Assembly (NCBI GenBank): GCA_944367535.1
Contig: CALVWQ010000012.1
Coordinates: 1 to 51,479 of the forward strand
Length of the DNA: 51,479 nt
Direction of reading: 5' to 3'
Source of the DNA: an uncultured Clostridia bacterium
GTDB taxonomy: Bacteria; Bacillota; Clostridia; Christensenellales; Borkfalkiaceae
Shown here in pieces: positions 1 through 51,479 of this stretch. The notes under the pieces were generated by a model. That model had not been told where the DNA came from. It ran no database searches and saw nothing but the letters and a program-made list of their open reading frames with translations. A program made the translations under genes and the position numbers. Numbering within the stretch: the first letter of the stretch is position 1; every line of letters starts with the position of its first letter.

Positions 1-299
1 TTACTGTCTATATAGTCCCATTCGATTATCAAATCTTCGTCTGCACCGACTTCTATAGGCACGTCATAATAAGTATAGGCATAAGCAGTGGCTGAAGATA
101 CGGTCAACACTCCGTTTTCCGTTTGAATACTTACTTTATTTTCTGTTTCTTTTTGGTTAATTCTCCAATTTTGAGCATTGAGATACGAAAAATCGTCCAG
201 TATAATTTCATCCGTTACTTCTTCCGCAAATACGTTTACGGTAGAAAAACAAATTACAGCCATTAGAACACAAAGTATCAAAAAAAATATTTTTTTCAT
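1..299 (-). CDS. Secreted protein, N-terminal part only
   Basis: The gene runs off the left edge of the window, so only about 99 N-terminal residues are visible. It starts at the ATG complementary to 297-299, and the leader MKKIFFLILCVLMAVICFST followed by VNVFA/EE is a clear Sec signal peptide with a probable cleavage after FA. The mature part begins with an acidic stretch (EEVTDEIILDDFSYLN) and looks like the start of a beta-rich extracellular domain. I do not recognise the family. It lies 33 bases downstream of the sugar permease gene on the same strand, so it is probably in the same transcription unit and may act on or bind the imported carbohydrate. That role is inference from position only. 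Confidence 0.7.
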   Translation of the reverse strand, partial: MKKIFFLILCVLMAVICFSTVNVFAEEVTDEIILDDFSYLNAQNWRINQKETENKVSIQTENGVLTVSSATAYAYTYYDVPIEVGADEDLIIEWDYIDS

Positions 300-332
300 A
301 TAATTTCCCCTTTCAATTAATCTGTCGGATTT

Positions 333-1268
333 TCAATATTCATACGTTGGCATATATTTTGCAATCAAATATCTTATACCCATAACAAAAGGCACACCTA
401 CAATAGAAAAACTCACGCCGAGAGTAGCGGCTGTGGTAAGATATCCGCCCTTGACCTGCTCGTTGACAAGATAAGGTATAGTATAAGTTCTGTCGTCGGG
501 CAGACCTCCCGTCAGTAACATAGGCTGCAAAAAAACCGTAAAGACTGACGTTATACTCAAAATAAACAGTGTACCCAACGTAGAAGATATCAAAGGCAGG
601 TGCATACTCCACAATTCCCTGAAAAATCCTATACCGTCAAGTCTTGTGCTCTCTATAATTTCTATCGGAACTCTTGCCATTGCCCCGGTTACAAGAACGA
701 CATTGTATCCGATACCCGCCCACAGGCAATATAACAGTATCATGGGAAATGCAGTATTGACAGAAGCAAACCACCCGTTTGCCGGAATTATTTTTTCAAT
801 TCCCAATGCTCTTAAAATCGGGTTTATGAAGCCTATCGTAGAGTCAAAAGAGAACTTGAACACCATGGTAAGCACAACCATGGAAATTATCGACGGTAAG
901 AAAAATATGATTCTAAATACCGCATAGCCCGGTACTTTTTTATACAGTATATATGCACATATAATTGATATGGGCAATAACAACACGGCATTGAACGGAA
1001 AAAACAAAAACGAATTCAATAAGGCATATTGCAGTGTTTTAGACGGATAACCCTGCAAATTTTTTATCATACTCCTGTAATTTTCCAAGCCGTAAAACAC
1101 ATATTCTCCGGAAAAAACATCAAACCTCTGAAACGTCAGCGCAATTGTATCGATATTTATATAAACCCAGAAAATAATAAAATGTATCACAGGCCACAAG
1201 AGCATTAGAAATATAAAAATATTATTTCTTTGTTTCTGATTAAGTTTAAATTTCATGATATTTCTCAT
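333..1268 (-). CDS. Carbohydrate ABC transporter permease (MalF/UgpA-type)
   Basis: Integral membrane permease of a CUT1-type sugar importer, about 311 residues with roughly six hydrophobic segments. The cytoplasmic loop VPIEIIESTRLDGIGFFREL is the EAA-type motif that docks on the ATPase. I chose the ATG at 1266-1268 because it overlaps the stop of the binding-protein gene as ATGA, a layout for coupled translation. An upstream in-frame start at 1301 would lie inside the previous gene. The usual second permease is not visible and may lie beyond the left edge. No ATPase gene is nearby, so a shared MsmX-type ATPase is likely (inference). The substrate cannot be read from the sequence. Confidence 0.9.
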   Translation of the reverse strand: MRNIMKFKLNQKQRNNIFIFLMLLWPVIHFIIFWVYINIDTIALTFQRFDVFSGEYVFYGLENYRSMIKNLQGYPSKTLQYALLNSFLFFPFNAVLLLPISIICAYILYKKVPGYAVFRIIFFLPSIISMVVLTMVFKFSFDSTIGFINPILRALGIEKIIPANGWFASVNTAFPMILLYCLWAGIGYNVVLVTGAMARVPIEIIESTRLDGIGFFRELWSMHLPLISSTLGTLFILSITSVFTVFLQPMLLTGGLPDDRTYTIPYLVNEQVKGGYLTTAATLGVSFSIVGVPFVMGIRYLIAKYMPTYEY

Positions 1269-2674
1269 TTCATTCCCGCCTGCACAAGCCAACTGTCCCA
1301 CTCATTTTTAACAAAAGTATATGCTTCGTTAAAGTATGTTTTAGCGGTATAGTTCGGGTCTGTACCCGTCAAGAGTTTTCTGTATATATCTCCAAGCGCC
1401 CATACGTTCGCCCTTCCGACAATCGCCAATTGATTATTTGTTATCTCACATACATTAACAGAATTATTTATAATGTTGATAATACCCTGCGTACAAGACG
1501 ATAAAGAACTTATATCGGGCATTGTGAACTCAAACGGACGGGGGCTGCCGGTCGTGAGAAGGTATTTCTGCAATTGTTCTTCCCTCAACATAAACACAAG
1601 AAATTCTTTCGCGAGCGCTTTATTTTTTGCCGCCTTCGGTATTATTGCGTAATCTCCGGCCACCGTATAGTTAACAGGAATATACTCCCCATTATTGTCT
1701 TTTCTTGCATTTTCAAGATAAGGCGTCGGCATAAGTTTCATTTCAAAATCTTCGGGAATATTCGCACGCATTTCGTTTTCCAGCCATGCCCCGCAAACTA
1801 CCATTGCGGACCTGCCGTTTATAAAATCCATCTGCATGGAAATGTGATCTTTACTCGCGCAGGCAGGTACGGAATTCTGCGGCTTTTTAACTATCAGATT
1901 TTCAAAAGCCTCGGTAGCTTCCAATAATGCCGCCATTGTAGGGCTGGTAGGATTATATACTTCTGGACTTTCAAATTTCATGAATTCTCTGTATGCGTCT
2001 GTGCCTATGAGCTGTATCCACCATGTCTGAACGAGGAAATCCCAATACGAAGTAATCGTGCCGCCCCATGAAAAAGGCGAAATGTCGTTATTAAGATTTG
2101 CGTCGTCATTGACCTCGTCGGCAACTATTTCGTCGCAAAGCGCCACAAGTTCATCGTAAGTTTCGGGCACTTCCCAGCCTTTTTCGCGGAACATTTTAGC
2201 GTTATAAAAAATTCCGGACGCTCCGCTGTTCCAAGGCAAAAGATATTGATGTTCGCCTTCGCGCGTTACATATTTACCGTATCCGACCATATAATCTTCC
2301 AGTCTTTCGCTTACGGTTACACCGTTTTCTATTTCAGTTTCATATAAGTCGTCCAACTGTTCAAGCCAACCCATTGCCGCCCATTTATGAGTTTCAAATC
2401 TCAACCCGAAAAATATATCTCTCACTTCGGTGTTTGTTTCAAGTCTGTTCTGTATATTATGTGTAATGAGCGGGTCGCCTTCCAGTTCAAATCTGACGTC
2501 AGGATGAATGTCCTGAAAATCTTCTATGGCATCTTCAAGCCATTTCCTGCCATAACCCGCTTCCGCAAAACCGATGGTGATTAAGTTGGGGTCGTAGTTC
2601 TCTCTTCTGCAACCCATAAATAATGCGCTTACCGCCATCAGAATGCACATCATTGTCGCAATAATTTTTTTCAT
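1265..2674 (-). CDS. Extracellular sugar-binding lipoprotein (ABC importer)
   Basis: Solute-binding protein of the CUT1 family, 469 residues, anchored as a lipoprotein. The signal peptide ends in the lipobox ALFMGC, so the mature protein starts at Cys22 and would be lipidated on the outer face of the membrane. The body has features of family-1 binding proteins, such as an INGRSAMVVCGAWLENEM segment followed by PKAAKNKALAKEFLVFM near the C-terminal lobe. It starts with a good ribosome-binding site (AAGGAG). It is first in an operon with the permease. Its leader carries a two-hairpin element (2709-2768) downstream of a strong promoter (2811-2839). A divergent AraC gene is the likely regulator. 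Confidence 0.92.
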   Translation of the reverse strand: MKKIIATMMCILMAVSALFMGCRRENYDPNLITIGFAEAGYGRKWLEDAIEDFQDIHPDVRFELEGDPLITHNIQNRLETNTEVRDIFFGLRFETHKWAAMGWLEQLDDLYETEIENGVTVSERLEDYMVGYGKYVTREGEHQYLLPWNSGASGIFYNAKMFREKGWEVPETYDELVALCDEIVADEVNDDANLNNDISPFSWGGTITSYWDFLVQTWWIQLIGTDAYREFMKFESPEVYNPTSPTMAALLEATEAFENLIVKKPQNSVPACASKDHISMQMDFINGRSAMVVCGAWLENEMRANIPEDFEMKLMPTPYLENARKDNNGEYIPVNYTVAGDYAIIPKAAKNKALAKEFLVFMLREEQLQKYLLTTGSPRPFEFTMPDISSLSSCTQGIINIINNSVNVCEITNNQLAIVGRANVWALGDIYRKLLTGTDPNYTAKTYFNEAYTFVKNEWDSWLVQAGMK

Positions 2675-2708
2675 TATTTTTCTCCTTATTCCGATTTTCC
2701 AATTTCAA

Positions 2709-2768
2709 ATACCGATAAGAGTAGTCCTGCATTAGTCTAAAGACTAATGCAGAAGGGTATACCCTTCT
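2709..2768 (-). promoter_or_regulatory. Two-hairpin leader element, copy 1
   Basis: In the transcribed (minus) sense this 60-nt block has an 18-nt palindromic hairpin (7-bp arms, UAUA loop, 2751-2768), then directly a 9-bp hairpin with a 4-nt loop (2729-2750), then 9 nt, then the box CTTATCGGTAT (2709-2719). A second block at 48014-48073 has the same parts with the same spacing but different stem sequences, so the stems covary. It lies between a promoter and the binding-protein start. A T-run on the plus-strand side (from 2767) could also let hairpin 1 terminate plus-strand transcription. Function unknown. Confidence 0.7.
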
Positions 2769-2810
2769 TTTTTTATCTTATTTTCTCTGCAAAATACTTG
2801 ATTGAATTTT

Positions 2811-2839
2811 ATTATAATTTAATCACTAAATTTTGTAAA
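2811..2839 (-). promoter_or_regulatory. Promoter for the sugar ABC operon
   Basis: Reading the minus strand, TTTACA (2834-2839) and TATAAT (2811-2816) are separated by 17 bases, an almost perfect vegetative promoter. The start of transcription would fall near 2804, so the two-hairpin element becomes part of the 5' leader. Confidence 0.75.
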
Positions 2840-2908
2840 TGATAAATAGTAGAATTTTATCGTAATATCGTACACAAAATTTTTCATATATTTTTTTCTT
2901 ACATTCAC

Positions 2909-2937
2909 TTTACTATTTTTACGGTATTTGATAATAT
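2909..2937 (+). promoter_or_regulatory. Promoter giving a leaderless AraC mRNA
   Basis: TTTACT (2909-2914), 17 bases, then TAATAT (2932-2937). Only six bases separate the -10 box from the ATG at 2944, so the expected transcript start coincides with the start codon. No Shine-Dalgarno sequence is present. Confidence 0.6.
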
Positions 2938-2943
2938 AAATAC

Positions 2944-3807
2944 ATGAAATATTATAAATTCAAAGCCAAGCGTCTTATAACCGTAAAAAATCTAATCACG
3001 GTAGAATTTCTTAATCTGCCTAAAAACTATTTTTTTCCTGAAGAATCACACGATTTCTGGGAAATGATATATGTCGATAAAAACAGTATGTTGTATATAT
3101 TAGACGGAAAACAAATCATACTGCACGAAGGCGAGCTGCTTTTTGTCATGCCCAATCAAAAACACAGTATTTATTCTAATAACACCCAGGAAGCGTCTAT
3201 ATTCGTACTTTGCTTTGATTGTTCTTCCCCTATTACATATTTTTTCAACGGATATAAATCAACTCTGAACATAAAAAATAAAAATTATATCAAAGAAATA
3301 ATACTCGAAGCAAAAAATACTTTTAAATTCCCTTTCAAGGAAAAACTATTGCTTTTAGACAACCCCAATATCGGCGGGCAGCAATCCATTACGACAAATC
3401 TTGAATTATTGCTGATTCATCTTCTGCGGGAAGAACAGAATAAACAAGTCAAACAGATTGAATTTATAAAAGACGAGGATTTTGCCGAAAACCTCGTCGA
3501 TAAAATCTGTGAATATCTTTCTTCTCACGTATGTGAAAAAATAATAATTCAGGACATTTGCAATACATTTAATTACAGCAAGTCTTATCTTAGCAGGATA
3601 TTTAAACAAATAAAAAACACCTCGATTATAGATTATTTTAATAATCTTAAAATAAACGAGGCGAAAAAACTTATAAAAGAAACCGATATGACCCTAAAAG
3701 AAATTTCCGAAAAACTATATTTCAGCGACCACCGATATTTTCATGCTTTATTCAAAAAAATCACCAAAATGACTCCAAAACAATATAAAAATTCGGTTCT
3801 TCAATAA
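2944..3807 (+). CDS. AraC family transcriptional regulator
   Basis: A 287-residue regulator with an N-terminal cupin-like sensing domain (about residues 15-120, including LHEGELLFVMPNQKHSIYSN) and a C-terminal AraC DNA-binding domain (about 185-285) with two helix-turn-helix units. The second unit ends in the family signature FSDHRYFHALFKKITKMTPKQY. It is transcribed away from the sugar ABC operon, with 269 bases between the two starts, so it probably controls that operon. There is no ribosome-binding site and the promoter abuts the start codon, pointing to a leaderless message. No alternative in-frame ATG occurs before the cupin core. Confidence 0.9.
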   Translation: MKYYKFKAKRLITVKNLITVEFLNLPKNYFFPEESHDFWEMIYVDKNSMLYILDGKQIILHEGELLFVMPNQKHSIYSNNTQEASIFVLCFDCSSPITYFFNGYKSTLNIKNKNYIKEIILEAKNTFKFPFKEKLLLLDNPNIGGQQSITTNLELLLIHLLREEQNKQVKQIEFIKDEDFAENLVDKICEYLSSHVCEKIIIQDICNTFNYSKSYLSRIFKQIKNTSIIDYFNNLKINEAKKLIKETDMTLKEISEKLYFSDHRYFHALFKKITKMTPKQYKNSVLQ

Positions 3808-3811
3808 AAAA

Positions 3812-4273
3812 TCACCGTGTGAGGGCGGCGAACTTGCCGCCTGTTACGCGCAGTAAATCTTCGGCGGATATTTCAATCTGCACTCCGACTTTTCCTCCGC
3901 TGACGAATATCTTACGACCTTCTGCCGACAAATCGAAAAATGTCGGAAAGGGTTTTTTCATACCCACGGGAGAACATCCGCCGTGGATATATCCCGTGAG
4001 CGGCAAAAGCCGTTTTTGCGGCAACATTTCAATTGATTTTTCACCTGCGGCTTTCGCCGCTTTTTTTAAGTCGAGTTCCGAGGCGGCGGGTATTACGAAC
4101 ACATAATATCGGTCGGGTGCGCAAATTGTAACGAGCGTTTTGAAAACGCGTTCCGTTTCTTCGCCGAGCGCCTGCGCAACTTCCACTCCCGAAAGCGCGC
4201 CGCCCGAATAAGTATGTTCTTTATATTCCGCTTTTTCGCGTTCTAAAATTCTCATCGCGTTCGTCTTGACCAT
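3812..4273 (-). CDS. ybaK: YbaK/EbsC-type aminoacyl-tRNA deacylase
   Basis: A 153-residue member of the YbaK family, which hydrolyses mischarged Cys-tRNA(Pro) (family knowledge). Diagnostic segments are the EETERVFKTLV stretch near residue 38 and GGCSPVGMKKPFPTFFD near 100, which forms the conserved glycine-rich loop. The length is normal and complete. Its stop lies four bases from the stop of the convergent AraC gene. Start at 4273 gives MVKTNAMRILEREK, the usual N-terminus of this family. It shares direction with the DJ-1-like gene upstream but is separated by 54 AT-rich bases. Confidence 0.9.
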   Translation of the reverse strand: MVKTNAMRILEREKAEYKEHTYSGGALSGVEVAQALGEETERVFKTLVTICAPDRYYVFVIPAASELDLKKAAKAAGEKSIEMLPQKRLLPLTGYIHGGCSPVGMKKPFPTFFDLSAEGRKIFVSGGKVGVQIEISAEDLLRVTGGKFAALTR

Positions 4274-4327
4274 GATACACCGAATTATTTATAATTATTT
4301 ATTATTTAAATCATTATCTTATAATTT

Positions 4328-4849
4328 TTAAAATTTAGGCGTTATTCCGAGTGTTTTGCATATTTCCAGCGCAAACTTCATTGCCGATGTGGGTCCGTTT
4401 GCGGTAATAAAGATACCGCTGACGACCGTTTCGGCGCCCGTATATTTTTCTTCGAGCGCAGACACGAATCTGTCCGCAGGATAACAGGTCGCTTTTTTTG
4501 CCAGCAAAAGACCGTTCTCTGCCAAAACAACAGCGGGAGAAGCGCATATTGCCGCGACATATTTTCTTTGGGAGATTGCCGTCGCTATCGCCTTTTTTGC
4601 GGCGAAACTTCTTGCTATATTTGTCGCCCCCAGCAATCCCCCGGGAATTATAATTATATCGAATTCGGACATATCCAGTTTATCGACCATCTTATCGGCT
4701 TTTATCACGATGCCGTGAGACCCCTGCACATATTCGCCGCACACCGAAAACAAGACGCATTCAGCGCCGGCTCTCTTCAACACGTCCACAGGCGTAATGG
4801 TCTCTATTTCTTCGCTGCCGTCCGCTATTAAAACTGCCGCCTTTACCAT
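4328..4849 (-). CDS. DJ-1/PfpI family protein
   Basis: A 173-residue single-domain protein of the DJ-1/YajL branch. The N-terminal ADGSEEIE segment carries the conserved Glu near residue 15, and AAICASPAVVL carries the nucleophilic-elbow Cys near residue 101. Family members act as chaperones or in repair of glycation and oxidative damage; which applies here cannot be told from sequence. Complete at both ends. Probably monocistronic, or co-transcribed with ybaK downstream. Confidence 0.9.
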   Translation of the reverse strand: MVKAAVLIADGSEEIETITPVDVLKRAGAECVLFSVCGEYVQGSHGIVIKADKMVDKLDMSEFDIIIIPGGLLGATNIARSFAAKKAIATAISQRKYVAAICASPAVVLAENGLLLAKKATCYPADRFVSALEEKYTGAETVVSGIFITANGPTSAMKFALEICKTLGITPKF

Positions 4850-4885
4850 ATACAGACCTCCCGATTTTTCTTTCAGTTTTTTATA

Positions 4886-5182
4886 TTATACCATAAAATT
4901 CACAAAACTTAATAAAATCCTCACATTATTTAAAATAATTTTATTACGCGAAAATAATCGGCTTTTTACTGCGTCTTGCATATTCGAGAGTTTGAAAGTA
5001 CCTCCCATTGAACTTATGACGCATGTTATTACCAGATCCGAATCTGTCGAATCTTCCGTACCCGCCGCAATAAAATTTAAGGGTTTCGTTTTTTCCGCTA
5101 GATTTACGAGTATATCCATAAATGTATCCGAACACAATTCATCGTAACTAACATCCATGTGTCCGCAAAAAGTAACAATCAT
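4886..5182 (-). pseudogene. Decayed SLOG/DUF1273-like protein gene
   Basis: The first 33 residues (MIVTFCGHMDVSYDELCSD...) match the start of small SLOG-superfamily proteins, which are normally about 180 residues. The family signature then appears alternately in two frames: FYCGGYGRFD in the +1 frame, DSDLVITCVISSMGGT back in the first frame, and QTLEYARRSKKPII in the +1 frame again. The central 80 or so residues of the family are missing. A near-tandem GATTCG repeat sits at the junction, suggesting deletion between short repeats. The open 98-residue frame therefore continues into nonsense. I infer an inactivated gene rather than a new small protein. Confidence 0.75.
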
Positions 5183-5224
5183 TTTCTCTCTCGATATAAA
5201 ATTTTCGGATATTTTATATCAGTA

Positions 5225-5274
5225 TATCTCACATTCGAGAAATTATCAAATAAAAATATCTTGAATGGGAGATA
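5225..5274. promoter_or_regulatory. Long inverted repeat, probable operator of the double-HTH gene
   Basis: Arm TATCTCACATTCGAGA (5225-5240) is repeated in inverted orientation at 5259-5274, matching at 14 of 16 positions with an 18-base centre. It ends 21 bases before the start codon of the helix-turn-helix gene. Two HTH domains in that protein could each bind one arm (inference). Confidence 0.6.
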
Positions 5275-5295
5275 ATACTTTTACGGAGAAAAAAT

Positions 5296-5739
5296 ATGTT
5301 AAATTTACAGAAATTCGCCGATAGGCTGGAAGAAATGATTTTTGAAACAGGACTCAATCAGAAAGAGTTTGCCAAAAAAGCAGGACTAACGCCATCCGAA
5401 ATATCCAAATACCTGAAAGGCAACTGTATGCCCGCAGTGAAATCGCTTATTAGAATAGTAGATTATTTCAATTGCTCGGTCGATTATATTTTAGGGCTCG
5501 AAGACCAAAGGTACGCATGCACACCCAAGGCTGTTCCGAGATTTTCGGAACGCCTGAGAGTTGTACTTGCGCACTTCGGATACAGCGGGTATAAATTCTG
5601 CAAAGAAGCCGACAAAATCAGCCCCGCGAGATACTACGAATGGCTGAACGGAAAATATGAGCCGTCGCTCGAAAATATAGTCAACATCGCGGAATTTTTT
5701 GACTGCTCCGTCGATTTCGTGATCGGCAGGTGCGACTGA
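5296..5739 (+). CDS. Transcriptional regulator with two XRE-type HTH domains
   Basis: A 147-residue protein made of two tandem Cro/C1-type helix-turn-helix domains. The first spans about residues 5-65 (LNQKEFAKKAGLTPSEISKY) and the second about 80-145 (GYSGYKFCKEADKISPARYY). Each ends in a similar FNCSVDYILGL / FDCSVDFVIGR tail, so the protein arose by internal duplication. No ligand-binding or effector domain is present. A clear ribosome-binding site (GGAG) precedes the ATG. A 16-bp-armed inverted repeat lies just upstream, so autoregulation is likely. Confidence 0.85.
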   Translation: MLNLQKFADRLEEMIFETGLNQKEFAKKAGLTPSEISKYLKGNCMPAVKSLIRIVDYFNCSVDYILGLEDQRYACTPKAVPRFSERLRVVLAHFGYSGYKFCKEADKISPARYYEWLNGKYEPSLENIVNIAEFFDCSVDFVIGRCD

Positions 5740-5780
5740 ATTTCGTTTTTTACCCTAAAATATTACAAAACAGTGATTTC

Positions 5781-6653
5781 TCAGTCGGCGCTTTCATGAG
5801 CCGACTGTCTGTATTTTAAAGGGGTAATTCCCGTCTGCTTTTTGAAAAAGCGCGTAAAATAATGAATAGATTCAAATTTGAGCTGATATGCGATTTCCGT
5901 TACCGTACTTACGCTTTCGGCGAGTTTTTCTTTTGCTATATTAGTCTTTTTGTCGCTCACATATTGTAAAATCGTTTTTCCCGTTTTTTCCCTGAATTCC
6001 CTGCAAAGCGTAGCTCTGTTCGTACGGAACAGAAAAGCAAGTTCGTCTATCGTGATTTTTTCTAAAAAGTTTTCGTCTAAATAGTTGACGATTTCATTAA
6101 CGGTAAGACAAAATGGTCGTCCGTATCCCTCGCCTACACTTTCGTTGAAATTATATTCGCGTATCAGTTCGATTAAAAAATATTCGAGCAGGTTTTTCAG
6201 CATCTGTTCGCTGCCGAAAAGCGCGTTCTTTTTTTTCTTCATGTCGAAAGTGGGTTTGTTATAAGGCGGCGCGAAAACGTTTCTACCCTCTTTCACTATC
6301 TCGGCGAGTTTTTTTATACTCTCTTCTCCGAGCAGGACGGGACGCGAGGAAAAATAGTCTATTTTATGCGAAAGACATTCAAACCCGATTATTATCACCG
6401 TGGGCGCACTGTCTGCCGTACAGGTAAGAAAATGCGAAGCGTTCGCCCTGTGAATTATCATTTCGTTCTTATATAACTTACCGTTATAATCGTCGGAAGA
6501 AATCATAAGCGTACCGCTGCCAACAAAAATGAGTTCGCAGAAAGGGTGACGGTCGCTCTTTGTAAAAAAGTTCTTTTCAAACTCGAAAAAATGCAGGTTG
6601 GCTATTTTATCAACCGTTATTTCGGTTTTAAGAGATTTTAACTTAAATTCCAT
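5781..6653 (-). CDS. AraC family transcriptional regulator
   Basis: 290 residues with an N-terminal cupin-type sensor (about 25-120) and a C-terminal AraC domain (about 190-285) ending in FESIHYFTRFFKKQTGITPL. It is divergent from the creatinase-like operon, with 146 bases between starts, and is its probable regulator. A perfect promoter (6660-6688) leaves only six bases before the ATG and no ribosome-binding site, so the mRNA is probably leaderless. Confidence 0.9.
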   Translation of the reverse strand: MEFKLKSLKTEITVDKIANLHFFEFEKNFFTKSDRHPFCELIFVGSGTLMISSDDYNGKLYKNEMIIHRANASHFLTCTADSAPTVIIIGFECLSHKIDYFSSRPVLLGEESIKKLAEIVKEGRNVFAPPYNKPTFDMKKKKNALFGSEQMLKNLLEYFLIELIREYNFNESVGEGYGRPFCLTVNEIVNYLDENFLEKITIDELAFLFRTNRATLCREFREKTGKTILQYVSDKKTNIAKEKLAESVSTVTEIAYQLKFESIHYFTRFFKKQTGITPLKYRQSAHESAD

Positions 6654-6659
6654 GATTTT

Positions 6660-6688
6660 ATTATATCCACCTCGATTTTTTATGTCAA
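6660..6688 (-). promoter_or_regulatory. Consensus promoter giving a leaderless AraC mRNA
   Basis: On the minus strand TTGACA (6683-6688), a 17-base spacer and TATAAT (6660-6665) form a full consensus promoter. The -10 box ends six bases before the ATG at 6651-6653. Confidence 0.8.
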
Positions 6689-6799
6689 TATTTTTCTATA
6701 ATAAATTAATTTACGATTGTGTAAAAAATATTGAAAATTTGATAAAGACAACGAGGCTTTGCGGTGGTAAAATATATAAAAAACGTTAAGGAGATATAT

Positions 6800-7972
6800 A
6801 TGAACAGGATTTGCATACCCGATTGGGAATATAAGGAAAGAATCGCGAAAGCCGCGGCTATGATAAAGGAAAGAGGACTCGACGCAATGGTGGTGTGTTC
6901 CACGGAAAGCGATTACGCCAACGCGCGCTATTTTTCGGGGTTCTGGCCGCTTTTCGAAAGAGCGGGCGTTGCGATTTCGGCGGGAGGAGACGCCGCGCTC
7001 ATGGTCGGGCCCGAATCGGCGATTTTTGCAAAGGACTTCGCTAAAATAGACAAGATATTCGTGCTGAAAGAATTCAGAGAATCCGCAGACCCTGCCTATC
7101 CCGAAATAAAAGCAGACACTTTTTCAGACGTGTTTAAGGCAATCGGCGTAAAAGGCGAAAACATTAAAATAGGACTCGGCTCGTACGTCGAGTGCACTCT
7201 CCCCATCTACGAGGGCTTAAAATCCTCTTTCCCGAAAGCGGAAATAATAAAGTGCAACGACATAATGGTAAACCTCCGCAAAATCAAGAGCGAAAACGAA
7301 CTTGCATGCATTAAAGAAGGTTTCCGCATTATAGAACTCGCTACCGATGAAGTGATTCGCATGCTCAAACCCGGCGTTACGGAACTCGAAATGGTGGGAG
7401 TCGCTCAGCGCGTCATTTATGAAAACGGCGCCGAATACGAAGGGCTTCCCATGTATGTTTTCAGCGAAGAATCGACAAGACACGCTATAAGCCGTTCCTC
7501 TTACAGAAAGATTAAAAAAGGCGATATCGTACAACTGAATCTTTCCGCCAAAATCGACGGATACTCCCCCGCCATCGGCCTTCCCGTCATCATGGGAAAA
7601 CTCGAAGGCGAACGCCGCGAACTCATAGAGTTCTGCCGCAAAGCGCACGAATGGACGTGCGAAAGAATAAAGGCGGGAGTCATTGCGAGCGACATAGCGA
7701 AAGATTTTCTCAAACTTTATCAGGACAACGGTTACGGGAAAAATTACGTATACGGTCCCTGCCACGGCACGGGCATGATAGAAGTGGAGGCGCCGTGGAT
7801 GGAAACAATAAGCGATTATCCGCTTGAAGAAAACATGACTTTCCAGGTAGACACCTTTATTTCGGGCCCCACTTTCGGCTGCCGTTGGGAAAAAGGCATA
7901 GCGGTCAAAAAAGACGGGTATGAATCGTACACCGATTACCTCAAAAAGGGCATCATAGAATTGGAGTTTTAA
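6800..7972 (+). CDS. Creatinase-like M24 family protein lacking canonical metal ligands
   Basis: A 390-residue pita-bread-fold protein: creatinase/prolidase N-terminal domain (about 10-150) and M24 catalytic domain (about 160-385). I start it at the ATG at 6800, after a good AAGGAG site, instead of the track-length start at 6764. The two Asp metal ligands of active M24 peptidases are replaced (QLNLSAKIDGYSPAIGLP), and the first Glu ligand position reads QVDT. The His in CHGTG and the last Glu (RWEKGI) remain. Metal-free creatinase has similar losses, and the F-x-R motif (PLFERAG) resembles its carboxylate-binding loop, but a Glu expected after GY is Gly. It is first in an operon with a creatininase-family gene. 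Confidence 0.75.
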   Translation: MNRICIPDWEYKERIAKAAAMIKERGLDAMVVCSTESDYANARYFSGFWPLFERAGVAISAGGDAALMVGPESAIFAKDFAKIDKIFVLKEFRESADPAYPEIKADTFSDVFKAIGVKGENIKIGLGSYVECTLPIYEGLKSSFPKAEIIKCNDIMVNLRKIKSENELACIKEGFRIIELATDEVIRMLKPGVTELEMVGVAQRVIYENGAEYEGLPMYVFSEESTRHAISRSSYRKIKKGDIVQLNLSAKIDGYSPAIGLPVIMGKLEGERRELIEFCRKAHEWTCERIKAGVIASDIAKDFLKLYQDNGYGKNYVYGPCHGTGMIEVEAPWMETISDYPLEENMTFQVDTFISGPTFGCRWEKGIAVKKDGYESYTDYLKKGIIELEF

Positions 7973-7973
7973 T

Positions 7974-8339
7974 ATGGCTGTCGGAAAGAAAATCTGGATA
8001 GTGCCCGACTGCGAACTCCCCGACGAGGGCGAAGGCATATTGAAGGGTCATGAATCGGTTATTATAGTAAACGATGACGTCGCCGACGCAAAAATAAACG
8101 TTACGCTTTACTTTACCGATAAACCGTGCTATGATAAAATAGAATGGACGGTCAAGGCAAAAAGCGTCAGGTGTTTCCGCATGAACAATCCCTCGGATAT
8201 GAGCGGATTCACAGTACCCAAAAACACGCAGTACGCCATGAAAATCACGAGCGACACGAATATTGTTTTGCAGTACGGCAGGCTCGACAACAGACAGGTC
8301 AATCTCGCATACTATACAACGCTCGGATATTCCGAATAA
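7974..8339 (+). CDS. Sensory rhodopsin transducer (ASRT) family protein
   Basis: A 121-residue all-beta protein resembling the Anabaena sensory rhodopsin transducer family. Shared features are the opening GKKIWIVPDCELP, the central HESVIIVNDDVADAKINVTLYF strand pair split around the D-A-x-I/V motif, the RMNNPSD loop, and the C-terminal VLQYGRLDNRQ followed by a conserved AYYTTLGYSE end. No rhodopsin gene is near. Many family members occur in non-phototrophs, probably as ligand-binding tetramers (family knowledge, limited). The ATG follows the stop of the M24 gene by one base with GGAG upstream, so the two are translationally linked. Confidence 0.8.
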   Translation: MAVGKKIWIVPDCELPDEGEGILKGHESVIIVNDDVADAKINVTLYFTDKPCYDKIEWTVKAKSVRCFRMNNPSDMSGFTVPKNTQYAMKITSDTNIVLQYGRLDNRQVNLAYYTTLGYSE

Positions 8340-8356
8340 AAACACGGAGGCAAAAA

Positions 8357-9091
8357 ATGTTTCTCGATAAAATTTTCCCGAAAGAAGTCGCTTATGCGCA
8401 AAAAAACAATCTCCCGCTGGTAATCGCGGGAGGCACGGTCGAATACCACGGCCCGCAATGCAGTTACGGCTGCGACACGCTGGTGGCAGAAGGTCTGATT
8501 GAAAAACTTGCCGAAAAGAAAGAAATGATAATCGCCCCGTCCATACATTACAGCCCGTCCAGTTTCGCCGTAGGCGACGACAAGAGCGGGACGGTGCACG
8601 TAGAAGAACGCGCATTCGAAAACTATGTATACTATGTTTTCAAAAGCCTTTTGAGCGCGGGATTCAGAAATATATTTGTGGTCATACATCACCAGTTCGA
8701 ACAGGAAAGCGAAATGCCCATGACGCTCTGCTACCGCATGGCGGCAAAACGCGCGATTATGGAATATCTCGAAAAGACGCTCGGTCAGGGTTGGTGGGGC
8801 AGCGAAAGTTACGCTGACTATTACGAACAGCTCGAAGGCGCAAACAACCCGTTTAACTGGATAAAAGTGATTCCCACAATGAGCACGGCGGTACAGAACG
8901 CTACGGGTTACGACCACGCGGGCGAATTCGAATGTTCGATACTAATGGCGCTCTATCCAGAATGTGTGGACTTAAAAAGAATAGACGACAAAAAACACTG
9001 GTTTACGCAGAGTTCGAGGAAGGCAAACAAGGAACTCGGTGACAAAATGGTGAAACTCTCCCTCGAATATCTCGATAAGACAATAAAGTAA
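8357..9091 (+). CDS. Creatininase-family amidohydrolase
   Basis: A 244-residue member of the creatininase (creatinine amidohydrolase) family, which opens cyclic or linear amides with a two-metal centre. The start is the ATG at 8357 after ACGGAGG; a longer frame from 8144 overlaps the previous gene and is rejected. Metal-binding motifs are GGTVEYHGP (Glu and His) with Asp in YGCDT, the His/Glu pair in VIHHQFEQ, and HAGEFECSILMAL (His, Glu), which is the most typical signature. The N-G-H of classical creatininase is I-H-H here, so substrate specificity may differ. It is last in the operon and followed by a large palindrome. Confidence 0.85.
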   Translation: MFLDKIFPKEVAYAQKNNLPLVIAGGTVEYHGPQCSYGCDTLVAEGLIEKLAEKKEMIIAPSIHYSPSSFAVGDDKSGTVHVEERAFENYVYYVFKSLLSAGFRNIFVVIHHQFEQESEMPMTLCYRMAAKRAIMEYLEKTLGQGWWGSESYADYYEQLEGANNPFNWIKVIPTMSTAVQNATGYDHAGEFECSILMALYPECVDLKRIDDKKHWFTQSSRKANKELGDKMVKLSLEYLDKTIK

Positions 9092-9141
9092 ACGCATGCG
9101 CATACAATAAAAATACGGGTTAAAATCTTAATCTTATATCG

Positions 9142-9175
9142 TTACGGCGCCCCTATGATCATAGGGGCGCCGTAA
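9142..9175. terminator. 34-nt perfect palindrome after the creatininase operon
   Basis: TTACGGCGCCCCTATGATCA continues as its exact reverse complement to 9175. The transcript would fold into a GC-rich stem of about 14-15 bp, followed by ATATTTTC. It probably ends the operon, although the U-run is weak. 9176-9284 holds nothing I can support as a gene. Confidence 0.6.
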
Positions 9176-9284
9176 TATTTTCAAGATTATGTTTTGTTGC
9201 GGAAAGGTTATGATTTAATATACGCCGAACGCGACGAGTTTGATTTTTTAAAAGCCGTTCACGACGTCGACACCGTTCATGGCG

Positions 9285-10457
9285 TCATTTCAATTCGGAT
9301 AAACCGACTTCGGATAAAAAATCCGCCGTTTCTTTTATCTTCTCGTCCGAATTGCGGTTTGCCTTTAATTCGCTCACAGAACGCTTGAACGTATCGCGCT
9401 TTAAAAGCGAAAACCATCTGACGACCCAGAAAAACGGAGTAAGCCATTTATGTTTTTCCAAAACTTTATATCTGTATTTAAGGCTGTCATAGGGAAGAAA
9501 AATTCTGTGCATGATGTTTTTAAACTTACCGCCTTTCTGTGCCTGCGACACCAAGACGCTGTTAGCGATAGTGCCGTACACCCCGCCCCTAACGATATAA
9601 TTTTCCGTTTTAAGCGTAAGTTCGAAATGTTCTTTCCCGCCGAACCACACTTCCGCGAGTGCTTTTACGTTGTTGTAAAACTCCGTCAAAGACGCCTCAT
9701 CGCAAAGCGCGCGTAACTTATTCTCGTCAAACTCCATACTTTTCGTCAGGATATAAATATCGAGAAAACTGCGTATGCCGCAGCCGCCCATGACGAAATG
9801 ATAAGACATGTGTGCAAGTAAATGGTAAAGCAAAAATTCGTTCGTCTGAAAAAACTCGAAATCGCCGTCTTTATCCTTGAACGAATAATCCCATACCTGT
9901 TCCAGAACTTTATCTATAATCGCCTTATTCTCTTTAAGGGTGTAATGCAATTCAAGGTGCACGCCGAACGGAGAAAACAAAGATACGTCATGAAAATTCT
10001 TGTCGCCTTCCTGTCTGTAATTATGCGCTTTTAAAATCTTTACGGCATCGTCGAGAGTTTCTTCATGCACTAAGACGTCTATATCGCAACTCGTCCTCAT
10101 CCACGGCTGAGGATAATATTTTCTGATTACCGCGCCTTTTAATAACATGAAAGGGATTTTGCCGTCGGCGAGGATTTTGCGGAGCGATTCGATTTCGTAA
10201 TTGATTCGCTCATAGCGCATAACCGCCGTCATCTCTTCCTGTCTGAATTTTTCATAGACTGCGTCCTCTTTTACCATAAGTCCGTTTTTACGCAGCCCCG
10301 CGCCGACTATATGCGCGACGTCGTGCATCTTTGAAATATTAAATACATTAAAAAGCGCGGTTTTTTCGAAATTGTTTTTGATTTCTTCCGATATCGGTTC
10401 GCCTAATACCGCAGATTTTATCAACGGGAATATGACCGTATAAGTTTTTTCATTCAT
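9285..10457 (-). CDS. Nucleotidyltransferase-fold family protein (NTP_transf_5-like)
   Basis: A 390-residue protein resembling the uncharacterised nucleotidyltransferase family found in cell-surface and peptide-modification loci. The key segment, about residues 105-130, is FMLLKGAVIRKYYP followed by RTSCDIDVLV, giving the D-x-D metal-binding pair of the polymerase-beta fold. HLELHYTL near residue 165 supplies a further acidic strand. The remainder is helical. Substrate unknown. It has its own promoter (10496-10524) and stands alone between the creatininase operon and the glycyl radical enzyme operon. Confidence 0.75.
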   Translation of the reverse strand: MNEKTYTVIFPLIKSAVLGEPISEEIKNNFEKTALFNVFNISKMHDVAHIVGAGLRKNGLMVKEDAVYEKFRQEEMTAVMRYERINYEIESLRKILADGKIPFMLLKGAVIRKYYPQPWMRTSCDIDVLVHEETLDDAVKILKAHNYRQEGDKNFHDVSLFSPFGVHLELHYTLKENKAIIDKVLEQVWDYSFKDKDGDFEFFQTNEFLLYHLLAHMSYHFVMGGCGIRSFLDIYILTKSMEFDENKLRALCDEASLTEFYNNVKALAEVWFGGKEHFELTLKTENYIVRGGVYGTIANSVLVSQAQKGGKFKNIMHRIFLPYDSLKYRYKVLEKHKWLTPFFWVVRWFSLLKRDTFKRSVSELKANRNSDEKIKETADFLSEVGLSELK

Positions 10458-10495
10458 TGCGATTAAATCCTTAACTTAAACCCTTAAACGTATTT

Positions 10496-10524
10496 ATTTT
10501 AACATTTTGACGCTTTTAAGTCAA
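10496..10524 (-). promoter_or_regulatory. Promoter of the nucleotidyltransferase-like gene
   Basis: Minus-strand TTGACT (10519-10524), 17-base spacer, TAAAAT (10496-10501), 38 bases before the start codon. Confidence 0.6.
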
Positions 10525-10579
10525 TAAATAAGGAAAAATTAAACGCAAAATCAGAAAGAAGGGACATAAAAAACCGTAT

Positions 10580-11311
10580 TTAAACCAAAAACGGCTGTTT
10601 GTTGACCCTGTGTACGCATATTTCGTCTATGACGGCGTTTCCCCTGTTTTTGAGGAAAAACATCACGATGTCTGCGATTTCTTCGGGTTTTATCATGCCA
10701 TCGTCCGAAAGGTCGGGTCTTGCGACTTTAACCATGTCGGTATAAACCCCGCCCGGACAAATGGCGTGCACGCGGATATTCTTTTCGTAAAGTTCGGCGG
10801 CGAGCGATTTGGTAAAACCGAGCAGCGCGTGCTTTGACGCGACGTATGCGCTCTGCATGGGGTATCCCGCATGGCTCACGACCGAACAGACGTTAATAAT
10901 TTCCGCTCTGTCGGATTTTTTTAAATACGGCAGAAGTTTCTGCGTAAGAAAATACGGGACTTTTACGTTTATGGCAAACAGTTTATCGAAAACGTCCGCG
11001 GGAGTATCTTCGAAAGCGGCATTGAATGCCTTGCCGGCGTTGTTTATAAGCACGTCGATTCCGCCTGTTTCTTTTAGAACTTTTGGGACGGTATCGCTTA
11101 TAAAATTCATATCGGTAAGGTCGCCCGCAAAAACCAACGGTTCTCCGCCGCTTTTACGCACGGCGCTTGCCGTAGCCATGAGTTTTGAATTATCGTTTCC
11201 GCCGAACAAAACCACCCTCATGCCCTCTTTTCCGAGTGCGGCGGCGACCGCACGGCCGATTCCTCCGCCCGCGCCCGTAACGACGGCGACTTTGTTTTTA
11301 AGTTCGTTCAT
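10580..11311 (-). CDS. Short-chain dehydrogenase/reductase
   Basis: A 243-residue classical SDR. It has the Rossmann motif TGAGGGIGRAVA (about residues 12-23), the NNAG motif near 90 and the catalytic Ser/Tyr/Lys set (CSVVSH, then YVASK near 155). VLFGGND after the second strand suggests a cofactor pocket that could take NADP(H), but this is not decisive. It starts 15 bases after the glycyl radical enzyme stop with an AAGGAGG site, so it is the third gene of that operon. It probably reduces the aldehyde or ketone released by the glycyl radical enzyme (inference). The final codons overlap a short terminator-like CCGT/ACGG hairpin with a T-run. Confidence 0.9.
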   Translation of the reverse strand: MNELKNKVAVVTGAGGGIGRAVAAALGKEGMRVVLFGGNDNSKLMATASAVRKSGGEPLVFAGDLTDMNFISDTVPKVLKETGGIDVLINNAGKAFNAAFEDTPADVFDKLFAINVKVPYFLTQKLLPYLKKSDRAEIINVCSVVSHAGYPMQSAYVASKHALLGFTKSLAAELYEKNIRVHAICPGGVYTDMVKVARPDLSDDGMIKPEEIADIVMFFLKNRGNAVIDEICVHRVNKQPFLV

Positions 11312-11326
11312 CTTATATCCTCCTTA

Positions 11327-13732
11327 TCATAAAACCTGTTCGGTTCTCGCAATGATATCGTTCTGCGTCTGAGTCGACAAAACAGTGAAAAACGCCGAAT
11401 ATCCCGCCACGCGCACGATTAAATCCTTGTAGTTCTCGGGATGTTTCTGCGCGTCCAGAAGCGTTTCTCTCGAAACCACGTTATATTGCACGTGGAAACC
11501 GTGCAGGTCGTCGAAAAAGGTGCGGACGAGCATGCTCAATTTATCGCAGTCTTTCTGTTCCGAAAGTATCTGCGGCGTTACTTTCTGATTCAGCAGCACT
11601 CCGCCCGCGATTTGCTCGGTGCGTAGTTTCGACACCGATTTAAATACGCTCGTCGGACCGTGCGTATCCATCGAATGCGCGGGAGAGCACCCCTCCGCAA
11701 GCGGTTCGCCCGCATGCCTGCCGTCGGGCGTCGCGCAAGTGCCCGCGCCCTGCGGTACGTTTGCCGCGACCGACGAAGTACCTGCATAATAATTTCCGCC
11801 TATCGGTCCGCGGCCGTAACGGGTGTTTTTATATTTTTTTATTTCGTCGAGATAAGTGTCGTAACCCTTTACGACAAGTTCGTCCACGTAATCGTCGTCG
11901 TTGCCGTATTTGGGCGCGCTTAAAAGAATTTTGCGTATACGCTCGCCCTCTTCTCCGCCGAAATCGGTTACTATCGCATTCCACAGCTGTTCACGCGTCA
12001 GCGTTTTATCTTCAAACACGCACTTTTTTATGGCGGCGAGAGAATCTCCGAGGTTTGCAACACCCACCTGCAACTGACTTATCATGTCATAGACCGCCCC
12101 GCCCTCTTTCAGATGCTTGCCTCTCCCTATACAATCTGCCACGAGCGCGGAGCAGAGTACGTCGGGGACTTCCTGTTCGACTACCATATCTGCGCAATTG
12201 TCGAGTATAACGCCCTGACGTATGAGTTTTCTCGCCGTAAAATCCCATGCGGCGAGCACTTCTTCAAAAGTCTGCATATCAGTAAATTTACCGACGCCCT
12301 CGCATATCTTTTTGCCCGTCGTGAGGTCTGTGCCGTCGTTTAACGCTATCATAAGCGTCTTGGGGAAATTGAGATAACTCATGCCCGTACAGCGGTATCC
12401 CCATTTCCCGGGGACACCCACCTCTACGCAGCCTATTGCGCTGTACTTGAATGCATCCTCTTCGCTTACGCCCTGCGCTTTGAGCGCCGGGATAACAATC
12501 TCGTCGTTGTTGAAAGCGGGCATTCCGAAGCCGAGTTTAATCATTTTTATGCAGTCCTGCATAAATTCTTCGCTCATACCCGAAAAATATCTGACGGTAA
12601 GATTGGGCTGCGGAAGTTTTGTCCTGCCTATCGACTGCAAGACCGCATAAGTTAAATCATTGACTGCCGACTTGCCGTCGGCGGTCTGTCCGCCTATCGT
12701 TATGTTCTGATACATGGGACTGCCCGCCGCAAAACGGGTATGCCCCCAACTGCGTATTTTGTTTATGGTCAGCGTTTTCAGCCAGAGATTTTCCAAAAGT
12801 TCGACGAGTTCCTCCCTCGGAACCCCCTCTTTAAGACTTTGTTCGTAATACGGGAGCATATATTGATCGAATCTGCCGAAAGAGAGAGAGTGCCCGTTGG
12901 ATTCGATCTGCAACACGAGATGAATAAACCAAAGGCTCTGCACCGCCTCATAAAAATTTCGCGCCCCCTGCACGGGCACACGCGAGCAAGTTTCCGCCAT
13001 TCTTAAAAGTTCCTCTTTTCTCTCGGGTTTAGCGGTTTCAGCCTCGGCTCGTGCAAGCGCCGCATATCTTTTCGCAAACGCCTCGACCGCGTCCGTCGCG
13101 ATTATAATCGCCTTATAAAAATAACTCGCTTTCATGTCGTTAAAATCGGCATAATCGATATTCTTCAATTTTTCGGCGGCACGTTCCCGTACCGACGACA
13201 GCCCGTTTTTCAAAACGTTCTCATAGTCTACGGCAAGATGCGCGTCGCCGGAAGTGATATTGCCCTCGTTTCTTATAATACCTATGTCGTAAATGGTCCG
13301 AGCGCTTTCGGGATATGCGGTGTACGCCTTATCCTGCAAGGTTCTGCCTTTCCAGTAAGGATAAATATCGCGCAATATTTGTTTGTTTTCCTCGCTTATG
13401 AGAAAGCGGTCGCCGTTGCGCTTTTCGAAATCGTCGAGTTCCGCGATAATCCAGTCCATGGCGTATTCGGGAAAGATGGGCGCAGCCCTGTTCTCGCTCG
13501 CCTGATTTCCCGCTATAAGCGTCTGCGGCTCAATGTAAATAGTCATGTTTTCCAAGACTTCTTTGAGCATATACGCCCTTTTCAGTATAACCTGTTCGCT
13601 CTCATGCTCGCGATACGCCCTTGTGGCAAGCACAGCACGTTCGGTACAAACCTTCGGGCTGATATCGAGAAGCGCAGAACGAAAACTTTTTATCCTTTCA
13701 GTCATCTCTCCGAAATAATTCTTCAAAACCAT
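11327..13732 (-). CDS. Glycyl radical enzyme, dehydratase/lyase type, substrate unknown
   Basis: An 801-residue member of the pyruvate formate-lyase superfamily. The radical loop VRVAGYSAFF places the glycyl radical at Gly777. The active-site Cys is Cys435 in SAIGCVEVGVPGKWG, with Glu437 two residues on. A single Cys followed by V-E is typical of the dehydratase/C-X-lyase branch (glycerol, propanediol, choline, hydroxyproline enzymes) and not of PFL, which has a Cys-Cys pair. The VGVPGKWGYRCTGM sequence after the Cys differs from the branches I know by heart, so the substrate is open. The activase gene is 9 bases upstream and an SDR follows. Confidence 0.9.
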   Translation of the reverse strand: MVLKNYFGEMTERIKSFRSALLDISPKVCTERAVLATRAYREHESEQVILKRAYMLKEVLENMTIYIEPQTLIAGNQASENRAAPIFPEYAMDWIIAELDDFEKRNGDRFLISEENKQILRDIYPYWKGRTLQDKAYTAYPESARTIYDIGIIRNEGNITSGDAHLAVDYENVLKNGLSSVRERAAEKLKNIDYADFNDMKASYFYKAIIIATDAVEAFAKRYAALARAEAETAKPERKEELLRMAETCSRVPVQGARNFYEAVQSLWFIHLVLQIESNGHSLSFGRFDQYMLPYYEQSLKEGVPREELVELLENLWLKTLTINKIRSWGHTRFAAGSPMYQNITIGGQTADGKSAVNDLTYAVLQSIGRTKLPQPNLTVRYFSGMSEEFMQDCIKMIKLGFGMPAFNNDEIVIPALKAQGVSEEDAFKYSAIGCVEVGVPGKWGYRCTGMSYLNFPKTLMIALNDGTDLTTGKKICEGVGKFTDMQTFEEVLAAWDFTARKLIRQGVILDNCADMVVEQEVPDVLCSALVADCIGRGKHLKEGGAVYDMISQLQVGVANLGDSLAAIKKCVFEDKTLTREQLWNAIVTDFGGEEGERIRKILLSAPKYGNDDDYVDELVVKGYDTYLDEIKKYKNTRYGRGPIGGNYYAGTSSVAANVPQGAGTCATPDGRHAGEPLAEGCSPAHSMDTHGPTSVFKSVSKLRTEQIAGGVLLNQKVTPQILSEQKDCDKLSMLVRTFFDDLHGFHVQYNVVSRETLLDAQKHPENYKDLIVRVAGYSAFFTVLSTQTQNDIIARTEQVL

Positions 13733-13741
13733 AACCTCCCT

Positions 13742-14497
13742 CTATAATGTTCCGCCTATTGTAACCCGGATGTCCTTATCGGACAAAATCTTTGCGTACC
13801 CGACAAGGTCCTCTTTGTGCAACTGAGAAAACCCTTTATATAAATACGGGATTTTCATATCGGCGTATTTTTTCTCCCCGAGTTGATGAAAAGGAAGCAA
13901 CTGAACCGCCTTTACTCCCGTCTTTTGAAACAAATCCGCAAACGACAAGGCGTCCTTTCCCGAATCGTTGTAATATGGTATCACGGGAATCCTGACACAA
14001 TAATCTCGACCGCTTTCCGCGAGATATTTGATATTATCGAGTATGCGCGAGTTAGAAACGCCCGTCCCCTCTTTATGCACGGCGTCGTCATAGTGCTTGC
14101 AGTCGATAAAGACAAAGTCGACAAGGCGTATTAAGTTTTTAAAATTTTCTCTTTCGGTATACCCTGAAGTCTCCAAAGCGATATTGATTCGCTCTGTCCG
14201 CAGTTTCGCGCAGAGTTCTTCCGCAAACTCCTGCTGACAGAAAACTTCCCCGCCCGTAAGCGTTGCGCCGCCCCCGCTCTTATCGTAAAACGGCTTGTCT
14301 TTCAATACTTCTTTCACCACTTCGTCGACAGTATATGCCGCGGCGCCGCACGCATGTTCACCCGAAATATCCCATGATTCGGGATTGCAGCACCATTTAC
14401 AGCGCAGATTGCACCCGCAGAAAAAAATATCTGTGCGTATACCCTTGCCGTCGTGAAGACAGAATTTCTGAATATTAAAAATATATCCCTTGTTCAC
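13742..14497 (-). CDS. Glycyl radical enzyme activase (radical SAM)
   Basis: A 251-residue radical SAM activase that would install the glycyl radical in the adjacent enzyme. The cluster motif is CGCNLRCKWC (C-x3-C-x2-C, about residues 28-35), followed by GGGATLTGGEVFCQ (SAM-binding GGE), ALETSGY and FIDCKHYD. It is the short, PflA-like form. The ferredoxin-type insert with two extra iron-sulfur clusters, common in activases of the dehydratase branch, is missing and replaced by about 15 residues. It is first in the operon behind a consensus promoter. Confidence 0.9.
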   Translation of the reverse strand: MNKGYIFNIQKFCLHDGKGIRTDIFFCGCNLRCKWCCNPESWDISGEHACGAAAYTVDEVVKEVLKDKPFYDKSGGGATLTGGEVFCQQEFAEELCAKLRTERINIALETSGYTERENFKNLIRLVDFVFIDCKHYDDAVHKEGTGVSNSRILDNIKYLAESGRDYCVRIPVIPYYNDSGKDALSFADLFQKTGVKAVQLLPFHQLGEKKYADMKIPYLYKGFSQLHKEDLVGYAKILSDKDIRVTIGGTL

Positions 14498-14542
14498 TTA
14501 TTTCGCCCGAATAAAAAATTTTGTTGATTTTTAAGCGATGTT

Positions 14543-14571
14543 ATTATATAATAATGTTAAATTGTTGTCAA
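14543..14571 (-). promoter_or_regulatory. Promoter of the glycyl radical enzyme operon
   Basis: Minus-strand TTGACA (14566-14571), 17-base spacer and TATAAT (14543-14548): full consensus. A dyad arm lies inside the spacer, so a bound repressor would block it. Confidence 0.8.
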
Positions 14572-14601
14572 TATGTGGCGACAAAACACTTTATTTAACA
14601 T
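14554..14601. promoter_or_regulatory. Inverted repeat, candidate DeoR operator
   Basis: ATGTTAAAT at 14554-14562 and its exact inverse ATTTAACAT at 14593-14601, centres 39 bases apart. One arm is in the spacer of the glycyl radical enzyme promoter, the other 24 bases before the DeoR start codon, so both divergent genes could be controlled. Confidence 0.5.
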
Positions 14602-14625
14602 AAATAAACAAAAAAAGGAATTGAA

Positions 14626-15408
14626 ATGAACAATTTTGAACACGAAAACCTGATGCCGTCTGAAAGACAGAGTTTAATTTTCGAAATAATAAAAAAGAAA
14701 AAAGCCGTGAGCGTGCAAGGGCTCTCAAAAGAACTGTTTATAAATGAAGCGACCATACGCAGGGATTTAAACATGCTCGCAAAGAGCGGCATGGTATCGC
14801 GCACACACGGAGGCGCGGTGCTGAATGAAGGACCTGACAGCGAAATACCCTTTTTCATACGTCAGACCGCCCACGAAAAGGAAAAAAGTCAAATAGGCGA
14901 AACCGCCGCGGAATTCATCAAAAACGGAGATACTGTTTTTATAGACTCATCCTCTACCGCCTCTTTCGTCATTCCGCACATAACCCAAAAAAACGGACTT
15001 AAAATAATGACAAACGGCGCAAAAGCGGCAATAATGCTGTCGTCTCTATATAATTGCGAAATATTCTGCACGGGAGGGAAACTCAGGGAAAACAGCCTTT
15101 CTTTCATCGGTGATTCAGTGCTGTCGCAATTGAAAAATTTTCATTTCGATTCGGTTTTTTTCTCGTGCAGAGGAATTGACCTCGAATACGGATTCACCGA
15201 CCCCGACATAAACGAAGCTGCAATAAGAAAAACGGTCATCGGAAACTCGGCAAAGAGTTTTCTGCTCGCTGACAGTTCAAAATTCGGAACCGTATCATTC
15301 TGCAGAATATCCGCGCTAGAAAACATAACCGCCGTTATAACAGATAACCTTCCCGACCGTATTTGGAAGGAAAGGTTAAAAGAATGCGGAGTTTCAGTCT
15401 ATTACTGA
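14626..15408 (+). CDS. DeoR/GlpR family transcriptional regulator
   Basis: A 260-residue DeoR-type repressor. The N-terminal winged HTH spans about residues 10-65 (AVSVQGLSKELFINEATIRR, then DLNMLAKSGMVSRTHGGAV). The C-terminal sugar-phosphate-sensing domain carries GDTVFIDSSSTASFV, ITNGAKAA-type and FLLADSSKFG motifs. It is divergent from the glycyl radical enzyme operon and probably represses it until a phosphorylated sugar or polyol appears. That hints that the enzyme's substrate is carbohydrate-derived (inference). Ribosome-binding site AAAGGAA. Confidence 0.9.
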   Translation: MNNFEHENLMPSERQSLIFEIIKKKKAVSVQGLSKELFINEATIRRDLNMLAKSGMVSRTHGGAVLNEGPDSEIPFFIRQTAHEKEKSQIGETAAEFIKNGDTVFIDSSSTASFVIPHITQKNGLKIMTNGAKAAIMLSSLYNCEIFCTGGKLRENSLSFIGDSVLSQLKNFHFDSVFFSCRGIDLEYGFTDPDINEAAIRKTVIGNSAKSFLLADSSKFGTVSFCRISALENITAVITDNLPDRIWKERLKECGVSVYY

Positions 15409-15478
15409 TTGTTATTATTTAATATAACGAACCCCGAAATATGTAAAGAAAAATATGAATCGGACGCCAAGGCGAAAT

Positions 15479-16252
15479 TTAACGTTTGGCGTATTCTTTA
15501 AGAAGTTTCACATAAAGCCTGTAATCTTCGATACTGACGGACGGCGGCGTCTGATGGTCAACGGACAAGACGTATTTGCCACGATCGATACATGGCTTCA
15601 ATCTCTCGAACTCCTCGCGGAGCGCAGCTTCGCCTTTATGCATAATCATCTTGTTGAAATTGCCTATAAACGCAGTATCGGGATATATGGCAGCAAGCTC
15701 GTTTACATCGCACCCCGCCTGCGCCTCCAACGGATGATAACCCGCCACGCCGACTTCATTAAACCACTGTATTGACTCTTTTATGTCTCCGTCGCTGTCA
15801 ACTAAAAGCGGCAAGCCGAACGAATTGACAAACGGAACCATCTCGCGGTAATACGGCGCCATAAATTCGTCGAAATGCGCCTTTCCGAGCATGGAACCGT
15901 TATTATAACTCATATCCTCCGCCACGGTAACATAGTCGAACGGTAGAGTATTCATGGCATACTCTACGACCTTTTTCTGCCATTCGAGCATTTCCGAAAC
16001 CATGCGTTTATAAAGGTCGGGTTGGTCATAAAATGAATACAGATGATTCTCGATTCCCATATATTCGCGCGGTTCCCAGAAAGGTCCGTTCATGATGAAT
16101 TCAAGGATTATATCGCCCTTGCTTTTGCGTTTTTTAATCCATTCGATGAACTCGTTATTTATTATTTTGATTGACTTTTTTATCTTATATTTATTTATTA
16201 TAATTCGGTCAGAATATAAAGCAAATTTCAAAATCAAGCAAAAATATATCAA
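15479..16252 (-). pseudogene. N-terminally truncated URO-D/MtaA-like methyltransferase
   Basis: From about residue 34 the sequence matches the C-terminal two thirds of the uroporphyrinogen-decarboxylase-fold corrinoid methyltransferase group (NGPFWEPREYMG, YDQPDLYKRM, DYVTVAEDMSYNNGSM, LVDSDGDIKES, HPLEAQAGCDVNEL, VDHQTPPSVS). Relatives are about 340-370 residues and start some 100-130 residues earlier. Here the first 30 residues are AT-rich coding for Ile/Lys and unlike the family, and no start site is convincing. The C-terminus is intact. I read it as a deletion remnant. It may have been paired with the PocR-type regulator upstream. Confidence 0.75.
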
Positions 16253-16283
16253 AATCGTTTCAAATCAATTCACGGAAAAATAT

Positions 16284-17555
16284 TTAATTTTCGGTGAAAT
16301 CGTCTTTGAAATTTCTGGCCGCTTTTCTGTATTTTGCAGGCGTGGTGCCTACGTATTTTTTAAAAATCTTCATAAAATACACCGCGTCGTTAAACCCGCT
16401 CTTTTCTGCCGTCGATTCCACGCTCTCGCCGTCTATCAGAAATTTTTTCGCACGGTCGATTCTTACTTTGCCGAGATAATCGCTGAACGTAACGCCCATT
16501 TCCGCCCTGAAAAGATGGCTTAAATAATAACTGCTGACAAAAACGCTTTTTGCGAGCACGTCGAGCGAAAGTTCCGAATAATACTCTTCGTTTATTATCT
16601 TAACCGCTTTTGCAAGATGTTCGCTACCGGCTTTTTTATTGCGGTGCTCGTAAACGGTATCGAGAAAATCGTTGAGTATTTCGGTAGTAGTTTCGCATAT
16701 CGACACAAAGTCTATGTTGTCGGCTAACAAAGCTACGGATTTTTTGATAATCTCCGCGAGAGTGTTGAGAGGTGCGCCCGATTCGACCGCCGCGCGCGAA
16801 AGAAACGCCGTGAACTCGTAAAGCTTTGCCTTTATAATATCGAGATTGCCGCTCGCGTATGCGAAAATACCGCCGAGAAAATTGTTCAGAATGGTTTTGG
16901 CCTTTATCTTATCGCCGAGTTGAACGTAAAATATCAGCTCTTTTTCAAGTTCTGTCGGATATTTCTTGTACTCCGCCTGATTTTCCTTGATGCGCATTTC
17001 CGTCTGAATGCTCATCTGTTCGACTATAATGCGGCCGAGTTCGTCTTTTTTCTTTAAATACCTGCTCTCCTCTTTGGCCACGTACTCTACGGTTACCGAA
17101 AGCATTTCCGCGAGTCCCGTCATATATTCGCAGGATATCTGACTTATATTGTCCGCTCCGTAACCCGCGTTTTCCGCGTCGAACCCGAGTGCCGAACACT
17201 TTGAATAAAACTCCCTGCGGTAATAATCGTCGTCGTCCCAGAGTCTTACGGGACCGCACGCTATGTAAGCCACCGGCTTATCCTCGGGCGCCACCGGCGA
17301 AATGCACATGACGAGCCCGCAAGGCGTTTCATAAATATAACTCGTGCCGAGTTCCACCGCCTTGCCGCCGCTGTACACGATTTTACTCCGACACTGCTCG
17401 GAATCAATAAAATTACATATACATTTTTCCGACCTTACGCAAAACTGCTCGTTACCGTAAAGGTCGTAAAGCGCGACGTCCATTCCGCTCGTGGTCGAAA
17501 AACTTCTGAAAAGTTTTCCTATTTCCTTGTAATTGAAAATCTTTTTCAGTTCCAA
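16284..17555 (-). CDS. PocR-domain AraC family regulator
   Basis: 423 residues. An N-terminal PocR-type sensor domain (about 8-150) includes FRSFSTTSGMDVALYDLYGN, a Cys-rich stretch (CVRSEKCICNFIDSEQC) and SPVAPEDKPVAYIACGPVRL. A helical linker follows, then an AraC DNA-binding domain (about 320-410) with FNDAVYFMKIFKKYVGTTPA. PocR domains typically sense small diols or related metabolites (family knowledge). The start codon is TTG with GAGG eight bases upstream. The downstream neighbour is a decayed methyltransferase gene, so its natural target may be lost. Confidence 0.85.
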   Translation of the reverse strand: MELKKIFNYKEIGKLFRSFSTTSGMDVALYDLYGNEQFCVRSEKCICNFIDSEQCRSKIVYSGGKAVELGTSYIYETPCGLVMCISPVAPEDKPVAYIACGPVRLWDDDDYYRREFYSKCSALGFDAENAGYGADNISQISCEYMTGLAEMLSVTVEYVAKEESRYLKKKDELGRIIVEQMSIQTEMRIKENQAEYKKYPTELEKELIFYVQLGDKIKAKTILNNFLGGIFAYASGNLDIIKAKLYEFTAFLSRAAVESGAPLNTLAEIIKKSVALLADNIDFVSICETTTEILNDFLDTVYEHRNKKAGSEHLAKAVKIINEEYYSELSLDVLAKSVFVSSYYLSHLFRAEMGVTFSDYLGKVRIDRAKKFLIDGESVESTAEKSGFNDAVYFMKIFKKYVGTTPAKYRKAARNFKDDFTEN

Positions 17556-17576
17556 AAAGGTATCCTCAAAACAACC

Positions 17577-17607
17577 GTGCGCCGCCGCTTAAACTGCGGC
17601 GGCGCAC
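17577..17607 (-). terminator. GC-rich hairpin after the exporter operon
   Basis: GTGCGCCGCCGC and its inverse form a 12-bp stem with a 7-nt loop, between the Wzz-like gene stop (17644) and the PocR regulator. In the minus direction it is followed by GGTTGTTTTG, a weak U-run. Confidence 0.6.
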
Positions 17608-17643
17608 TATAAATAAACATTATCGTCTTATCTTTCGCGGTAC

Positions 17644-18390
17644 TTATTTGCTCTTTTTATTACTGCAGGTATCGTTATTTATACAGGCAAGAAGATGTGT
17701 GTCCGTAATCAATTCGAAGTCTTCCTTGCTTTTTACGGTATTGTCGAGAGAATATCTTAAAAACACTAATCCCACGGACAACACAAGTCCCGCCGCAAAA
17801 CCAAGGAGTGTAAATTTGAATATCCCGTTATCCTCGGTGATGTCAGCCCTGTTCTGCACCGGCATGAGTTTTACTTCCGTCGCGGGGACATATTCGGGAA
17901 GTATGAGCTTTGCGCTCTCTATAACCGCTTCCAGTTTCTTTTCCGCCGCGTCGGGCGAAACATCCGAATAACTTATACTAAATATCAGAGTATCGTCGCC
18001 GTAATTCATTTTTATGGCCTTACCGTCAATCGCGCCTTCGTTTCCGGCATGTGAGTAAATATTGTTTGCCTCGTTGACGTATTTAGGCGTGGATATATGC
18101 TGTTGAACGGTGCTTATATAACGCCCGGCATAATTTAAATTGTTGGTCGCAGACACATACCCTACGCCTTCATCATCGTATTCCACTATGTTTATGGCAA
18201 AAATAACTTCGTTTTCAGCGGTATATACCGTATCTCTTACCAAAACCGCATATCCCGCGCCGAGCAGAGTAAAAAGCAAGGTAAATAGAAGTATAAAAAG
18301 CCAGTTTTTCAAAAGCGCCGAAAAAAATCTTAAAGAACCGTTCTGTTTTTCGGTATTTTCCGCATTGATTGAATTCCGATTATCGTTCAT
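17644..18390 (-). CDS. Wzz-like chain-length-determinant family protein 2
   Basis: 248 residues with the topology of polysaccharide co-polymerases: a cytoplasmic N-terminus, a membrane span near residues 33-52, an extracytoplasmic middle domain, and a second span near 195-215 (FKFTLLGFAAGLVLSVGLVF) followed by a short tail. There is no C-terminal tyrosine kinase domain. Its ATG shares one base with the stop of the sister gene upstream (TAATG), so translation is coupled. The sequence LDNTVKSKEDFELITDTHLLA at the C-terminus matches the sister protein's tail (LDNTISEKEEFESITRANLLA), marking them as paralogues. Confidence 0.75.
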   Translation of the reverse strand: MNDNRNSINAENTEKQNGSLRFFSALLKNWLFILLFTLLFTLLGAGYAVLVRDTVYTAENEVIFAINIVEYDDEGVGYVSATNNLNYAGRYISTVQQHISTPKYVNEANNIYSHAGNEGAIDGKAIKMNYGDDTLIFSISYSDVSPDAAEKKLEAVIESAKLILPEYVPATEVKLMPVQNRADITEDNGIFKFTLLGFAAGLVLSVGLVFLRYSLDNTVKSKEDFELITDTHLLACINNDTCSNKKSK

Positions 18391-19145
18391 TATACCGCCT
18401 CCTGGTCATCTATATAAGCGAGGAGATTTGCACGGGTAATCGATTCGAATTCTTCCTTTTCGCTTATCGTGTTGTCGAGAATATACAAAAGATATACCGC
18501 TACGACCGCAAGAAGACATCCCGCAATAAAGGCAATAATCAGTATTTTGGTGTTGGAAATATCTATCCTTGCCGGTATATCGTTCTCGTCGTCCACAAGT
18601 TCTCTTATTCTCGTGGTAACGCCGGGGAAATAATCGGTGATTTCAAGGTCGAACGCAAGAATTAAAATTCTGAGTTTCTGCCTTGCCGTCTGCGCGTCGT
18701 AATCTTTGAGGGAAATTACGAACGTATATGATTCGGCCCCGCCGCCGTAATCGGTGTCAATCATATCCCGAGTGATATATTCGGGGACGGAGTCCGTGAG
18801 CCCCGCGGCGAGTTTTTCCTCATAATCGTCTTCGGCCCTTATTCCCGCAATAAACTCGTTCATATCGCCGACATTGCCGTTAACGTAAAGGTAATAGTAA
18901 TAATTTGCCCTGTCGACCACTACGCCCGTATCGCAGAAATCGACTATCGTATCCATATACGCCATCATCGCGCTGTTGCTCGACGTGACGGAAGAGCCTA
19001 TGACAGCACTGTAATCCACGGGTTCGGAAGCGGTATAGTAAGGCTTCCTAATGTAGGCGACTGCGAACCCGCATGCCAGCGCAGCGACAATCACGGCGAC
19101 TATGACAATCAGATACTTCTTCATCAGTAACAGAATTTTTTTCAT
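18390..19145 (-). CDS. Wzz-like chain-length-determinant family protein 1
   Basis: 251 residues with N-terminal (about 9-30) and C-terminal (about 205-227) membrane spans around an extracellular domain, the co-polymerase layout. The C-terminal LDNTISEKEEFESITRANLL is the part most like the neighbouring paralogue and like YveK/CapA proteins. The gene starts one base after the ABC exporter stop (TAACATG). These proteins normally set polysaccharide length together with a polymerase and often a tyrosine kinase. Neither is encoded here. Confidence 0.75.
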   Translation of the reverse strand: MKKILLLMKKYLIVIVAVIVAALACGFAVAYIRKPYYTASEPVDYSAVIGSSVTSSNSAMMAYMDTIVDFCDTGVVVDRANYYYYLYVNGNVGDMNEFIAGIRAEDDYEEKLAAGLTDSVPEYITRDMIDTDYGGGAESYTFVISLKDYDAQTARQKLRILILAFDLEITDYFPGVTTRIRELVDDENDIPARIDISNTKILIIAFIAGCLLAVVAVYLLYILDNTISEKEEFESITRANLLAYIDDQEAV

Positions 19146-19146
19146 G

Positions 19147-20850
19147 TTATTCGGTTATACCTCGATTATTCAACATCATTCTTTTGATTTTTCCGCCTTC
19201 TAAGCGCAACTCGGAATCGCATATGCCGAGCGCCGCTTTTCTGTGCGAAATTATAATAAGCGTTTTATTGCGGAGTTGTTTTAAGTTATTTAGCACTTTT
19301 AGTTCCGTTTGAGCATCGAGCGCGCTTGTCGCTTCGTCGAGAAGAATTACGGGTGCGTCGCATAAAACAGCCCTCGCAATAGCGACTCTCTGAATCTGCC
19401 CTTCCGAAAGTCCGACACCGTTTTCACCCACACGCGTTTCGAGTCCCTCGGGCAATTCACCGAGAAAATCGCTCACGCAACTGATTTTAAGAGCGTCCTC
19501 TATGCGCGCCTCAGAAGCGTCGCTTTTTATAAACGTAACGTTATCTCTGAGCGTACCCGAAAACAGCATATTGCCCTGCGGGACATACGAGAATACCGAC
19601 CTTGTGCATACTCCCGCAGTAATCTTTTCGACACCCGCGTCGAAATATATTTCTCCCCCTTCCGGCTCATATACGCCGAGCAACAACTTGAACAGAGTGC
19701 TTTTACCTATACCCGAATTTCCAGTAACCGCGACAAATTCGCCTTTTCGCACAATTGCATCGGCATTTTTGAAAACGGCGTCGCGCCCGTAAGAAAAACT
19801 CACGTCGTCAAAATGTATCGAATGAATCCTGTCATACAACAAAGACGGCTCGAAATGAGTAACCTGCGGTTCGTCTTCGAGATTTTCTATTTCCATAAGC
19901 CGTTCGGCGGAGGCTATCATCGCGTAATACTTCGGGAACACCGAAGAAAGCGATGCGAAGGGCACCTGTACGTTATTCACGAGTTGAAGTATCGCCGAAA
20001 GGTCGCCGTAAGAAAGACCCGTACCGTGAAATATGCTGAGTCCGCCGTATATAAGAGCGAAAAGGTATCCCGCGCTGAATATGAAATTATATGTCGCGGA
20101 GCCTATAACGGCGTAATTCTTGCGCTTCATTTTGACTCGGAAGTTTTCACGTTGAAGTTCCGCGGCAGTGTGTTCCACTTTATCGTTTACCGAAAAAACT
20201 TTAAGCGCAAGGATATTTTCCATGCTTTCCTGCATAAACGCGCGCACTTTTCCGTCCGTTTCGAGCGTCTTTTTGTGAAGGGCTTTGAGTTTGCCGCGCA
20301 GAACGCCGATAACCGCGAACACGAGCACGCCCGCCACTATAAACGCCACCGCGAAAATCCAGTCGAGAAGCACAAGTGCCACGACTGCGCATATAAGCCT
20401 TACGCCCGACGACACCACCGACGGCAGAATAGTCGTTATTCCGTCAGACACCACGCTCACGTCGCTCGTCAGCCTGTTTATGAGTTCTCCGCTGTGATAT
20501 TCTTTTATCTTATCGTATCTTTTATTTAATATTACCGAAAATATGCGCGATTTATACGTTATTTCTAGCCGGCCTTTTATATGTTCGGATAAGCCGTTGG
20601 TAACAATGCGGAAGAAAAACTGCAAAATCACCAGTGAAATTATGAACACGGTACCGAATATTAGTTTATCTTTATCCGCGCCCGTCGCCCCGTCGATTAT
20701 GGCTTTGACCGCAAAAGCAAAAGCGACCGAAAGAACGGAAAAAAACGCGTTAGCAAGAACCAGACAAAATAATTTGCCCTTCTGTCCTTTCGCATACGCG
20801 GAGAGCCATTTTAAAGCCCCGCTGTTTTTCCCGTTGGCGTTTTTAATCAT
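19147..20850 (-). CDS. ABC transporter, fused permease/ATPase (exporter type)
   Basis: A 567-residue half-transporter of the type I exporter class. The membrane domain covers about residues 15-310 with six spans, the ATPase about 330-565. Walker A is TGNSGIGKSTLF, the signature motif is LSEGQIQRVAIARAV, Walker B is VILLDEATSALD, and the switch His is IIISHR. It probably works as a homodimer. No ribosome-binding site precedes the ATG, and the promoter (20858-20886) ends seven bases before it. It is first in a tight three-gene operon with two Wzz-like proteins, so it may export a glycolipid or glycan precursor (inference). Confidence 0.9.
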   Translation of the reverse strand: MIKNANGKNSGALKWLSAYAKGQKGKLFCLVLANAFFSVLSVAFAFAVKAIIDGATGADKDKLIFGTVFIISLVILQFFFRIVTNGLSEHIKGRLEITYKSRIFSVILNKRYDKIKEYHSGELINRLTSDVSVVSDGITTILPSVVSSGVRLICAVVALVLLDWIFAVAFIVAGVLVFAVIGVLRGKLKALHKKTLETDGKVRAFMQESMENILALKVFSVNDKVEHTAAELQRENFRVKMKRKNYAVIGSATYNFIFSAGYLFALIYGGLSIFHGTGLSYGDLSAILQLVNNVQVPFASLSSVFPKYYAMIASAERLMEIENLEDEPQVTHFEPSLLYDRIHSIHFDDVSFSYGRDAVFKNADAIVRKGEFVAVTGNSGIGKSTLFKLLLGVYEPEGGEIYFDAGVEKITAGVCTRSVFSYVPQGNMLFSGTLRDNVTFIKSDASEARIEDALKISCVSDFLGELPEGLETRVGENGVGLSEGQIQRVAIARAVLCDAPVILLDEATSALDAQTELKVLNNLKQLRNKTLIIISHRKAALGICDSELRLEGGKIKRMMLNNRGITE

Positions 20851-20857
20851 AGTTTTA

Positions 20858-20886
20858 ATTCTAACACAATTAAAATAGTAAGTAAA
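20858..20886 (-). promoter_or_regulatory. Promoter of the exporter operon, close to the start codon
   Basis: Minus-strand TTTACT (20881-20886), 17-base spacer, TAGAAT (20858-20863). Seven bases separate it from the ATG at 20850, so the message is expected to have no or almost no leader. Confidence 0.55.
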
Positions 20887-20931
20887 GCGATAATCGGCAA
20901 AAACGCTTCTTTTACAAACTTAATTTTACGA

Positions 20932-20956
20932 AAAAGAAAAAGCGCGTATGACGCGC
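20932..20956 (-). terminator. Terminator of dxs
   Basis: In the minus direction GCGCG-TCATA-CGCGC is followed by TTTTTCTTTTTC, a normal intrinsic terminator starting 8 bases after the dxs stop. Confidence 0.75.
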
Positions 20957-20963
20957 CCTTAAA

Positions 20964-22772
20964 TTATTTATCATTTAGCCTGTCGATTTCAGCCAATATA
21001 TCATCTTCCGAAAGTCCGCAACCGCGCAACTGTGTTTCCACCGTGCCGTGCGGTACGAAAACGTCTTTAACACCCATGACCGATACTTTAGTGTCGATAT
21101 AACCGGAGAAAAATTCCGCGACCGCCGCTCCGAACCCGCCTATAACCGAATTTTCCTCTAATGTTATTATATTTCTTCCCGCAAAAGACTTCAACAAATC
21201 GGTATCGAGCGGTTTTACCGACCGCGCTGCCACTACTTGCGTTCCCTCGGATTTTTCCGCAGCGCGCAATGCGATTTCCGTCATACGCGGTCCCACCGAT
21301 ATAATGACCGCTCCGTTCCCCTCCTTTTCCACGACCCATAATTTTTCGGCGAAAGGTTTGGGACGACATTCGCCGCACGAATCGTTTTTCGGATAACGTA
21401 TTGCCACGGGCGACGAAAGCGAAAACGCATATTGCAGCGCGTCGCGCATTTCGTCCGCGCACAGCGGCGCGAGCACCGTCATGTTAGGCAAATGCGTCAG
21501 ATACGAAAGGTCGAATATTCCCTGGTGCGTTTTACCGTCCTCTCCCACGAGCCCCGCCCTGTCAAGGCAGAACACGACGGGAAGATTTTGCAGGCACACG
21601 TCGTGCAATATCTGGTCGTAAGCGCGCTGCAAAAAGGTAGAATACACCGCAACTACCGGGCGCAGCCCGCCCTTTGCCATACCCGCCGCATAAGTAACGG
21701 CAAATTCTTCCGCTATTCCGACATCGAAAAAGTTAGCGGGAAATTCTTTCTCGACGGCACTGAGTCCCGTCCCGTCTTTCATTGCCGCCGTTATCGCGAC
21801 GATTTTCGGATCGGTTTTTATCATTTCGCAAAGCGCGGCACCGAGAGACGAAGAAAATTCGCCCGCGCCGTTCGTCAGTTTCTTTCCGACGCCGTGATAG
21901 AAGTCTGCATGCTCTTCGGCCTTTTTGAAGCCCTTTCCTTTCGTAGTCTTAATATGCAGAAAGACCGCTTTTTCTCTGCATGCGGTTTTCACTCGCGAAA
22001 GAATGGCGGACAATTCCTTTATATCGTTTCCGTCGCAAAGTCCGACATACTTAAAGCCGAATTTCTCAAAATAATTTTCACCGTTGAAAATCCGCTTGAT
22101 AAGCCCTCTTACTTTTCTGAAAAACCGCGTTACAAAAGAATCTTTGAAAACCTTTTTAAAAAGTCTTTTGCTTTTGACGTAACTTTTCTTGGTCGTGCTC
22201 TTGGAAATAAATCCGTAGAAACCGTTTCGGTTTTTCGATATAGACATACCGTTATCGTTTAAGATAACTATAAAGTTTTTGGGCTTTTTACCGCTCGAAG
22301 TCATCGCTTCAAGGTTTAATCCGTTAACTAACGAGCCGTCGCCCACCACGTCTATAACACAATAGTCCTCGCCCGCCCTGTCGCGCGCGGCGCAAAGTCC
22401 CAATCCCGAAGCAATGGAAGTGCCCGCGTGCCCCGTGGTAAAGGCGTCGAACTCGCTCTCGTCGGAATCGGGAAAACCGGAAATACCGCCGTCCGTGCGT
22501 ATGGAACGAAAAGCCTCTTTTCTGCCCGACAGTATTTTGTGCGCATAACACTGATGTCCTACGTCGAAAATGATTTTGTCTTTGGGAAAATCGAAAGTCC
22601 TGTAAAGCGCAAGCGTGGTTTCGACTATGCCGAGGTTGGAAGAAAGATGCCCGCCGTTTTCACGGGTAACGGAAACTATCTCTTCTCTCAGTTCGCCCGC
22701 AAGCGCGCCGAGTTGCTCGACGGAAAGTTTTTTTATATCGGAAATGTCTTTTAAGCCCTCTAAAACACCCAT
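20964..22772 (-). CDS. dxs: 1-deoxy-D-xylulose-5-phosphate synthase
   Basis: 602-residue thiamine-diphosphate enzyme that condenses pyruvate and glyceraldehyde 3-phosphate, the first step of the MEP isoprenoid pathway. It has GDGSLVNGLNLEAM (ThDP/metal site, about residue 145), NDNGMSIS, the catalytic-domain VGIAEEFAVTYAAGMA and DRAGLVGEDGKTHQGIFDL, and a transketolase C-terminal domain. A basic stretch (about residues 190-225) fills the variable linker after the first domain. Length is normal. It stands alone with its own terminator. Confidence 0.95.
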   Translation of the reverse strand: MGVLEGLKDISDIKKLSVEQLGALAGELREEIVSVTRENGGHLSSNLGIVETTLALYRTFDFPKDKIIFDVGHQCYAHKILSGRKEAFRSIRTDGGISGFPDSDESEFDAFTTGHAGTSIASGLGLCAARDRAGEDYCVIDVVGDGSLVNGLNLEAMTSSGKKPKNFIVILNDNGMSISKNRNGFYGFISKSTTKKSYVKSKRLFKKVFKDSFVTRFFRKVRGLIKRIFNGENYFEKFGFKYVGLCDGNDIKELSAILSRVKTACREKAVFLHIKTTKGKGFKKAEEHADFYHGVGKKLTNGAGEFSSSLGAALCEMIKTDPKIVAITAAMKDGTGLSAVEKEFPANFFDVGIAEEFAVTYAAGMAKGGLRPVVAVYSTFLQRAYDQILHDVCLQNLPVVFCLDRAGLVGEDGKTHQGIFDLSYLTHLPNMTVLAPLCADEMRDALQYAFSLSSPVAIRYPKNDSCGECRPKPFAEKLWVVEKEGNGAVIISVGPRMTEIALRAAEKSEGTQVVAARSVKPLDTDLLKSFAGRNIITLEENSVIGGFGAAVAEFFSGYIDTKVSVMGVKDVFVPHGTVETQLRGCGLSEDDILAEIDRLNDK

Positions 22773-22952
22773 ATCTTCACCGAATAATCATACAAGGTTT
22801 CCACGCGGAAAACTTACTTTTTAATTTTACTATAATTTAATTTAAAAGTCAATACCTGACCGTTTTTTTGCTTAAATGCCGGAATTTTTACGGAAATTTC
22901 CGGTTTACAACCTTTTATATGTCTTTTCGCCTTTAAAAATACTTTTTCGCGC

Positions 22953-22981
22953 TTGACAACCATGTATTTACATAGTAAACT
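22953..22981 (+). promoter_or_regulatory. Promoter of the M29 aminopeptidase gene
   Basis: TTGACA (22953-22958), 17-base spacer, TAAACT (22976-22981). The spacer contains the near-palindrome ATGTATTTACAT, a possible operator. Translation starting at 22953 would begin inside this promoter. Confidence 0.6.
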
Positions 22982-23021
22982 GTTTCATTATACGAAAAAA
23001 ATACATACAGGCGGAACTGAA

Positions 23022-24248
23022 ATGTTCAACGAAAAAATTTTATGTGAATTTGCAAAGCTCGTACTTAAAATCGGGGTGAATCTGCAAAAAGGACAGGGGC
23101 TCGAAATAGCGTGTCCCACCGAAAAAGCCGAAGTGGCGCACGTATTGGCGGAAACCGCTTATAAAATGGGAGCGAAAATAGTGAAAGTACGTTGGGAAGA
23201 CGAGATAACGGATAAAATAAATTATCTGCACGCCTCCGAAAGCGCACTTACCGATATTCCCAAATGGCTTGTCGCGAGCAAAAACTATATAGTGGAAAAA
23301 GGATTTTGTTACGTGGCGATTTCGGCAGAAAATCCTTCCGCATTCAAGGACGTTCCCGCGACAAAACTCGCCGCTGTCGCCAAGGCAAAAAGCCGCGCGC
23401 TTAAAAAATTTTCCGACGCGGTAATGGCTAACGACATACGCTGGTGCATCGCTTCTGTCCCCACAAAAGACTGGGCGAAACATGTCTACGGCGACAGACC
23501 GGACGCGGAAACGCTTCTCACTCGCGCAATAGAAAAAACCATGCGGTTAGATGCCGAAGACCCTGTCGCGGTATGGGAAGAACATATACATACGCTCGAA
23601 CAGCGCGCCGCGTTCATGAATATGCAGGCGTTCGAGTACATTCATTTTAAAAATTCGATAGGCACAGACCTTAAAGTCGGCCTGGCCGAGGACAATATAT
23701 GGCTTTCGGCACGCGAAAGGGCTGCGGACGGGCTTGACTTCATTGCCAATATCCCCACCGAGGAGGTATTTACCGCGCCGCACAGATTAAAAACGGAAGG
23801 TGTCGTGAAATCTTCCATGCCGCTCTCTTACAACGGACAGATAATAGAAAATTTTTCAATACTCTTTAAAAAAGGAAAAGCATGCGATTTTTACGCCGAA
23901 AAAGGATTCGACGTGCTTAAACATCTCATAAAGACGGATAAAGGAACGCCCTATCTCGGAGAAGTCGCGCTGATAGGCAAAAGCTCGCCCGTGGCGGAAA
24001 CCGGCACGCTCTTTTACAACACGCTTTTCGACGAGAACGCGAGCTGTCATCTGGCGTTCGGAAAAGCCTACCCCACCACCGTCAGAAACGGCAATGCGCT
24101 TTCTCCCAAAGAACTTGCCCAAAAGGGAGTCAACGAATCGGTAGAACACGTGGATTTCATGATTGGAACTCCCGACCTCTCAGTTACCGGAATAAAAAAG
24201 GACGGCTCAGAAATCCCCATATTTACGGACGGAGAATGGTGTATATAA
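23022..24248 (+). CDS. Aminopeptidase, M29 family
   Basis: A 408-residue metallopeptidase of the AmpS/aminopeptidase T family, which removes N-terminal residues from peptides in the cytosol with two metal ions. Likely metal ligands lie in TEEVFTAPH, LGEVALIG, the His of CHLAFGKAY and VEHVDFMIG, in the order usual for the family. I start at the ATG at 23022, since the longer frame begins inside the promoter. The ribosome-binding site AGGCGGA is weak. Single gene. Confidence 0.9.
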   Translation: MFNEKILCEFAKLVLKIGVNLQKGQGLEIACPTEKAEVAHVLAETAYKMGAKIVKVRWEDEITDKINYLHASESALTDIPKWLVASKNYIVEKGFCYVAISAENPSAFKDVPATKLAAVAKAKSRALKKFSDAVMANDIRWCIASVPTKDWAKHVYGDRPDAETLLTRAIEKTMRLDAEDPVAVWEEHIHTLEQRAAFMNMQAFEYIHFKNSIGTDLKVGLAEDNIWLSARERAADGLDFIANIPTEEVFTAPHRLKTEGVVKSSMPLSYNGQIIENFSILFKKGKACDFYAEKGFDVLKHLIKTDKGTPYLGEVALIGKSSPVAETGTLFYNTLFDENASCHLAFGKAYPTTVRNGNALSPKELAQKGVNESVEHVDFMIGTPDLSVTGIKKDGSEIPIFTDGEWCI

Positions 24249-24269
24249 TAAAAAAGATAAAACCGAAAA

Positions 24270-24398
24270 TCAAATATAAAAACTAAAAATCTGATTTGGA
24301 CTTTTTTCGGTACTTTTAATGTTTGATTGATATTTTTTTTGATTGGGTTTTTCCCTGTCAACCTCGTTTATGTTGTCCGCAAATTCCGACAACTCCAT
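24270..24398 (-). CDS. Possible small protein downstream of cardiolipin synthase
   Basis: A 42-codon frame starting MELSEFADNINEVDREKPNQ with a strong ribosome-binding site (GGAGGAGGG, 5 bases before ATG), 26 bases after the cardiolipin synthase stop. The product is soluble, charged and Lys/Asn/Ser-rich towards the C-terminus, with no recognised family. The codon quality falls after about residue 20, and a one-base shift would lead into a hydrophobic frame, so a frameshifted longer gene is an alternative. The strong initiation site is the main evidence. Confidence 0.45.
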   Translation of the reverse strand: MELSEFADNINEVDREKPNQKKYQSNIKSTEKSPNQIFSFYI

Positions 24399-24424
24399 TA
24401 TAACCCTCCTCCGTGATTATTATG

Positions 24425-25957
24425 TTACATAAGAGGCGCGAAAAGTCTTAAAAACGCCTGCCAGATTCTCTTAAAAAACTTTGCCTTGCATTGCGCTGCG
24501 GAAACTTTTTCGCTGACGGAAATAATCTTGTTAAAATCGTCTCTCACGGCAGCGACCACGGGATTATCGTAAATGACCACGCCGCACTCGAAGTGTAGAT
24601 ATAAACTTCTGAAATCAAGATTTGTCGTCCCAACGACAGCAATTTTATCGTCAGATACAAAGGTTTTCGCGTGGATGAAACCCTCGGTATATTCGTAAAT
24701 AGTTACTCCCGCTTCTATAAGTTCCATATAATAGGAGCGCGTCGTGGCGTGCACGAATTTTTTGTCCGCAACGTGCGGCGTTACTATCCGGACATCCACC
24801 CCGCTTTTTGCCGCGAGAGCGAGCGCACCGAGCATTTTATCGTCTATTATAAGGTAGGGCGTGGTTATATAAAGATAATCACGGGCGTTGTTAATTATCT
24901 GCATGTAAACGTGTTCGCCTACGTCTTCCGCGTCCGTGGGACTGTCCATATACGGTTGAAAAAATCCCGCGCCTTTTACTGTGCACGGCGTATCTTTATA
25001 CGGATAAAAAAAATCGTAGTCGGGTTTTTCTCTTGTCGCGAATTCCCACATCTGCAAAAACATCGAAGTAAGTGCCCAGGCGGCTTTACCATGCAATTTT
25101 ACGCCCGAATCTTTCCAGTGCCCGAACGGACTGATTTTGTTTATATATTCATCGGATATGTTTATACCGCCCGTGAAGGCGGTTTTTCCGTCCACGGAAG
25201 TAATTTTTCTGTGGTCGCGGTTATTCTGCATCGATATGAGAAAGGGTCTGAACGGATTAAACACCGCACATTCAATCTTGTACTTTTTAAGTGTTGTGCG
25301 GAAGTTTTTGGGAAGCCCGAAGAAAGAACCTATATCGTCGTACATAACCTTAACTATGACACCCTGTTCCGCTTTTTTTTTGAGAATTTCGAAAATCTCC
25401 CGCCACATATCGCCTTCGCGCACTATAAAATATTCCATGAAGATGTATTTTTCGGCACTTTCGAGCGCAAGTTTCAACTCGGCAAACATCTGTTCGCCTA
25501 TCGGAAGATACTCCGCTTCCGTACCCGAAAAAACAGGAAAAGAACATTTTTCCAGATATCGGAAATTTATGGAAAATTCGGGATGCTTTTTAACGGCGGT
25601 TTCGAGGTCGCTGCCCGCAAGATTTATATACTTGCGCATATGTTCTTCGGAATTTCTGACGCCCTCTGAAAATCTTTTGCTCGACGACTGATAGTTGAAT
25701 AAAAGATAAAACAGCGTTCCGAAAACGGGAAAAATTATGACGACGAAAAGCCATGTGAACTTATATGCGCTCTCACCCCTTCGCACAATTATTCTTACCG
25801 CGATAATGAAACCTATCACCGACAGTAAGAATCCGAACAGCCACGACTTCAAACTCTGCGCCACAACGATGAAAACGAGCGCGGCAATTTGAAGAAGCAA
25901 CAATAAAAATATCAGCATCTTCCTGTTAAAAACAGACCTTAAAACCCTGTGCTTCAT
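24425..25957 (-). CDS. cls: Cardiolipin synthase
   Basis: 510-residue membrane enzyme of the phospholipase D superfamily that joins two phosphatidylglycerols into cardiolipin. Two N-terminal membrane spans (about residues 12-65) are followed by two HKD motifs: HRKITSVDGKTAFTGG (near 235) and HAKTFVSDDKIAVVGTTN (near 435). Length and order are normal for bacterial Cls. A short gene with a strong ribosome-binding site may follow it. Confidence 0.93.
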   Translation of the reverse strand: MKHRVLRSVFNRKMLIFLLLLLQIAALVFIVVAQSLKSWLFGFLLSVIGFIIAVRIIVRRGESAYKFTWLFVVIIFPVFGTLFYLLFNYQSSSKRFSEGVRNSEEHMRKYINLAGSDLETAVKKHPEFSINFRYLEKCSFPVFSGTEAEYLPIGEQMFAELKLALESAEKYIFMEYFIVREGDMWREIFEILKKKAEQGVIVKVMYDDIGSFFGLPKNFRTTLKKYKIECAVFNPFRPFLISMQNNRDHRKITSVDGKTAFTGGINISDEYINKISPFGHWKDSGVKLHGKAAWALTSMFLQMWEFATREKPDYDFFYPYKDTPCTVKGAGFFQPYMDSPTDAEDVGEHVYMQIINNARDYLYITTPYLIIDDKMLGALALAAKSGVDVRIVTPHVADKKFVHATTRSYYMELIEAGVTIYEYTEGFIHAKTFVSDDKIAVVGTTNLDFRSLYLHFECGVVIYDNPVVAAVRDDFNKIISVSEKVSAAQCKAKFFKRIWQAFLRLFAPLM

Positions 25958-26111
25958 AATTTATCTCCGAGTAAGAAAAAATCTGCGCCAACGAAATCCG
26001 GCGATAATATTATGACTAATCCGCCGTTTTTAATGCGCAACTATAAAAGTATATTCAATAAAATAAACAGATATTATTTATTATTAAGATACTGTCAGAA
26101 AAGAACTAAAT

Positions 26112-26166
26112 GATTAAAAAAATAATAAACGCCCGCGCCGAGGGCAACGCCACGGTGCGGGCGTTT
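26112..26166 (-). terminator. Terminator of the M20 amidohydrolase gene
   Basis: In the minus direction AAACGCCCGC and GCGGGCGTTT form a 10-bp stem with a 20-nt loop (26127-26166), followed by ATTATTTTTTT. Confidence 0.8.
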
Positions 26167-26198
26167 AATTCCGGACAATACAAATGCCGAGATTATTA

Positions 26199-27386
26199 CT
26201 ATTCCGCGGCGGATTTTTCGATTTTCGATTTATCTATTCTTTCCATATTATCAACAATAAATCTTACAATCGTCTCGCTGCCGTATTTGAGCGCATCTTC
26301 GACTATTTCAAAATCGCTGTTATGTGCCTGTGGATAATTTTCGCGCGACATATCCCGTGTTCCTATTCGGAAAAAAACGCCCGGTTTTTCCGCAAGATAT
26401 ACCGCGAAATCCTCGGAACTCATCTTGCGCGGCACTTTCACTATTCTGTCTTTTCCCACAACCTTTTCACCCGCCGCGCACAAAAGGTCGCAAAGATAGG
26501 GATTATTAAATAACACCCTCGATTTGAGAACCGTGTCTATCTTTACCTTGACGCCGGAAATATTGAAAATACTTTCTGCAAGTGTTTGCAGTTTTTTTAC
26601 CACAAAATCGTCGAAAGCCATATCGTAAGAGCGGAAAGAAATCAGCATGCTCGCATAATCGGCAATGATATTCTGCGCCGACCCGCCTTCAAACTTACCG
26701 ACAGAGAAAATATACTGTTCAAAAGGACTAACCTCTCTCGCCAACGCAAGATACGCCTCATTATAAAAGCGCACGGCGGCAGCGATTGCATCTCTGCCCG
26801 TTTCGGGTTTCGTGGCATGTGCTGACTTTCCGAAAAATTCCACCTTGAAAATCCTTGAAGCCGCCATGGATTGCTTTTTACACGCGCCTATCGTTCCCGC
26901 CGGCAAAGTATTGTCCACGTGCTGTGCTATCATAACGTCTATTTGGTCCATAAGCCCGTCTTTGACGATAAGTTCGGCACCGCTTGTCTTTCCTTCCTCG
27001 CTCGGCTGAAATACAAGAATAACCCGACAGTTAATGTCTTTTTCCATTTTTTTAAGCGCTTTTGCCGCACCCAAAAGCATCGCTGTATGGGCGTCGTGTC
27101 CGCACGCATGCATACATCCATCGATTTTGGAAACATACGGGACATCCGTTCTTTCGGTTATAGCAAGAGCGTCCATATCGGCGCGCACGCCTATCGTAAA
27201 ATCGGTTTTATCGGGATTTATGTAACCTACAATCGCGCTTTTACCATATTTTTCTGTATACGGAATACCCGCATTTTCAAGTTCGCGCTTTACGAGAGCG
27301 AGAGTTACGGGAAGGTCGAAACCGAGTTCGGGATACATGTGTAATTGTCTTCTGATATCGACAATATACTTTTCATCAACAAACAT
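26199..27386 (-). CDS. M20 family amidohydrolase
   Basis: A 395-residue metal-dependent amidohydrolase of the HipO/IAA-amino-acid-hydrolase group. It has VRADMDALAI (first metal Asp region), CMHACGHDAHTAMLLGAA (the HACGHD signature) and VFQPSEEG (catalytic Glu), and a dimerisation domain from about 180-290. Members cleave N-acyl amino acids, including N-acetyl-diaminopimelate. Since this genome carries DapL, which bypasses acylated intermediates, a Dap role is less likely (inference). Single gene with its own terminator. Confidence 0.88.
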   Translation of the reverse strand: MFVDEKYIVDIRRQLHMYPELGFDLPVTLALVKRELENAGIPYTEKYGKSAIVGYINPDKTDFTIGVRADMDALAITERTDVPYVSKIDGCMHACGHDAHTAMLLGAAKALKKMEKDINCRVILVFQPSEEGKTSGAELIVKDGLMDQIDVMIAQHVDNTLPAGTIGACKKQSMAASRIFKVEFFGKSAHATKPETGRDAIAAAVRFYNEAYLALAREVSPFEQYIFSVGKFEGGSAQNIIADYASMLISFRSYDMAFDDFVVKKLQTLAESIFNISGVKVKIDTVLKSRVLFNNPYLCDLLCAAGEKVVGKDRIVKVPRKMSSEDFAVYLAEKPGVFFRIGTRDMSRENYPQAHNSDFEIVEDALKYGSETIVRFIVDNMERIDKSKIEKSAAE

Positions 27387-27462
27387 TTAAATCTCCTATA
27401 ATGAGAGGGACGTCGTCAACCAAAAGACAAAATGCGGTCAACCGCTCCGTATATACTACTCG

Positions 27463-28557
27463 CTACTGTTTGCTAGGAAGGCACTCTATAAGCACGGCAT
27501 GAGACGAACTTTTCACCTCAAACTTTCCCTCCGCCGAATATGGCAGGAAAAAGTAATCGCCGCGTCTTATGTCTTTAACATAATTTTCTCCCGTTATCTG
27601 CGCATTACCTTCAATGCAAATATATACGCTCGGGGCATAATCCATGACAAAACTGCCGCCCGCACCGAGAATATGTCTGTTTTCGGCAAAACAGGGAGTA
27701 TCGGCGTAAGTAATGAGGTTTTCCTTTTTATAAACGGGCGTATCGATTTCCGTTTTGGGATTGACCGCCGCATATTTTTTTGCCGCGTCGCCGTAAATTT
27801 CGTAATTTATGCAATCGAGAGCATCCTCTTTTTTAAGACCTATGTATTCTTCTTCGTATGATATATGATAGTCTCCGCACCACCTTTCAGGCTGAATGGT
27901 AAAATCTGTCGGCTCCTGCACTTCGATTATTGTACATCCCGCGCCTATGGCATGTATAAGTCCCGCTTTTATAAGCCATATATCCCCGGGTTTTACCTCG
28001 ACGCCGGCAAGAAGTCCGCCCATTATGTCTTTCTCTGTCTCGCTCCTTTCTTCGAGCGCAGAAAGTTTTTCCTTTGTCATTTTATCTTTGAAGCCGAAAT
28101 AAAGTTTTGCCCCGGGTCGAGTCGCCACGACCAGCCAGCACTCGGTCTTGCCGTATTCCGAATTGAAATATTTACGCGAAAACTCTTTTGTGGGATGAAC
28201 CTGAAAAGGAAGTCTTACCGCGCTGTCGAGAAACTTCACAAGACAGTCGTATTTTCTGTTCCCGAGGAGTTCCGCCTGAAAATCTTTCAATAGGTCATCG
28301 AAAAACACATGCGTGCCTTTGACGACGGAAACCCCGTCCCTTTCGCCGAAATATCTGGGGTTTATCGCCTTAACTTTGCTTGCAATCCATTCTTCGGGAA
28401 ACATGTTGTCGGTACCGTCGTCATATCCGAAGCGCCCGCCGAAAAGCTGCTTATAGACCTTTCCGCCTTTATATATTCTGTACACTCTGTTGCGCTCGAA
28501 AAAAACAGGGCACTTAACAATTTCAGATAAAACACTCATTTTTTTACATCCGGTCAT
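27463..28557 (-). CDS. manA: Mannose-6-phosphate isomerase, class I
   Basis: 364-residue cupin enzyme converting mannose 6-phosphate and fructose 6-phosphate. The zinc-site segments are PFQVHPT (Gln, His), KTECW (Glu) and KAGLIHAIGAGCTIIEVQEPTD (His). The ATG at 28557 overlaps the kinase stop as ATGA. A second ATG six codons later (MSVLSE) is also possible. Its coupling to a PfkB-type sugar kinase suggests the pair channels fructose or mannose into fructose 6-phosphate. Confidence 0.92.
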   Translation of the reverse strand: MTGCKKMSVLSEIVKCPVFFERNRVYRIYKGGKVYKQLFGGRFGYDDGTDNMFPEEWIASKVKAINPRYFGERDGVSVVKGTHVFFDDLLKDFQAELLGNRKYDCLVKFLDSAVRLPFQVHPTKEFSRKYFNSEYGKTECWLVVATRPGAKLYFGFKDKMTKEKLSALEERSETEKDIMGGLLAGVEVKPGDIWLIKAGLIHAIGAGCTIIEVQEPTDFTIQPERWCGDYHISYEEEYIGLKKEDALDCINYEIYGDAAKKYAAVNPKTEIDTPVYKKENLITYADTPCFAENRHILGAGGSFVMDYAPSVYICIEGNAQITGENYVKDIRRGDYFFLPYSAEGKFEVKSSSHAVLIECLPSKQ

Positions 28558-29444
28558 AGTTTTACCGCGCCTTTAAATAGCGTTGCGCGCGCACCCGCCT
28601 TGTTCGCCTTTACGAGCGCGTTTTCTATTATTTCGGAAGTATAACCTCCCGCTTTCACGCCGTCGAGACAAGCGAGCGCGGTACCGAAGAAGGCGTCCCC
28701 CGCGCCCGTAGTGTCCACAGGTTTTACTTTTTCCGTCGGAACCGTACCGCGCAGGTCGTTATATATGTACATACTTCCCTTTCCGCCCATGGTTATCAAT
28801 AGCAGTCTGTCTTTCTTATAAAGGGCGGCGACAGCCTCGTCAAAATCGTCAATCCCCGTATAAGCCGTTATCTCGTCTTCCGAAAATTTAAGAATATCGG
28901 CGGCGTCTACGTAAGGTTTATAAGCGCGGACGGCGCTTTGGATCCCTTCGTAAAGGTCAAGGCGGAAATTTACGTCAAAACTCAGCACTTTGCCGGCGCT
29001 TTTAGTCTTTTCCACTATTTTATCCGCAAACTCGCGTCCTTTTTTTTCGGAGAGCATAAGCGAACCGAGATGCACCGTAGAAAGATTTGCGTAAGCGGAA
29101 AAATCTATTTTATCGGCGTCCATATTGAAATCGGCCGTATCGTGCCTGAAAAAAGCAAAATCTCTCTCCCCGTCGGTAAGTGTTACGAAAGCAAGAGTAG
29201 TATTTCTCACCGTATCCGTCTGAATATCGAGACAGTCGAACCCCACGCGGGAAGCATAGGACAAAAGGAATTTACCGACGGGGTCACGCCCCACTTTCCC
29301 TATAAATCCCACTTCCGCACCCGCCTGTTTTGCATTTACGGCAACGTTGAACGGTGCGCCGCCGCAATACATTTTAAAAGAAGTCACACCGTTTTCGTTT
29401 TCCCCTATCATGTCCGCGAGAATCTCGCCTATCGAAAGAATCAT
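28554..29444 (-). CDS. PfkB family carbohydrate kinase (fructokinase-like)
   Basis: 296-residue ribokinase-superfamily kinase. N-terminal GEILADM and CGGAPFNVAVNAKQAGAEVGFIGK are typical of fructokinases. The catalytic signature VDTTGAGDAFFGTALA carries the base Asp near residue 248. Ribosome-binding site GAGGAG. It is first in an operon with manA. Fructose is the most likely substrate but specificity within PfkB cannot be fixed from sequence alone. Confidence 0.9.
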   Translation of the reverse strand: MILSIGEILADMIGENENGVTSFKMYCGGAPFNVAVNAKQAGAEVGFIGKVGRDPVGKFLLSYASRVGFDCLDIQTDTVRNTTLAFVTLTDGERDFAFFRHDTADFNMDADKIDFSAYANLSTVHLGSLMLSEKKGREFADKIVEKTKSAGKVLSFDVNFRLDLYEGIQSAVRAYKPYVDAADILKFSEDEITAYTGIDDFDEAVAALYKKDRLLLITMGGKGSMYIYNDLRGTVPTEKVKPVDTTGAGDAFFGTALACLDGVKAGGYTSEIIENALVKANKAGARATLFKGAVKL

Positions 29445-29524
29445 CGCTCCTCACTTCTTCGGCGGAAAAGACGGCGGATTATCTTTCCCTTTTAAACCGT
29501 CGTCCTGCCGAATGTTTTTTTATA

Positions 29525-29553
29525 ATTTTATCATACTCGCTATATTATTGCAA
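29525..29553 (-). promoter_or_regulatory. Promoter of the kinase-manA operon
   Basis: Minus-strand TTGCAA (29548-29553), 17-base spacer, TAAAAT (29525-29530), 80 bases before the start codon. Confidence 0.55.
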
Positions 29554-29630
29554 GCAGAGAAAAGAAATTTGAGGATTTACCGGAAAATTATTTGAGTACA
29601 ACTGAAAATTCAAAAATTTCTAAACAAAAA

Positions 29631-31232
29631 TCATTGACACTTTTTTTGCTTCGCCGCCGCAACAAAAGCGTAAAATAAAGGATGAGCGCCGTCGGGTCTG
29701 CTTTTAAATTCGGGATGAAACTGTACGCCGATAAAAAACGGCCTGTCGGAAATCTCCACCGTTTCAACAATCCTTTCGTCGGGAGAAGTGCCGCCGACGG
29801 TGAGTCCCGCCGCCTCTAATTCCTCCCTGTAATCGTTATTGAATTCGTAGCGGTGACGGTGCCTTTCTGAGATGAGGGGTGATTTATAAATTTTATACAG
29901 CCTCGTGTTTTCCTTAATAGCGCAAGGATACGCGCCGAGCCTCATAGTTCCGCCCTTGATTTTCCCGTGCTGATCGGGCATGAGGTCAATCAGAAGGTGT
30001 TCGCTCTTTTCGTTAAATTCGCGTGAATCTGCATCAAAATATCCTAGCACACTGCGCGCATATTCGATGACTGCAATTTGCATTCCGAGACATATTCCGA
30101 AATACGGCACTCCATTTTCACGGGCATAGCGGCATGCGCAAATCATTCCTTCTATTCCTCTGTTCCCGAATCCGCCCGGCACAAGAACTCCGCCGCATTC
30201 GCCGAGAATCTCATCTGCCGACGCATCGGTAACGGAATCTGCGTCCACCCATTTGATTTTGAGATTTTTGCCCAAAGAAAAACTCGCATGGTTTAATGCC
30301 TCGACTACCGACAGATATGAATCGTGAAGTTTGGTGTACTTTCCGACCAGCGCGATTTTTACTTCTCCGCTCCGCACCCTGACCGACTTTATCATTTCTT
30401 CCCATTCACGCATGTCTGCGGGATTATCCGGAAGCCCCAATTCTCTGACGGCAACTCTGTCAAGCCCGTTTTCGTGCAACATAAGAGGAGCCTCATAAAG
30501 ACACGAAACCGTGGTGTTGGAAATCACGCAGTCTTTTGCCACGTTGCAGAATAAAGCTATTTTATTTCTTATCGCCTCACCCACGTCGCCGTCCGAACGC
30601 GTTATTATAATGTCGGGATGTATACCCATGGATTGCAATTCTTTCACCGAATGCTGAGTAGGTTTACTTTTATACTCATCGGAGCCGGATATGTAAGGCA
30701 CTAAGCAGACGTGAATAAAAAGACAGTTTTCGCGCCCCACTTCGAGAGAAAGTTGTCTTATTGCTTCCAAAAACGGCTGCGATTCTATGTCGCCGATTGT
30801 CCCGCCTATTTCGGTCAGCATTATATCCGCGCCCGTCGTCTCCGCGTTTTTAAATATAAATTCTTTTATTTCGTTAGTAACGTGCGGTATAATCTGAACG
30901 GTTTCGCCGAGATATTCTCCGCGCCGTTCTTTATTTAATACATTCCAGTACACTTTGCCCGACGTCAGATTGGAATATACCGTGAGATTTTCGTCGATGA
31001 ACCGTTCGTAATGCCCGAGGTCGAGGTCGGTTTCCGCACCGTCCTCCGTAACAAAAACTTCGCCGTGCTGGAAAGGGCTCATAGTGCCGGGGTCGACGTT
31101 CATATACGGGTCGAGTTTCTGTGCCGCGACCTTAAATCCCCTGTTTTTCAAAAGCCTGCCGAGCGACGCCGCCGTTATCCCCTTGCCGAGCCCCGACACT
31201 ACTCCGCCCGTAACGAAAATAAATTTACACAT
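29631..31232 (-). CDS. pyrG: CTP synthase
   Basis: 533-residue glutamine-dependent amidotransferase that makes CTP from UTP. The synthetase domain (residues 1-265) opens with [20 protein letters not shown] and holds the typical [20 protein letters not shown] stretch. The glutaminase domain follows with [18 protein letters not shown] (nucleophilic Cys) and FHPEFKSRP (His/Glu). It is complete. The gene lies 30 bases downstream of the ANTAR regulator gene on the same strand, so it is probably read through from there and tied to glutamine status. Confidence 0.96.
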
Positions 31233-31262
31233 TTATTCATCCTCCGTTAAAGTTAATAGGTT

Positions 31263-31829
31263 TTATTCGTATTTTTCGATTATTTCACGCGCTATTTCCG
31301 CGCGTGTCATGCGCCTGTCCATGGCACGCTGTTCGATAATTTTATGTGCGTCTTCCTCAGTGATAAGTTTCTTTTCCACGAGCAGACATTTGGCGCGGCT
31401 TATTACTTTTATTTCCGCAAGCATGCGTTTTAATTTTTCGTTTTCCGCCGCCATTCCGCCCATTCTTTTATGACACGCTTCGGCAAATTTAAAAGCAGAC
31501 CAGAAAGCGGAGCGCGTGAACGGCTTTCCGAGAGTAAACACGCCGTAATCTTCAACTTTTCCCGAGACCTCGGCAAAATATTCGTTTTTAACCAGTAATA
31601 TTACCTGATTCGCCTTCTCGCCTATTATCTGTAATGCCAGTTTTTCGCCAGACTCGTCCGATAGCGGCGCGTTAATTATGCACAAATCGAAAGTGCGCTC
31701 TATGAGCAACCTGCGCGCTTCGCCGCAGGTTGACACGTTAGTGACTTCGAAATATCCGTAAAAGTTTAGCGTCTCGTACAGGAAAGCCGAAGCTTTCTCA
31801 GTTGAGGACACCATCAATATACTGTGCAT
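31263..31829 (-). CDS. ANTAR-domain RNA-binding antiterminator with degenerate receiver
   Basis: 188 residues: receiver-like domain (about 1-115), coiled linker, and C-terminal ANTAR domain (about 125-188) with RAKCLLVEKKLITEEDAHKI then AMDRRMTRAEIAREIIEKY. ANTAR proteins bind short hairpins in leaders and prevent termination. The receiver lacks the acidic pocket (MVSSTE at strand 1) and has Asn at the phospho-acceptor position (LCIINAPL), so classical phosphorylation is unlikely. It sits between a GS-like gene and pyrG. Two leaders nearby (33344-33389, 35676-35717) have the hairpin-terminator arrangement it would recognise. Confidence 0.88.
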   Translation of the reverse strand: MHSILMVSSTEKASAFLYETLNFYGYFEVTNVSTCGEARRLLIERTFDLCIINAPLSDESGEKLALQIIGEKANQVILLVKNEYFAEVSGKVEDYGVFTLGKPFTRSAFWSAFKFAEACHKRMGGMAAENEKLKRMLAEIKVISRAKCLLVEKKLITEEDAHKIIEQRAMDRRMTRAEIAREIIEKYE

Positions 31830-31910
31830 GGTTTTGTGTCCCGTTTTTTAAATAAAATCCTGTTTTGGTTTTTAAATGTCTTTATTCTTGTATGCGCTAT
31901 GCCTTAATCT

Positions 31911-31965
31911 TAAAGTGTCGCCATAAAGTACATTTTTTAATGTCTGTTTTTTGGTAAACACTTTA
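31911..31965 (-). other. Structured spacer between the GS-like and ANTAR genes
   Basis: Within a 192-base spacer, TAAAGTGT (31911-31918) pairs with ACACTTTA (31958-31965), enclosing a smaller ACATT/AATGT hairpin (31930-31943). It has no T-run and no promoter I can place with confidence. It may be a processing or stability structure, or part of a leader of the ANTAR gene. Confidence 0.35.
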
Positions 31966-32021
31966 TCCGGTTGCTTTTTATATATCTTATACTTTATCGC
32001 ATAATTCCCGATTATTTAACT

Positions 32022-33287
32022 TTAAAATTTAGCGAACGCGGCCTCCTCGATAGCCTTCGGATTCTGCAAAAATGCGTCATTCAAATCTTTTTTAAGTCTT
32101 ATATAATGCGAAACGAATTCCTCTCCTAGAGCACGGCGAAGAAATTCCCCTTTTTCCGCAGCCTCAATTGCGGCGGAAAAGCTTTCGGGAAGATATGTTT
32201 CTGAAGGCAGAGATTCTTCTTTCTCAATACCTTCTAGACCCGCCAAAAGCGCCAGTGCCACGACTATATATATATTGCATGCACCGTCAACAGACCGCAG
32301 TTCCAGCCGCTTAGCGTTGTTTTTCACTGCAAGCCTCATAAAAGCGTTGCGATTTCCGCTTTCTGAAAAAGAAACTTCCTTTGCGCAATCTCCCCCTTTA
32401 AGCCTCGCAAAAGAATTGGGAATGGAATTGAATAAAAGACACATTTCCTCCGCGCGGTTTAATATACCCGCCGCAAAACTTAAAGCCGTTTTATCGTTAT
32501 TTTCTCCGAATACAGGCTCTTCATTCCTGAAAAGTTTGAAATCGACGGTTAAGCCGTTGCCGTTTTTATCCGCGAGAGGTTTGGGAAGAAAAGACGCGAA
32601 AAGTCCGTTCCTCGAAGCCGCCGCCTTTACGACGGATTTAAAAATTATCTGATTGTCGCACGCGGAAAGGGCACCGGTCGAGACAAAATTTATCTCGTTC
32701 TGTCCCGGTCCCTTCTCGTGATGTGAGGCAAGCGGACGAATACCCATTTCTTCGAGCGTAAGACATATCTCGCGACGCACATTCTCGCCTTTGTCCAAGG
32801 GCGCAATATCGAAATATCCGGCGCGGTCGTGAACTTCCCGCGTGGGAAAGCCGTCCTGATCAAGTCTAAATAGATAAAACTCGCTCCCTATTCCGACGCT
32901 CACAGATAAATCCTTTTCTTTGAGTCTGTTCACCGCGTTTCTTAGGATACTTCGCACGTCGAACATGGCATAACCGCCGTCGAACTTTCTGACGTCACAG
33001 AAAAATCTCGCCACTCTGCCGTGCTGAGGTCTCCACGGCAGAATGTGGAGTGTAGATATGTCGGGAAAAAGTTTCAGGTCGCAATTTTCCGCGCCGAATG
33101 CGGACAGCGAACCGTCGAAAACAAGCCCTTGATTGATAACTCGCGAAAACTCGTCTGCCATGACTGAAATGTTTTTGTGCACGCCTTCAAGGTCGACAAA
33201 CGAAAGACGTATAAATTTTACGTCGTTTTCCTTTATAAAATCTTGTAGCTCGCTCTGCGTAAGAGAGCAACTGCTTTTTAAAGCCAT
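32022..33287 (-). CDS. Glutamine synthetase-like protein with degraded n2 metal site
   Basis: 421 residues of type I glutamine synthetase fold. Preserved features are FDGSLSAFG, the n1-site Glu in GSEFYLF, HHEKGPGQNEIN (both n1 Glu residues) and RLELRS near the C-terminus. Lost features are the first Glu of the E-x-E pair (GIGSEF replaces GPEPEF) and the His of the M-H-C-H motif (NGNGLTVDFKL). In the E. coli numbering I remember these are n2 ligands E129 and H269, needed for ATP phosphate transfer. It may be inactive or a sensor. I start at ATG 33287, seven bases after GGAGG. The leader has an antitermination structure and the ANTAR gene follows. Confidence 0.8.
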   Translation of the reverse strand: MALKSSCSLTQSELQDFIKENDVKFIRLSFVDLEGVHKNISVMADEFSRVINQGLVFDGSLSAFGAENCDLKLFPDISTLHILPWRPQHGRVARFFCDVRKFDGGYAMFDVRSILRNAVNRLKEKDLSVSVGIGSEFYLFRLDQDGFPTREVHDRAGYFDIAPLDKGENVRREICLTLEEMGIRPLASHHEKGPGQNEINFVSTGALSACDNQIIFKSVVKAAASRNGLFASFLPKPLADKNGNGLTVDFKLFRNEEPVFGENNDKTALSFAAGILNRAEEMCLLFNSIPNSFARLKGGDCAKEVSFSESGNRNAFMRLAVKNNAKRLELRSVDGACNIYIVVALALLAGLEGIEKEESLPSETYLPESFSAAIEAAEKGEFLRRALGEEFVSHYIRLKKDLNDAFLQNPKAIEEAAFAKF

Positions 33288-33343
33288 GAACAAGCCTCCA
33301 TTTAAGAAAAAATTTGATTCAAAAGTATATAAAAAAGATAAAA

Positions 33344-33389
33344 CGTCCGCCCGACGCGACGAGCGCGGCGGTAACGGACGCCTTTGTCC
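33344..33389 (-). promoter_or_regulatory. ANTAR-type antitermination leader of the GS-like gene
   Basis: In the transcript, hairpin GGAC-AAAGGC-GUCC (33376-33389) has a hexaloop with A at position 1 and G at position 4, as ANTAR proteins require. Its 3' arm overlaps the 5' arm of a terminator, CGUCCG...CGGACG (33344-33380), followed by a T-rich run (33331-33343). The two structures exclude each other. A second canonical hexaloop hairpin was not found. Confidence 0.7.
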
Positions 33390-33407
33390 CCTGTCTATTA
33401 TGCAGAA

Positions 33408-33436
33408 ATTATAAAACGCAACGGAGAAATTGTCAA
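33408..33436 (-). promoter_or_regulatory. Promoter of the GS-like/ANTAR/pyrG unit
   Basis: Minus-strand TTGACA (33431-33436), 17-base spacer, TATAAT (33408-33413): full consensus, directly upstream of the antitermination leader. Confidence 0.85.
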
Positions 33437-34620
33437 CCTTTTTTGACGTCCGCTATAAGATTTCCCAGCCTTTCGGTCGCAATCATTGTAGTTTCCCTGT
33501 CCGAAAATGCCGTGAGCCTGAAAAACTTTTTGCCGTTCTCGCCGAAGCCGGCGCCCGGCGTTCCCACCACCTGTGCCCTTTTAAGCGCAAGGTCGAAAAA
33601 CTCCCAACTGTCCATACCGTTCGGGCACTCGAAAAACACATATGGCGAATTGCTCCCGCCAGTGTAGAACACACCGAGGCTGTCGAGAGCGCGCGTGATT
33701 ATTCCCGCGTTTTCCTTATAATATCTTATTGTCTCTTTCGCGCCCTTTCCTCCGTCCGCAAAAACTGCCGCCGCTCCTCGCTGCACGATATACGATACGC
33801 CGTTAAATTTAGTAGTTTGCCTGCGCAGCCACATTTTATTAAGAGAAACCCCGTCGCGGACAAGCTTTTCCGGTACCACGGTATATCCGCATCGCACACC
33901 CGTGAAGCCCGCTGTCTTTGAAAAAGAACAGAATTCCACCGCACATTCTTTCGCGCCCTCTATCTCAAATATGCTGTGAGGGAGGTCGCCGTCGATGAAA
34001 AATTCGTAAGCCGCATCAAAAAGAATTACACTGCCGTGCGCCAAAGCAAAATCCACCCACTTCCCGAGTTCTTTTCTGCCGTATACCGCGCCCGTGGGAT
34101 TATTAGGCGAACATAAATATATTATATCCGCGGCGTCGTCTTCGGACGGCATAGGCAGAAATGAGTTTGTCTTGTCCGCCTTTATATACTTTATTCTTCT
34201 TCCCGCCATCATATTGCTGTCGACATATACGGGATAGACTGGGTCGGGCACCAGAACCGTCGCATCTGCGGAAAAAAGTTCCGTAAAATTGCCTAGGTCG
34301 GACTTTGCGCCGTCACTGACGAATATCTCTTTCTCGTCAAGTTCCACGTTATACGAACGATAATGCTCCTTTATGCTTTCTCTCAAAAACCGATATCCCT
34401 GCTCGTCGCCGTACCCGCGGAAAGTTTCTTTTACGCCCATTTCCGCCACGGCTTTGTTCATTGCCTCCACCACTTCCTTTGAAAGCGGCAGCGTAACGTC
34501 GCCTATGCTCATTTTGTAAATTTTAAGAGACGGATTCTCCGACGCGAATTCACGCTGTTTTCTTGCCACCGTCGAAAAAAGATAACTCTCTTTAAGCGCC
34601 GAATAATTTTTATTTATCAT
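33433..34620 (-). CDS. dapL: LL-diaminopimelate aminotransferase
   Basis: 395-residue PLP enzyme converting tetrahydrodipicolinate directly to LL-diaminopimelate for lysine and peptidoglycan. Typical DapL sequence includes KIYKMSIGDVTLPLSKEVVE, GYGDEQGYRFLRE, YLCSPNNPTGAVY and the PLP lysine in SFSKTAGFTGVRCGYTVVP. Its ATG overlaps the dapF stop by four bases (ATGA), so the two are co-translated. Complete. Confidence 0.95.
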   Translation of the reverse strand: MINKNYSALKESYLFSTVARKQREFASENPSLKIYKMSIGDVTLPLSKEVVEAMNKAVAEMGVKETFRGYGDEQGYRFLRESIKEHYRSYNVELDEKEIFVSDGAKSDLGNFTELFSADATVLVPDPVYPVYVDSNMMAGRRIKYIKADKTNSFLPMPSEDDAADIIYLCSPNNPTGAVYGRKELGKWVDFALAHGSVILFDAAYEFFIDGDLPHSIFEIEGAKECAVEFCSFSKTAGFTGVRCGYTVVPEKLVRDGVSLNKMWLRRQTTKFNGVSYIVQRGAAAVFADGGKGAKETIRYYKENAGIITRALDSLGVFYTGGSNSPYVFFECPNGMDSWEFFDLALKRAQVVGTPGAGFGENGKKFFRLTAFSDRETTMIATERLGNLIADVKKG

Positions 34621-35483
34621 TTTTGAAAGTCCTCCGTATCTATTCTGCCCTCAAAAACTTTTGTCGCGCCGCCTTTCATAAATAAATTTTTACCGTCGTA
34701 TTTTACAAAGAGAGTTCCGCCGCGAAGACATACTTTTATGAAAGTGCCCTTTTCGAACCTGCCTGTTTCCACGCCTGCGGCAACCGCGGCGCACGCGCCC
34801 GTTCCACAGGCGAGAGTTTCGCCGCTGCCGCGCTCGTAGACGCGCATTTCCGCTTCGACACGCGATTTTACCTTTATGAATTCGACGTTAACGCCCTCAG
34901 GAAATATTTCGCTTTTCTGCAAAGGCTCGGCGAGCGGGCGGAGGTCGCTCTGAGGCATTTCGTCATTAAAAATTACCGCGTGCGGATTTCCCACGGATAC
35001 CGCTGTGACGACGTATTCTTTTCCGTCCGCGAAAACGCTTGTTTCTTTTAAGGTGTCTCCCGAAAACAGGCACGGAACATTCTTGCATTTAAAGTCTGGG
35101 GACCCCATATCCACCGTTATCGAATCGACTTTCCCGTCTTTTGTCTCGATTTCGAGTTTCTTTATGCCGCTGGCGGTCTCTATTGTAATAGTCTTACTTC
35201 TTATTATGCCCTTATCGAACAGATATTTTGCGACGCAGCGGATAGCGTTTCCACACATTTTCCCCTCGCTGCCGTCGGCATTGAACATGCGCATGTGCGC
35301 GTCGGCGACTTCGCTCGAAAGGATAAGCACCGTGCCGTCCCCGCCTATTCCGAAATGTCTGTCGGAGAGCAAGGGAGTCGCGCGGATTATCTCTTCAAGG
35401 AGCTTTTCGGAGCCTTGCTTTAAACAATCAAAATATATGTAATCGTTGCCAATGCCGTGCATCTTGGTAAATTCTAATAACAC
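34617..35483 (-). CDS. dapF: Diaminopimelate epimerase
   Basis: 288-residue cofactor-independent racemase that converts LL- to meso-diaminopimelate. The two catalytic Cys are in NADGSEGKMCGNAIRC (near residue 78) and ERGSGETLACGTGACA (near 228). MHGIGNDYIYFD at the N-terminus is typical. The start codon is GTG at 35483 with GGAG six bases before. It forms the dapF-dapL operon, which supplies both steps around LL-diaminopimelate. Confidence 0.95.
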   Translation of the reverse strand: MLLEFTKMHGIGNDYIYFDCLKQGSEKLLEEIIRATPLLSDRHFGIGGDGTVLILSSEVADAHMRMFNADGSEGKMCGNAIRCVAKYLFDKGIIRSKTITIETASGIKKLEIETKDGKVDSITVDMGSPDFKCKNVPCLFSGDTLKETSVFADGKEYVVTAVSVGNPHAVIFNDEMPQSDLRPLAEPLQKSEIFPEGVNVEFIKVKSRVEAEMRVYERGSGETLACGTGACAAVAAGVETGRFEKGTFIKVCLRGGTLFVKYDGKNLFMKGGATKVFEGRIDTEDFQK

Positions 35484-35634
35484 GCTTTACTCCTTTTCCG
35501 CAATCGGTTTGTCTTTTATTTGACAACAATTATAATACTTCGCCGCGAAAAAATCCAACCAACGAGCATTTTGAATTTTTATACCCTATATCAAAAAAAC
35601 TTAATTCAAAAATTTGTATTGAGCTCAAAAACAA

Positions 35635-35663
35635 TTGACAAAAAAAAATTTTTCTGTTATACT
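35635..35663 (+). promoter_or_regulatory. Promoter of glnN
   Basis: TTGACA (35635-35640), 17-base A/T-tract spacer, TATACT (35658-35663). Transcription should start near 35670, just before the antitermination hairpin. Confidence 0.85.
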
Positions 35664-35675
35664 CGACACATAAAA

Positions 35676-35717
35676 CAGCAAAGGCGCTGCGGGCTGAGAC
35701 GGTCTGTGGCGTTTTTT
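35676..35717 (+). promoter_or_regulatory. ANTAR-type antitermination leader of glnN
   Basis: Hairpin CAGC-AAAGGC-GCUG (35676-35689) has the same hexaloop as the GS-like leader. Its 3' arm overlaps a terminator stem CGCUGCGGG/UCUGUGGCG (35685-35693 with 35703-35711, several G-U pairs), followed by TTTTTT (35712-35717). The rest of the 294-base gap holds the promoter, an AT-rich leader and the glnN ribosome-binding site. Confidence 0.75.
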
Positions 35718-35777
35718 GGTTTTAAATGCATTATATTTATAAATAAAAAATCATAAGCAATATAAGGAGTAATAATT

Positions 35778-37871
35778 ATGACAAATGTTCCTGAAATTTT
35801 CGGCTCAATGGTTTTTAACGAAACCGCAATGCGCGAGAGGCTACCCAAAGAAATCTACAAAGAATTCCAGAAAACCCTCAATGAAGGGAAGTCTCTCGAT
35901 ATATCGGTTGCTAACGTAATAGCGAACGCCATGAAAGACTGGGCGGTGGAAAAGGGCGCGACGCACTTTACTCACTGGTTCCAACCAATGACGGGTTCGA
36001 CAAGCGAAAAGCACGACGCTCTTATTTCGCCCGCAAATAACGGAACGGTCATCATGGAATTTTCGGGAAAAGAACTGGTGCGCGGTGAACCCGACGCTTC
36101 GAGTTTTCCCTCCGGCGGGCTTCGCGCCACATGCGAGGCGCGCGGATATACTGTTTGGGACCCCACTTCGTACGCTTTCATAAAAGACGGTTGCCTTTGC
36201 ATCCCCACCGCATTCTGCTCTTATGGAGGTGAAGCGCTCGATAAAAAGACACCTCTTCTCCGCTCCATGGAGGCAATAAACAATCAGGCCCTCCGCGTAC
36301 TCAAGCTTTTCGGACATAAAAATGTTTCGTCGGTAAAGACCACAGTCGGACCCGAACAGGAGTATTTCCTTGTAGACAAAGAAGTTTTTGACAAAAGGAA
36401 AGACCTTATATATACAGGCAGAACTTTATTCGGTGCGCTTCCGCCCAAAGGTCAGGAAATGGAGGACCATTACTTCGGCACAATTAAGACACGCGTGCAG
36501 GCTTTCATGAAAGAACTGAACGAAGAATTATGGAAACTCGGCGTACTCGCAAAGACTGAACACAACGAAGTAGCACCCGCGCAGCACGAACTCGCGCCGA
36601 TTTTCGCCACTACCAACATTGCGACCGACCATAACCAGCTCACAATGGAACTGATGCAGAAAATCGCAAAAAAACACAATATGGTATGCCTTCTCCATGA
36701 AAAGCCTTTTGCGGGCGTAAACGGCAGCGGCAAACACAACAACTGGTCAATTTCTACCGACACGGGCATCAACTTGCTTGAACCGGGCGATACGCCCAAG
36801 GAAAATGCGCAGTTTTTGCTCTTCCTTTGTGCGGTAATAAAAGCAGTTGACGAATATCAGGACCTTTTGAGGATATCCGCAGCAAGTGCAGGAAACGACC
36901 ATAGGCTCGGCGCAAACGAGGCTCCGCCTGCGATAGTTTCAATGTTCATAGGAGAAGAACTCGATTCCATCCTTAAATCGATAGTGGACGGAACCGCACT
37001 TGACCCTAAAGAAAAAGAACAGCTTAAAGTGGGTGTACACGTTTTACCCAAAATTCCGAAAGATACGTCGGACAGAAACAGAACGTCGCCTTTTGCGTTC
37101 ACGGGCAACAAGTTTGAATTCAGAATGCTTGGTTCGTCCGAATCGGTCTCTTGTGCAAACATAATGCTTAACACTGCGGTGGCGGAATCTTTAAGTCTTT
37201 TCGCCGACGAACTAGAAAACGCGAAAGACTTTAAGGCGGAACTCGACAAAATAATCAAACGAGTTATAAAAGAAAACGGGAGAATTATATTCAACGGAAA
37301 CGGTTATGATGACAAATGGATAATAGAAGCTGAAAAACGAGGCCTTTTAAACCTCAAAACGACTCCCGACGCACTCCCTTATTATCTTGCCGAAAAAAAT
37401 ATCAATCTTTTCTTAAAACACGGCGTACTGTCCGAAGCAGAAATGAAGGCGAGATACGAAATCAACATGGAGCATTACAGCAAGATACTGAACATCGAAG
37501 CGCTCGCAATGATAAATATCGCGGACAAAGAGATTCTTCCTGCTGTAAGTAGGTTCACAAAGGAACTCGCACAGACAATCTGCGCTAAGAAGGCGGCAGT
37601 AGACAAAGCTGACTGTTCATACGAGCAAGCCGTAGCGGAAAAACTTTCCGCGCTGACGGGCGCCGCTTACGTATATTCCGGAGAACTCAAAACACTTGCA
37701 GAAAAAGCCAAAGCGACGAATGATGTTACGGCTCGAGCCAACTATTATAAAGACGTAGTGATACCAAAGATGGCGGAACTGCGCGCAGTTTGCGACAAAA
37801 TGGAAGAAATGACCGCTAAAGATTACTGGCCCTTCCCTTCTTACGGCGACCTACTCTATTCGGTAAAATAA
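35778..37871 (+). CDS. glnN: Glutamine synthetase type III
   Basis: 697-residue GSIII, the large form found in many anaerobes, making glutamine from glutamate, ammonia and ATP. Signature segments are [50 protein letters not shown] (metal Glu pair intact), [13 protein letters not shown] and [10 protein letters not shown]. Unlike the GS-like protein nearby, the E-x-E and His-containing motifs are present, so this is the likely working enzyme. Good ribosome-binding site AAGGAG. It heads a plus-strand cluster with guaA and asnB and its leader shows an antitermination structure. Confidence 0.97.
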
Positions 37872-37902
37872 TCAGAAGAAAATATTTTCGGACTTATAAA
37901 AA

Positions 37903-39426
37903 ATGCAACAATCTTTAATAGTGCTGGACTTTGGCGGACAATATAAAGAACTGATAGCGAGGACGGCGCGCGAAATAGGGATACTCTCTCTCGTAAAACC
38001 TGCGCGCACGTCTGTCGCAGAAATACGTGATTTAAATCCAGTGGGAATCATATTCACAGGCGGACCTCATAGCGTATACGAAGAAGGAGCTCCCGACTGT
38101 GACTCGGAAATTTTTTCGCTTGGCGTGCCCATAATGGGTATTTGCTATGGCATGCAGTACATAGCGCACCGTTTCGGCGGCAAAGTCGCCGCGGGAAAAG
38201 TCGGAGAATACGGCGAAACGGAAGTTAATATACAAAGTCATTCAAAACTCTTTGAAGGACTTTCAGATAAAGAAACCATGCTGATGAGCCACACGGACGC
38301 CGTGATTAAGGTTCCGGAAGGTTTTGTCGTAACGGCGACGACCTCTGATTGCCCCGCCGCCGCAATGGAAAATAAGGAAAAGAATATTTACGCCGTTCAG
38401 TTTCACCCCGAAGTCAAACGCTCCAAACAAGGCGTAAAAGTCTTGGAAAATTTTATAAAACTTATTTGCCGCGCCAAATGCGATTATTCGCTTGACGATT
38501 ATATACAGAATCAGATAAAAATAATACGCGATGAAGTCGGTGACGGAAAAGTGCTGCTCGGTCTTTCGGGAGGTGTGGATAGTTCTGTCGCGGCGGCCTT
38601 AATATCTCGGGCTATCCCCGACAGACTGTTATGCGTATACGTCGACCACGGCTTTATGCGCAAGAACGAGACTGAAGAAATAAAGTCGGCCTTCAAGGAT
38701 TTACCCATTAAACTCGTAGTTATAGACGCCAAAGACAAGTTCATGAAGAGATTAAAAGGGGTAACCGACCCCGAAAAAAAGCGCAAGGCAGTCGGTAAAG
38801 AGTTTATAAATACATTCGCCCGCGCCGCAAAGAAATACGGCAAAGGCGCATATCTTGCCCAAGGCACTATATATCCTGACGTCATAGAATCGGGTGCAAA
38901 CAATTCTGCCAACATAAAAAGCCACCATAACGTGGGCGGACTTCCCAAAAACATGCCTTTCAAAGGGTTGGTTGAGCCTTTAAAAGGACTTTTTAAAGAC
39001 GAGGTAAGAAAAATCGGAGCGATGCTGGGTCTTCCCTCAAACCTTATTTCACGTCAGCCTTTCCCCGGCCCCGGGCTTGCAATAAGAGTAATAGGCGAAG
39101 TGACAGAAGAAAAACTCACCGCCTTGAAAGAATCCGACTTCATTTTCCGCAAAACTCTTGCCGCTAGCGGCGAAAAAGCCGACCAGTATTTTGCTGTTCT
39201 TACGGACAGCAAATCGGTTGGCGTTATTGGAGATTACAGAAATTACGGATACGTTTTGTGTCTGAGGGCAGTCATAACCGACGATTTCATGACTGCGGAA
39301 TATGCTCCCCTGTCTTATAAACTTCTGGACAAAACCGCCGCAGAAATTGTCAACAACGTGCGCTGTATAAGCAGAGTATGTTACGACGTAACCGGAAAAC
39401 CGCCCGCCACTATTGAATGGGAATAA
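37903..39426 (+). CDS. guaA: GMP synthase (glutamine-hydrolysing)
   Basis: 507-residue two-domain enzyme converting XMP to GMP with glutamine nitrogen. The glutaminase domain has GVPIMGICYGMQYIAH (nucleophilic Cys) and QFHPEVKRS. The synthetase domain has LLGLSGGVDSSVAAAL (PP-loop) and ends in the dimerisation region SRVCYDVTGKPPATIEWE. It begins 31 bases after glnN with no convincing ribosome-binding site, so expression may depend on readthrough from glnN. It consumes the product of the gene in front. Confidence 0.96.
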   Translation: MQQSLIVLDFGGQYKELIARTAREIGILSLVKPARTSVAEIRDLNPVGIIFTGGPHSVYEEGAPDCDSEIFSLGVPIMGICYGMQYIAHRFGGKVAAGKVGEYGETEVNIQSHSKLFEGLSDKETMLMSHTDAVIKVPEGFVVTATTSDCPAAAMENKEKNIYAVQFHPEVKRSKQGVKVLENFIKLICRAKCDYSLDDYIQNQIKIIRDEVGDGKVLLGLSGGVDSSVAAALISRAIPDRLLCVYVDHGFMRKNETEEIKSAFKDLPIKLVVIDAKDKFMKRLKGVTDPEKKRKAVGKEFINTFARAAKKYGKGAYLAQGTIYPDVIESGANNSANIKSHHNVGGLPKNMPFKGLVEPLKGLFKDEVRKIGAMLGLPSNLISRQPFPGPGLAIRVIGEVTEEKLTALKESDFIFRKTLAASGEKADQYFAVLTDSKSVGVIGDYRNYGYVLCLRAVITDDFMTAEYAPLSYKLLDKTAAEIVNNVRCISRVCYDVTGKPPATIEWE

Positions 39427-39434
39427 AAAAGACC

Positions 39435-39471
39435 GCGCGGTAATCATTACCGCGCAAGACCGTTAATCGGT
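39435..39471 (+). other. Two small hairpins between guaA and asnB
   Basis: GCGCGGTAA-TCA-TTACCGCGC (39435-39455, 9-bp stem) is followed by ACCG-TTAAT-CGGT (39459-39471). There is no T-run, so a processing or attenuating structure is as likely as a terminator. Confidence 0.45.
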
Positions 39472-39498
39472 ATAACTAAAAAAAATTAAAATAAGATT

Positions 39499-41076
39499 AT
39501 GTGTTCGATAATGTGCGCCCAAGGGTATAATATTACCCGCGAGCAATTTGAATCTGCGCTTTACAAAACAAAATACCGCGGACCCGACATGACTCGTGTC
39601 ATAGACACGGGCGCGGGATATATGGGTTTTCATCGCCTAGCGATAATGGATTTGTCGGAAAAAGGCATGCAGCCTTTTTTTCTCAACGGCAGATATTGCG
39701 TATGTAACGGTGAAATATATGGGTTCAGGAAAATAAAGGAAGAACTGTCTTTAGAATACGCTTTTACGAGCGACAGCGACTCCGAAATACTGCTCCCCAT
39801 GTATGAAAGATACGGATACGGAATGTTCGCCATGCTGGATGCTGAGTACGCCCTCATTATATATGACGGAATAAAAAAAGATTTTATCGCCGCGAGAGAC
39901 CCGATAGGTATACGTCCTCTTTTTTACGGATATACGACTGAAGGATGTATAATATTCGCAAGCGAAGCGGCAAACCTTGTCGGGATAACCGACAAGATAT
40001 TTCCCTTTCCTCCCGGGCATTACTATGCCGAAGGAAAGTTCGTTTGTTACAACGACATCGCAAAGACTGACGGTTATATTAACGACGACATCGATACAAT
40101 ATGCGAAAACATACGCGAAAAACTGATAAGCGGAATAGAAAAGAGACTCGACGCAGACGCCCCTCTCGGATTTCTACTGTCGGGCGGACTGGACAGTTCT
40201 CTCGTATGTGCTGTTTCCGCAAGACTTTTGGATAAACCTATCAAGACTTTCGCCATCGGAATGAACGAGGACGCGATAGACCTTAAATACGCAAAACAGG
40301 TTGCCGATTACATAAAGAGCGACCACACCGAAGTGATAATAACCAAAGAAGATGTAATATCATCGCTAGAAAAGGTCATTTCGGTGCTCGCCACTTACGA
40401 TATAACTACAATCAGGGCGAGTATGGGAATGTATTTACTGTGCAAAGCCATACACGACAGAACCGACGTGCGAGTCCTGATGACAGGTGAAATTTCCGAC
40501 GAACTGTTCGGTTATAAATATACCGATTTCGCACCGAACGCGCAGGAATTTCAGAAGGAAGCCGAAAAAAGGATACGCGAAATATACATGTATGATGTTT
40601 TGCGCGCTGACAGGTGCATAAGTTCTAACTCGATGGAGGCACGCGTACCGTTCGGAGATTTGGATTTCGTGAAATACGTCATGAAAATCAACCCCGAAAA
40701 AAAGATGAACAAATATAACAAGGGAAAATATCTTTTAAGGCGTGCGTTCGAGGGTGACTATCTACCCAGTGACATACTATACCGCGAAAAAGCGGCGTTC
40801 TCGGACGCGGTAGGACATTCCATGGTCGACCACATAAAAGATTATGCGGAAAGCCTTTATTCGGACAACGAGGCGCTGGAAAAATATTCCCTCTACGACT
40901 TTGCCCGCCCCTTCACGAAAGAATCACTTCTTTACCGCGAAATATTTGAAAAATTTTACCCAAATCAGGCAGAAATGGTAAAAGACTTCTGGATGCCCAA
41001 CAAAAACTGGGAGGGCTGCAACGTCAATGACCCGTCTGCACGTGTATTGTCTAACTACGGTGCAAGCGGAAAATAA
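39499..41076 (+). CDS. asnB: Asparagine synthase (glutamine-hydrolysing)
   Basis: 525-residue AsnB. The N-terminal class II glutaminase domain starts with the nucleophile Cys2 (MCSIMCAQ) and contains RLAIMDLS and NGEIYGF. The synthetase domain has FLLSGGLDSSLVCA (PP-loop, near 230), MTGEISDELFGYKY and EARVPFGDLDFVKYVM. It is complete and followed by a strong terminator. No clear Shine-Dalgarno sequence precedes the ATG (AAAATAAGATT). With glnN and guaA it forms a glutamine supply-and-use cluster. Confidence 0.95.
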   Translation: MCSIMCAQGYNITREQFESALYKTKYRGPDMTRVIDTGAGYMGFHRLAIMDLSEKGMQPFFLNGRYCVCNGEIYGFRKIKEELSLEYAFTSDSDSEILLPMYERYGYGMFAMLDAEYALIIYDGIKKDFIAARDPIGIRPLFYGYTTEGCIIFASEAANLVGITDKIFPFPPGHYYAEGKFVCYNDIAKTDGYINDDIDTICENIREKLISGIEKRLDADAPLGFLLSGGLDSSLVCAVSARLLDKPIKTFAIGMNEDAIDLKYAKQVADYIKSDHTEVIITKEDVISSLEKVISVLATYDITTIRASMGMYLLCKAIHDRTDVRVLMTGEISDELFGYKYTDFAPNAQEFQKEAEKRIREIYMYDVLRADRCISSNSMEARVPFGDLDFVKYVMKINPEKKMNKYNKGKYLLRRAFEGDYLPSDILYREKAAFSDAVGHSMVDHIKDYAESLYSDNEALEKYSLYDFARPFTKESLLYREIFEKFYPNQAEMVKDFWMPNKNWEGCNVNDPSARVLSNYGASGK

Positions 41077-41150
41077 CATGGCTTAAAAACAGCGTAAAAT
41101 ACTATCTGGCTTAACCGTCCATTAAGACATCTTTAATTTCTTAAAATCTT

Positions 41151-41187
41151 TGCGCCCGTCTGTTTTCGGCAGACGGGCGCACGTTTT
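41151..41187 (+). terminator. Terminator of asnB
   Basis: TGCGCCCGTCTG and its exact inverse form a 12-bp stem (41151-41181) with a 7-nt loop, then CGTTTTAC. Confidence 0.75.
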
Positions 41188-41222
41188 ACTTACCTGATTC
41201 AAAAAGTTTTAAGTATTAAATT

Positions 41223-41645
41223 TTACGGCAAACGGTTATCATCAATCCCGATAAGCGCAGCATACAGTTCTTCCGTCGTATTTCCGTTAAGGTCAATATA
41301 ATAACATCTGCCTTGATACTTTCCCCCGTTTTCGCGTTCGGCGTTAAATCCGCAGTCTTTCGGGCGCACGTTTACCGCGAGCGCGGAAAAATTCATACCG
41401 TCGCAGCATTTTACTTCTTCAAAATAAAATTTCACCCATATTCCCTTTTTTATGTTTTCCTGCGTAAGCGCATCTATACTTACCCCGAAAGCGGGCATAC
41501 GCAACGCAGTTCTGGTCATCTCACTCCATAATCCGAGAAATTTTTCATACTCTGCGCTTCCGCGCTCCGCAGAAAAAATCACTTTTCCCTCACACAACAC
41601 TTCCATTCTTTCCGCAGTTTTAAACGCATTTAATACTTTATCCAT
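41223..41645 (-). CDS. Hypothetical protein
   Basis: A 140-residue soluble protein (MDKVLNAFKTAERMEVLCEG) that I do not recognise. It contains about six predicted beta segments and one helix, several Cys (EEVKCCDG, KDCG, GRCYY) and an acidic C-terminus. No signal peptide or membrane segment. It is convergent with asnB and divergent from the RHH-clpB unit, so the context suggests no role. Codon use resembles the neighbours, which supports it being real. Confidence 0.6.
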   Translation of the reverse strand: MDKVLNAFKTAERMEVLCEGKVIFSAERGSAEYEKFLGLWSEMTRTALRMPAFGVSIDALTQENIKKGIWVKFYFEEVKCCDGMNFSALAVNVRPKDCGFNAERENGGKYQGRCYYIDLNGNTTEELYAALIGIDDNRLP

Positions 41646-41741
41646 TTATACCCTCGGTTTATTTTTTTATATTATAACACACATTAATCATATGCGCAAA
41701 TCTGTACAAAGAAAATTTGTAAAAAATTTTATATAAAAACG

Positions 41742-41769
41742 TTGACAAATTTTTAAGCCGTGCTATAAT
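41742..41769 (+). promoter_or_regulatory. Promoter of the RHH-clpB operon
   Basis: TTGACA (41742-41747), 16-base spacer, TATAAT (41764-41769). No CIRCE-type or CtsR-type heptad repeat was seen beside it. Confidence 0.75.
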
Positions 41770-41798
41770 ATATGAAAGGTGAGAAAAGGAGGTAAGAT

Positions 41799-42455
41799 AT
41801 GAAAAAAAATATGTACAGTCTTATGCTCGGAGAGGAAATTATCCGCGCGGTGGATAAACTTGCCGAAGAAAACAACACTAACCGTTCAAATATGATAAAT
41901 CAGATACTTGCGGAACATCTTTCTCTGACGACTCCCGAAAAGCATGTTCGGAGCATTTTCGAGGAGATTGACAGAATCATAGGTAGGAATCAGGACTACA
42001 ATCTGTATTTCGAGCCAAACGACATGACAATTTCGATAAAAAGTTCGCTGAAATATCACTACCGTCCCACCATACGTTACGAAGTGGAAATGTACAGAAT
42101 ACCCGAACAGACGATAGGACAGCTGAAAATAATTTTCAGGACGACATCATCCGACCTGCTATTGGAACTTACGCGGTTTTTTAAGATTTGGATGCAGCTT
42201 GAAAACATCTATATCAGTCACTTCTTCACGCGGGACGCGATAGAATACGGGATGGAGAGCGGAAAATTCTGGCGGACTTTCGCCCTGCCCCACGATTCGG
42301 TCTATTCCGAAACGCAGATAGGCGAGGCGATAAGCAATTATATATCCGCATTCGACGACATTCTAAAAGATTATCTCTGCGGGAATTTCGGTTCGACGCA
42401 GGAAATAGAACACAGGTATCTTCAATATTTAAACAGCGGAGCTCTTATAATCTGA
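41799..42455 (+). CDS. Ribbon-helix-helix-type regulator upstream of clpB
   Basis: 218 residues. The N-terminus (about 5-45, YSLMLGEEIIRAVDKLAEEN then NTNRSNMINQILAEHL) has the ribbon-helix-helix pattern of Arc/CopG-type DNA-binding proteins. The remaining 170 residues have mixed beta and helix content, no recognised family and no membrane segment. A very strong ribosome-binding site (AAAGGAGGTAAG) precedes the ATG. It shares a promoter with clpB, so it may be a stress-responsive autoregulator (inference). Confidence 0.65.
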   Translation: MKKNMYSLMLGEEIIRAVDKLAEENNTNRSNMINQILAEHLSLTTPEKHVRSIFEEIDRIIGRNQDYNLYFEPNDMTISIKSSLKYHYRPTIRYEVEMYRIPEQTIGQLKIIFRTTSSDLLLELTRFFKIWMQLENIYISHFFTRDAIEYGMESGKFWRTFALPHDSVYSETQIGEAISNYISAFDDILKDYLCGNFGSTQEIEHRYLQYLNSGALII

Positions 42456-42482
42456 CGTCCGCGAAAAAAGGAGGTAAAAATC

Positions 42483-45077
42483 ATGAACACTCAAAAACTG
42501 ACCAAGAAAGCTTTGGAAGCTATAAATTCGGCGCAGAGCATCGCGCTCGAAAACCAAAACATGCAGATAATGCCCGAGCATCTTTTATATGCACTTGCCG
42601 ACCAGGAGGGCGGGCTCATCCCCCAACTTCTCAAAAGAAGCGGCGCGGATATCGACAGACTTATCGCCATGACCGACACGGCAATAAGCAAGATTCCGGC
42701 CGTTACGGGAAGCGGCAGAGAACCCGACAAAATTTACATCGCCCCGCTGACGGACAAAATATTGAATCAGGCGGAAAGGCTCGCAAACTCGATGAAGGAC
42801 GAATATATCTCGGTTGAGCACATAATGCTTGCCATTTTCGACAACGCGTCCGACGAAATAAAAAACATTTTCCGCGCACTCGGAATAACTAAACAGGGCT
42901 TTTTGGAGCAACTTAAAAAAGTCAAAACAGACAGAATCACGAGCGACGAACCCGAGAACACATACGATTCTCTTAACAAATACGGCTTCGACCTCGTTCA
43001 GCGTGCAAAGGAGCAGAAACTCGACCCCGTCATAGGCAGGGACAACGAGATTCGTAATGTTATAAGAATACTTTCGAGAAAATCGAAGAACAACCCCGTA
43101 CTCATAGGCGAACCGGGCGTCGGTAAAACCGCCATCGCCGAAGGGCTCGCGCAACGCATAGTGAGAGGAGACGTGCCCGAAGGTCTCAAAAACAAAACCG
43201 TATTTGCGCTGGACATGGGCTCGCTGATTGCGGGCGCGAAATTCCGCGGAGAATTCGAGGAAAGATTGAAAGCCGTACTTAACGAAATCAAAAAGAGCGA
43301 AGGCAGAATTATACTTTTCATCGACGAACTGCACACGATCGTCGGCGCGGGGAAATCGGACGGAGCGATGGACGCGGGAAACCTTTTAAAACCCATGCTC
43401 GCGCGAGGAGAGTTGCACTGTATCGGCGCGACCACTCTCGACGAATACAGAAAATATATAGAAAAAGACGCCGCGTTAGAAAGGCGTTTCCAACCCGTCA
43501 TGGTCGAAGAACCGACCGTCGAGGATACCATTTCCATACTGCGCGGCTTAAAGGAACGTTACGAAGTATTCCACGGCGTGCAGATACACGACCAGGCTCT
43601 TATTGCAGCCGCCACTCTTTCCAACAGATACATTTCGGACAGATTCCTGCCCGATAAGGCTATTGACCTCGTAGACGAAGCATGTGCCACAATAAGGACG
43701 GAGATTGATTCCATGCCGTCGGAAATGGACGACATAGCCAGAAAAATAATGCAACTCGAAATCGAGGAAATGGCACTCAAAAAAGAGACCGATACCCTGT
43801 CCGCAGAACGGCTTAAAGCGTTACAGAAAGAACTCGCGGAATTAAGGGATAAATTCAACGCCATGAAAGCGCAATGGGAGAACGAGAAATCGAGCATAAA
43901 CGTCGTGTCGGACACCAAAGCCGAAATAGAAAAAGTAAACGGAGAAATCGAGACGGCACAGCGTCAGGGCGATTACGAGCGCGCGGCAAAACTTAAATAC
44001 AGCCGTCTGCCCGAGTTACAGAAAAAACTCGAAGAAGCACAGAAAAACGGAGCGACCGCAAAGCATACGCTTTTACGCGATACTGTAACCGAAGAAGAAA
44101 TCGCGAGGGTCGTGTCACGCTGGACGGGAATACCTCTTGCGAAGCTCATGGAAGGCGAACGCGAAAAGATACTGCATTTAGACGATATACTTCATAAACG
44201 CGTAATCGGTCAGGACGAGGCTGTAACCAAAGTTTCGGAGGCTATTCTCCGCTCCCGCGCGGGCATTGCAGACCCCGACCGCCCGATAGGCTCGTTTTTG
44301 TTCCTCGGTCCCACAGGCGTAGGAAAAACCGAACTCGCGAAAGCGCTCGCAGAGAGCCTCTTCGACGACGAACACAACCTTATCCGTATCGACATGACCG
44401 AATATATGGAAAAATTCTCCGTGTCGAGACTTATAGGCGCGCCTCCCGGATACGTAGGTTACGACGAGGGCGGTCAGCTTACAGAAGCGGTGAGAAGAAA
44501 ACCTTATTCGGTAGTTTTATTCGACGAAATAGAAAAGGCGCACCCGGACGTATTCAATATACTCTTGCAGGTATTGGACGACGGCAGAATAACCGATTCT
44601 CAGGGACGTACCGTTGACTTTAAAAACACGATAATTATTCTCACTTCAAACCTCGGCTCATCTTATCTTCTCGACGGCATAGACGAAAAAGGCGAAATAA
44701 GCGAAGAAGCAAAAGCAAAAGTCTCGGAATTATTAAAACAGAGTTTCAGGCCTGAATTCCTGAACAGACTTGATGAAATCGTTTATTACAAACCTCTTAC
44801 CAAAGATAATATTTCCAAGATTATAGAACTCCTTATCGCCGATCTCAAAGACAGACTGAAAGATAAACAGTTAAAGCTGGAAATCACGCCTCAGGCTAAG
44901 GAACTCATAATCGAGAACGGCTACGACCCCGTATACGGCGCACGTCCGTTGAAGCGTTATCTGCAAAGCAAAATAGAGACAATGATAGCAAGAACCATTG
45001 TCGGATCCGACCTTAACGCCGGCGACACGATAGTAATAGAAAAATCGGGAGACGACTTTAAAGTGGAAATTAAATAA
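42483..45077 (+). CDS. clpB: ATP-dependent disaggregase ClpB
   Basis: 864-residue Hsp100 chaperone that with DnaK rescues aggregated proteins. It has two N-domain Clp repeats (residues 1-150), AAA+ domain 1 with [18 protein letters not shown], a coiled-coil middle domain (about 405-520), and AAA+ domain 2 with [18 protein letters not shown] and [13 protein letters not shown]. ClpP-interaction loops are not evident and the coiled middle domain marks ClpB rather than ClpC. Strong ribosome-binding site AAAGGAGG; 27 bases after the RHH gene. Confidence 0.96.
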
Positions 45078-45115
45078 AATATAACTTAATATTTATTAAT
45101 TTTACGGACATAATT

Positions 45116-45155
45116 AAAAAGTCTGCAAACCCGCAGAGGGTTTGCAGACTTTTTT
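45116..45155. terminator. Bidirectional terminator between clpB and the surface protein gene
   Basis: GTCTGCAAACCC (45121-45132) and its exact inverse (45138-45149) form a 12-bp stem flanked by A5 and T6, so it can end transcripts from both sides. Confidence 0.85.
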
Positions 45156-45181
45156 ATATCGGCTTTAATTCAAATTACTGC

Positions 45182-45257
45182 AACGAGGTATGAACCTTCA
45201 ACTGCATAATTTAAACCTGAACGAGGTCTAAACCTTCAACTTCATAATTTAAACCTG
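45182..45257 (-). repeat. 38-bp imperfect tandem duplication at the gene end
   Basis: Copies at 45182-45219 and 45220-45257 differ at only a few positions. The period is not a multiple of three. The copy inside the gene gives GLNYEVEGLDLVQV-stop, the outer copy would encode GLNYAVEGSYLVAV in the shifted frame. Confidence 0.8.
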
Positions 45258-47817
45258 CGCCGCTTACTTTTGCTATTTTTCCTTCTGAGTCTTTTTCGAC
45301 GACAACTTCAATAGTGCAGTAATGATAATTGTTTCCGTCGTAATTGTTATGAATATACATTTCAAGATAATATGAAACGTTATCCACACCCACGGCAACC
45401 ACTCTTACGAGGAATTGTGCTCCGAGGAATTGTTCTCCGTTGAGTTCCATATTGAAGCACACTATACCGTCCGCTTTTGTCGGCACCCCCTCTTCGGACG
45501 GTATCCAGGACTTTAATGCGAGGCCATTTTCATCTTCAGTCATCAAGTAATATAACTCAGGATAATTTTCGCCCGTATTTATTTTAATAACATTTTCAAT
45601 CCCGGTATTTTTATAGGAGTATATTTTCGTGTCTTCTACCAGAATATATCCTTCATAAACTTTCGCAGAGTATTTTTTCGCGACATCATAATATGCATAT
45701 TCGAGATATTCACCTGACGGAAGAACCTGAATATCGAATCTGCAATTCTTACCTTCGTATACAAGCGTCAGAGTTTTATCTCCGACGGTGGCAAAATCTT
45801 CGTCCATGAGATTCGACAACATATCTTCGGTCAATATTATTAAATCGGAAGTGCCCCAATAGCTCTGATCCCCGAAATTTATCTCCTCGGAAAAATCTCC
45901 GCTCTTACCTGTCAGCATTTCTCTCACCGCGTCAGCGGATGTGCCCGCTTCTACTCTGAAAATGCCGTCAGAACAGCTTATCTCATATTGGAGATTATCG
46001 TCAGTATAGACAATTAAACTTACAGCAAAATATTCTTCCGGATTAAATTCGTTCTTAATAATACATTCATAAACCCCCGTTGCACAGGAATTATAATCAA
46101 ACGACAATTCCCCGTTTTTTACGTCATATAATTCGCGGATCGGACGGGTAAACATACAGTCAAGCTCGTTAATGCGATATTTTAGATAATAATCTTCCAA
46201 TGATACCGAACCGTTTCTGTTTATCTTAATATTTTCCGCATTATCATTTTCAAAGTAGACGCCTTCTTCCCTGCTGAAAAACAGACTCCCGTCCGAAAAC
46301 GAGGTATCGTAAATAGCAAAGACGGATACGCCTGTATTGCTTCCTTCATACTCTATAGAGGCAGAAAATTTATAATATTGTTCCCCGCTTTCGAGACCCT
46401 TAACGGCTTTATCTAACATGCTCGGTTCATAAGTTATCATGTCCTCGGTAAGCATTATATAATCGCTGGTATTATAGTAACTTACCTGAATGTATCTTTC
46501 GGTGAGATCAAACGCACCGCTTCCCGTCTCTTTATTTACTAAATAAAGAAGACCTCTTTCAATACTTATATCGCTTATACTCATATCGTTGGGATCAATG
46601 ACCAGTACCCAAACATCTTGCCTGTATCCATCATATTCGACGGTAAATGCGTATTCTCCCGCCTGTTGGTTGTTGAATTCGCCGATTATTGTCAGCTCCG
46701 AAAAATCTATATCGACTCTTTCTCCCGTATCATAGACTACAGAAACAACAGGATTTGACCCCAGATAACATTGTCCTTCGACGTAGATTTCTTTTATTTC
46801 TCTTTGCGAAGGATCTTTTACTTGTACCGTAACCGTTTTCTCAAAACCGTCATAGCGAACCGTGAAATTATATGTCGCGGCGACTTTATTATCGAATTTG
46901 CCGCTTACGATTGTCAGCTCCGAAAATTCTATCGTATTATTTGAGCCGTCGTTATATGAAACGCTTACATAAGGATATTCGTAGAGCATACACATATTAT
47001 CGACGTAAATATCCGTCGGTTCGACAAGCCCCTCGTAGACGGCAGAAATGGTATTCATTTCCCAAACGGCTTGGGTGGTAAATTCGCTCTGTCCCTCGCC
47101 TATTCTTTCGCCGTAAGAATTAATCCAGCACACAAAAGCGTGCCCGTCCTTTTCATCGGGCGCGGTAACGGTAAACTCCTGCCCTTCGCAATAAAGCCCG
47201 TAATCAAAACCGTCTTCGAGGGTGCCGCCGTTAACCGTAATATTTATATAATATGCGTCGGCAGGCCTTTCGGTATTATAATTGAAATATGTCTGCGCGC
47301 TCGCTCCGTAAGAAAGCATGGAATACAACATATTTATGAAATTACTGTCCGAACTGCCGCCGTTAATCATGTTGTAAGCATATTGAAGCACACTGTATTT
47401 TACCGGTTGACCGTAAACGGCAGAACCGTTGTCGTCATAATACGGCAAGACATATACGTCGTCCGTCATCTGCTTTGCGCTATACTTGTCAAACATAAAG
47501 ACAGGATATGAAATTCCGTTTATTTCCTGCTCGTTATAAACGGAGAGAGTAAAATCGGGATTATCCTCGGCGGTAAAAGCCGAAGGAAGGGTCTGCCATA
47601 CGAGAAGCCGAATGTTTTCCGTATCTTCTATTCCCGAACTTCCGACCGCAAAAAGCATATATACTTCGTTTTCGAATTTAAGATTCGCATATTCGACGGA
47701 AACGGTTTTCTGATTACCGTCCCCGGTCTCCGCGCTCACGCCGACAGCGGCGCCGATACAAAGCGCGCACATGAGCGAAAAAATACATATCAGCATTATT
47801 TTTGAAACTTTTTTCAT
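45211..47817 (-). CDS. Large secreted protein with Ig-like repeats
   Basis: 868 residues, starting at the ATG at 47817 after AAAGGGAGAAAG (a longer frame from 47850 abuts the upstream small gene). A Sec signal peptide (MKKVSKIMLICIFSLMCALC, cleavage near VSAE) leads to an N-terminal domain of unknown type ending in LSYGASAQTYFNYN. A repeat resembling the Listeria-Bacteroides type follows, then two bacterial Ig-like repeats (ELTIVSGKFDNKVAATYNFT and ELTIIGEFNNQQAGEYAFTV), and further beta-rich segments. No LPxTG anchor, transmembrane tail or enzyme motif is seen. Probably a surface or adhesive protein. The C-terminus has been altered by a 38-bp duplication. Confidence 0.85.
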   Translation of the reverse strand: MKKVSKIMLICIFSLMCALCIGAAVGVSAETGDGNQKTVSVEYANLKFENEVYMLFAVGSSGIEDTENIRLLVWQTLPSAFTAEDNPDFTLSVYNEQEINGISYPVFMFDKYSAKQMTDDVYVLPYYDDNGSAVYGQPVKYSVLQYAYNMINGGSSDSNFINMLYSMLSYGASAQTYFNYNTERPADAYYINITVNGGTLEDGFDYGLYCEGQEFTVTAPDEKDGHAFVCWINSYGERIGEGQSEFTTQAVWEMNTISAVYEGLVEPTDIYVDNMCMLYEYPYVSVSYNDGSNNTIEFSELTIVSGKFDNKVAATYNFTVRYDGFEKTVTVQVKDPSQREIKEIYVEGQCYLGSNPVVSVVYDTGERVDIDFSELTIIGEFNNQQAGEYAFTVEYDGYRQDVWVLVIDPNDMSISDISIERGLLYLVNKETGSGAFDLTERYIQVSYYNTSDYIMLTEDMITYEPSMLDKAVKGLESGEQYYKFSASIEYEGSNTGVSVFAIYDTSFSDGSLFFSREEGVYFENDNAENIKINRNGSVSLEDYYLKYRINELDCMFTRPIRELYDVKNGELSFDYNSCATGVYECIIKNEFNPEEYFAVSLIVYTDDNLQYEISCSDGIFRVEAGTSADAVREMLTGKSGDFSEEINFGDQSYWGTSDLIILTEDMLSNLMDEDFATVGDKTLTLVYEGKNCRFDIQVLPSGEYLEYAYYDVAKKYSAKVYEGYILVEDTKIYSYKNTGIENVIKINTGENYPELYYLMTEDENGLALKSWIPSEEGVPTKADGIVCFNMELNGEQFLGAQFLVRVVAVGVDNVSYYLEMYIHNNYDGNNYHYCTIEVVVEKDSEGKIAKVSGAGLNYEVEGLDLVQV

Positions 47818-47850
47818 AATCTTTCTCCCTTTTCCGATTTGGTCTTTCAA

Positions 47851-47979
47851 TCAGATTTTGTCCCATTCGCCCTGATTGTCCGTATCGTCGCTGCCGAGCG
47901 GCGAAGCCAAGACCGCGTCCTCTGCCGCAAAAAAGACAGTTTCCGCAAAAACCCTCTCATAACTTTTCTTTCCCTGCAT
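47851..47979 (-). CDS. Small ORF (42 residues) in the leader of the surface protein gene
   Basis: ATG at 47979 preceded by the strong ribosome-binding site AAGGAGGGT. The 42-residue product reads MQGKKSYERVFAETVF... and ends GSDDTDNQGEWDKI. It has a basic start, an AEDAVLAS centre and an acidic tail, with no signal peptide. The pattern resembles short uncharacterised proteins I associate with leaders of secreted-protein genes in Clostridia, but I cannot confirm the family. It lies 33 bases before the large secreted protein gene and downstream of the two-hairpin element. It is too short for the usual gene callers. Confidence 0.7.
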   Translation of the reverse strand: MQGKKSYERVFAETVFFAAEDAVLASPLGSDDTDNQGEWDKI

Positions 47980-48013
47980 AAAACTTTACCCTCCTTCAAA
48001 AACCTCATTCCGT

Positions 48014-48073
48014 ATGCCGATAAGACTTATCAGTCATCAGATGCAAATCTGATGACTAAGGGTATACCCTTAG
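48014..48073 (-). promoter_or_regulatory. Two-hairpin leader element, copy 2
   Basis: Transcript order: hairpin CUAAGGG-UAUA-CCCUUAG (48056-48073), hairpin with 9-bp arms and UUGC loop (48034-48055), nine bases, then CTTATCGGCAT (48014-48024). Lengths equal copy 1 exactly. It follows a consensus promoter and precedes the 42-residue ORF by 34 bases. No T-run follows either hairpin, so it is not a simple terminator. The gap 47980-48301 otherwise holds the promoter and the terminator of the next gene. Confidence 0.7.
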
Positions 48074-48110
48074 CGAAACATTCGTTATTCAGTTTTCTTT
48101 GAATAATTAT

Positions 48111-48139
48111 ATTATATAATAATATTATCTGCGCGTCAA
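48111..48139 (-). promoter_or_regulatory. Promoter of the small ORF/surface protein operon
   Basis: Minus-strand TTGACG (48134-48139), 17-base spacer, TATAAT (48111-48116). It reads directly into the two-hairpin element. Confidence 0.8.
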
Positions 48140-48202
48140 GCGTAGAATTATTATTTCCTTACAAATTTTAATTGATAGTACTATTCTAAAAAAGCATGAA
48201 AA

Positions 48203-48243
48203 ATCCCCCGCTTGCAGGCAAATTCACACCTTAAACGGGGGAT
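48203..48243 (-). terminator. Terminator of the SPT-like gene
   Basis: In the minus direction ATCCCCCG and CGGGGGAT close a stem with a 25-nt loop, followed by TTTTCATGCTTTTTT. Confidence 0.8.
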
Positions 48244-48301
48244 GATTAAAATGAATAAAAATAAAAACATTCATCGACAAACTGAATATTTTTAAGCTGT
48301 A

Positions 48302-49495
48302 TCAGTCGGTGATATCCTTTACCTCGTCGAGTACTTCTCTTATTTTGACGATAGCCCTGTCCATCTGCTCCTCGGTATGAGTTGCCATATAACTGGTGCG
48401 GAGCAGGCTCTGACCTTCGGGAACTGCGGGAGACACCGTTGAGTTGACGTATACTCCTTTTTCGAAAAGTTTCTGACATGCGGTAAATGTTCTTATGTTT
48501 GTATATGTATAAATGGGAATTATAGGCGTCGCTTCTCCGCTGTCCATAATGGGAACGCCCGCCTCTTTAAGACCTTTGCGCATATATGTGCTTATATCTT
48601 TAAGCCTTTTGACGCGCTCGGGTTCGTTCCGTAGTATTTTAAGCGCGGCGCGCGCACAGGCTACCGACGCAGGGGTTATGCTCGCGCTGAATATAAAGGG
48701 GCGCGAAGTGTGGCGTACATACTCGCACACCTCCTTATCCGCCGCCATATACCCGCCGAGACTCGCGAGAGATTTGGAAAAAGTACCCATGTAAATATCC
48801 ACTTCTTTTTCAAGTCCGAAATGTTCTGGAGTGCCCTTCCCCTTCGCGCCGAGAACGCCAAGCCCGTGCGAATCGTCGACCATGACCCTCGCGCCGTATT
48901 TCTTGGCGAGTTTAACAATTTCGGGAAGTTTACATATATCCCCGCCCATGGAGAACACGCCGTCGGTAACAATCAGAATACCCGCGCTGTCGGGTACGGT
49001 CGAGAGTTGATATTCGAGGTCCTGCATATCCGAATGTCTGTAACGGAGCATGCGCGCAAACGAAAGTCTTGCCGCATCATAAATGCTCGCGTGGTTTTCC
49101 TTATCGCAGATTATATAATCCGACCTGCCCGCAATCGCCGATATTATGCCGAGATTGCTCTGAAACCCCGTCGAGAACGTAACGGCGCTCTCGGTGCCGA
49201 GAAAGTCGGCGAGTTCTTCTTCCAAGGCGACGTGAGTAGTAAGCGTACCGTTAAGAAAACGGCTGCCCGAACAGCCCGAACCGAATTCCCGCAGCGCGTC
49301 AATCCCCGCCGCCACGACGTCGGGATGCGATGTCAGACCCAGATAGTTATTAGAACCTATCATGATTATATCTTTGCCTTCCATTACGACTTCGGGACCC
49401 TGACGCGTTTCGAGTTTATGAAAATAGGGATATATGCCCGCTTCTTTTATCTTCTGTACGTAATCGTATTTTCTGCACTTATTGAATAAATCCAT
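48302..49495 (-). CDS. Alpha-oxoamine synthase family PLP enzyme, serine palmitoyltransferase-like
   Basis: 397-residue fold-type I PLP enzyme that joins an acyl-CoA (or acyl-ACP) to an amino acid. It has GSNNYLGLTSHPDV, FGSGCSGSRFLNGTL, VDDSHGLGVLG and the PLP lysine in GTFSKSLASLGGYM. TFSKS-x-ASLGG is the form I associate with serine palmitoyltransferases. Glycine acetyltransferase (Kbl) and BioF usually read T-L-G-K-A. Kbl remains possible. The start codon lies inside a 14-bp perfect inverted repeat with the ribosome-binding site in its loop. Confidence 0.75.
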   Translation of the reverse strand: MDLFNKCRKYDYVQKIKEAGIYPYFHKLETRQGPEVVMEGKDIIMIGSNNYLGLTSHPDVVAAGIDALREFGSGCSGSRFLNGTLTTHVALEEELADFLGTESAVTFSTGFQSNLGIISAIAGRSDYIICDKENHASIYDAARLSFARMLRYRHSDMQDLEYQLSTVPDSAGILIVTDGVFSMGGDICKLPEIVKLAKKYGARVMVDDSHGLGVLGAKGKGTPEHFGLEKEVDIYMGTFSKSLASLGGYMAADKEVCEYVRHTSRPFIFSASITPASVACARAALKILRNEPERVKRLKDISTYMRKGLKEAGVPIMDSGEATPIIPIYTYTNIRTFTACQKLFEKGVYVNSTVSPAVPEGQSLLRTSYMATHTEEQMDRAIVKIREVLDEVKDITD

Positions 49496-49525
49496 AACTC
49501 CTCCTGTTAGGGTTATGGATTTATT
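49485..49525 (-). promoter_or_regulatory. Inverted repeat covering the start codon of the SPT-like gene
   Basis: Arms AATAAATCCATAAC (49485-49498 as written on +) and its exact inverse (49512-49525) flank a 13-base loop that carries the AGGAGGA ribosome-binding site. The ATG is within one arm. The other arm overlaps the -10 box. Confidence 0.75.
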
Positions 49526-49551
49526 ATATACTTATAACAATCAAAAGGCAA
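49523..49551 (-). promoter_or_regulatory. Promoter of the SPT-like gene
   Basis: Minus-strand TTGCCT (49546-49551), 17-base spacer, TATAAT (49523-49528). A transcript from here would contain only the last few bases of the upstream repeat arm. Confidence 0.6.
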
Positions 49552-49564
49552 ACAAAATCACGCT

Positions 49565-50269
49565 TTATCGTTCTGTTGCTTTGTTATTTTTTCTCCTGCC
49601 GAAATATCTGAGTGCGGTATTTTTTTCCGTGCCGCCGTATAGCGCGCTGCGGAGACTGAGGTTTTCGAGTTCCAAAGCCGCTATTCTGTTTTTAAGATAT
49701 TCGTTTTCCTTTTTTTCCTTTGCGGCGATTTTATTGACGAGATTGTTTATTTCCGTTTTAAGTCGGCAGAACTGCGTTTCGGAAATACTGCCCTTTACGA
49801 CTTGCATATCCGTGCGCTTTTTCTCCGCCATTTCCCCTATACCCATTTCTTCGGCTATTTTATACACAGCGGCGGGATTGTTCTTCATGACGCCGCGGAA
49901 TTTATTCTGAAATCGGAGTGCCTTTTTACCGTCCCCCGCGGCGAGTTCCATTATCACGCTTCTGACCGACCTGCCTTCTTTCTTGCCTGCGAGAACCTGT
50001 CTTATAAGTTCTTCTTCCTCGTCTTTATGGAAGGCGGTGATTTTACTTATCTCGGGAATTTTCCCGTCGAGATATTTATCGCGGAATTCCGCGTCGCTTA
50101 CGGCACGACGCGCTATCGCGTAATAAAGATTGCGCACCGTCCCGCGAGATTTACCCGAAACTTCCGCATATCTGTCGAAAACCTCGGTCAGTGACTGACG
50201 TTTTCGCTCCTTGATAAAACGCGCGAGACCGAGAACGTCCTTTTCTTTATAACCGTATAATTTTTCCAT
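49565..50269 (-). CDS. Hypothetical protein with HTH-like N-terminus and coiled-coil C-terminus
   Basis: 234 residues, not recognised with certainty. The N-terminal 60 residues (LTEVFDRYAEVSGKSRGTVR) look like a helical, possibly Myb/HTH-type DNA-binding unit. Residues 165-215 are charged heptad-like helices (ETQFCRLKTEINNLVNKIAA, then KENEYLKNRIAALELEN), suggesting dimerisation. The C-terminal tail is basic. This layout resembles prespore-type or chromatin-type regulators in Bacillota. Good ribosome-binding site (AAGGAG). It is transcribed towards the SPT-like gene and divergent from the next hypothetical protein. Confidence 0.6.
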   Translation of the reverse strand: MEKLYGYKEKDVLGLARFIKERKRQSLTEVFDRYAEVSGKSRGTVRNLYYAIARRAVSDAEFRDKYLDGKIPEISKITAFHKDEEEELIRQVLAGKKEGRSVRSVIMELAAGDGKKALRFQNKFRGVMKNNPAAVYKIAEEMGIGEMAEKKRTDMQVVKGSISETQFCRLKTEINNLVNKIAAKEKKENEYLKNRIAALELENLSLRSALYGGTEKNTALRYFGRRKNNKATER

Positions 50270-50344
50270 AAATTACTCCTTGACAATATTTATTTACACG
50301 GTTATTGACATAATACAGTAAAATTATACATACTTTTTTATATA

Positions 50345-51295
50345 ATGTATTTTTATTTTTCGAGCGACTATCCCGCCGCTCTTAAATTCAACGGGATATA
50401 TTTCGGAATGATCAAAGACACGGTAAAGTCCTGCAATTTCGAGTCTGAAAAGGTTCCGCTTGTAGAGGTCCTGCCGCTGAACGCGGAGGGCGCGTTCTCC
50501 TTTGCGTTTATTCCCGACGGGAATTTCCTCGGCGCGCCTCCGGAAAACGTGAGCGTTACGGACCTTAAAGGCGGATTTCTAATAAAGCTCACGAGGAATT
50601 TCGGAAAAAGCGAATTTTCAATCATTGCGCAGGAAAAATACCGCGACCTAATAGTTACCGTATTCAATGAAAACGGGGTCAAATTATCGCTTGAAAAGTC
50701 CGATGATTTTTACGCGGAAACACTGGGATACGGCGTATATTCGGCGAAGTTCGAGCGGTTTTTCCTGCAAAACGGCGAGTTTATTGCAGTAATGACGGAA
50801 ACCGCCGAAAAAACGCTTAATGTTTACGGTATTACGGGCAAAATAAAAAAAGTACTCGAAATTCCCGTTAGCGAATACTCGGCGGCAAACGGTTTTTCTA
50901 CTACACAGAGTTTCAAAGACATGGCAAAACACAAGGTAACGATAAACTGGGAATATTCGGGAGAAAGTTTCAAAGAGGCTTCGCACACGGTAACGCACGG
51001 CGACAATTACGATGTCGAAAAACTGCCCGACCAACTCCTTCCTTACGCATTTTTGGAAGAATTCATGTGCGGCGGCGATACCGAATGGTTCCTCGGCGGA
51101 AACGTAAAAGAAAAATCAGGCATGCTCAAAAATTATCTCGGAAACTATATAGGCGTCATGCCCCCGCCGAGATTCAGGGCGGAAAACGAGATAGGACTTA
51201 TTTACTCAAAGAGCGCGCATCTTTATGAAGTAAAATACGTTACGTTTCAGTTTGAAAACCGCAAAATAACAAACCTCAAACTTTCGGAAAAGTAA
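50345..51295 (+). CDS. Hypothetical protein
   Basis: 316 residues, not recognised. It opens YFSSDYPAALKFNGIYFGM and looks like an all-beta N-terminal half followed by an alpha/beta C-terminal region with LEEFMCGGDTEWFLGGN. No signal peptide, membrane span or catalytic motif is evident. No Shine-Dalgarno sequence precedes the ATG; the upstream 75 bases are AT-rich with TTGACA and TATACA boxes in poor spacing. It may share a divergent promoter region with the coiled-coil protein gene. Confidence 0.6.
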   Translation: MYFYFSSDYPAALKFNGIYFGMIKDTVKSCNFESEKVPLVEVLPLNAEGAFSFAFIPDGNFLGAPPENVSVTDLKGGFLIKLTRNFGKSEFSIIAQEKYRDLIVTVFNENGVKLSLEKSDDFYAETLGYGVYSAKFERFFLQNGEFIAVMTETAEKTLNVYGITGKIKKVLEIPVSEYSAANGFSTTQSFKDMAKHKVTINWEYSGESFKEASHTVTHGDNYDVEKLPDQLLPYAFLEEFMCGGDTEWFLGGNVKEKSGMLKNYLGNYIGVMPPPRFRAENEIGLIYSKSAHLYEVKYVTFQFENRKITNLKLSEK

Positions 51296-51413
51296 AAACC
51301 GCGACATCACGCAATCTCCGACGTTTATATCACCGAATATATGAAGATTTCGTAAAAGGCGCGAAATTTAAAAAATTTTTTCATATATTATTGCGTATCT
51401 TAAAAATAAATAT

Positions 51414-51437
51414 CCACCAGCCTAGCTGGTGGTTTTT
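51414..51437. terminator. Hairpin CCACCAG/CTGGTGG with T-run, possibly a mobile-element end
   Basis: A 7-bp stem with CCTAG loop (51414-51432) followed by TTTTTCTTTTT. It can terminate the preceding gene. A second small hairpin GGGC-AATTA-GCCC follows near 51449-51461. Such paired hairpins are also seen at ends of IS200/IS605-type elements, but no transposase is inside the window. Confidence 0.5.
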
Positions 51438-51479
51438 CTTTTTCGGGCAATTAGCCCTAAACTATTCTGGCTTACGCAC

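What the first reader, a model, noticed from the sequence alone, without database searches (positions are those of the whole stretch)
2709..2768. New two-hairpin leader element with covarying stems and an invariant CTTATCGG box
Two 60-nt blocks (2709-2768 and 48014-48073) share exact architecture in transcript sense: 7-bp hairpin with UAUA loop, 9-bp hairpin with 4-nt loop, 9-nt link, then CTTATCGGNAT. The invariant parts are AAGGGTATACCCTT and CTTATCGG. The outer pairs of hairpin 1 and nearly all of hairpin 2 differ in sequence while keeping pairing, which favours an RNA structure over a plain DNA repeat. Both sit between a strong promoter and a gene for an exported protein. I know no riboswitch or operator with this form. 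A palindromic DNA operator at AAGGGTATACCCTT is the main alternative.
Basis: partly seen in the sequence, partly recalled or inferred. Interest (0 to 1): 0.8.

Follow-up and report, generated by a model that had tools for sequence, protein, structure and literature searches.

The report
Palindrome-plus-hairpin leader of nutrient-uptake genes
A short stretch of self-complementary sequence, repeated with ever-changing letters but nearly unbroken pairing, sits just ahead of many nutrient-uptake and surface-protein genes in a group of uncultured bacteria and probably controls how strongly they are expressed.

Summary
Both window copies exist and belong to a large leader-element family with no Rfam match. 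A covariance model hit 97 of 398 genomes of the same family; real copies outside it were few. Architecture: a perfect palindrome P (AAARGG-NWWN'-CCYTTT), directly followed by a hairpin with varying arms, then usually 3-5 nt, then a box YTTAWCGGMA. A same-strand gene follows within 330 nt in 98 of 99, against 27 of 99 in the reverse direction and 337 of 990 at random places. In a sample these are mostly solute-binding proteins, glycoside hydrolases, regulators and surface proteins.

The 'covarying RNA stems' reading is partly right. Pairing is almost purely Watson-Crick (3 G-T in 1178 pairs; 0 in 411), and P is a perfect palindrome through its centre in 99 of 102 hits, where an RNA hairpin needs only a loop. 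So complementarity is also kept at DNA level, perhaps by replication template switching, or P pairs between molecules.

ANTAR and LoaP do not fit. Most likely it is a transcribed 5'-leader element acting after initiation; the factor that reads it is unknown.

The parts
2811..2839 (-). promoter-like site of copy 1 (TTTACA-17-TATAAT)
   Evidence: consensus scan, 11 of 12 matches
2751..2768 (-). copy 1, perfect palindrome P: AGAAGGGTATACCCTTCT
   Evidence: sequence; parse
2727..2752 (-). copy 1, hairpin 2: CTGCATTAGTC-TTTA-GACTAATGCAG, overlapping P by 2 nt
   Evidence: sequence; fold
2710..2719 (-). copy 1, box CTTATCGGTA
   Evidence: sequence; family motif
1265..2674 (-). gene behind copy 1: extracellular solute-binding protein (SBP_bac_1)
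   Evidence: frame, Pfam
48111..48139 (-). promoter-like site of copy 2 (TTGACG-17-TATAAT)
   Evidence: consensus scan, 11 of 12 matches
48056..48073 (-). copy 2, perfect palindrome P: CTAAGGGTATACCCTTAG
   Evidence: sequence; parse
48032..48057 (-). copy 2, hairpin 2: AGTCATCAGAT-TTGC-ATCTGATGACT
   Evidence: sequence; fold
48015..48024 (-). copy 2, box CTTATCGGCA
   Evidence: sequence; family motif
45211..47850 (-). frame behind copy 2: exported protein with Big_3 domains; likely start ATG near 47817
   Evidence: frame, Pfam, start by SD rule

Best explanation
This is a cis-acting 5'-leader element that is transcribed with the gene and acts after transcription has started. In the RNA, palindrome P and the adjacent hairpin fold into two neighbouring stems, and the conserved box YTTAWCGGMA just behind them is left single-stranded and bound by a trans-acting factor that sets stability, translation or read-through of the mRNA. 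The target genes are mostly for nutrient capture, the cell surface and their regulators, so it would work as a post-initiation regulon signal. Shown: architecture, spread, orientation, closeness to the start codon, gene association, pairing kept while letters change. Inferred: that the leader is transcribed (promoter-like sites upstream and short distance to the start codon only), that RNA is the active form, that the box is the contact site, and the direction of the effect. The near lack of G-U pairs and the symmetric centre would come from arm copying at DNA level (replication template switching), with selection keeping structure and place.
For: Covariation: 98.0% of cells paired, 69 of 254 with both sides changed, 0 of 500 shuffles reach this; the alignment was fitted to the structure, so the counts lean towards it. 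Spread: 97 of 398 family genomes. Orientation: a gene in front in 98 of 99, reverse 27 of 99, random places 337 of 990. Distance from hairpin 2 to start codon: median 54 nt, 44 of 98 within 50 nt, leaving little room for a promoter in between. Promoter scores upstream above shuffles, n=96, p=3e-10. Box score >=4 behind hairpin 2 in 67 of 99 against 31 of 297 control windows (the matrix was trained on these elements). Orthologous genes keep the element with changed arms.
Against: G-U pairs nearly absent and P symmetric through its centre in 99 of 102: more than RNA needs. Hairpin 2 is not more stable as the sense RNA than as the antisense RNA (p=0.34). The box is poor in about a third of elements. 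Of 6 orthologous leaders 2 have no recognisable element. No transcript data.
Confidence: 0.47

Rival explanations
1. DNA-level element: the perfect dyad P (and perhaps the cruciform-capable hairpin 2) is bound or extruded as DNA, for example by a dimeric protein or as a supercoil-sensitive structure between promoter and gene.
For: P is a spacer-free palindrome in 99 of 102 hits with a fixed register of A/G and C/T blocks around the centre. Pairing is nearly pure Watson-Crick: 1172 of 1178. Terminator-like hairpins in the same loci show 5 G-T and 3 A-C in 267 pairs (only 22 controls).
Against: Position 2 of each half has no letter preference yet is complementary, which a dimeric protein reading fixed half-sites would not impose. 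P always came with hairpin 2 in the genus search. The orientation is fixed although dyads have none. Symmetry is not absolute: L087 and L183 have ordinary loops.
Confidence: 0.22
2. Attenuator: P is a weak intrinsic terminator or pause hairpin followed by a T-run, with read-through set by a factor.
For: P typically ends CCC(C/T)TTT and hairpin 2 begins in the T-run. Copy 1 is terminator-like on the plus strand.
Against: Neither window copy was found as a terminator on the transcript strand. T-runs are short or broken in win1, win2 and C13. LoaP, one known read-through factor, is not over its cut-off in any of 40 genomes.
Confidence: 0.17
3. A non-autonomous mobile hairpin (REP- or IS200/IS605-like) that has accumulated in leaders.
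For: Tandem duplications in 5 of 99 loci. Presence and absence between orthologues. Y1 transposase family in 10 of 20 genomes chosen for several hits against 3 of 20 without a hit (not matched for genome size, some hits are fragments).
Against: Fixed orientation and place before genes. Arms are only slightly more alike within a genome (0.47, 47 pairs) than between (0.40). 10 of the 20 rich genomes have no Y1 hit. No match of copy 1 in phages or plasmids.
Confidence: 0.08

Closest known systems
ANTAR target RNA (PMC3369931, abstract seen)
   Same: Two neighbouring small hairpins in a leader.
   Different: ANTAR hairpins have highly conserved terminal loop residues; here hairpin-2 loops vary in length (3-8) and letters.
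LoaP-responsive leader hairpin (PMC12691694, abstract seen)
   Same: Small hairpin in a 5' leader of a Bacillota operon.
   Different: LoaP over the curated cut-off in 0 of 40 genomes; targets there are antibiotic operons.
Stabilising 5' stem-loops (aprE, ompA leaders; recalled, search listing only)
   Same: Stem-loops near the 5' end before genes for exported proteins.
   Different: Not a recurring family with a perfect palindrome and a shared box, as far as I recall.
Palindromic candidate structured RNAs of human microbiomes (PMC8040213, passages seen)
   Same: Inverted repeats found on both strands of one region; most were predicted terminators.
   Different: The passages describe mostly Bacteroidetes examples; its tables were not readable here, so overlap cannot be excluded.
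Template switching maintaining RNA hairpins (PMC8794818, abstract and opening text seen)
   Same: A mutation process that makes perfect stems and multi-base compensatory changes at once.
   Different: A mutational mechanism, not an element; not shown there for this family, and not tested on single events here.

Membership tests
Known Rfam family | match at the gathering score | tested here: not met
   0 matches in the window; only sub-threshold matches in the two regions
ANTAR target RNA | two hairpins with conserved terminal loop residues | tested here: not met
   hairpin-2 loops 3-8 nt, letters not conserved
LoaP antitermination | LoaP protein encoded in the genome | tested here: not met
   0 of 40 over cut-off; the weaker hits are of the strength seen in control genomes
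Riboswitch | conserved ligand-binding core | tested here: inconclusive
   outside P the arms and loops are not conserved in sequence, only the 10-nt box is; ligand binding itself was not tested
REP / Y1-mobilised repeat | Y1 transposase present | tested here: inconclusive
   10 of 20 element-rich genomes, 3 of 20 without hits
Intrinsic terminator / attenuator | GC stem followed by a U-run on the transcript strand | tested here: inconclusive
   not found for the two window copies on that strand; many relatives have TTT or more after the C-run
Nus/boxA antitermination leader | box shared with rRNA leaders of the same genomes | not testable with these tools
   the 16S start pattern gave 0 of 201 genomes; the resemblance to boxA is recalled

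The most novel reading that the evidence does not exclude
A regulatory element in which complementarity itself, not sequence, is inherited. The arms are rewritten by template switching, so that both P (no loop) and hairpin 2 stay nearly letter-perfect while the sequence drifts freely. P's full self-complementarity is then used between molecules, two leader RNAs of the same gene pairing with each other, so that expression responds to the amount of that mRNA. This would be a new kind of leader control.
Probability: 0.15. Interest if true: 0.9.

Novelty: new variant of a known kind. Interest (0 to 1): 0.7.

Why it matters
It is a widespread control-like element, with no Rfam match, in uncultured bacteria (the one named pattern hit is titled an uncultured Eubacteriales assembly), placed before nutrient-capture and surface genes. 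Its pairing is more perfect than RNA selection should need. That makes the old question of how compensatory changes arise (stepwise through G-U, or at once by template switching) directly testable on more than a hundred natural copies. Finding the factor that reads the box would define a post-initiation regulon in these bacteria.

Tried and rejected
LoaP: 0 of 40 over cut-off. ANTAR: loops not conserved. Rfam: nothing at the gathering scores. Reversed sigma-D-like reading of the box (GCCGATAA on the other strand, motif recalled): dropped because the TTAACGG half of the family does not fit. Box as a -35 site: no -10-like signal in the 25 nt shown. BoxA resemblance (recalled): not testable. Genome-specific arm code: suspected from G156 and genus g10, but mean arm identity within genomes is only 0.47 against 0.40. 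Strand bias of hairpin-2 stability: none; loop TTC 10 against GAA 0 is a post-hoc oddity. Operator of the LacI-like gene: a separate dyad (TTACATTA..TAATGTA) lies upstream over the promoter-like region, judged by eye. The four other genomes hit by the first pattern appear to lie in coding sequence, judged by eye. In one search I first took L042, L044 and L049 for coding hits because I had displayed the wrong part; the scan showed real elements. Of R1's hits, those at L054 and at L051:1501 look like plain terminators. Hits without a palindrome of half 5 or more: L074, L087, L052 of 102; 7 of 39 further hits lack one of half 7 or more, among them three of the four order-level hits outside f1 and f18. 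The two other own-genome hits, at 22.1 and 18.8 bits, show no palindrome (L197, L198). My crude gene finder gave 68 same-strand, 12 opposite, 2 none and 17 set aside; the SD-based finder with controls replaced it.

Full report
Observation. Both copies are present on the minus strand as described. Each fold beats 200 of 200 shuffles. The same genome has three more loci: C8 (single), and C13 and C1 (each two perfect tandem units 40 and 37 bp apart; the C13 contig ends inside the array). The five downstream genes are two solute-binding proteins, a Big_3 protein, a DUF4838/GH67N protein and a GH32 protein. Rfam gives nothing at its thresholds.

Spread. A pattern search hit 6 of 151 genomes; besides the own genome only G002 is a true element, the others appear to lie in coding DNA. 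In the genus, 4 of 44 genomes have AGGGTATACCCT; of 12 sites, 11 look non-coding and all 11 carry hairpin 2. A covariance model from six copies (R1) hit 16 of 401 relatives, a few of the hits false. A second model from 16 structure-fitted copies (R2) hit 97 of 398 genomes of the family, 9 of 18 genera. In an order-wide sample 13 of 297 were hit; outside the family the convincing ones are two genomes of f18 and one of f29 (L205). The filters were strict, so these are lower bounds. The only exact hit among named genomes is an uncultured Eubacteriales assembly, whose contig length equals that of G002's.

Anatomy. I parsed 102 hits from the lists (second-strand and second-unit duplicates left out; not every listed hit was fetched). 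99 of 102 have a spacer-free perfect palindrome of at least 10 bp. Central four bases: GTAC 25, CATG 19, TATA 18, ATAT 17, CGCG 5, CTAG 5, six others 10 together. From these counts I calculate about 17% self-complementary centres if halves were dealt at random. Aligned on the centre, P reads AAARGG-N-W|W-N'-CCYTTT; the second position has no letter preference. Hairpin 2 starts in the T-run of P. Its arms vary; loops are 3-8 nt, 6 of 50 even-length loops self-complementary. Scored without favouring G-U, hairpin 2 has 1172 Watson-Crick, 3 G-T, 1 A-C and 2 other pairs, and 93 of 99 are flawless. In 39 further, mostly weaker hits fetched as a check on selection, 32 have a palindrome of half 7 or more; of 37 with a clear hairpin, 35 are flawless, with 409 Watson-Crick and 2 other pairs and no G-T. 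Terminator-like hairpins in the same loci under the same scoring: 257 Watson-Crick, 5 G-T, 3 A-C, 2 other, 14 of 22 flawless; a looser control gave 28 of 63 flawless. The controls are small and the model itself prefers pairs, so the size of the difference is uncertain.

Box. Behind hairpin 2 a motif YTTAWCGGMA was fitted; 71 of 99 best sites begin 3-5 nt after the hairpin. With that matrix, scores of 4 or more occur in 67 of 99 against 31 of 297 windows further downstream; the matrix was trained on the same elements.

Place. With an SD-and-length rule, 98 of 99 elements have a gene starting on the same strand within 330 nt. The same rule finds 27 of 99 in the reverse direction and 337 of 990 at random places; with a 150-residue minimum 95, 21 and 279. 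Distance to the start: median 54 nt, 44 of 98 within 50 nt. Upstream promoter scores exceed shuffles (96 elements, p=3e-10), at variable distance. 74 of 98 products have a hydrophobic N-terminus against 27 of 98 control genes; with the longer minimum 75 of 95 against 82 of 279 at random places. In a random 40 of the 98 genes I count, over Pfam's cut-offs, 9 solute-binding proteins, 1 ABC permease, 6 glycoside-hydrolase-type proteins, 3 pilin-type N_methyl proteins, 5 regulators or sensors (two LacI, AraC, response regulator, GHKL kinase), 4 other surface or secreted proteins, 2 others and 10 without a match.

Evolution. Two related genes (72% over 87 residues; L071, L146) share the hairpin-2 arms but differ in loop and in P centre, CATG against CTAG, both symmetric. 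A LacI-like gene found in 6 of 71 genomes of one genus keeps the element in four, each with different central six bases, two of them sharing arm sequence, and has no recognisable element in two (for L157 my script missed the gene start, and its element is the one of L049). A published mechanism fits: template switching in replication can create perfect stems and repair them in single events (PMC8794818, abstract and opening text seen). I did not test single events.

Mechanism. Position close to the start codon, fixed orientation and the box favour a leader read by a factor. The near lack of G-U and the symmetric centre show that complementarity is also kept in a way RNA folding alone does not explain. 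I weigh RNA leader 0.47, DNA-level element 0.22, attenuator 0.17, mobile repeat 0.08; the rest is unassigned.

Known systems. ANTAR and LoaP each fail a tested feature; riboswitch, terminator and Y1-repeat tests are inconclusive. The literature searches listed no title that describes this element; only open-licence papers are held, listings were capped, and supplementary tables could not be read.

Noticed in passing
window 47851-47979 (-): A 42-residue frame (MQGKKSYERVFAETVFFAAEDAVLASPLGSDDTDNQGEWDKI) with a strong SD follows copy 2 directly, before the Big_3 protein.
   Followed up: partly
window 9142-9175: A 34-bp perfect palindrome (starts TTACGGCGCC) of another kind, without the rest of the element.
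   Followed up: no
L017 5324-5377 (G000:C13 end): The contig ends inside a tandem array of the element, so the true copy number there is unknown.
   Followed up: no
L158, L159, L160, L161, L162, upstream of the LacI-like gene: A TTACATTA..TAATGTA dyad over the promoter-like region is shared by orthologues with and without the leader element, like an autoregulatory operator.
   Followed up: no
L018 3670-3730 (-): Behind the C8 copy the box starts a further inverted repeat TTATCGGTA...TACCGATAA.
   Followed up: no
   Followed up: partly
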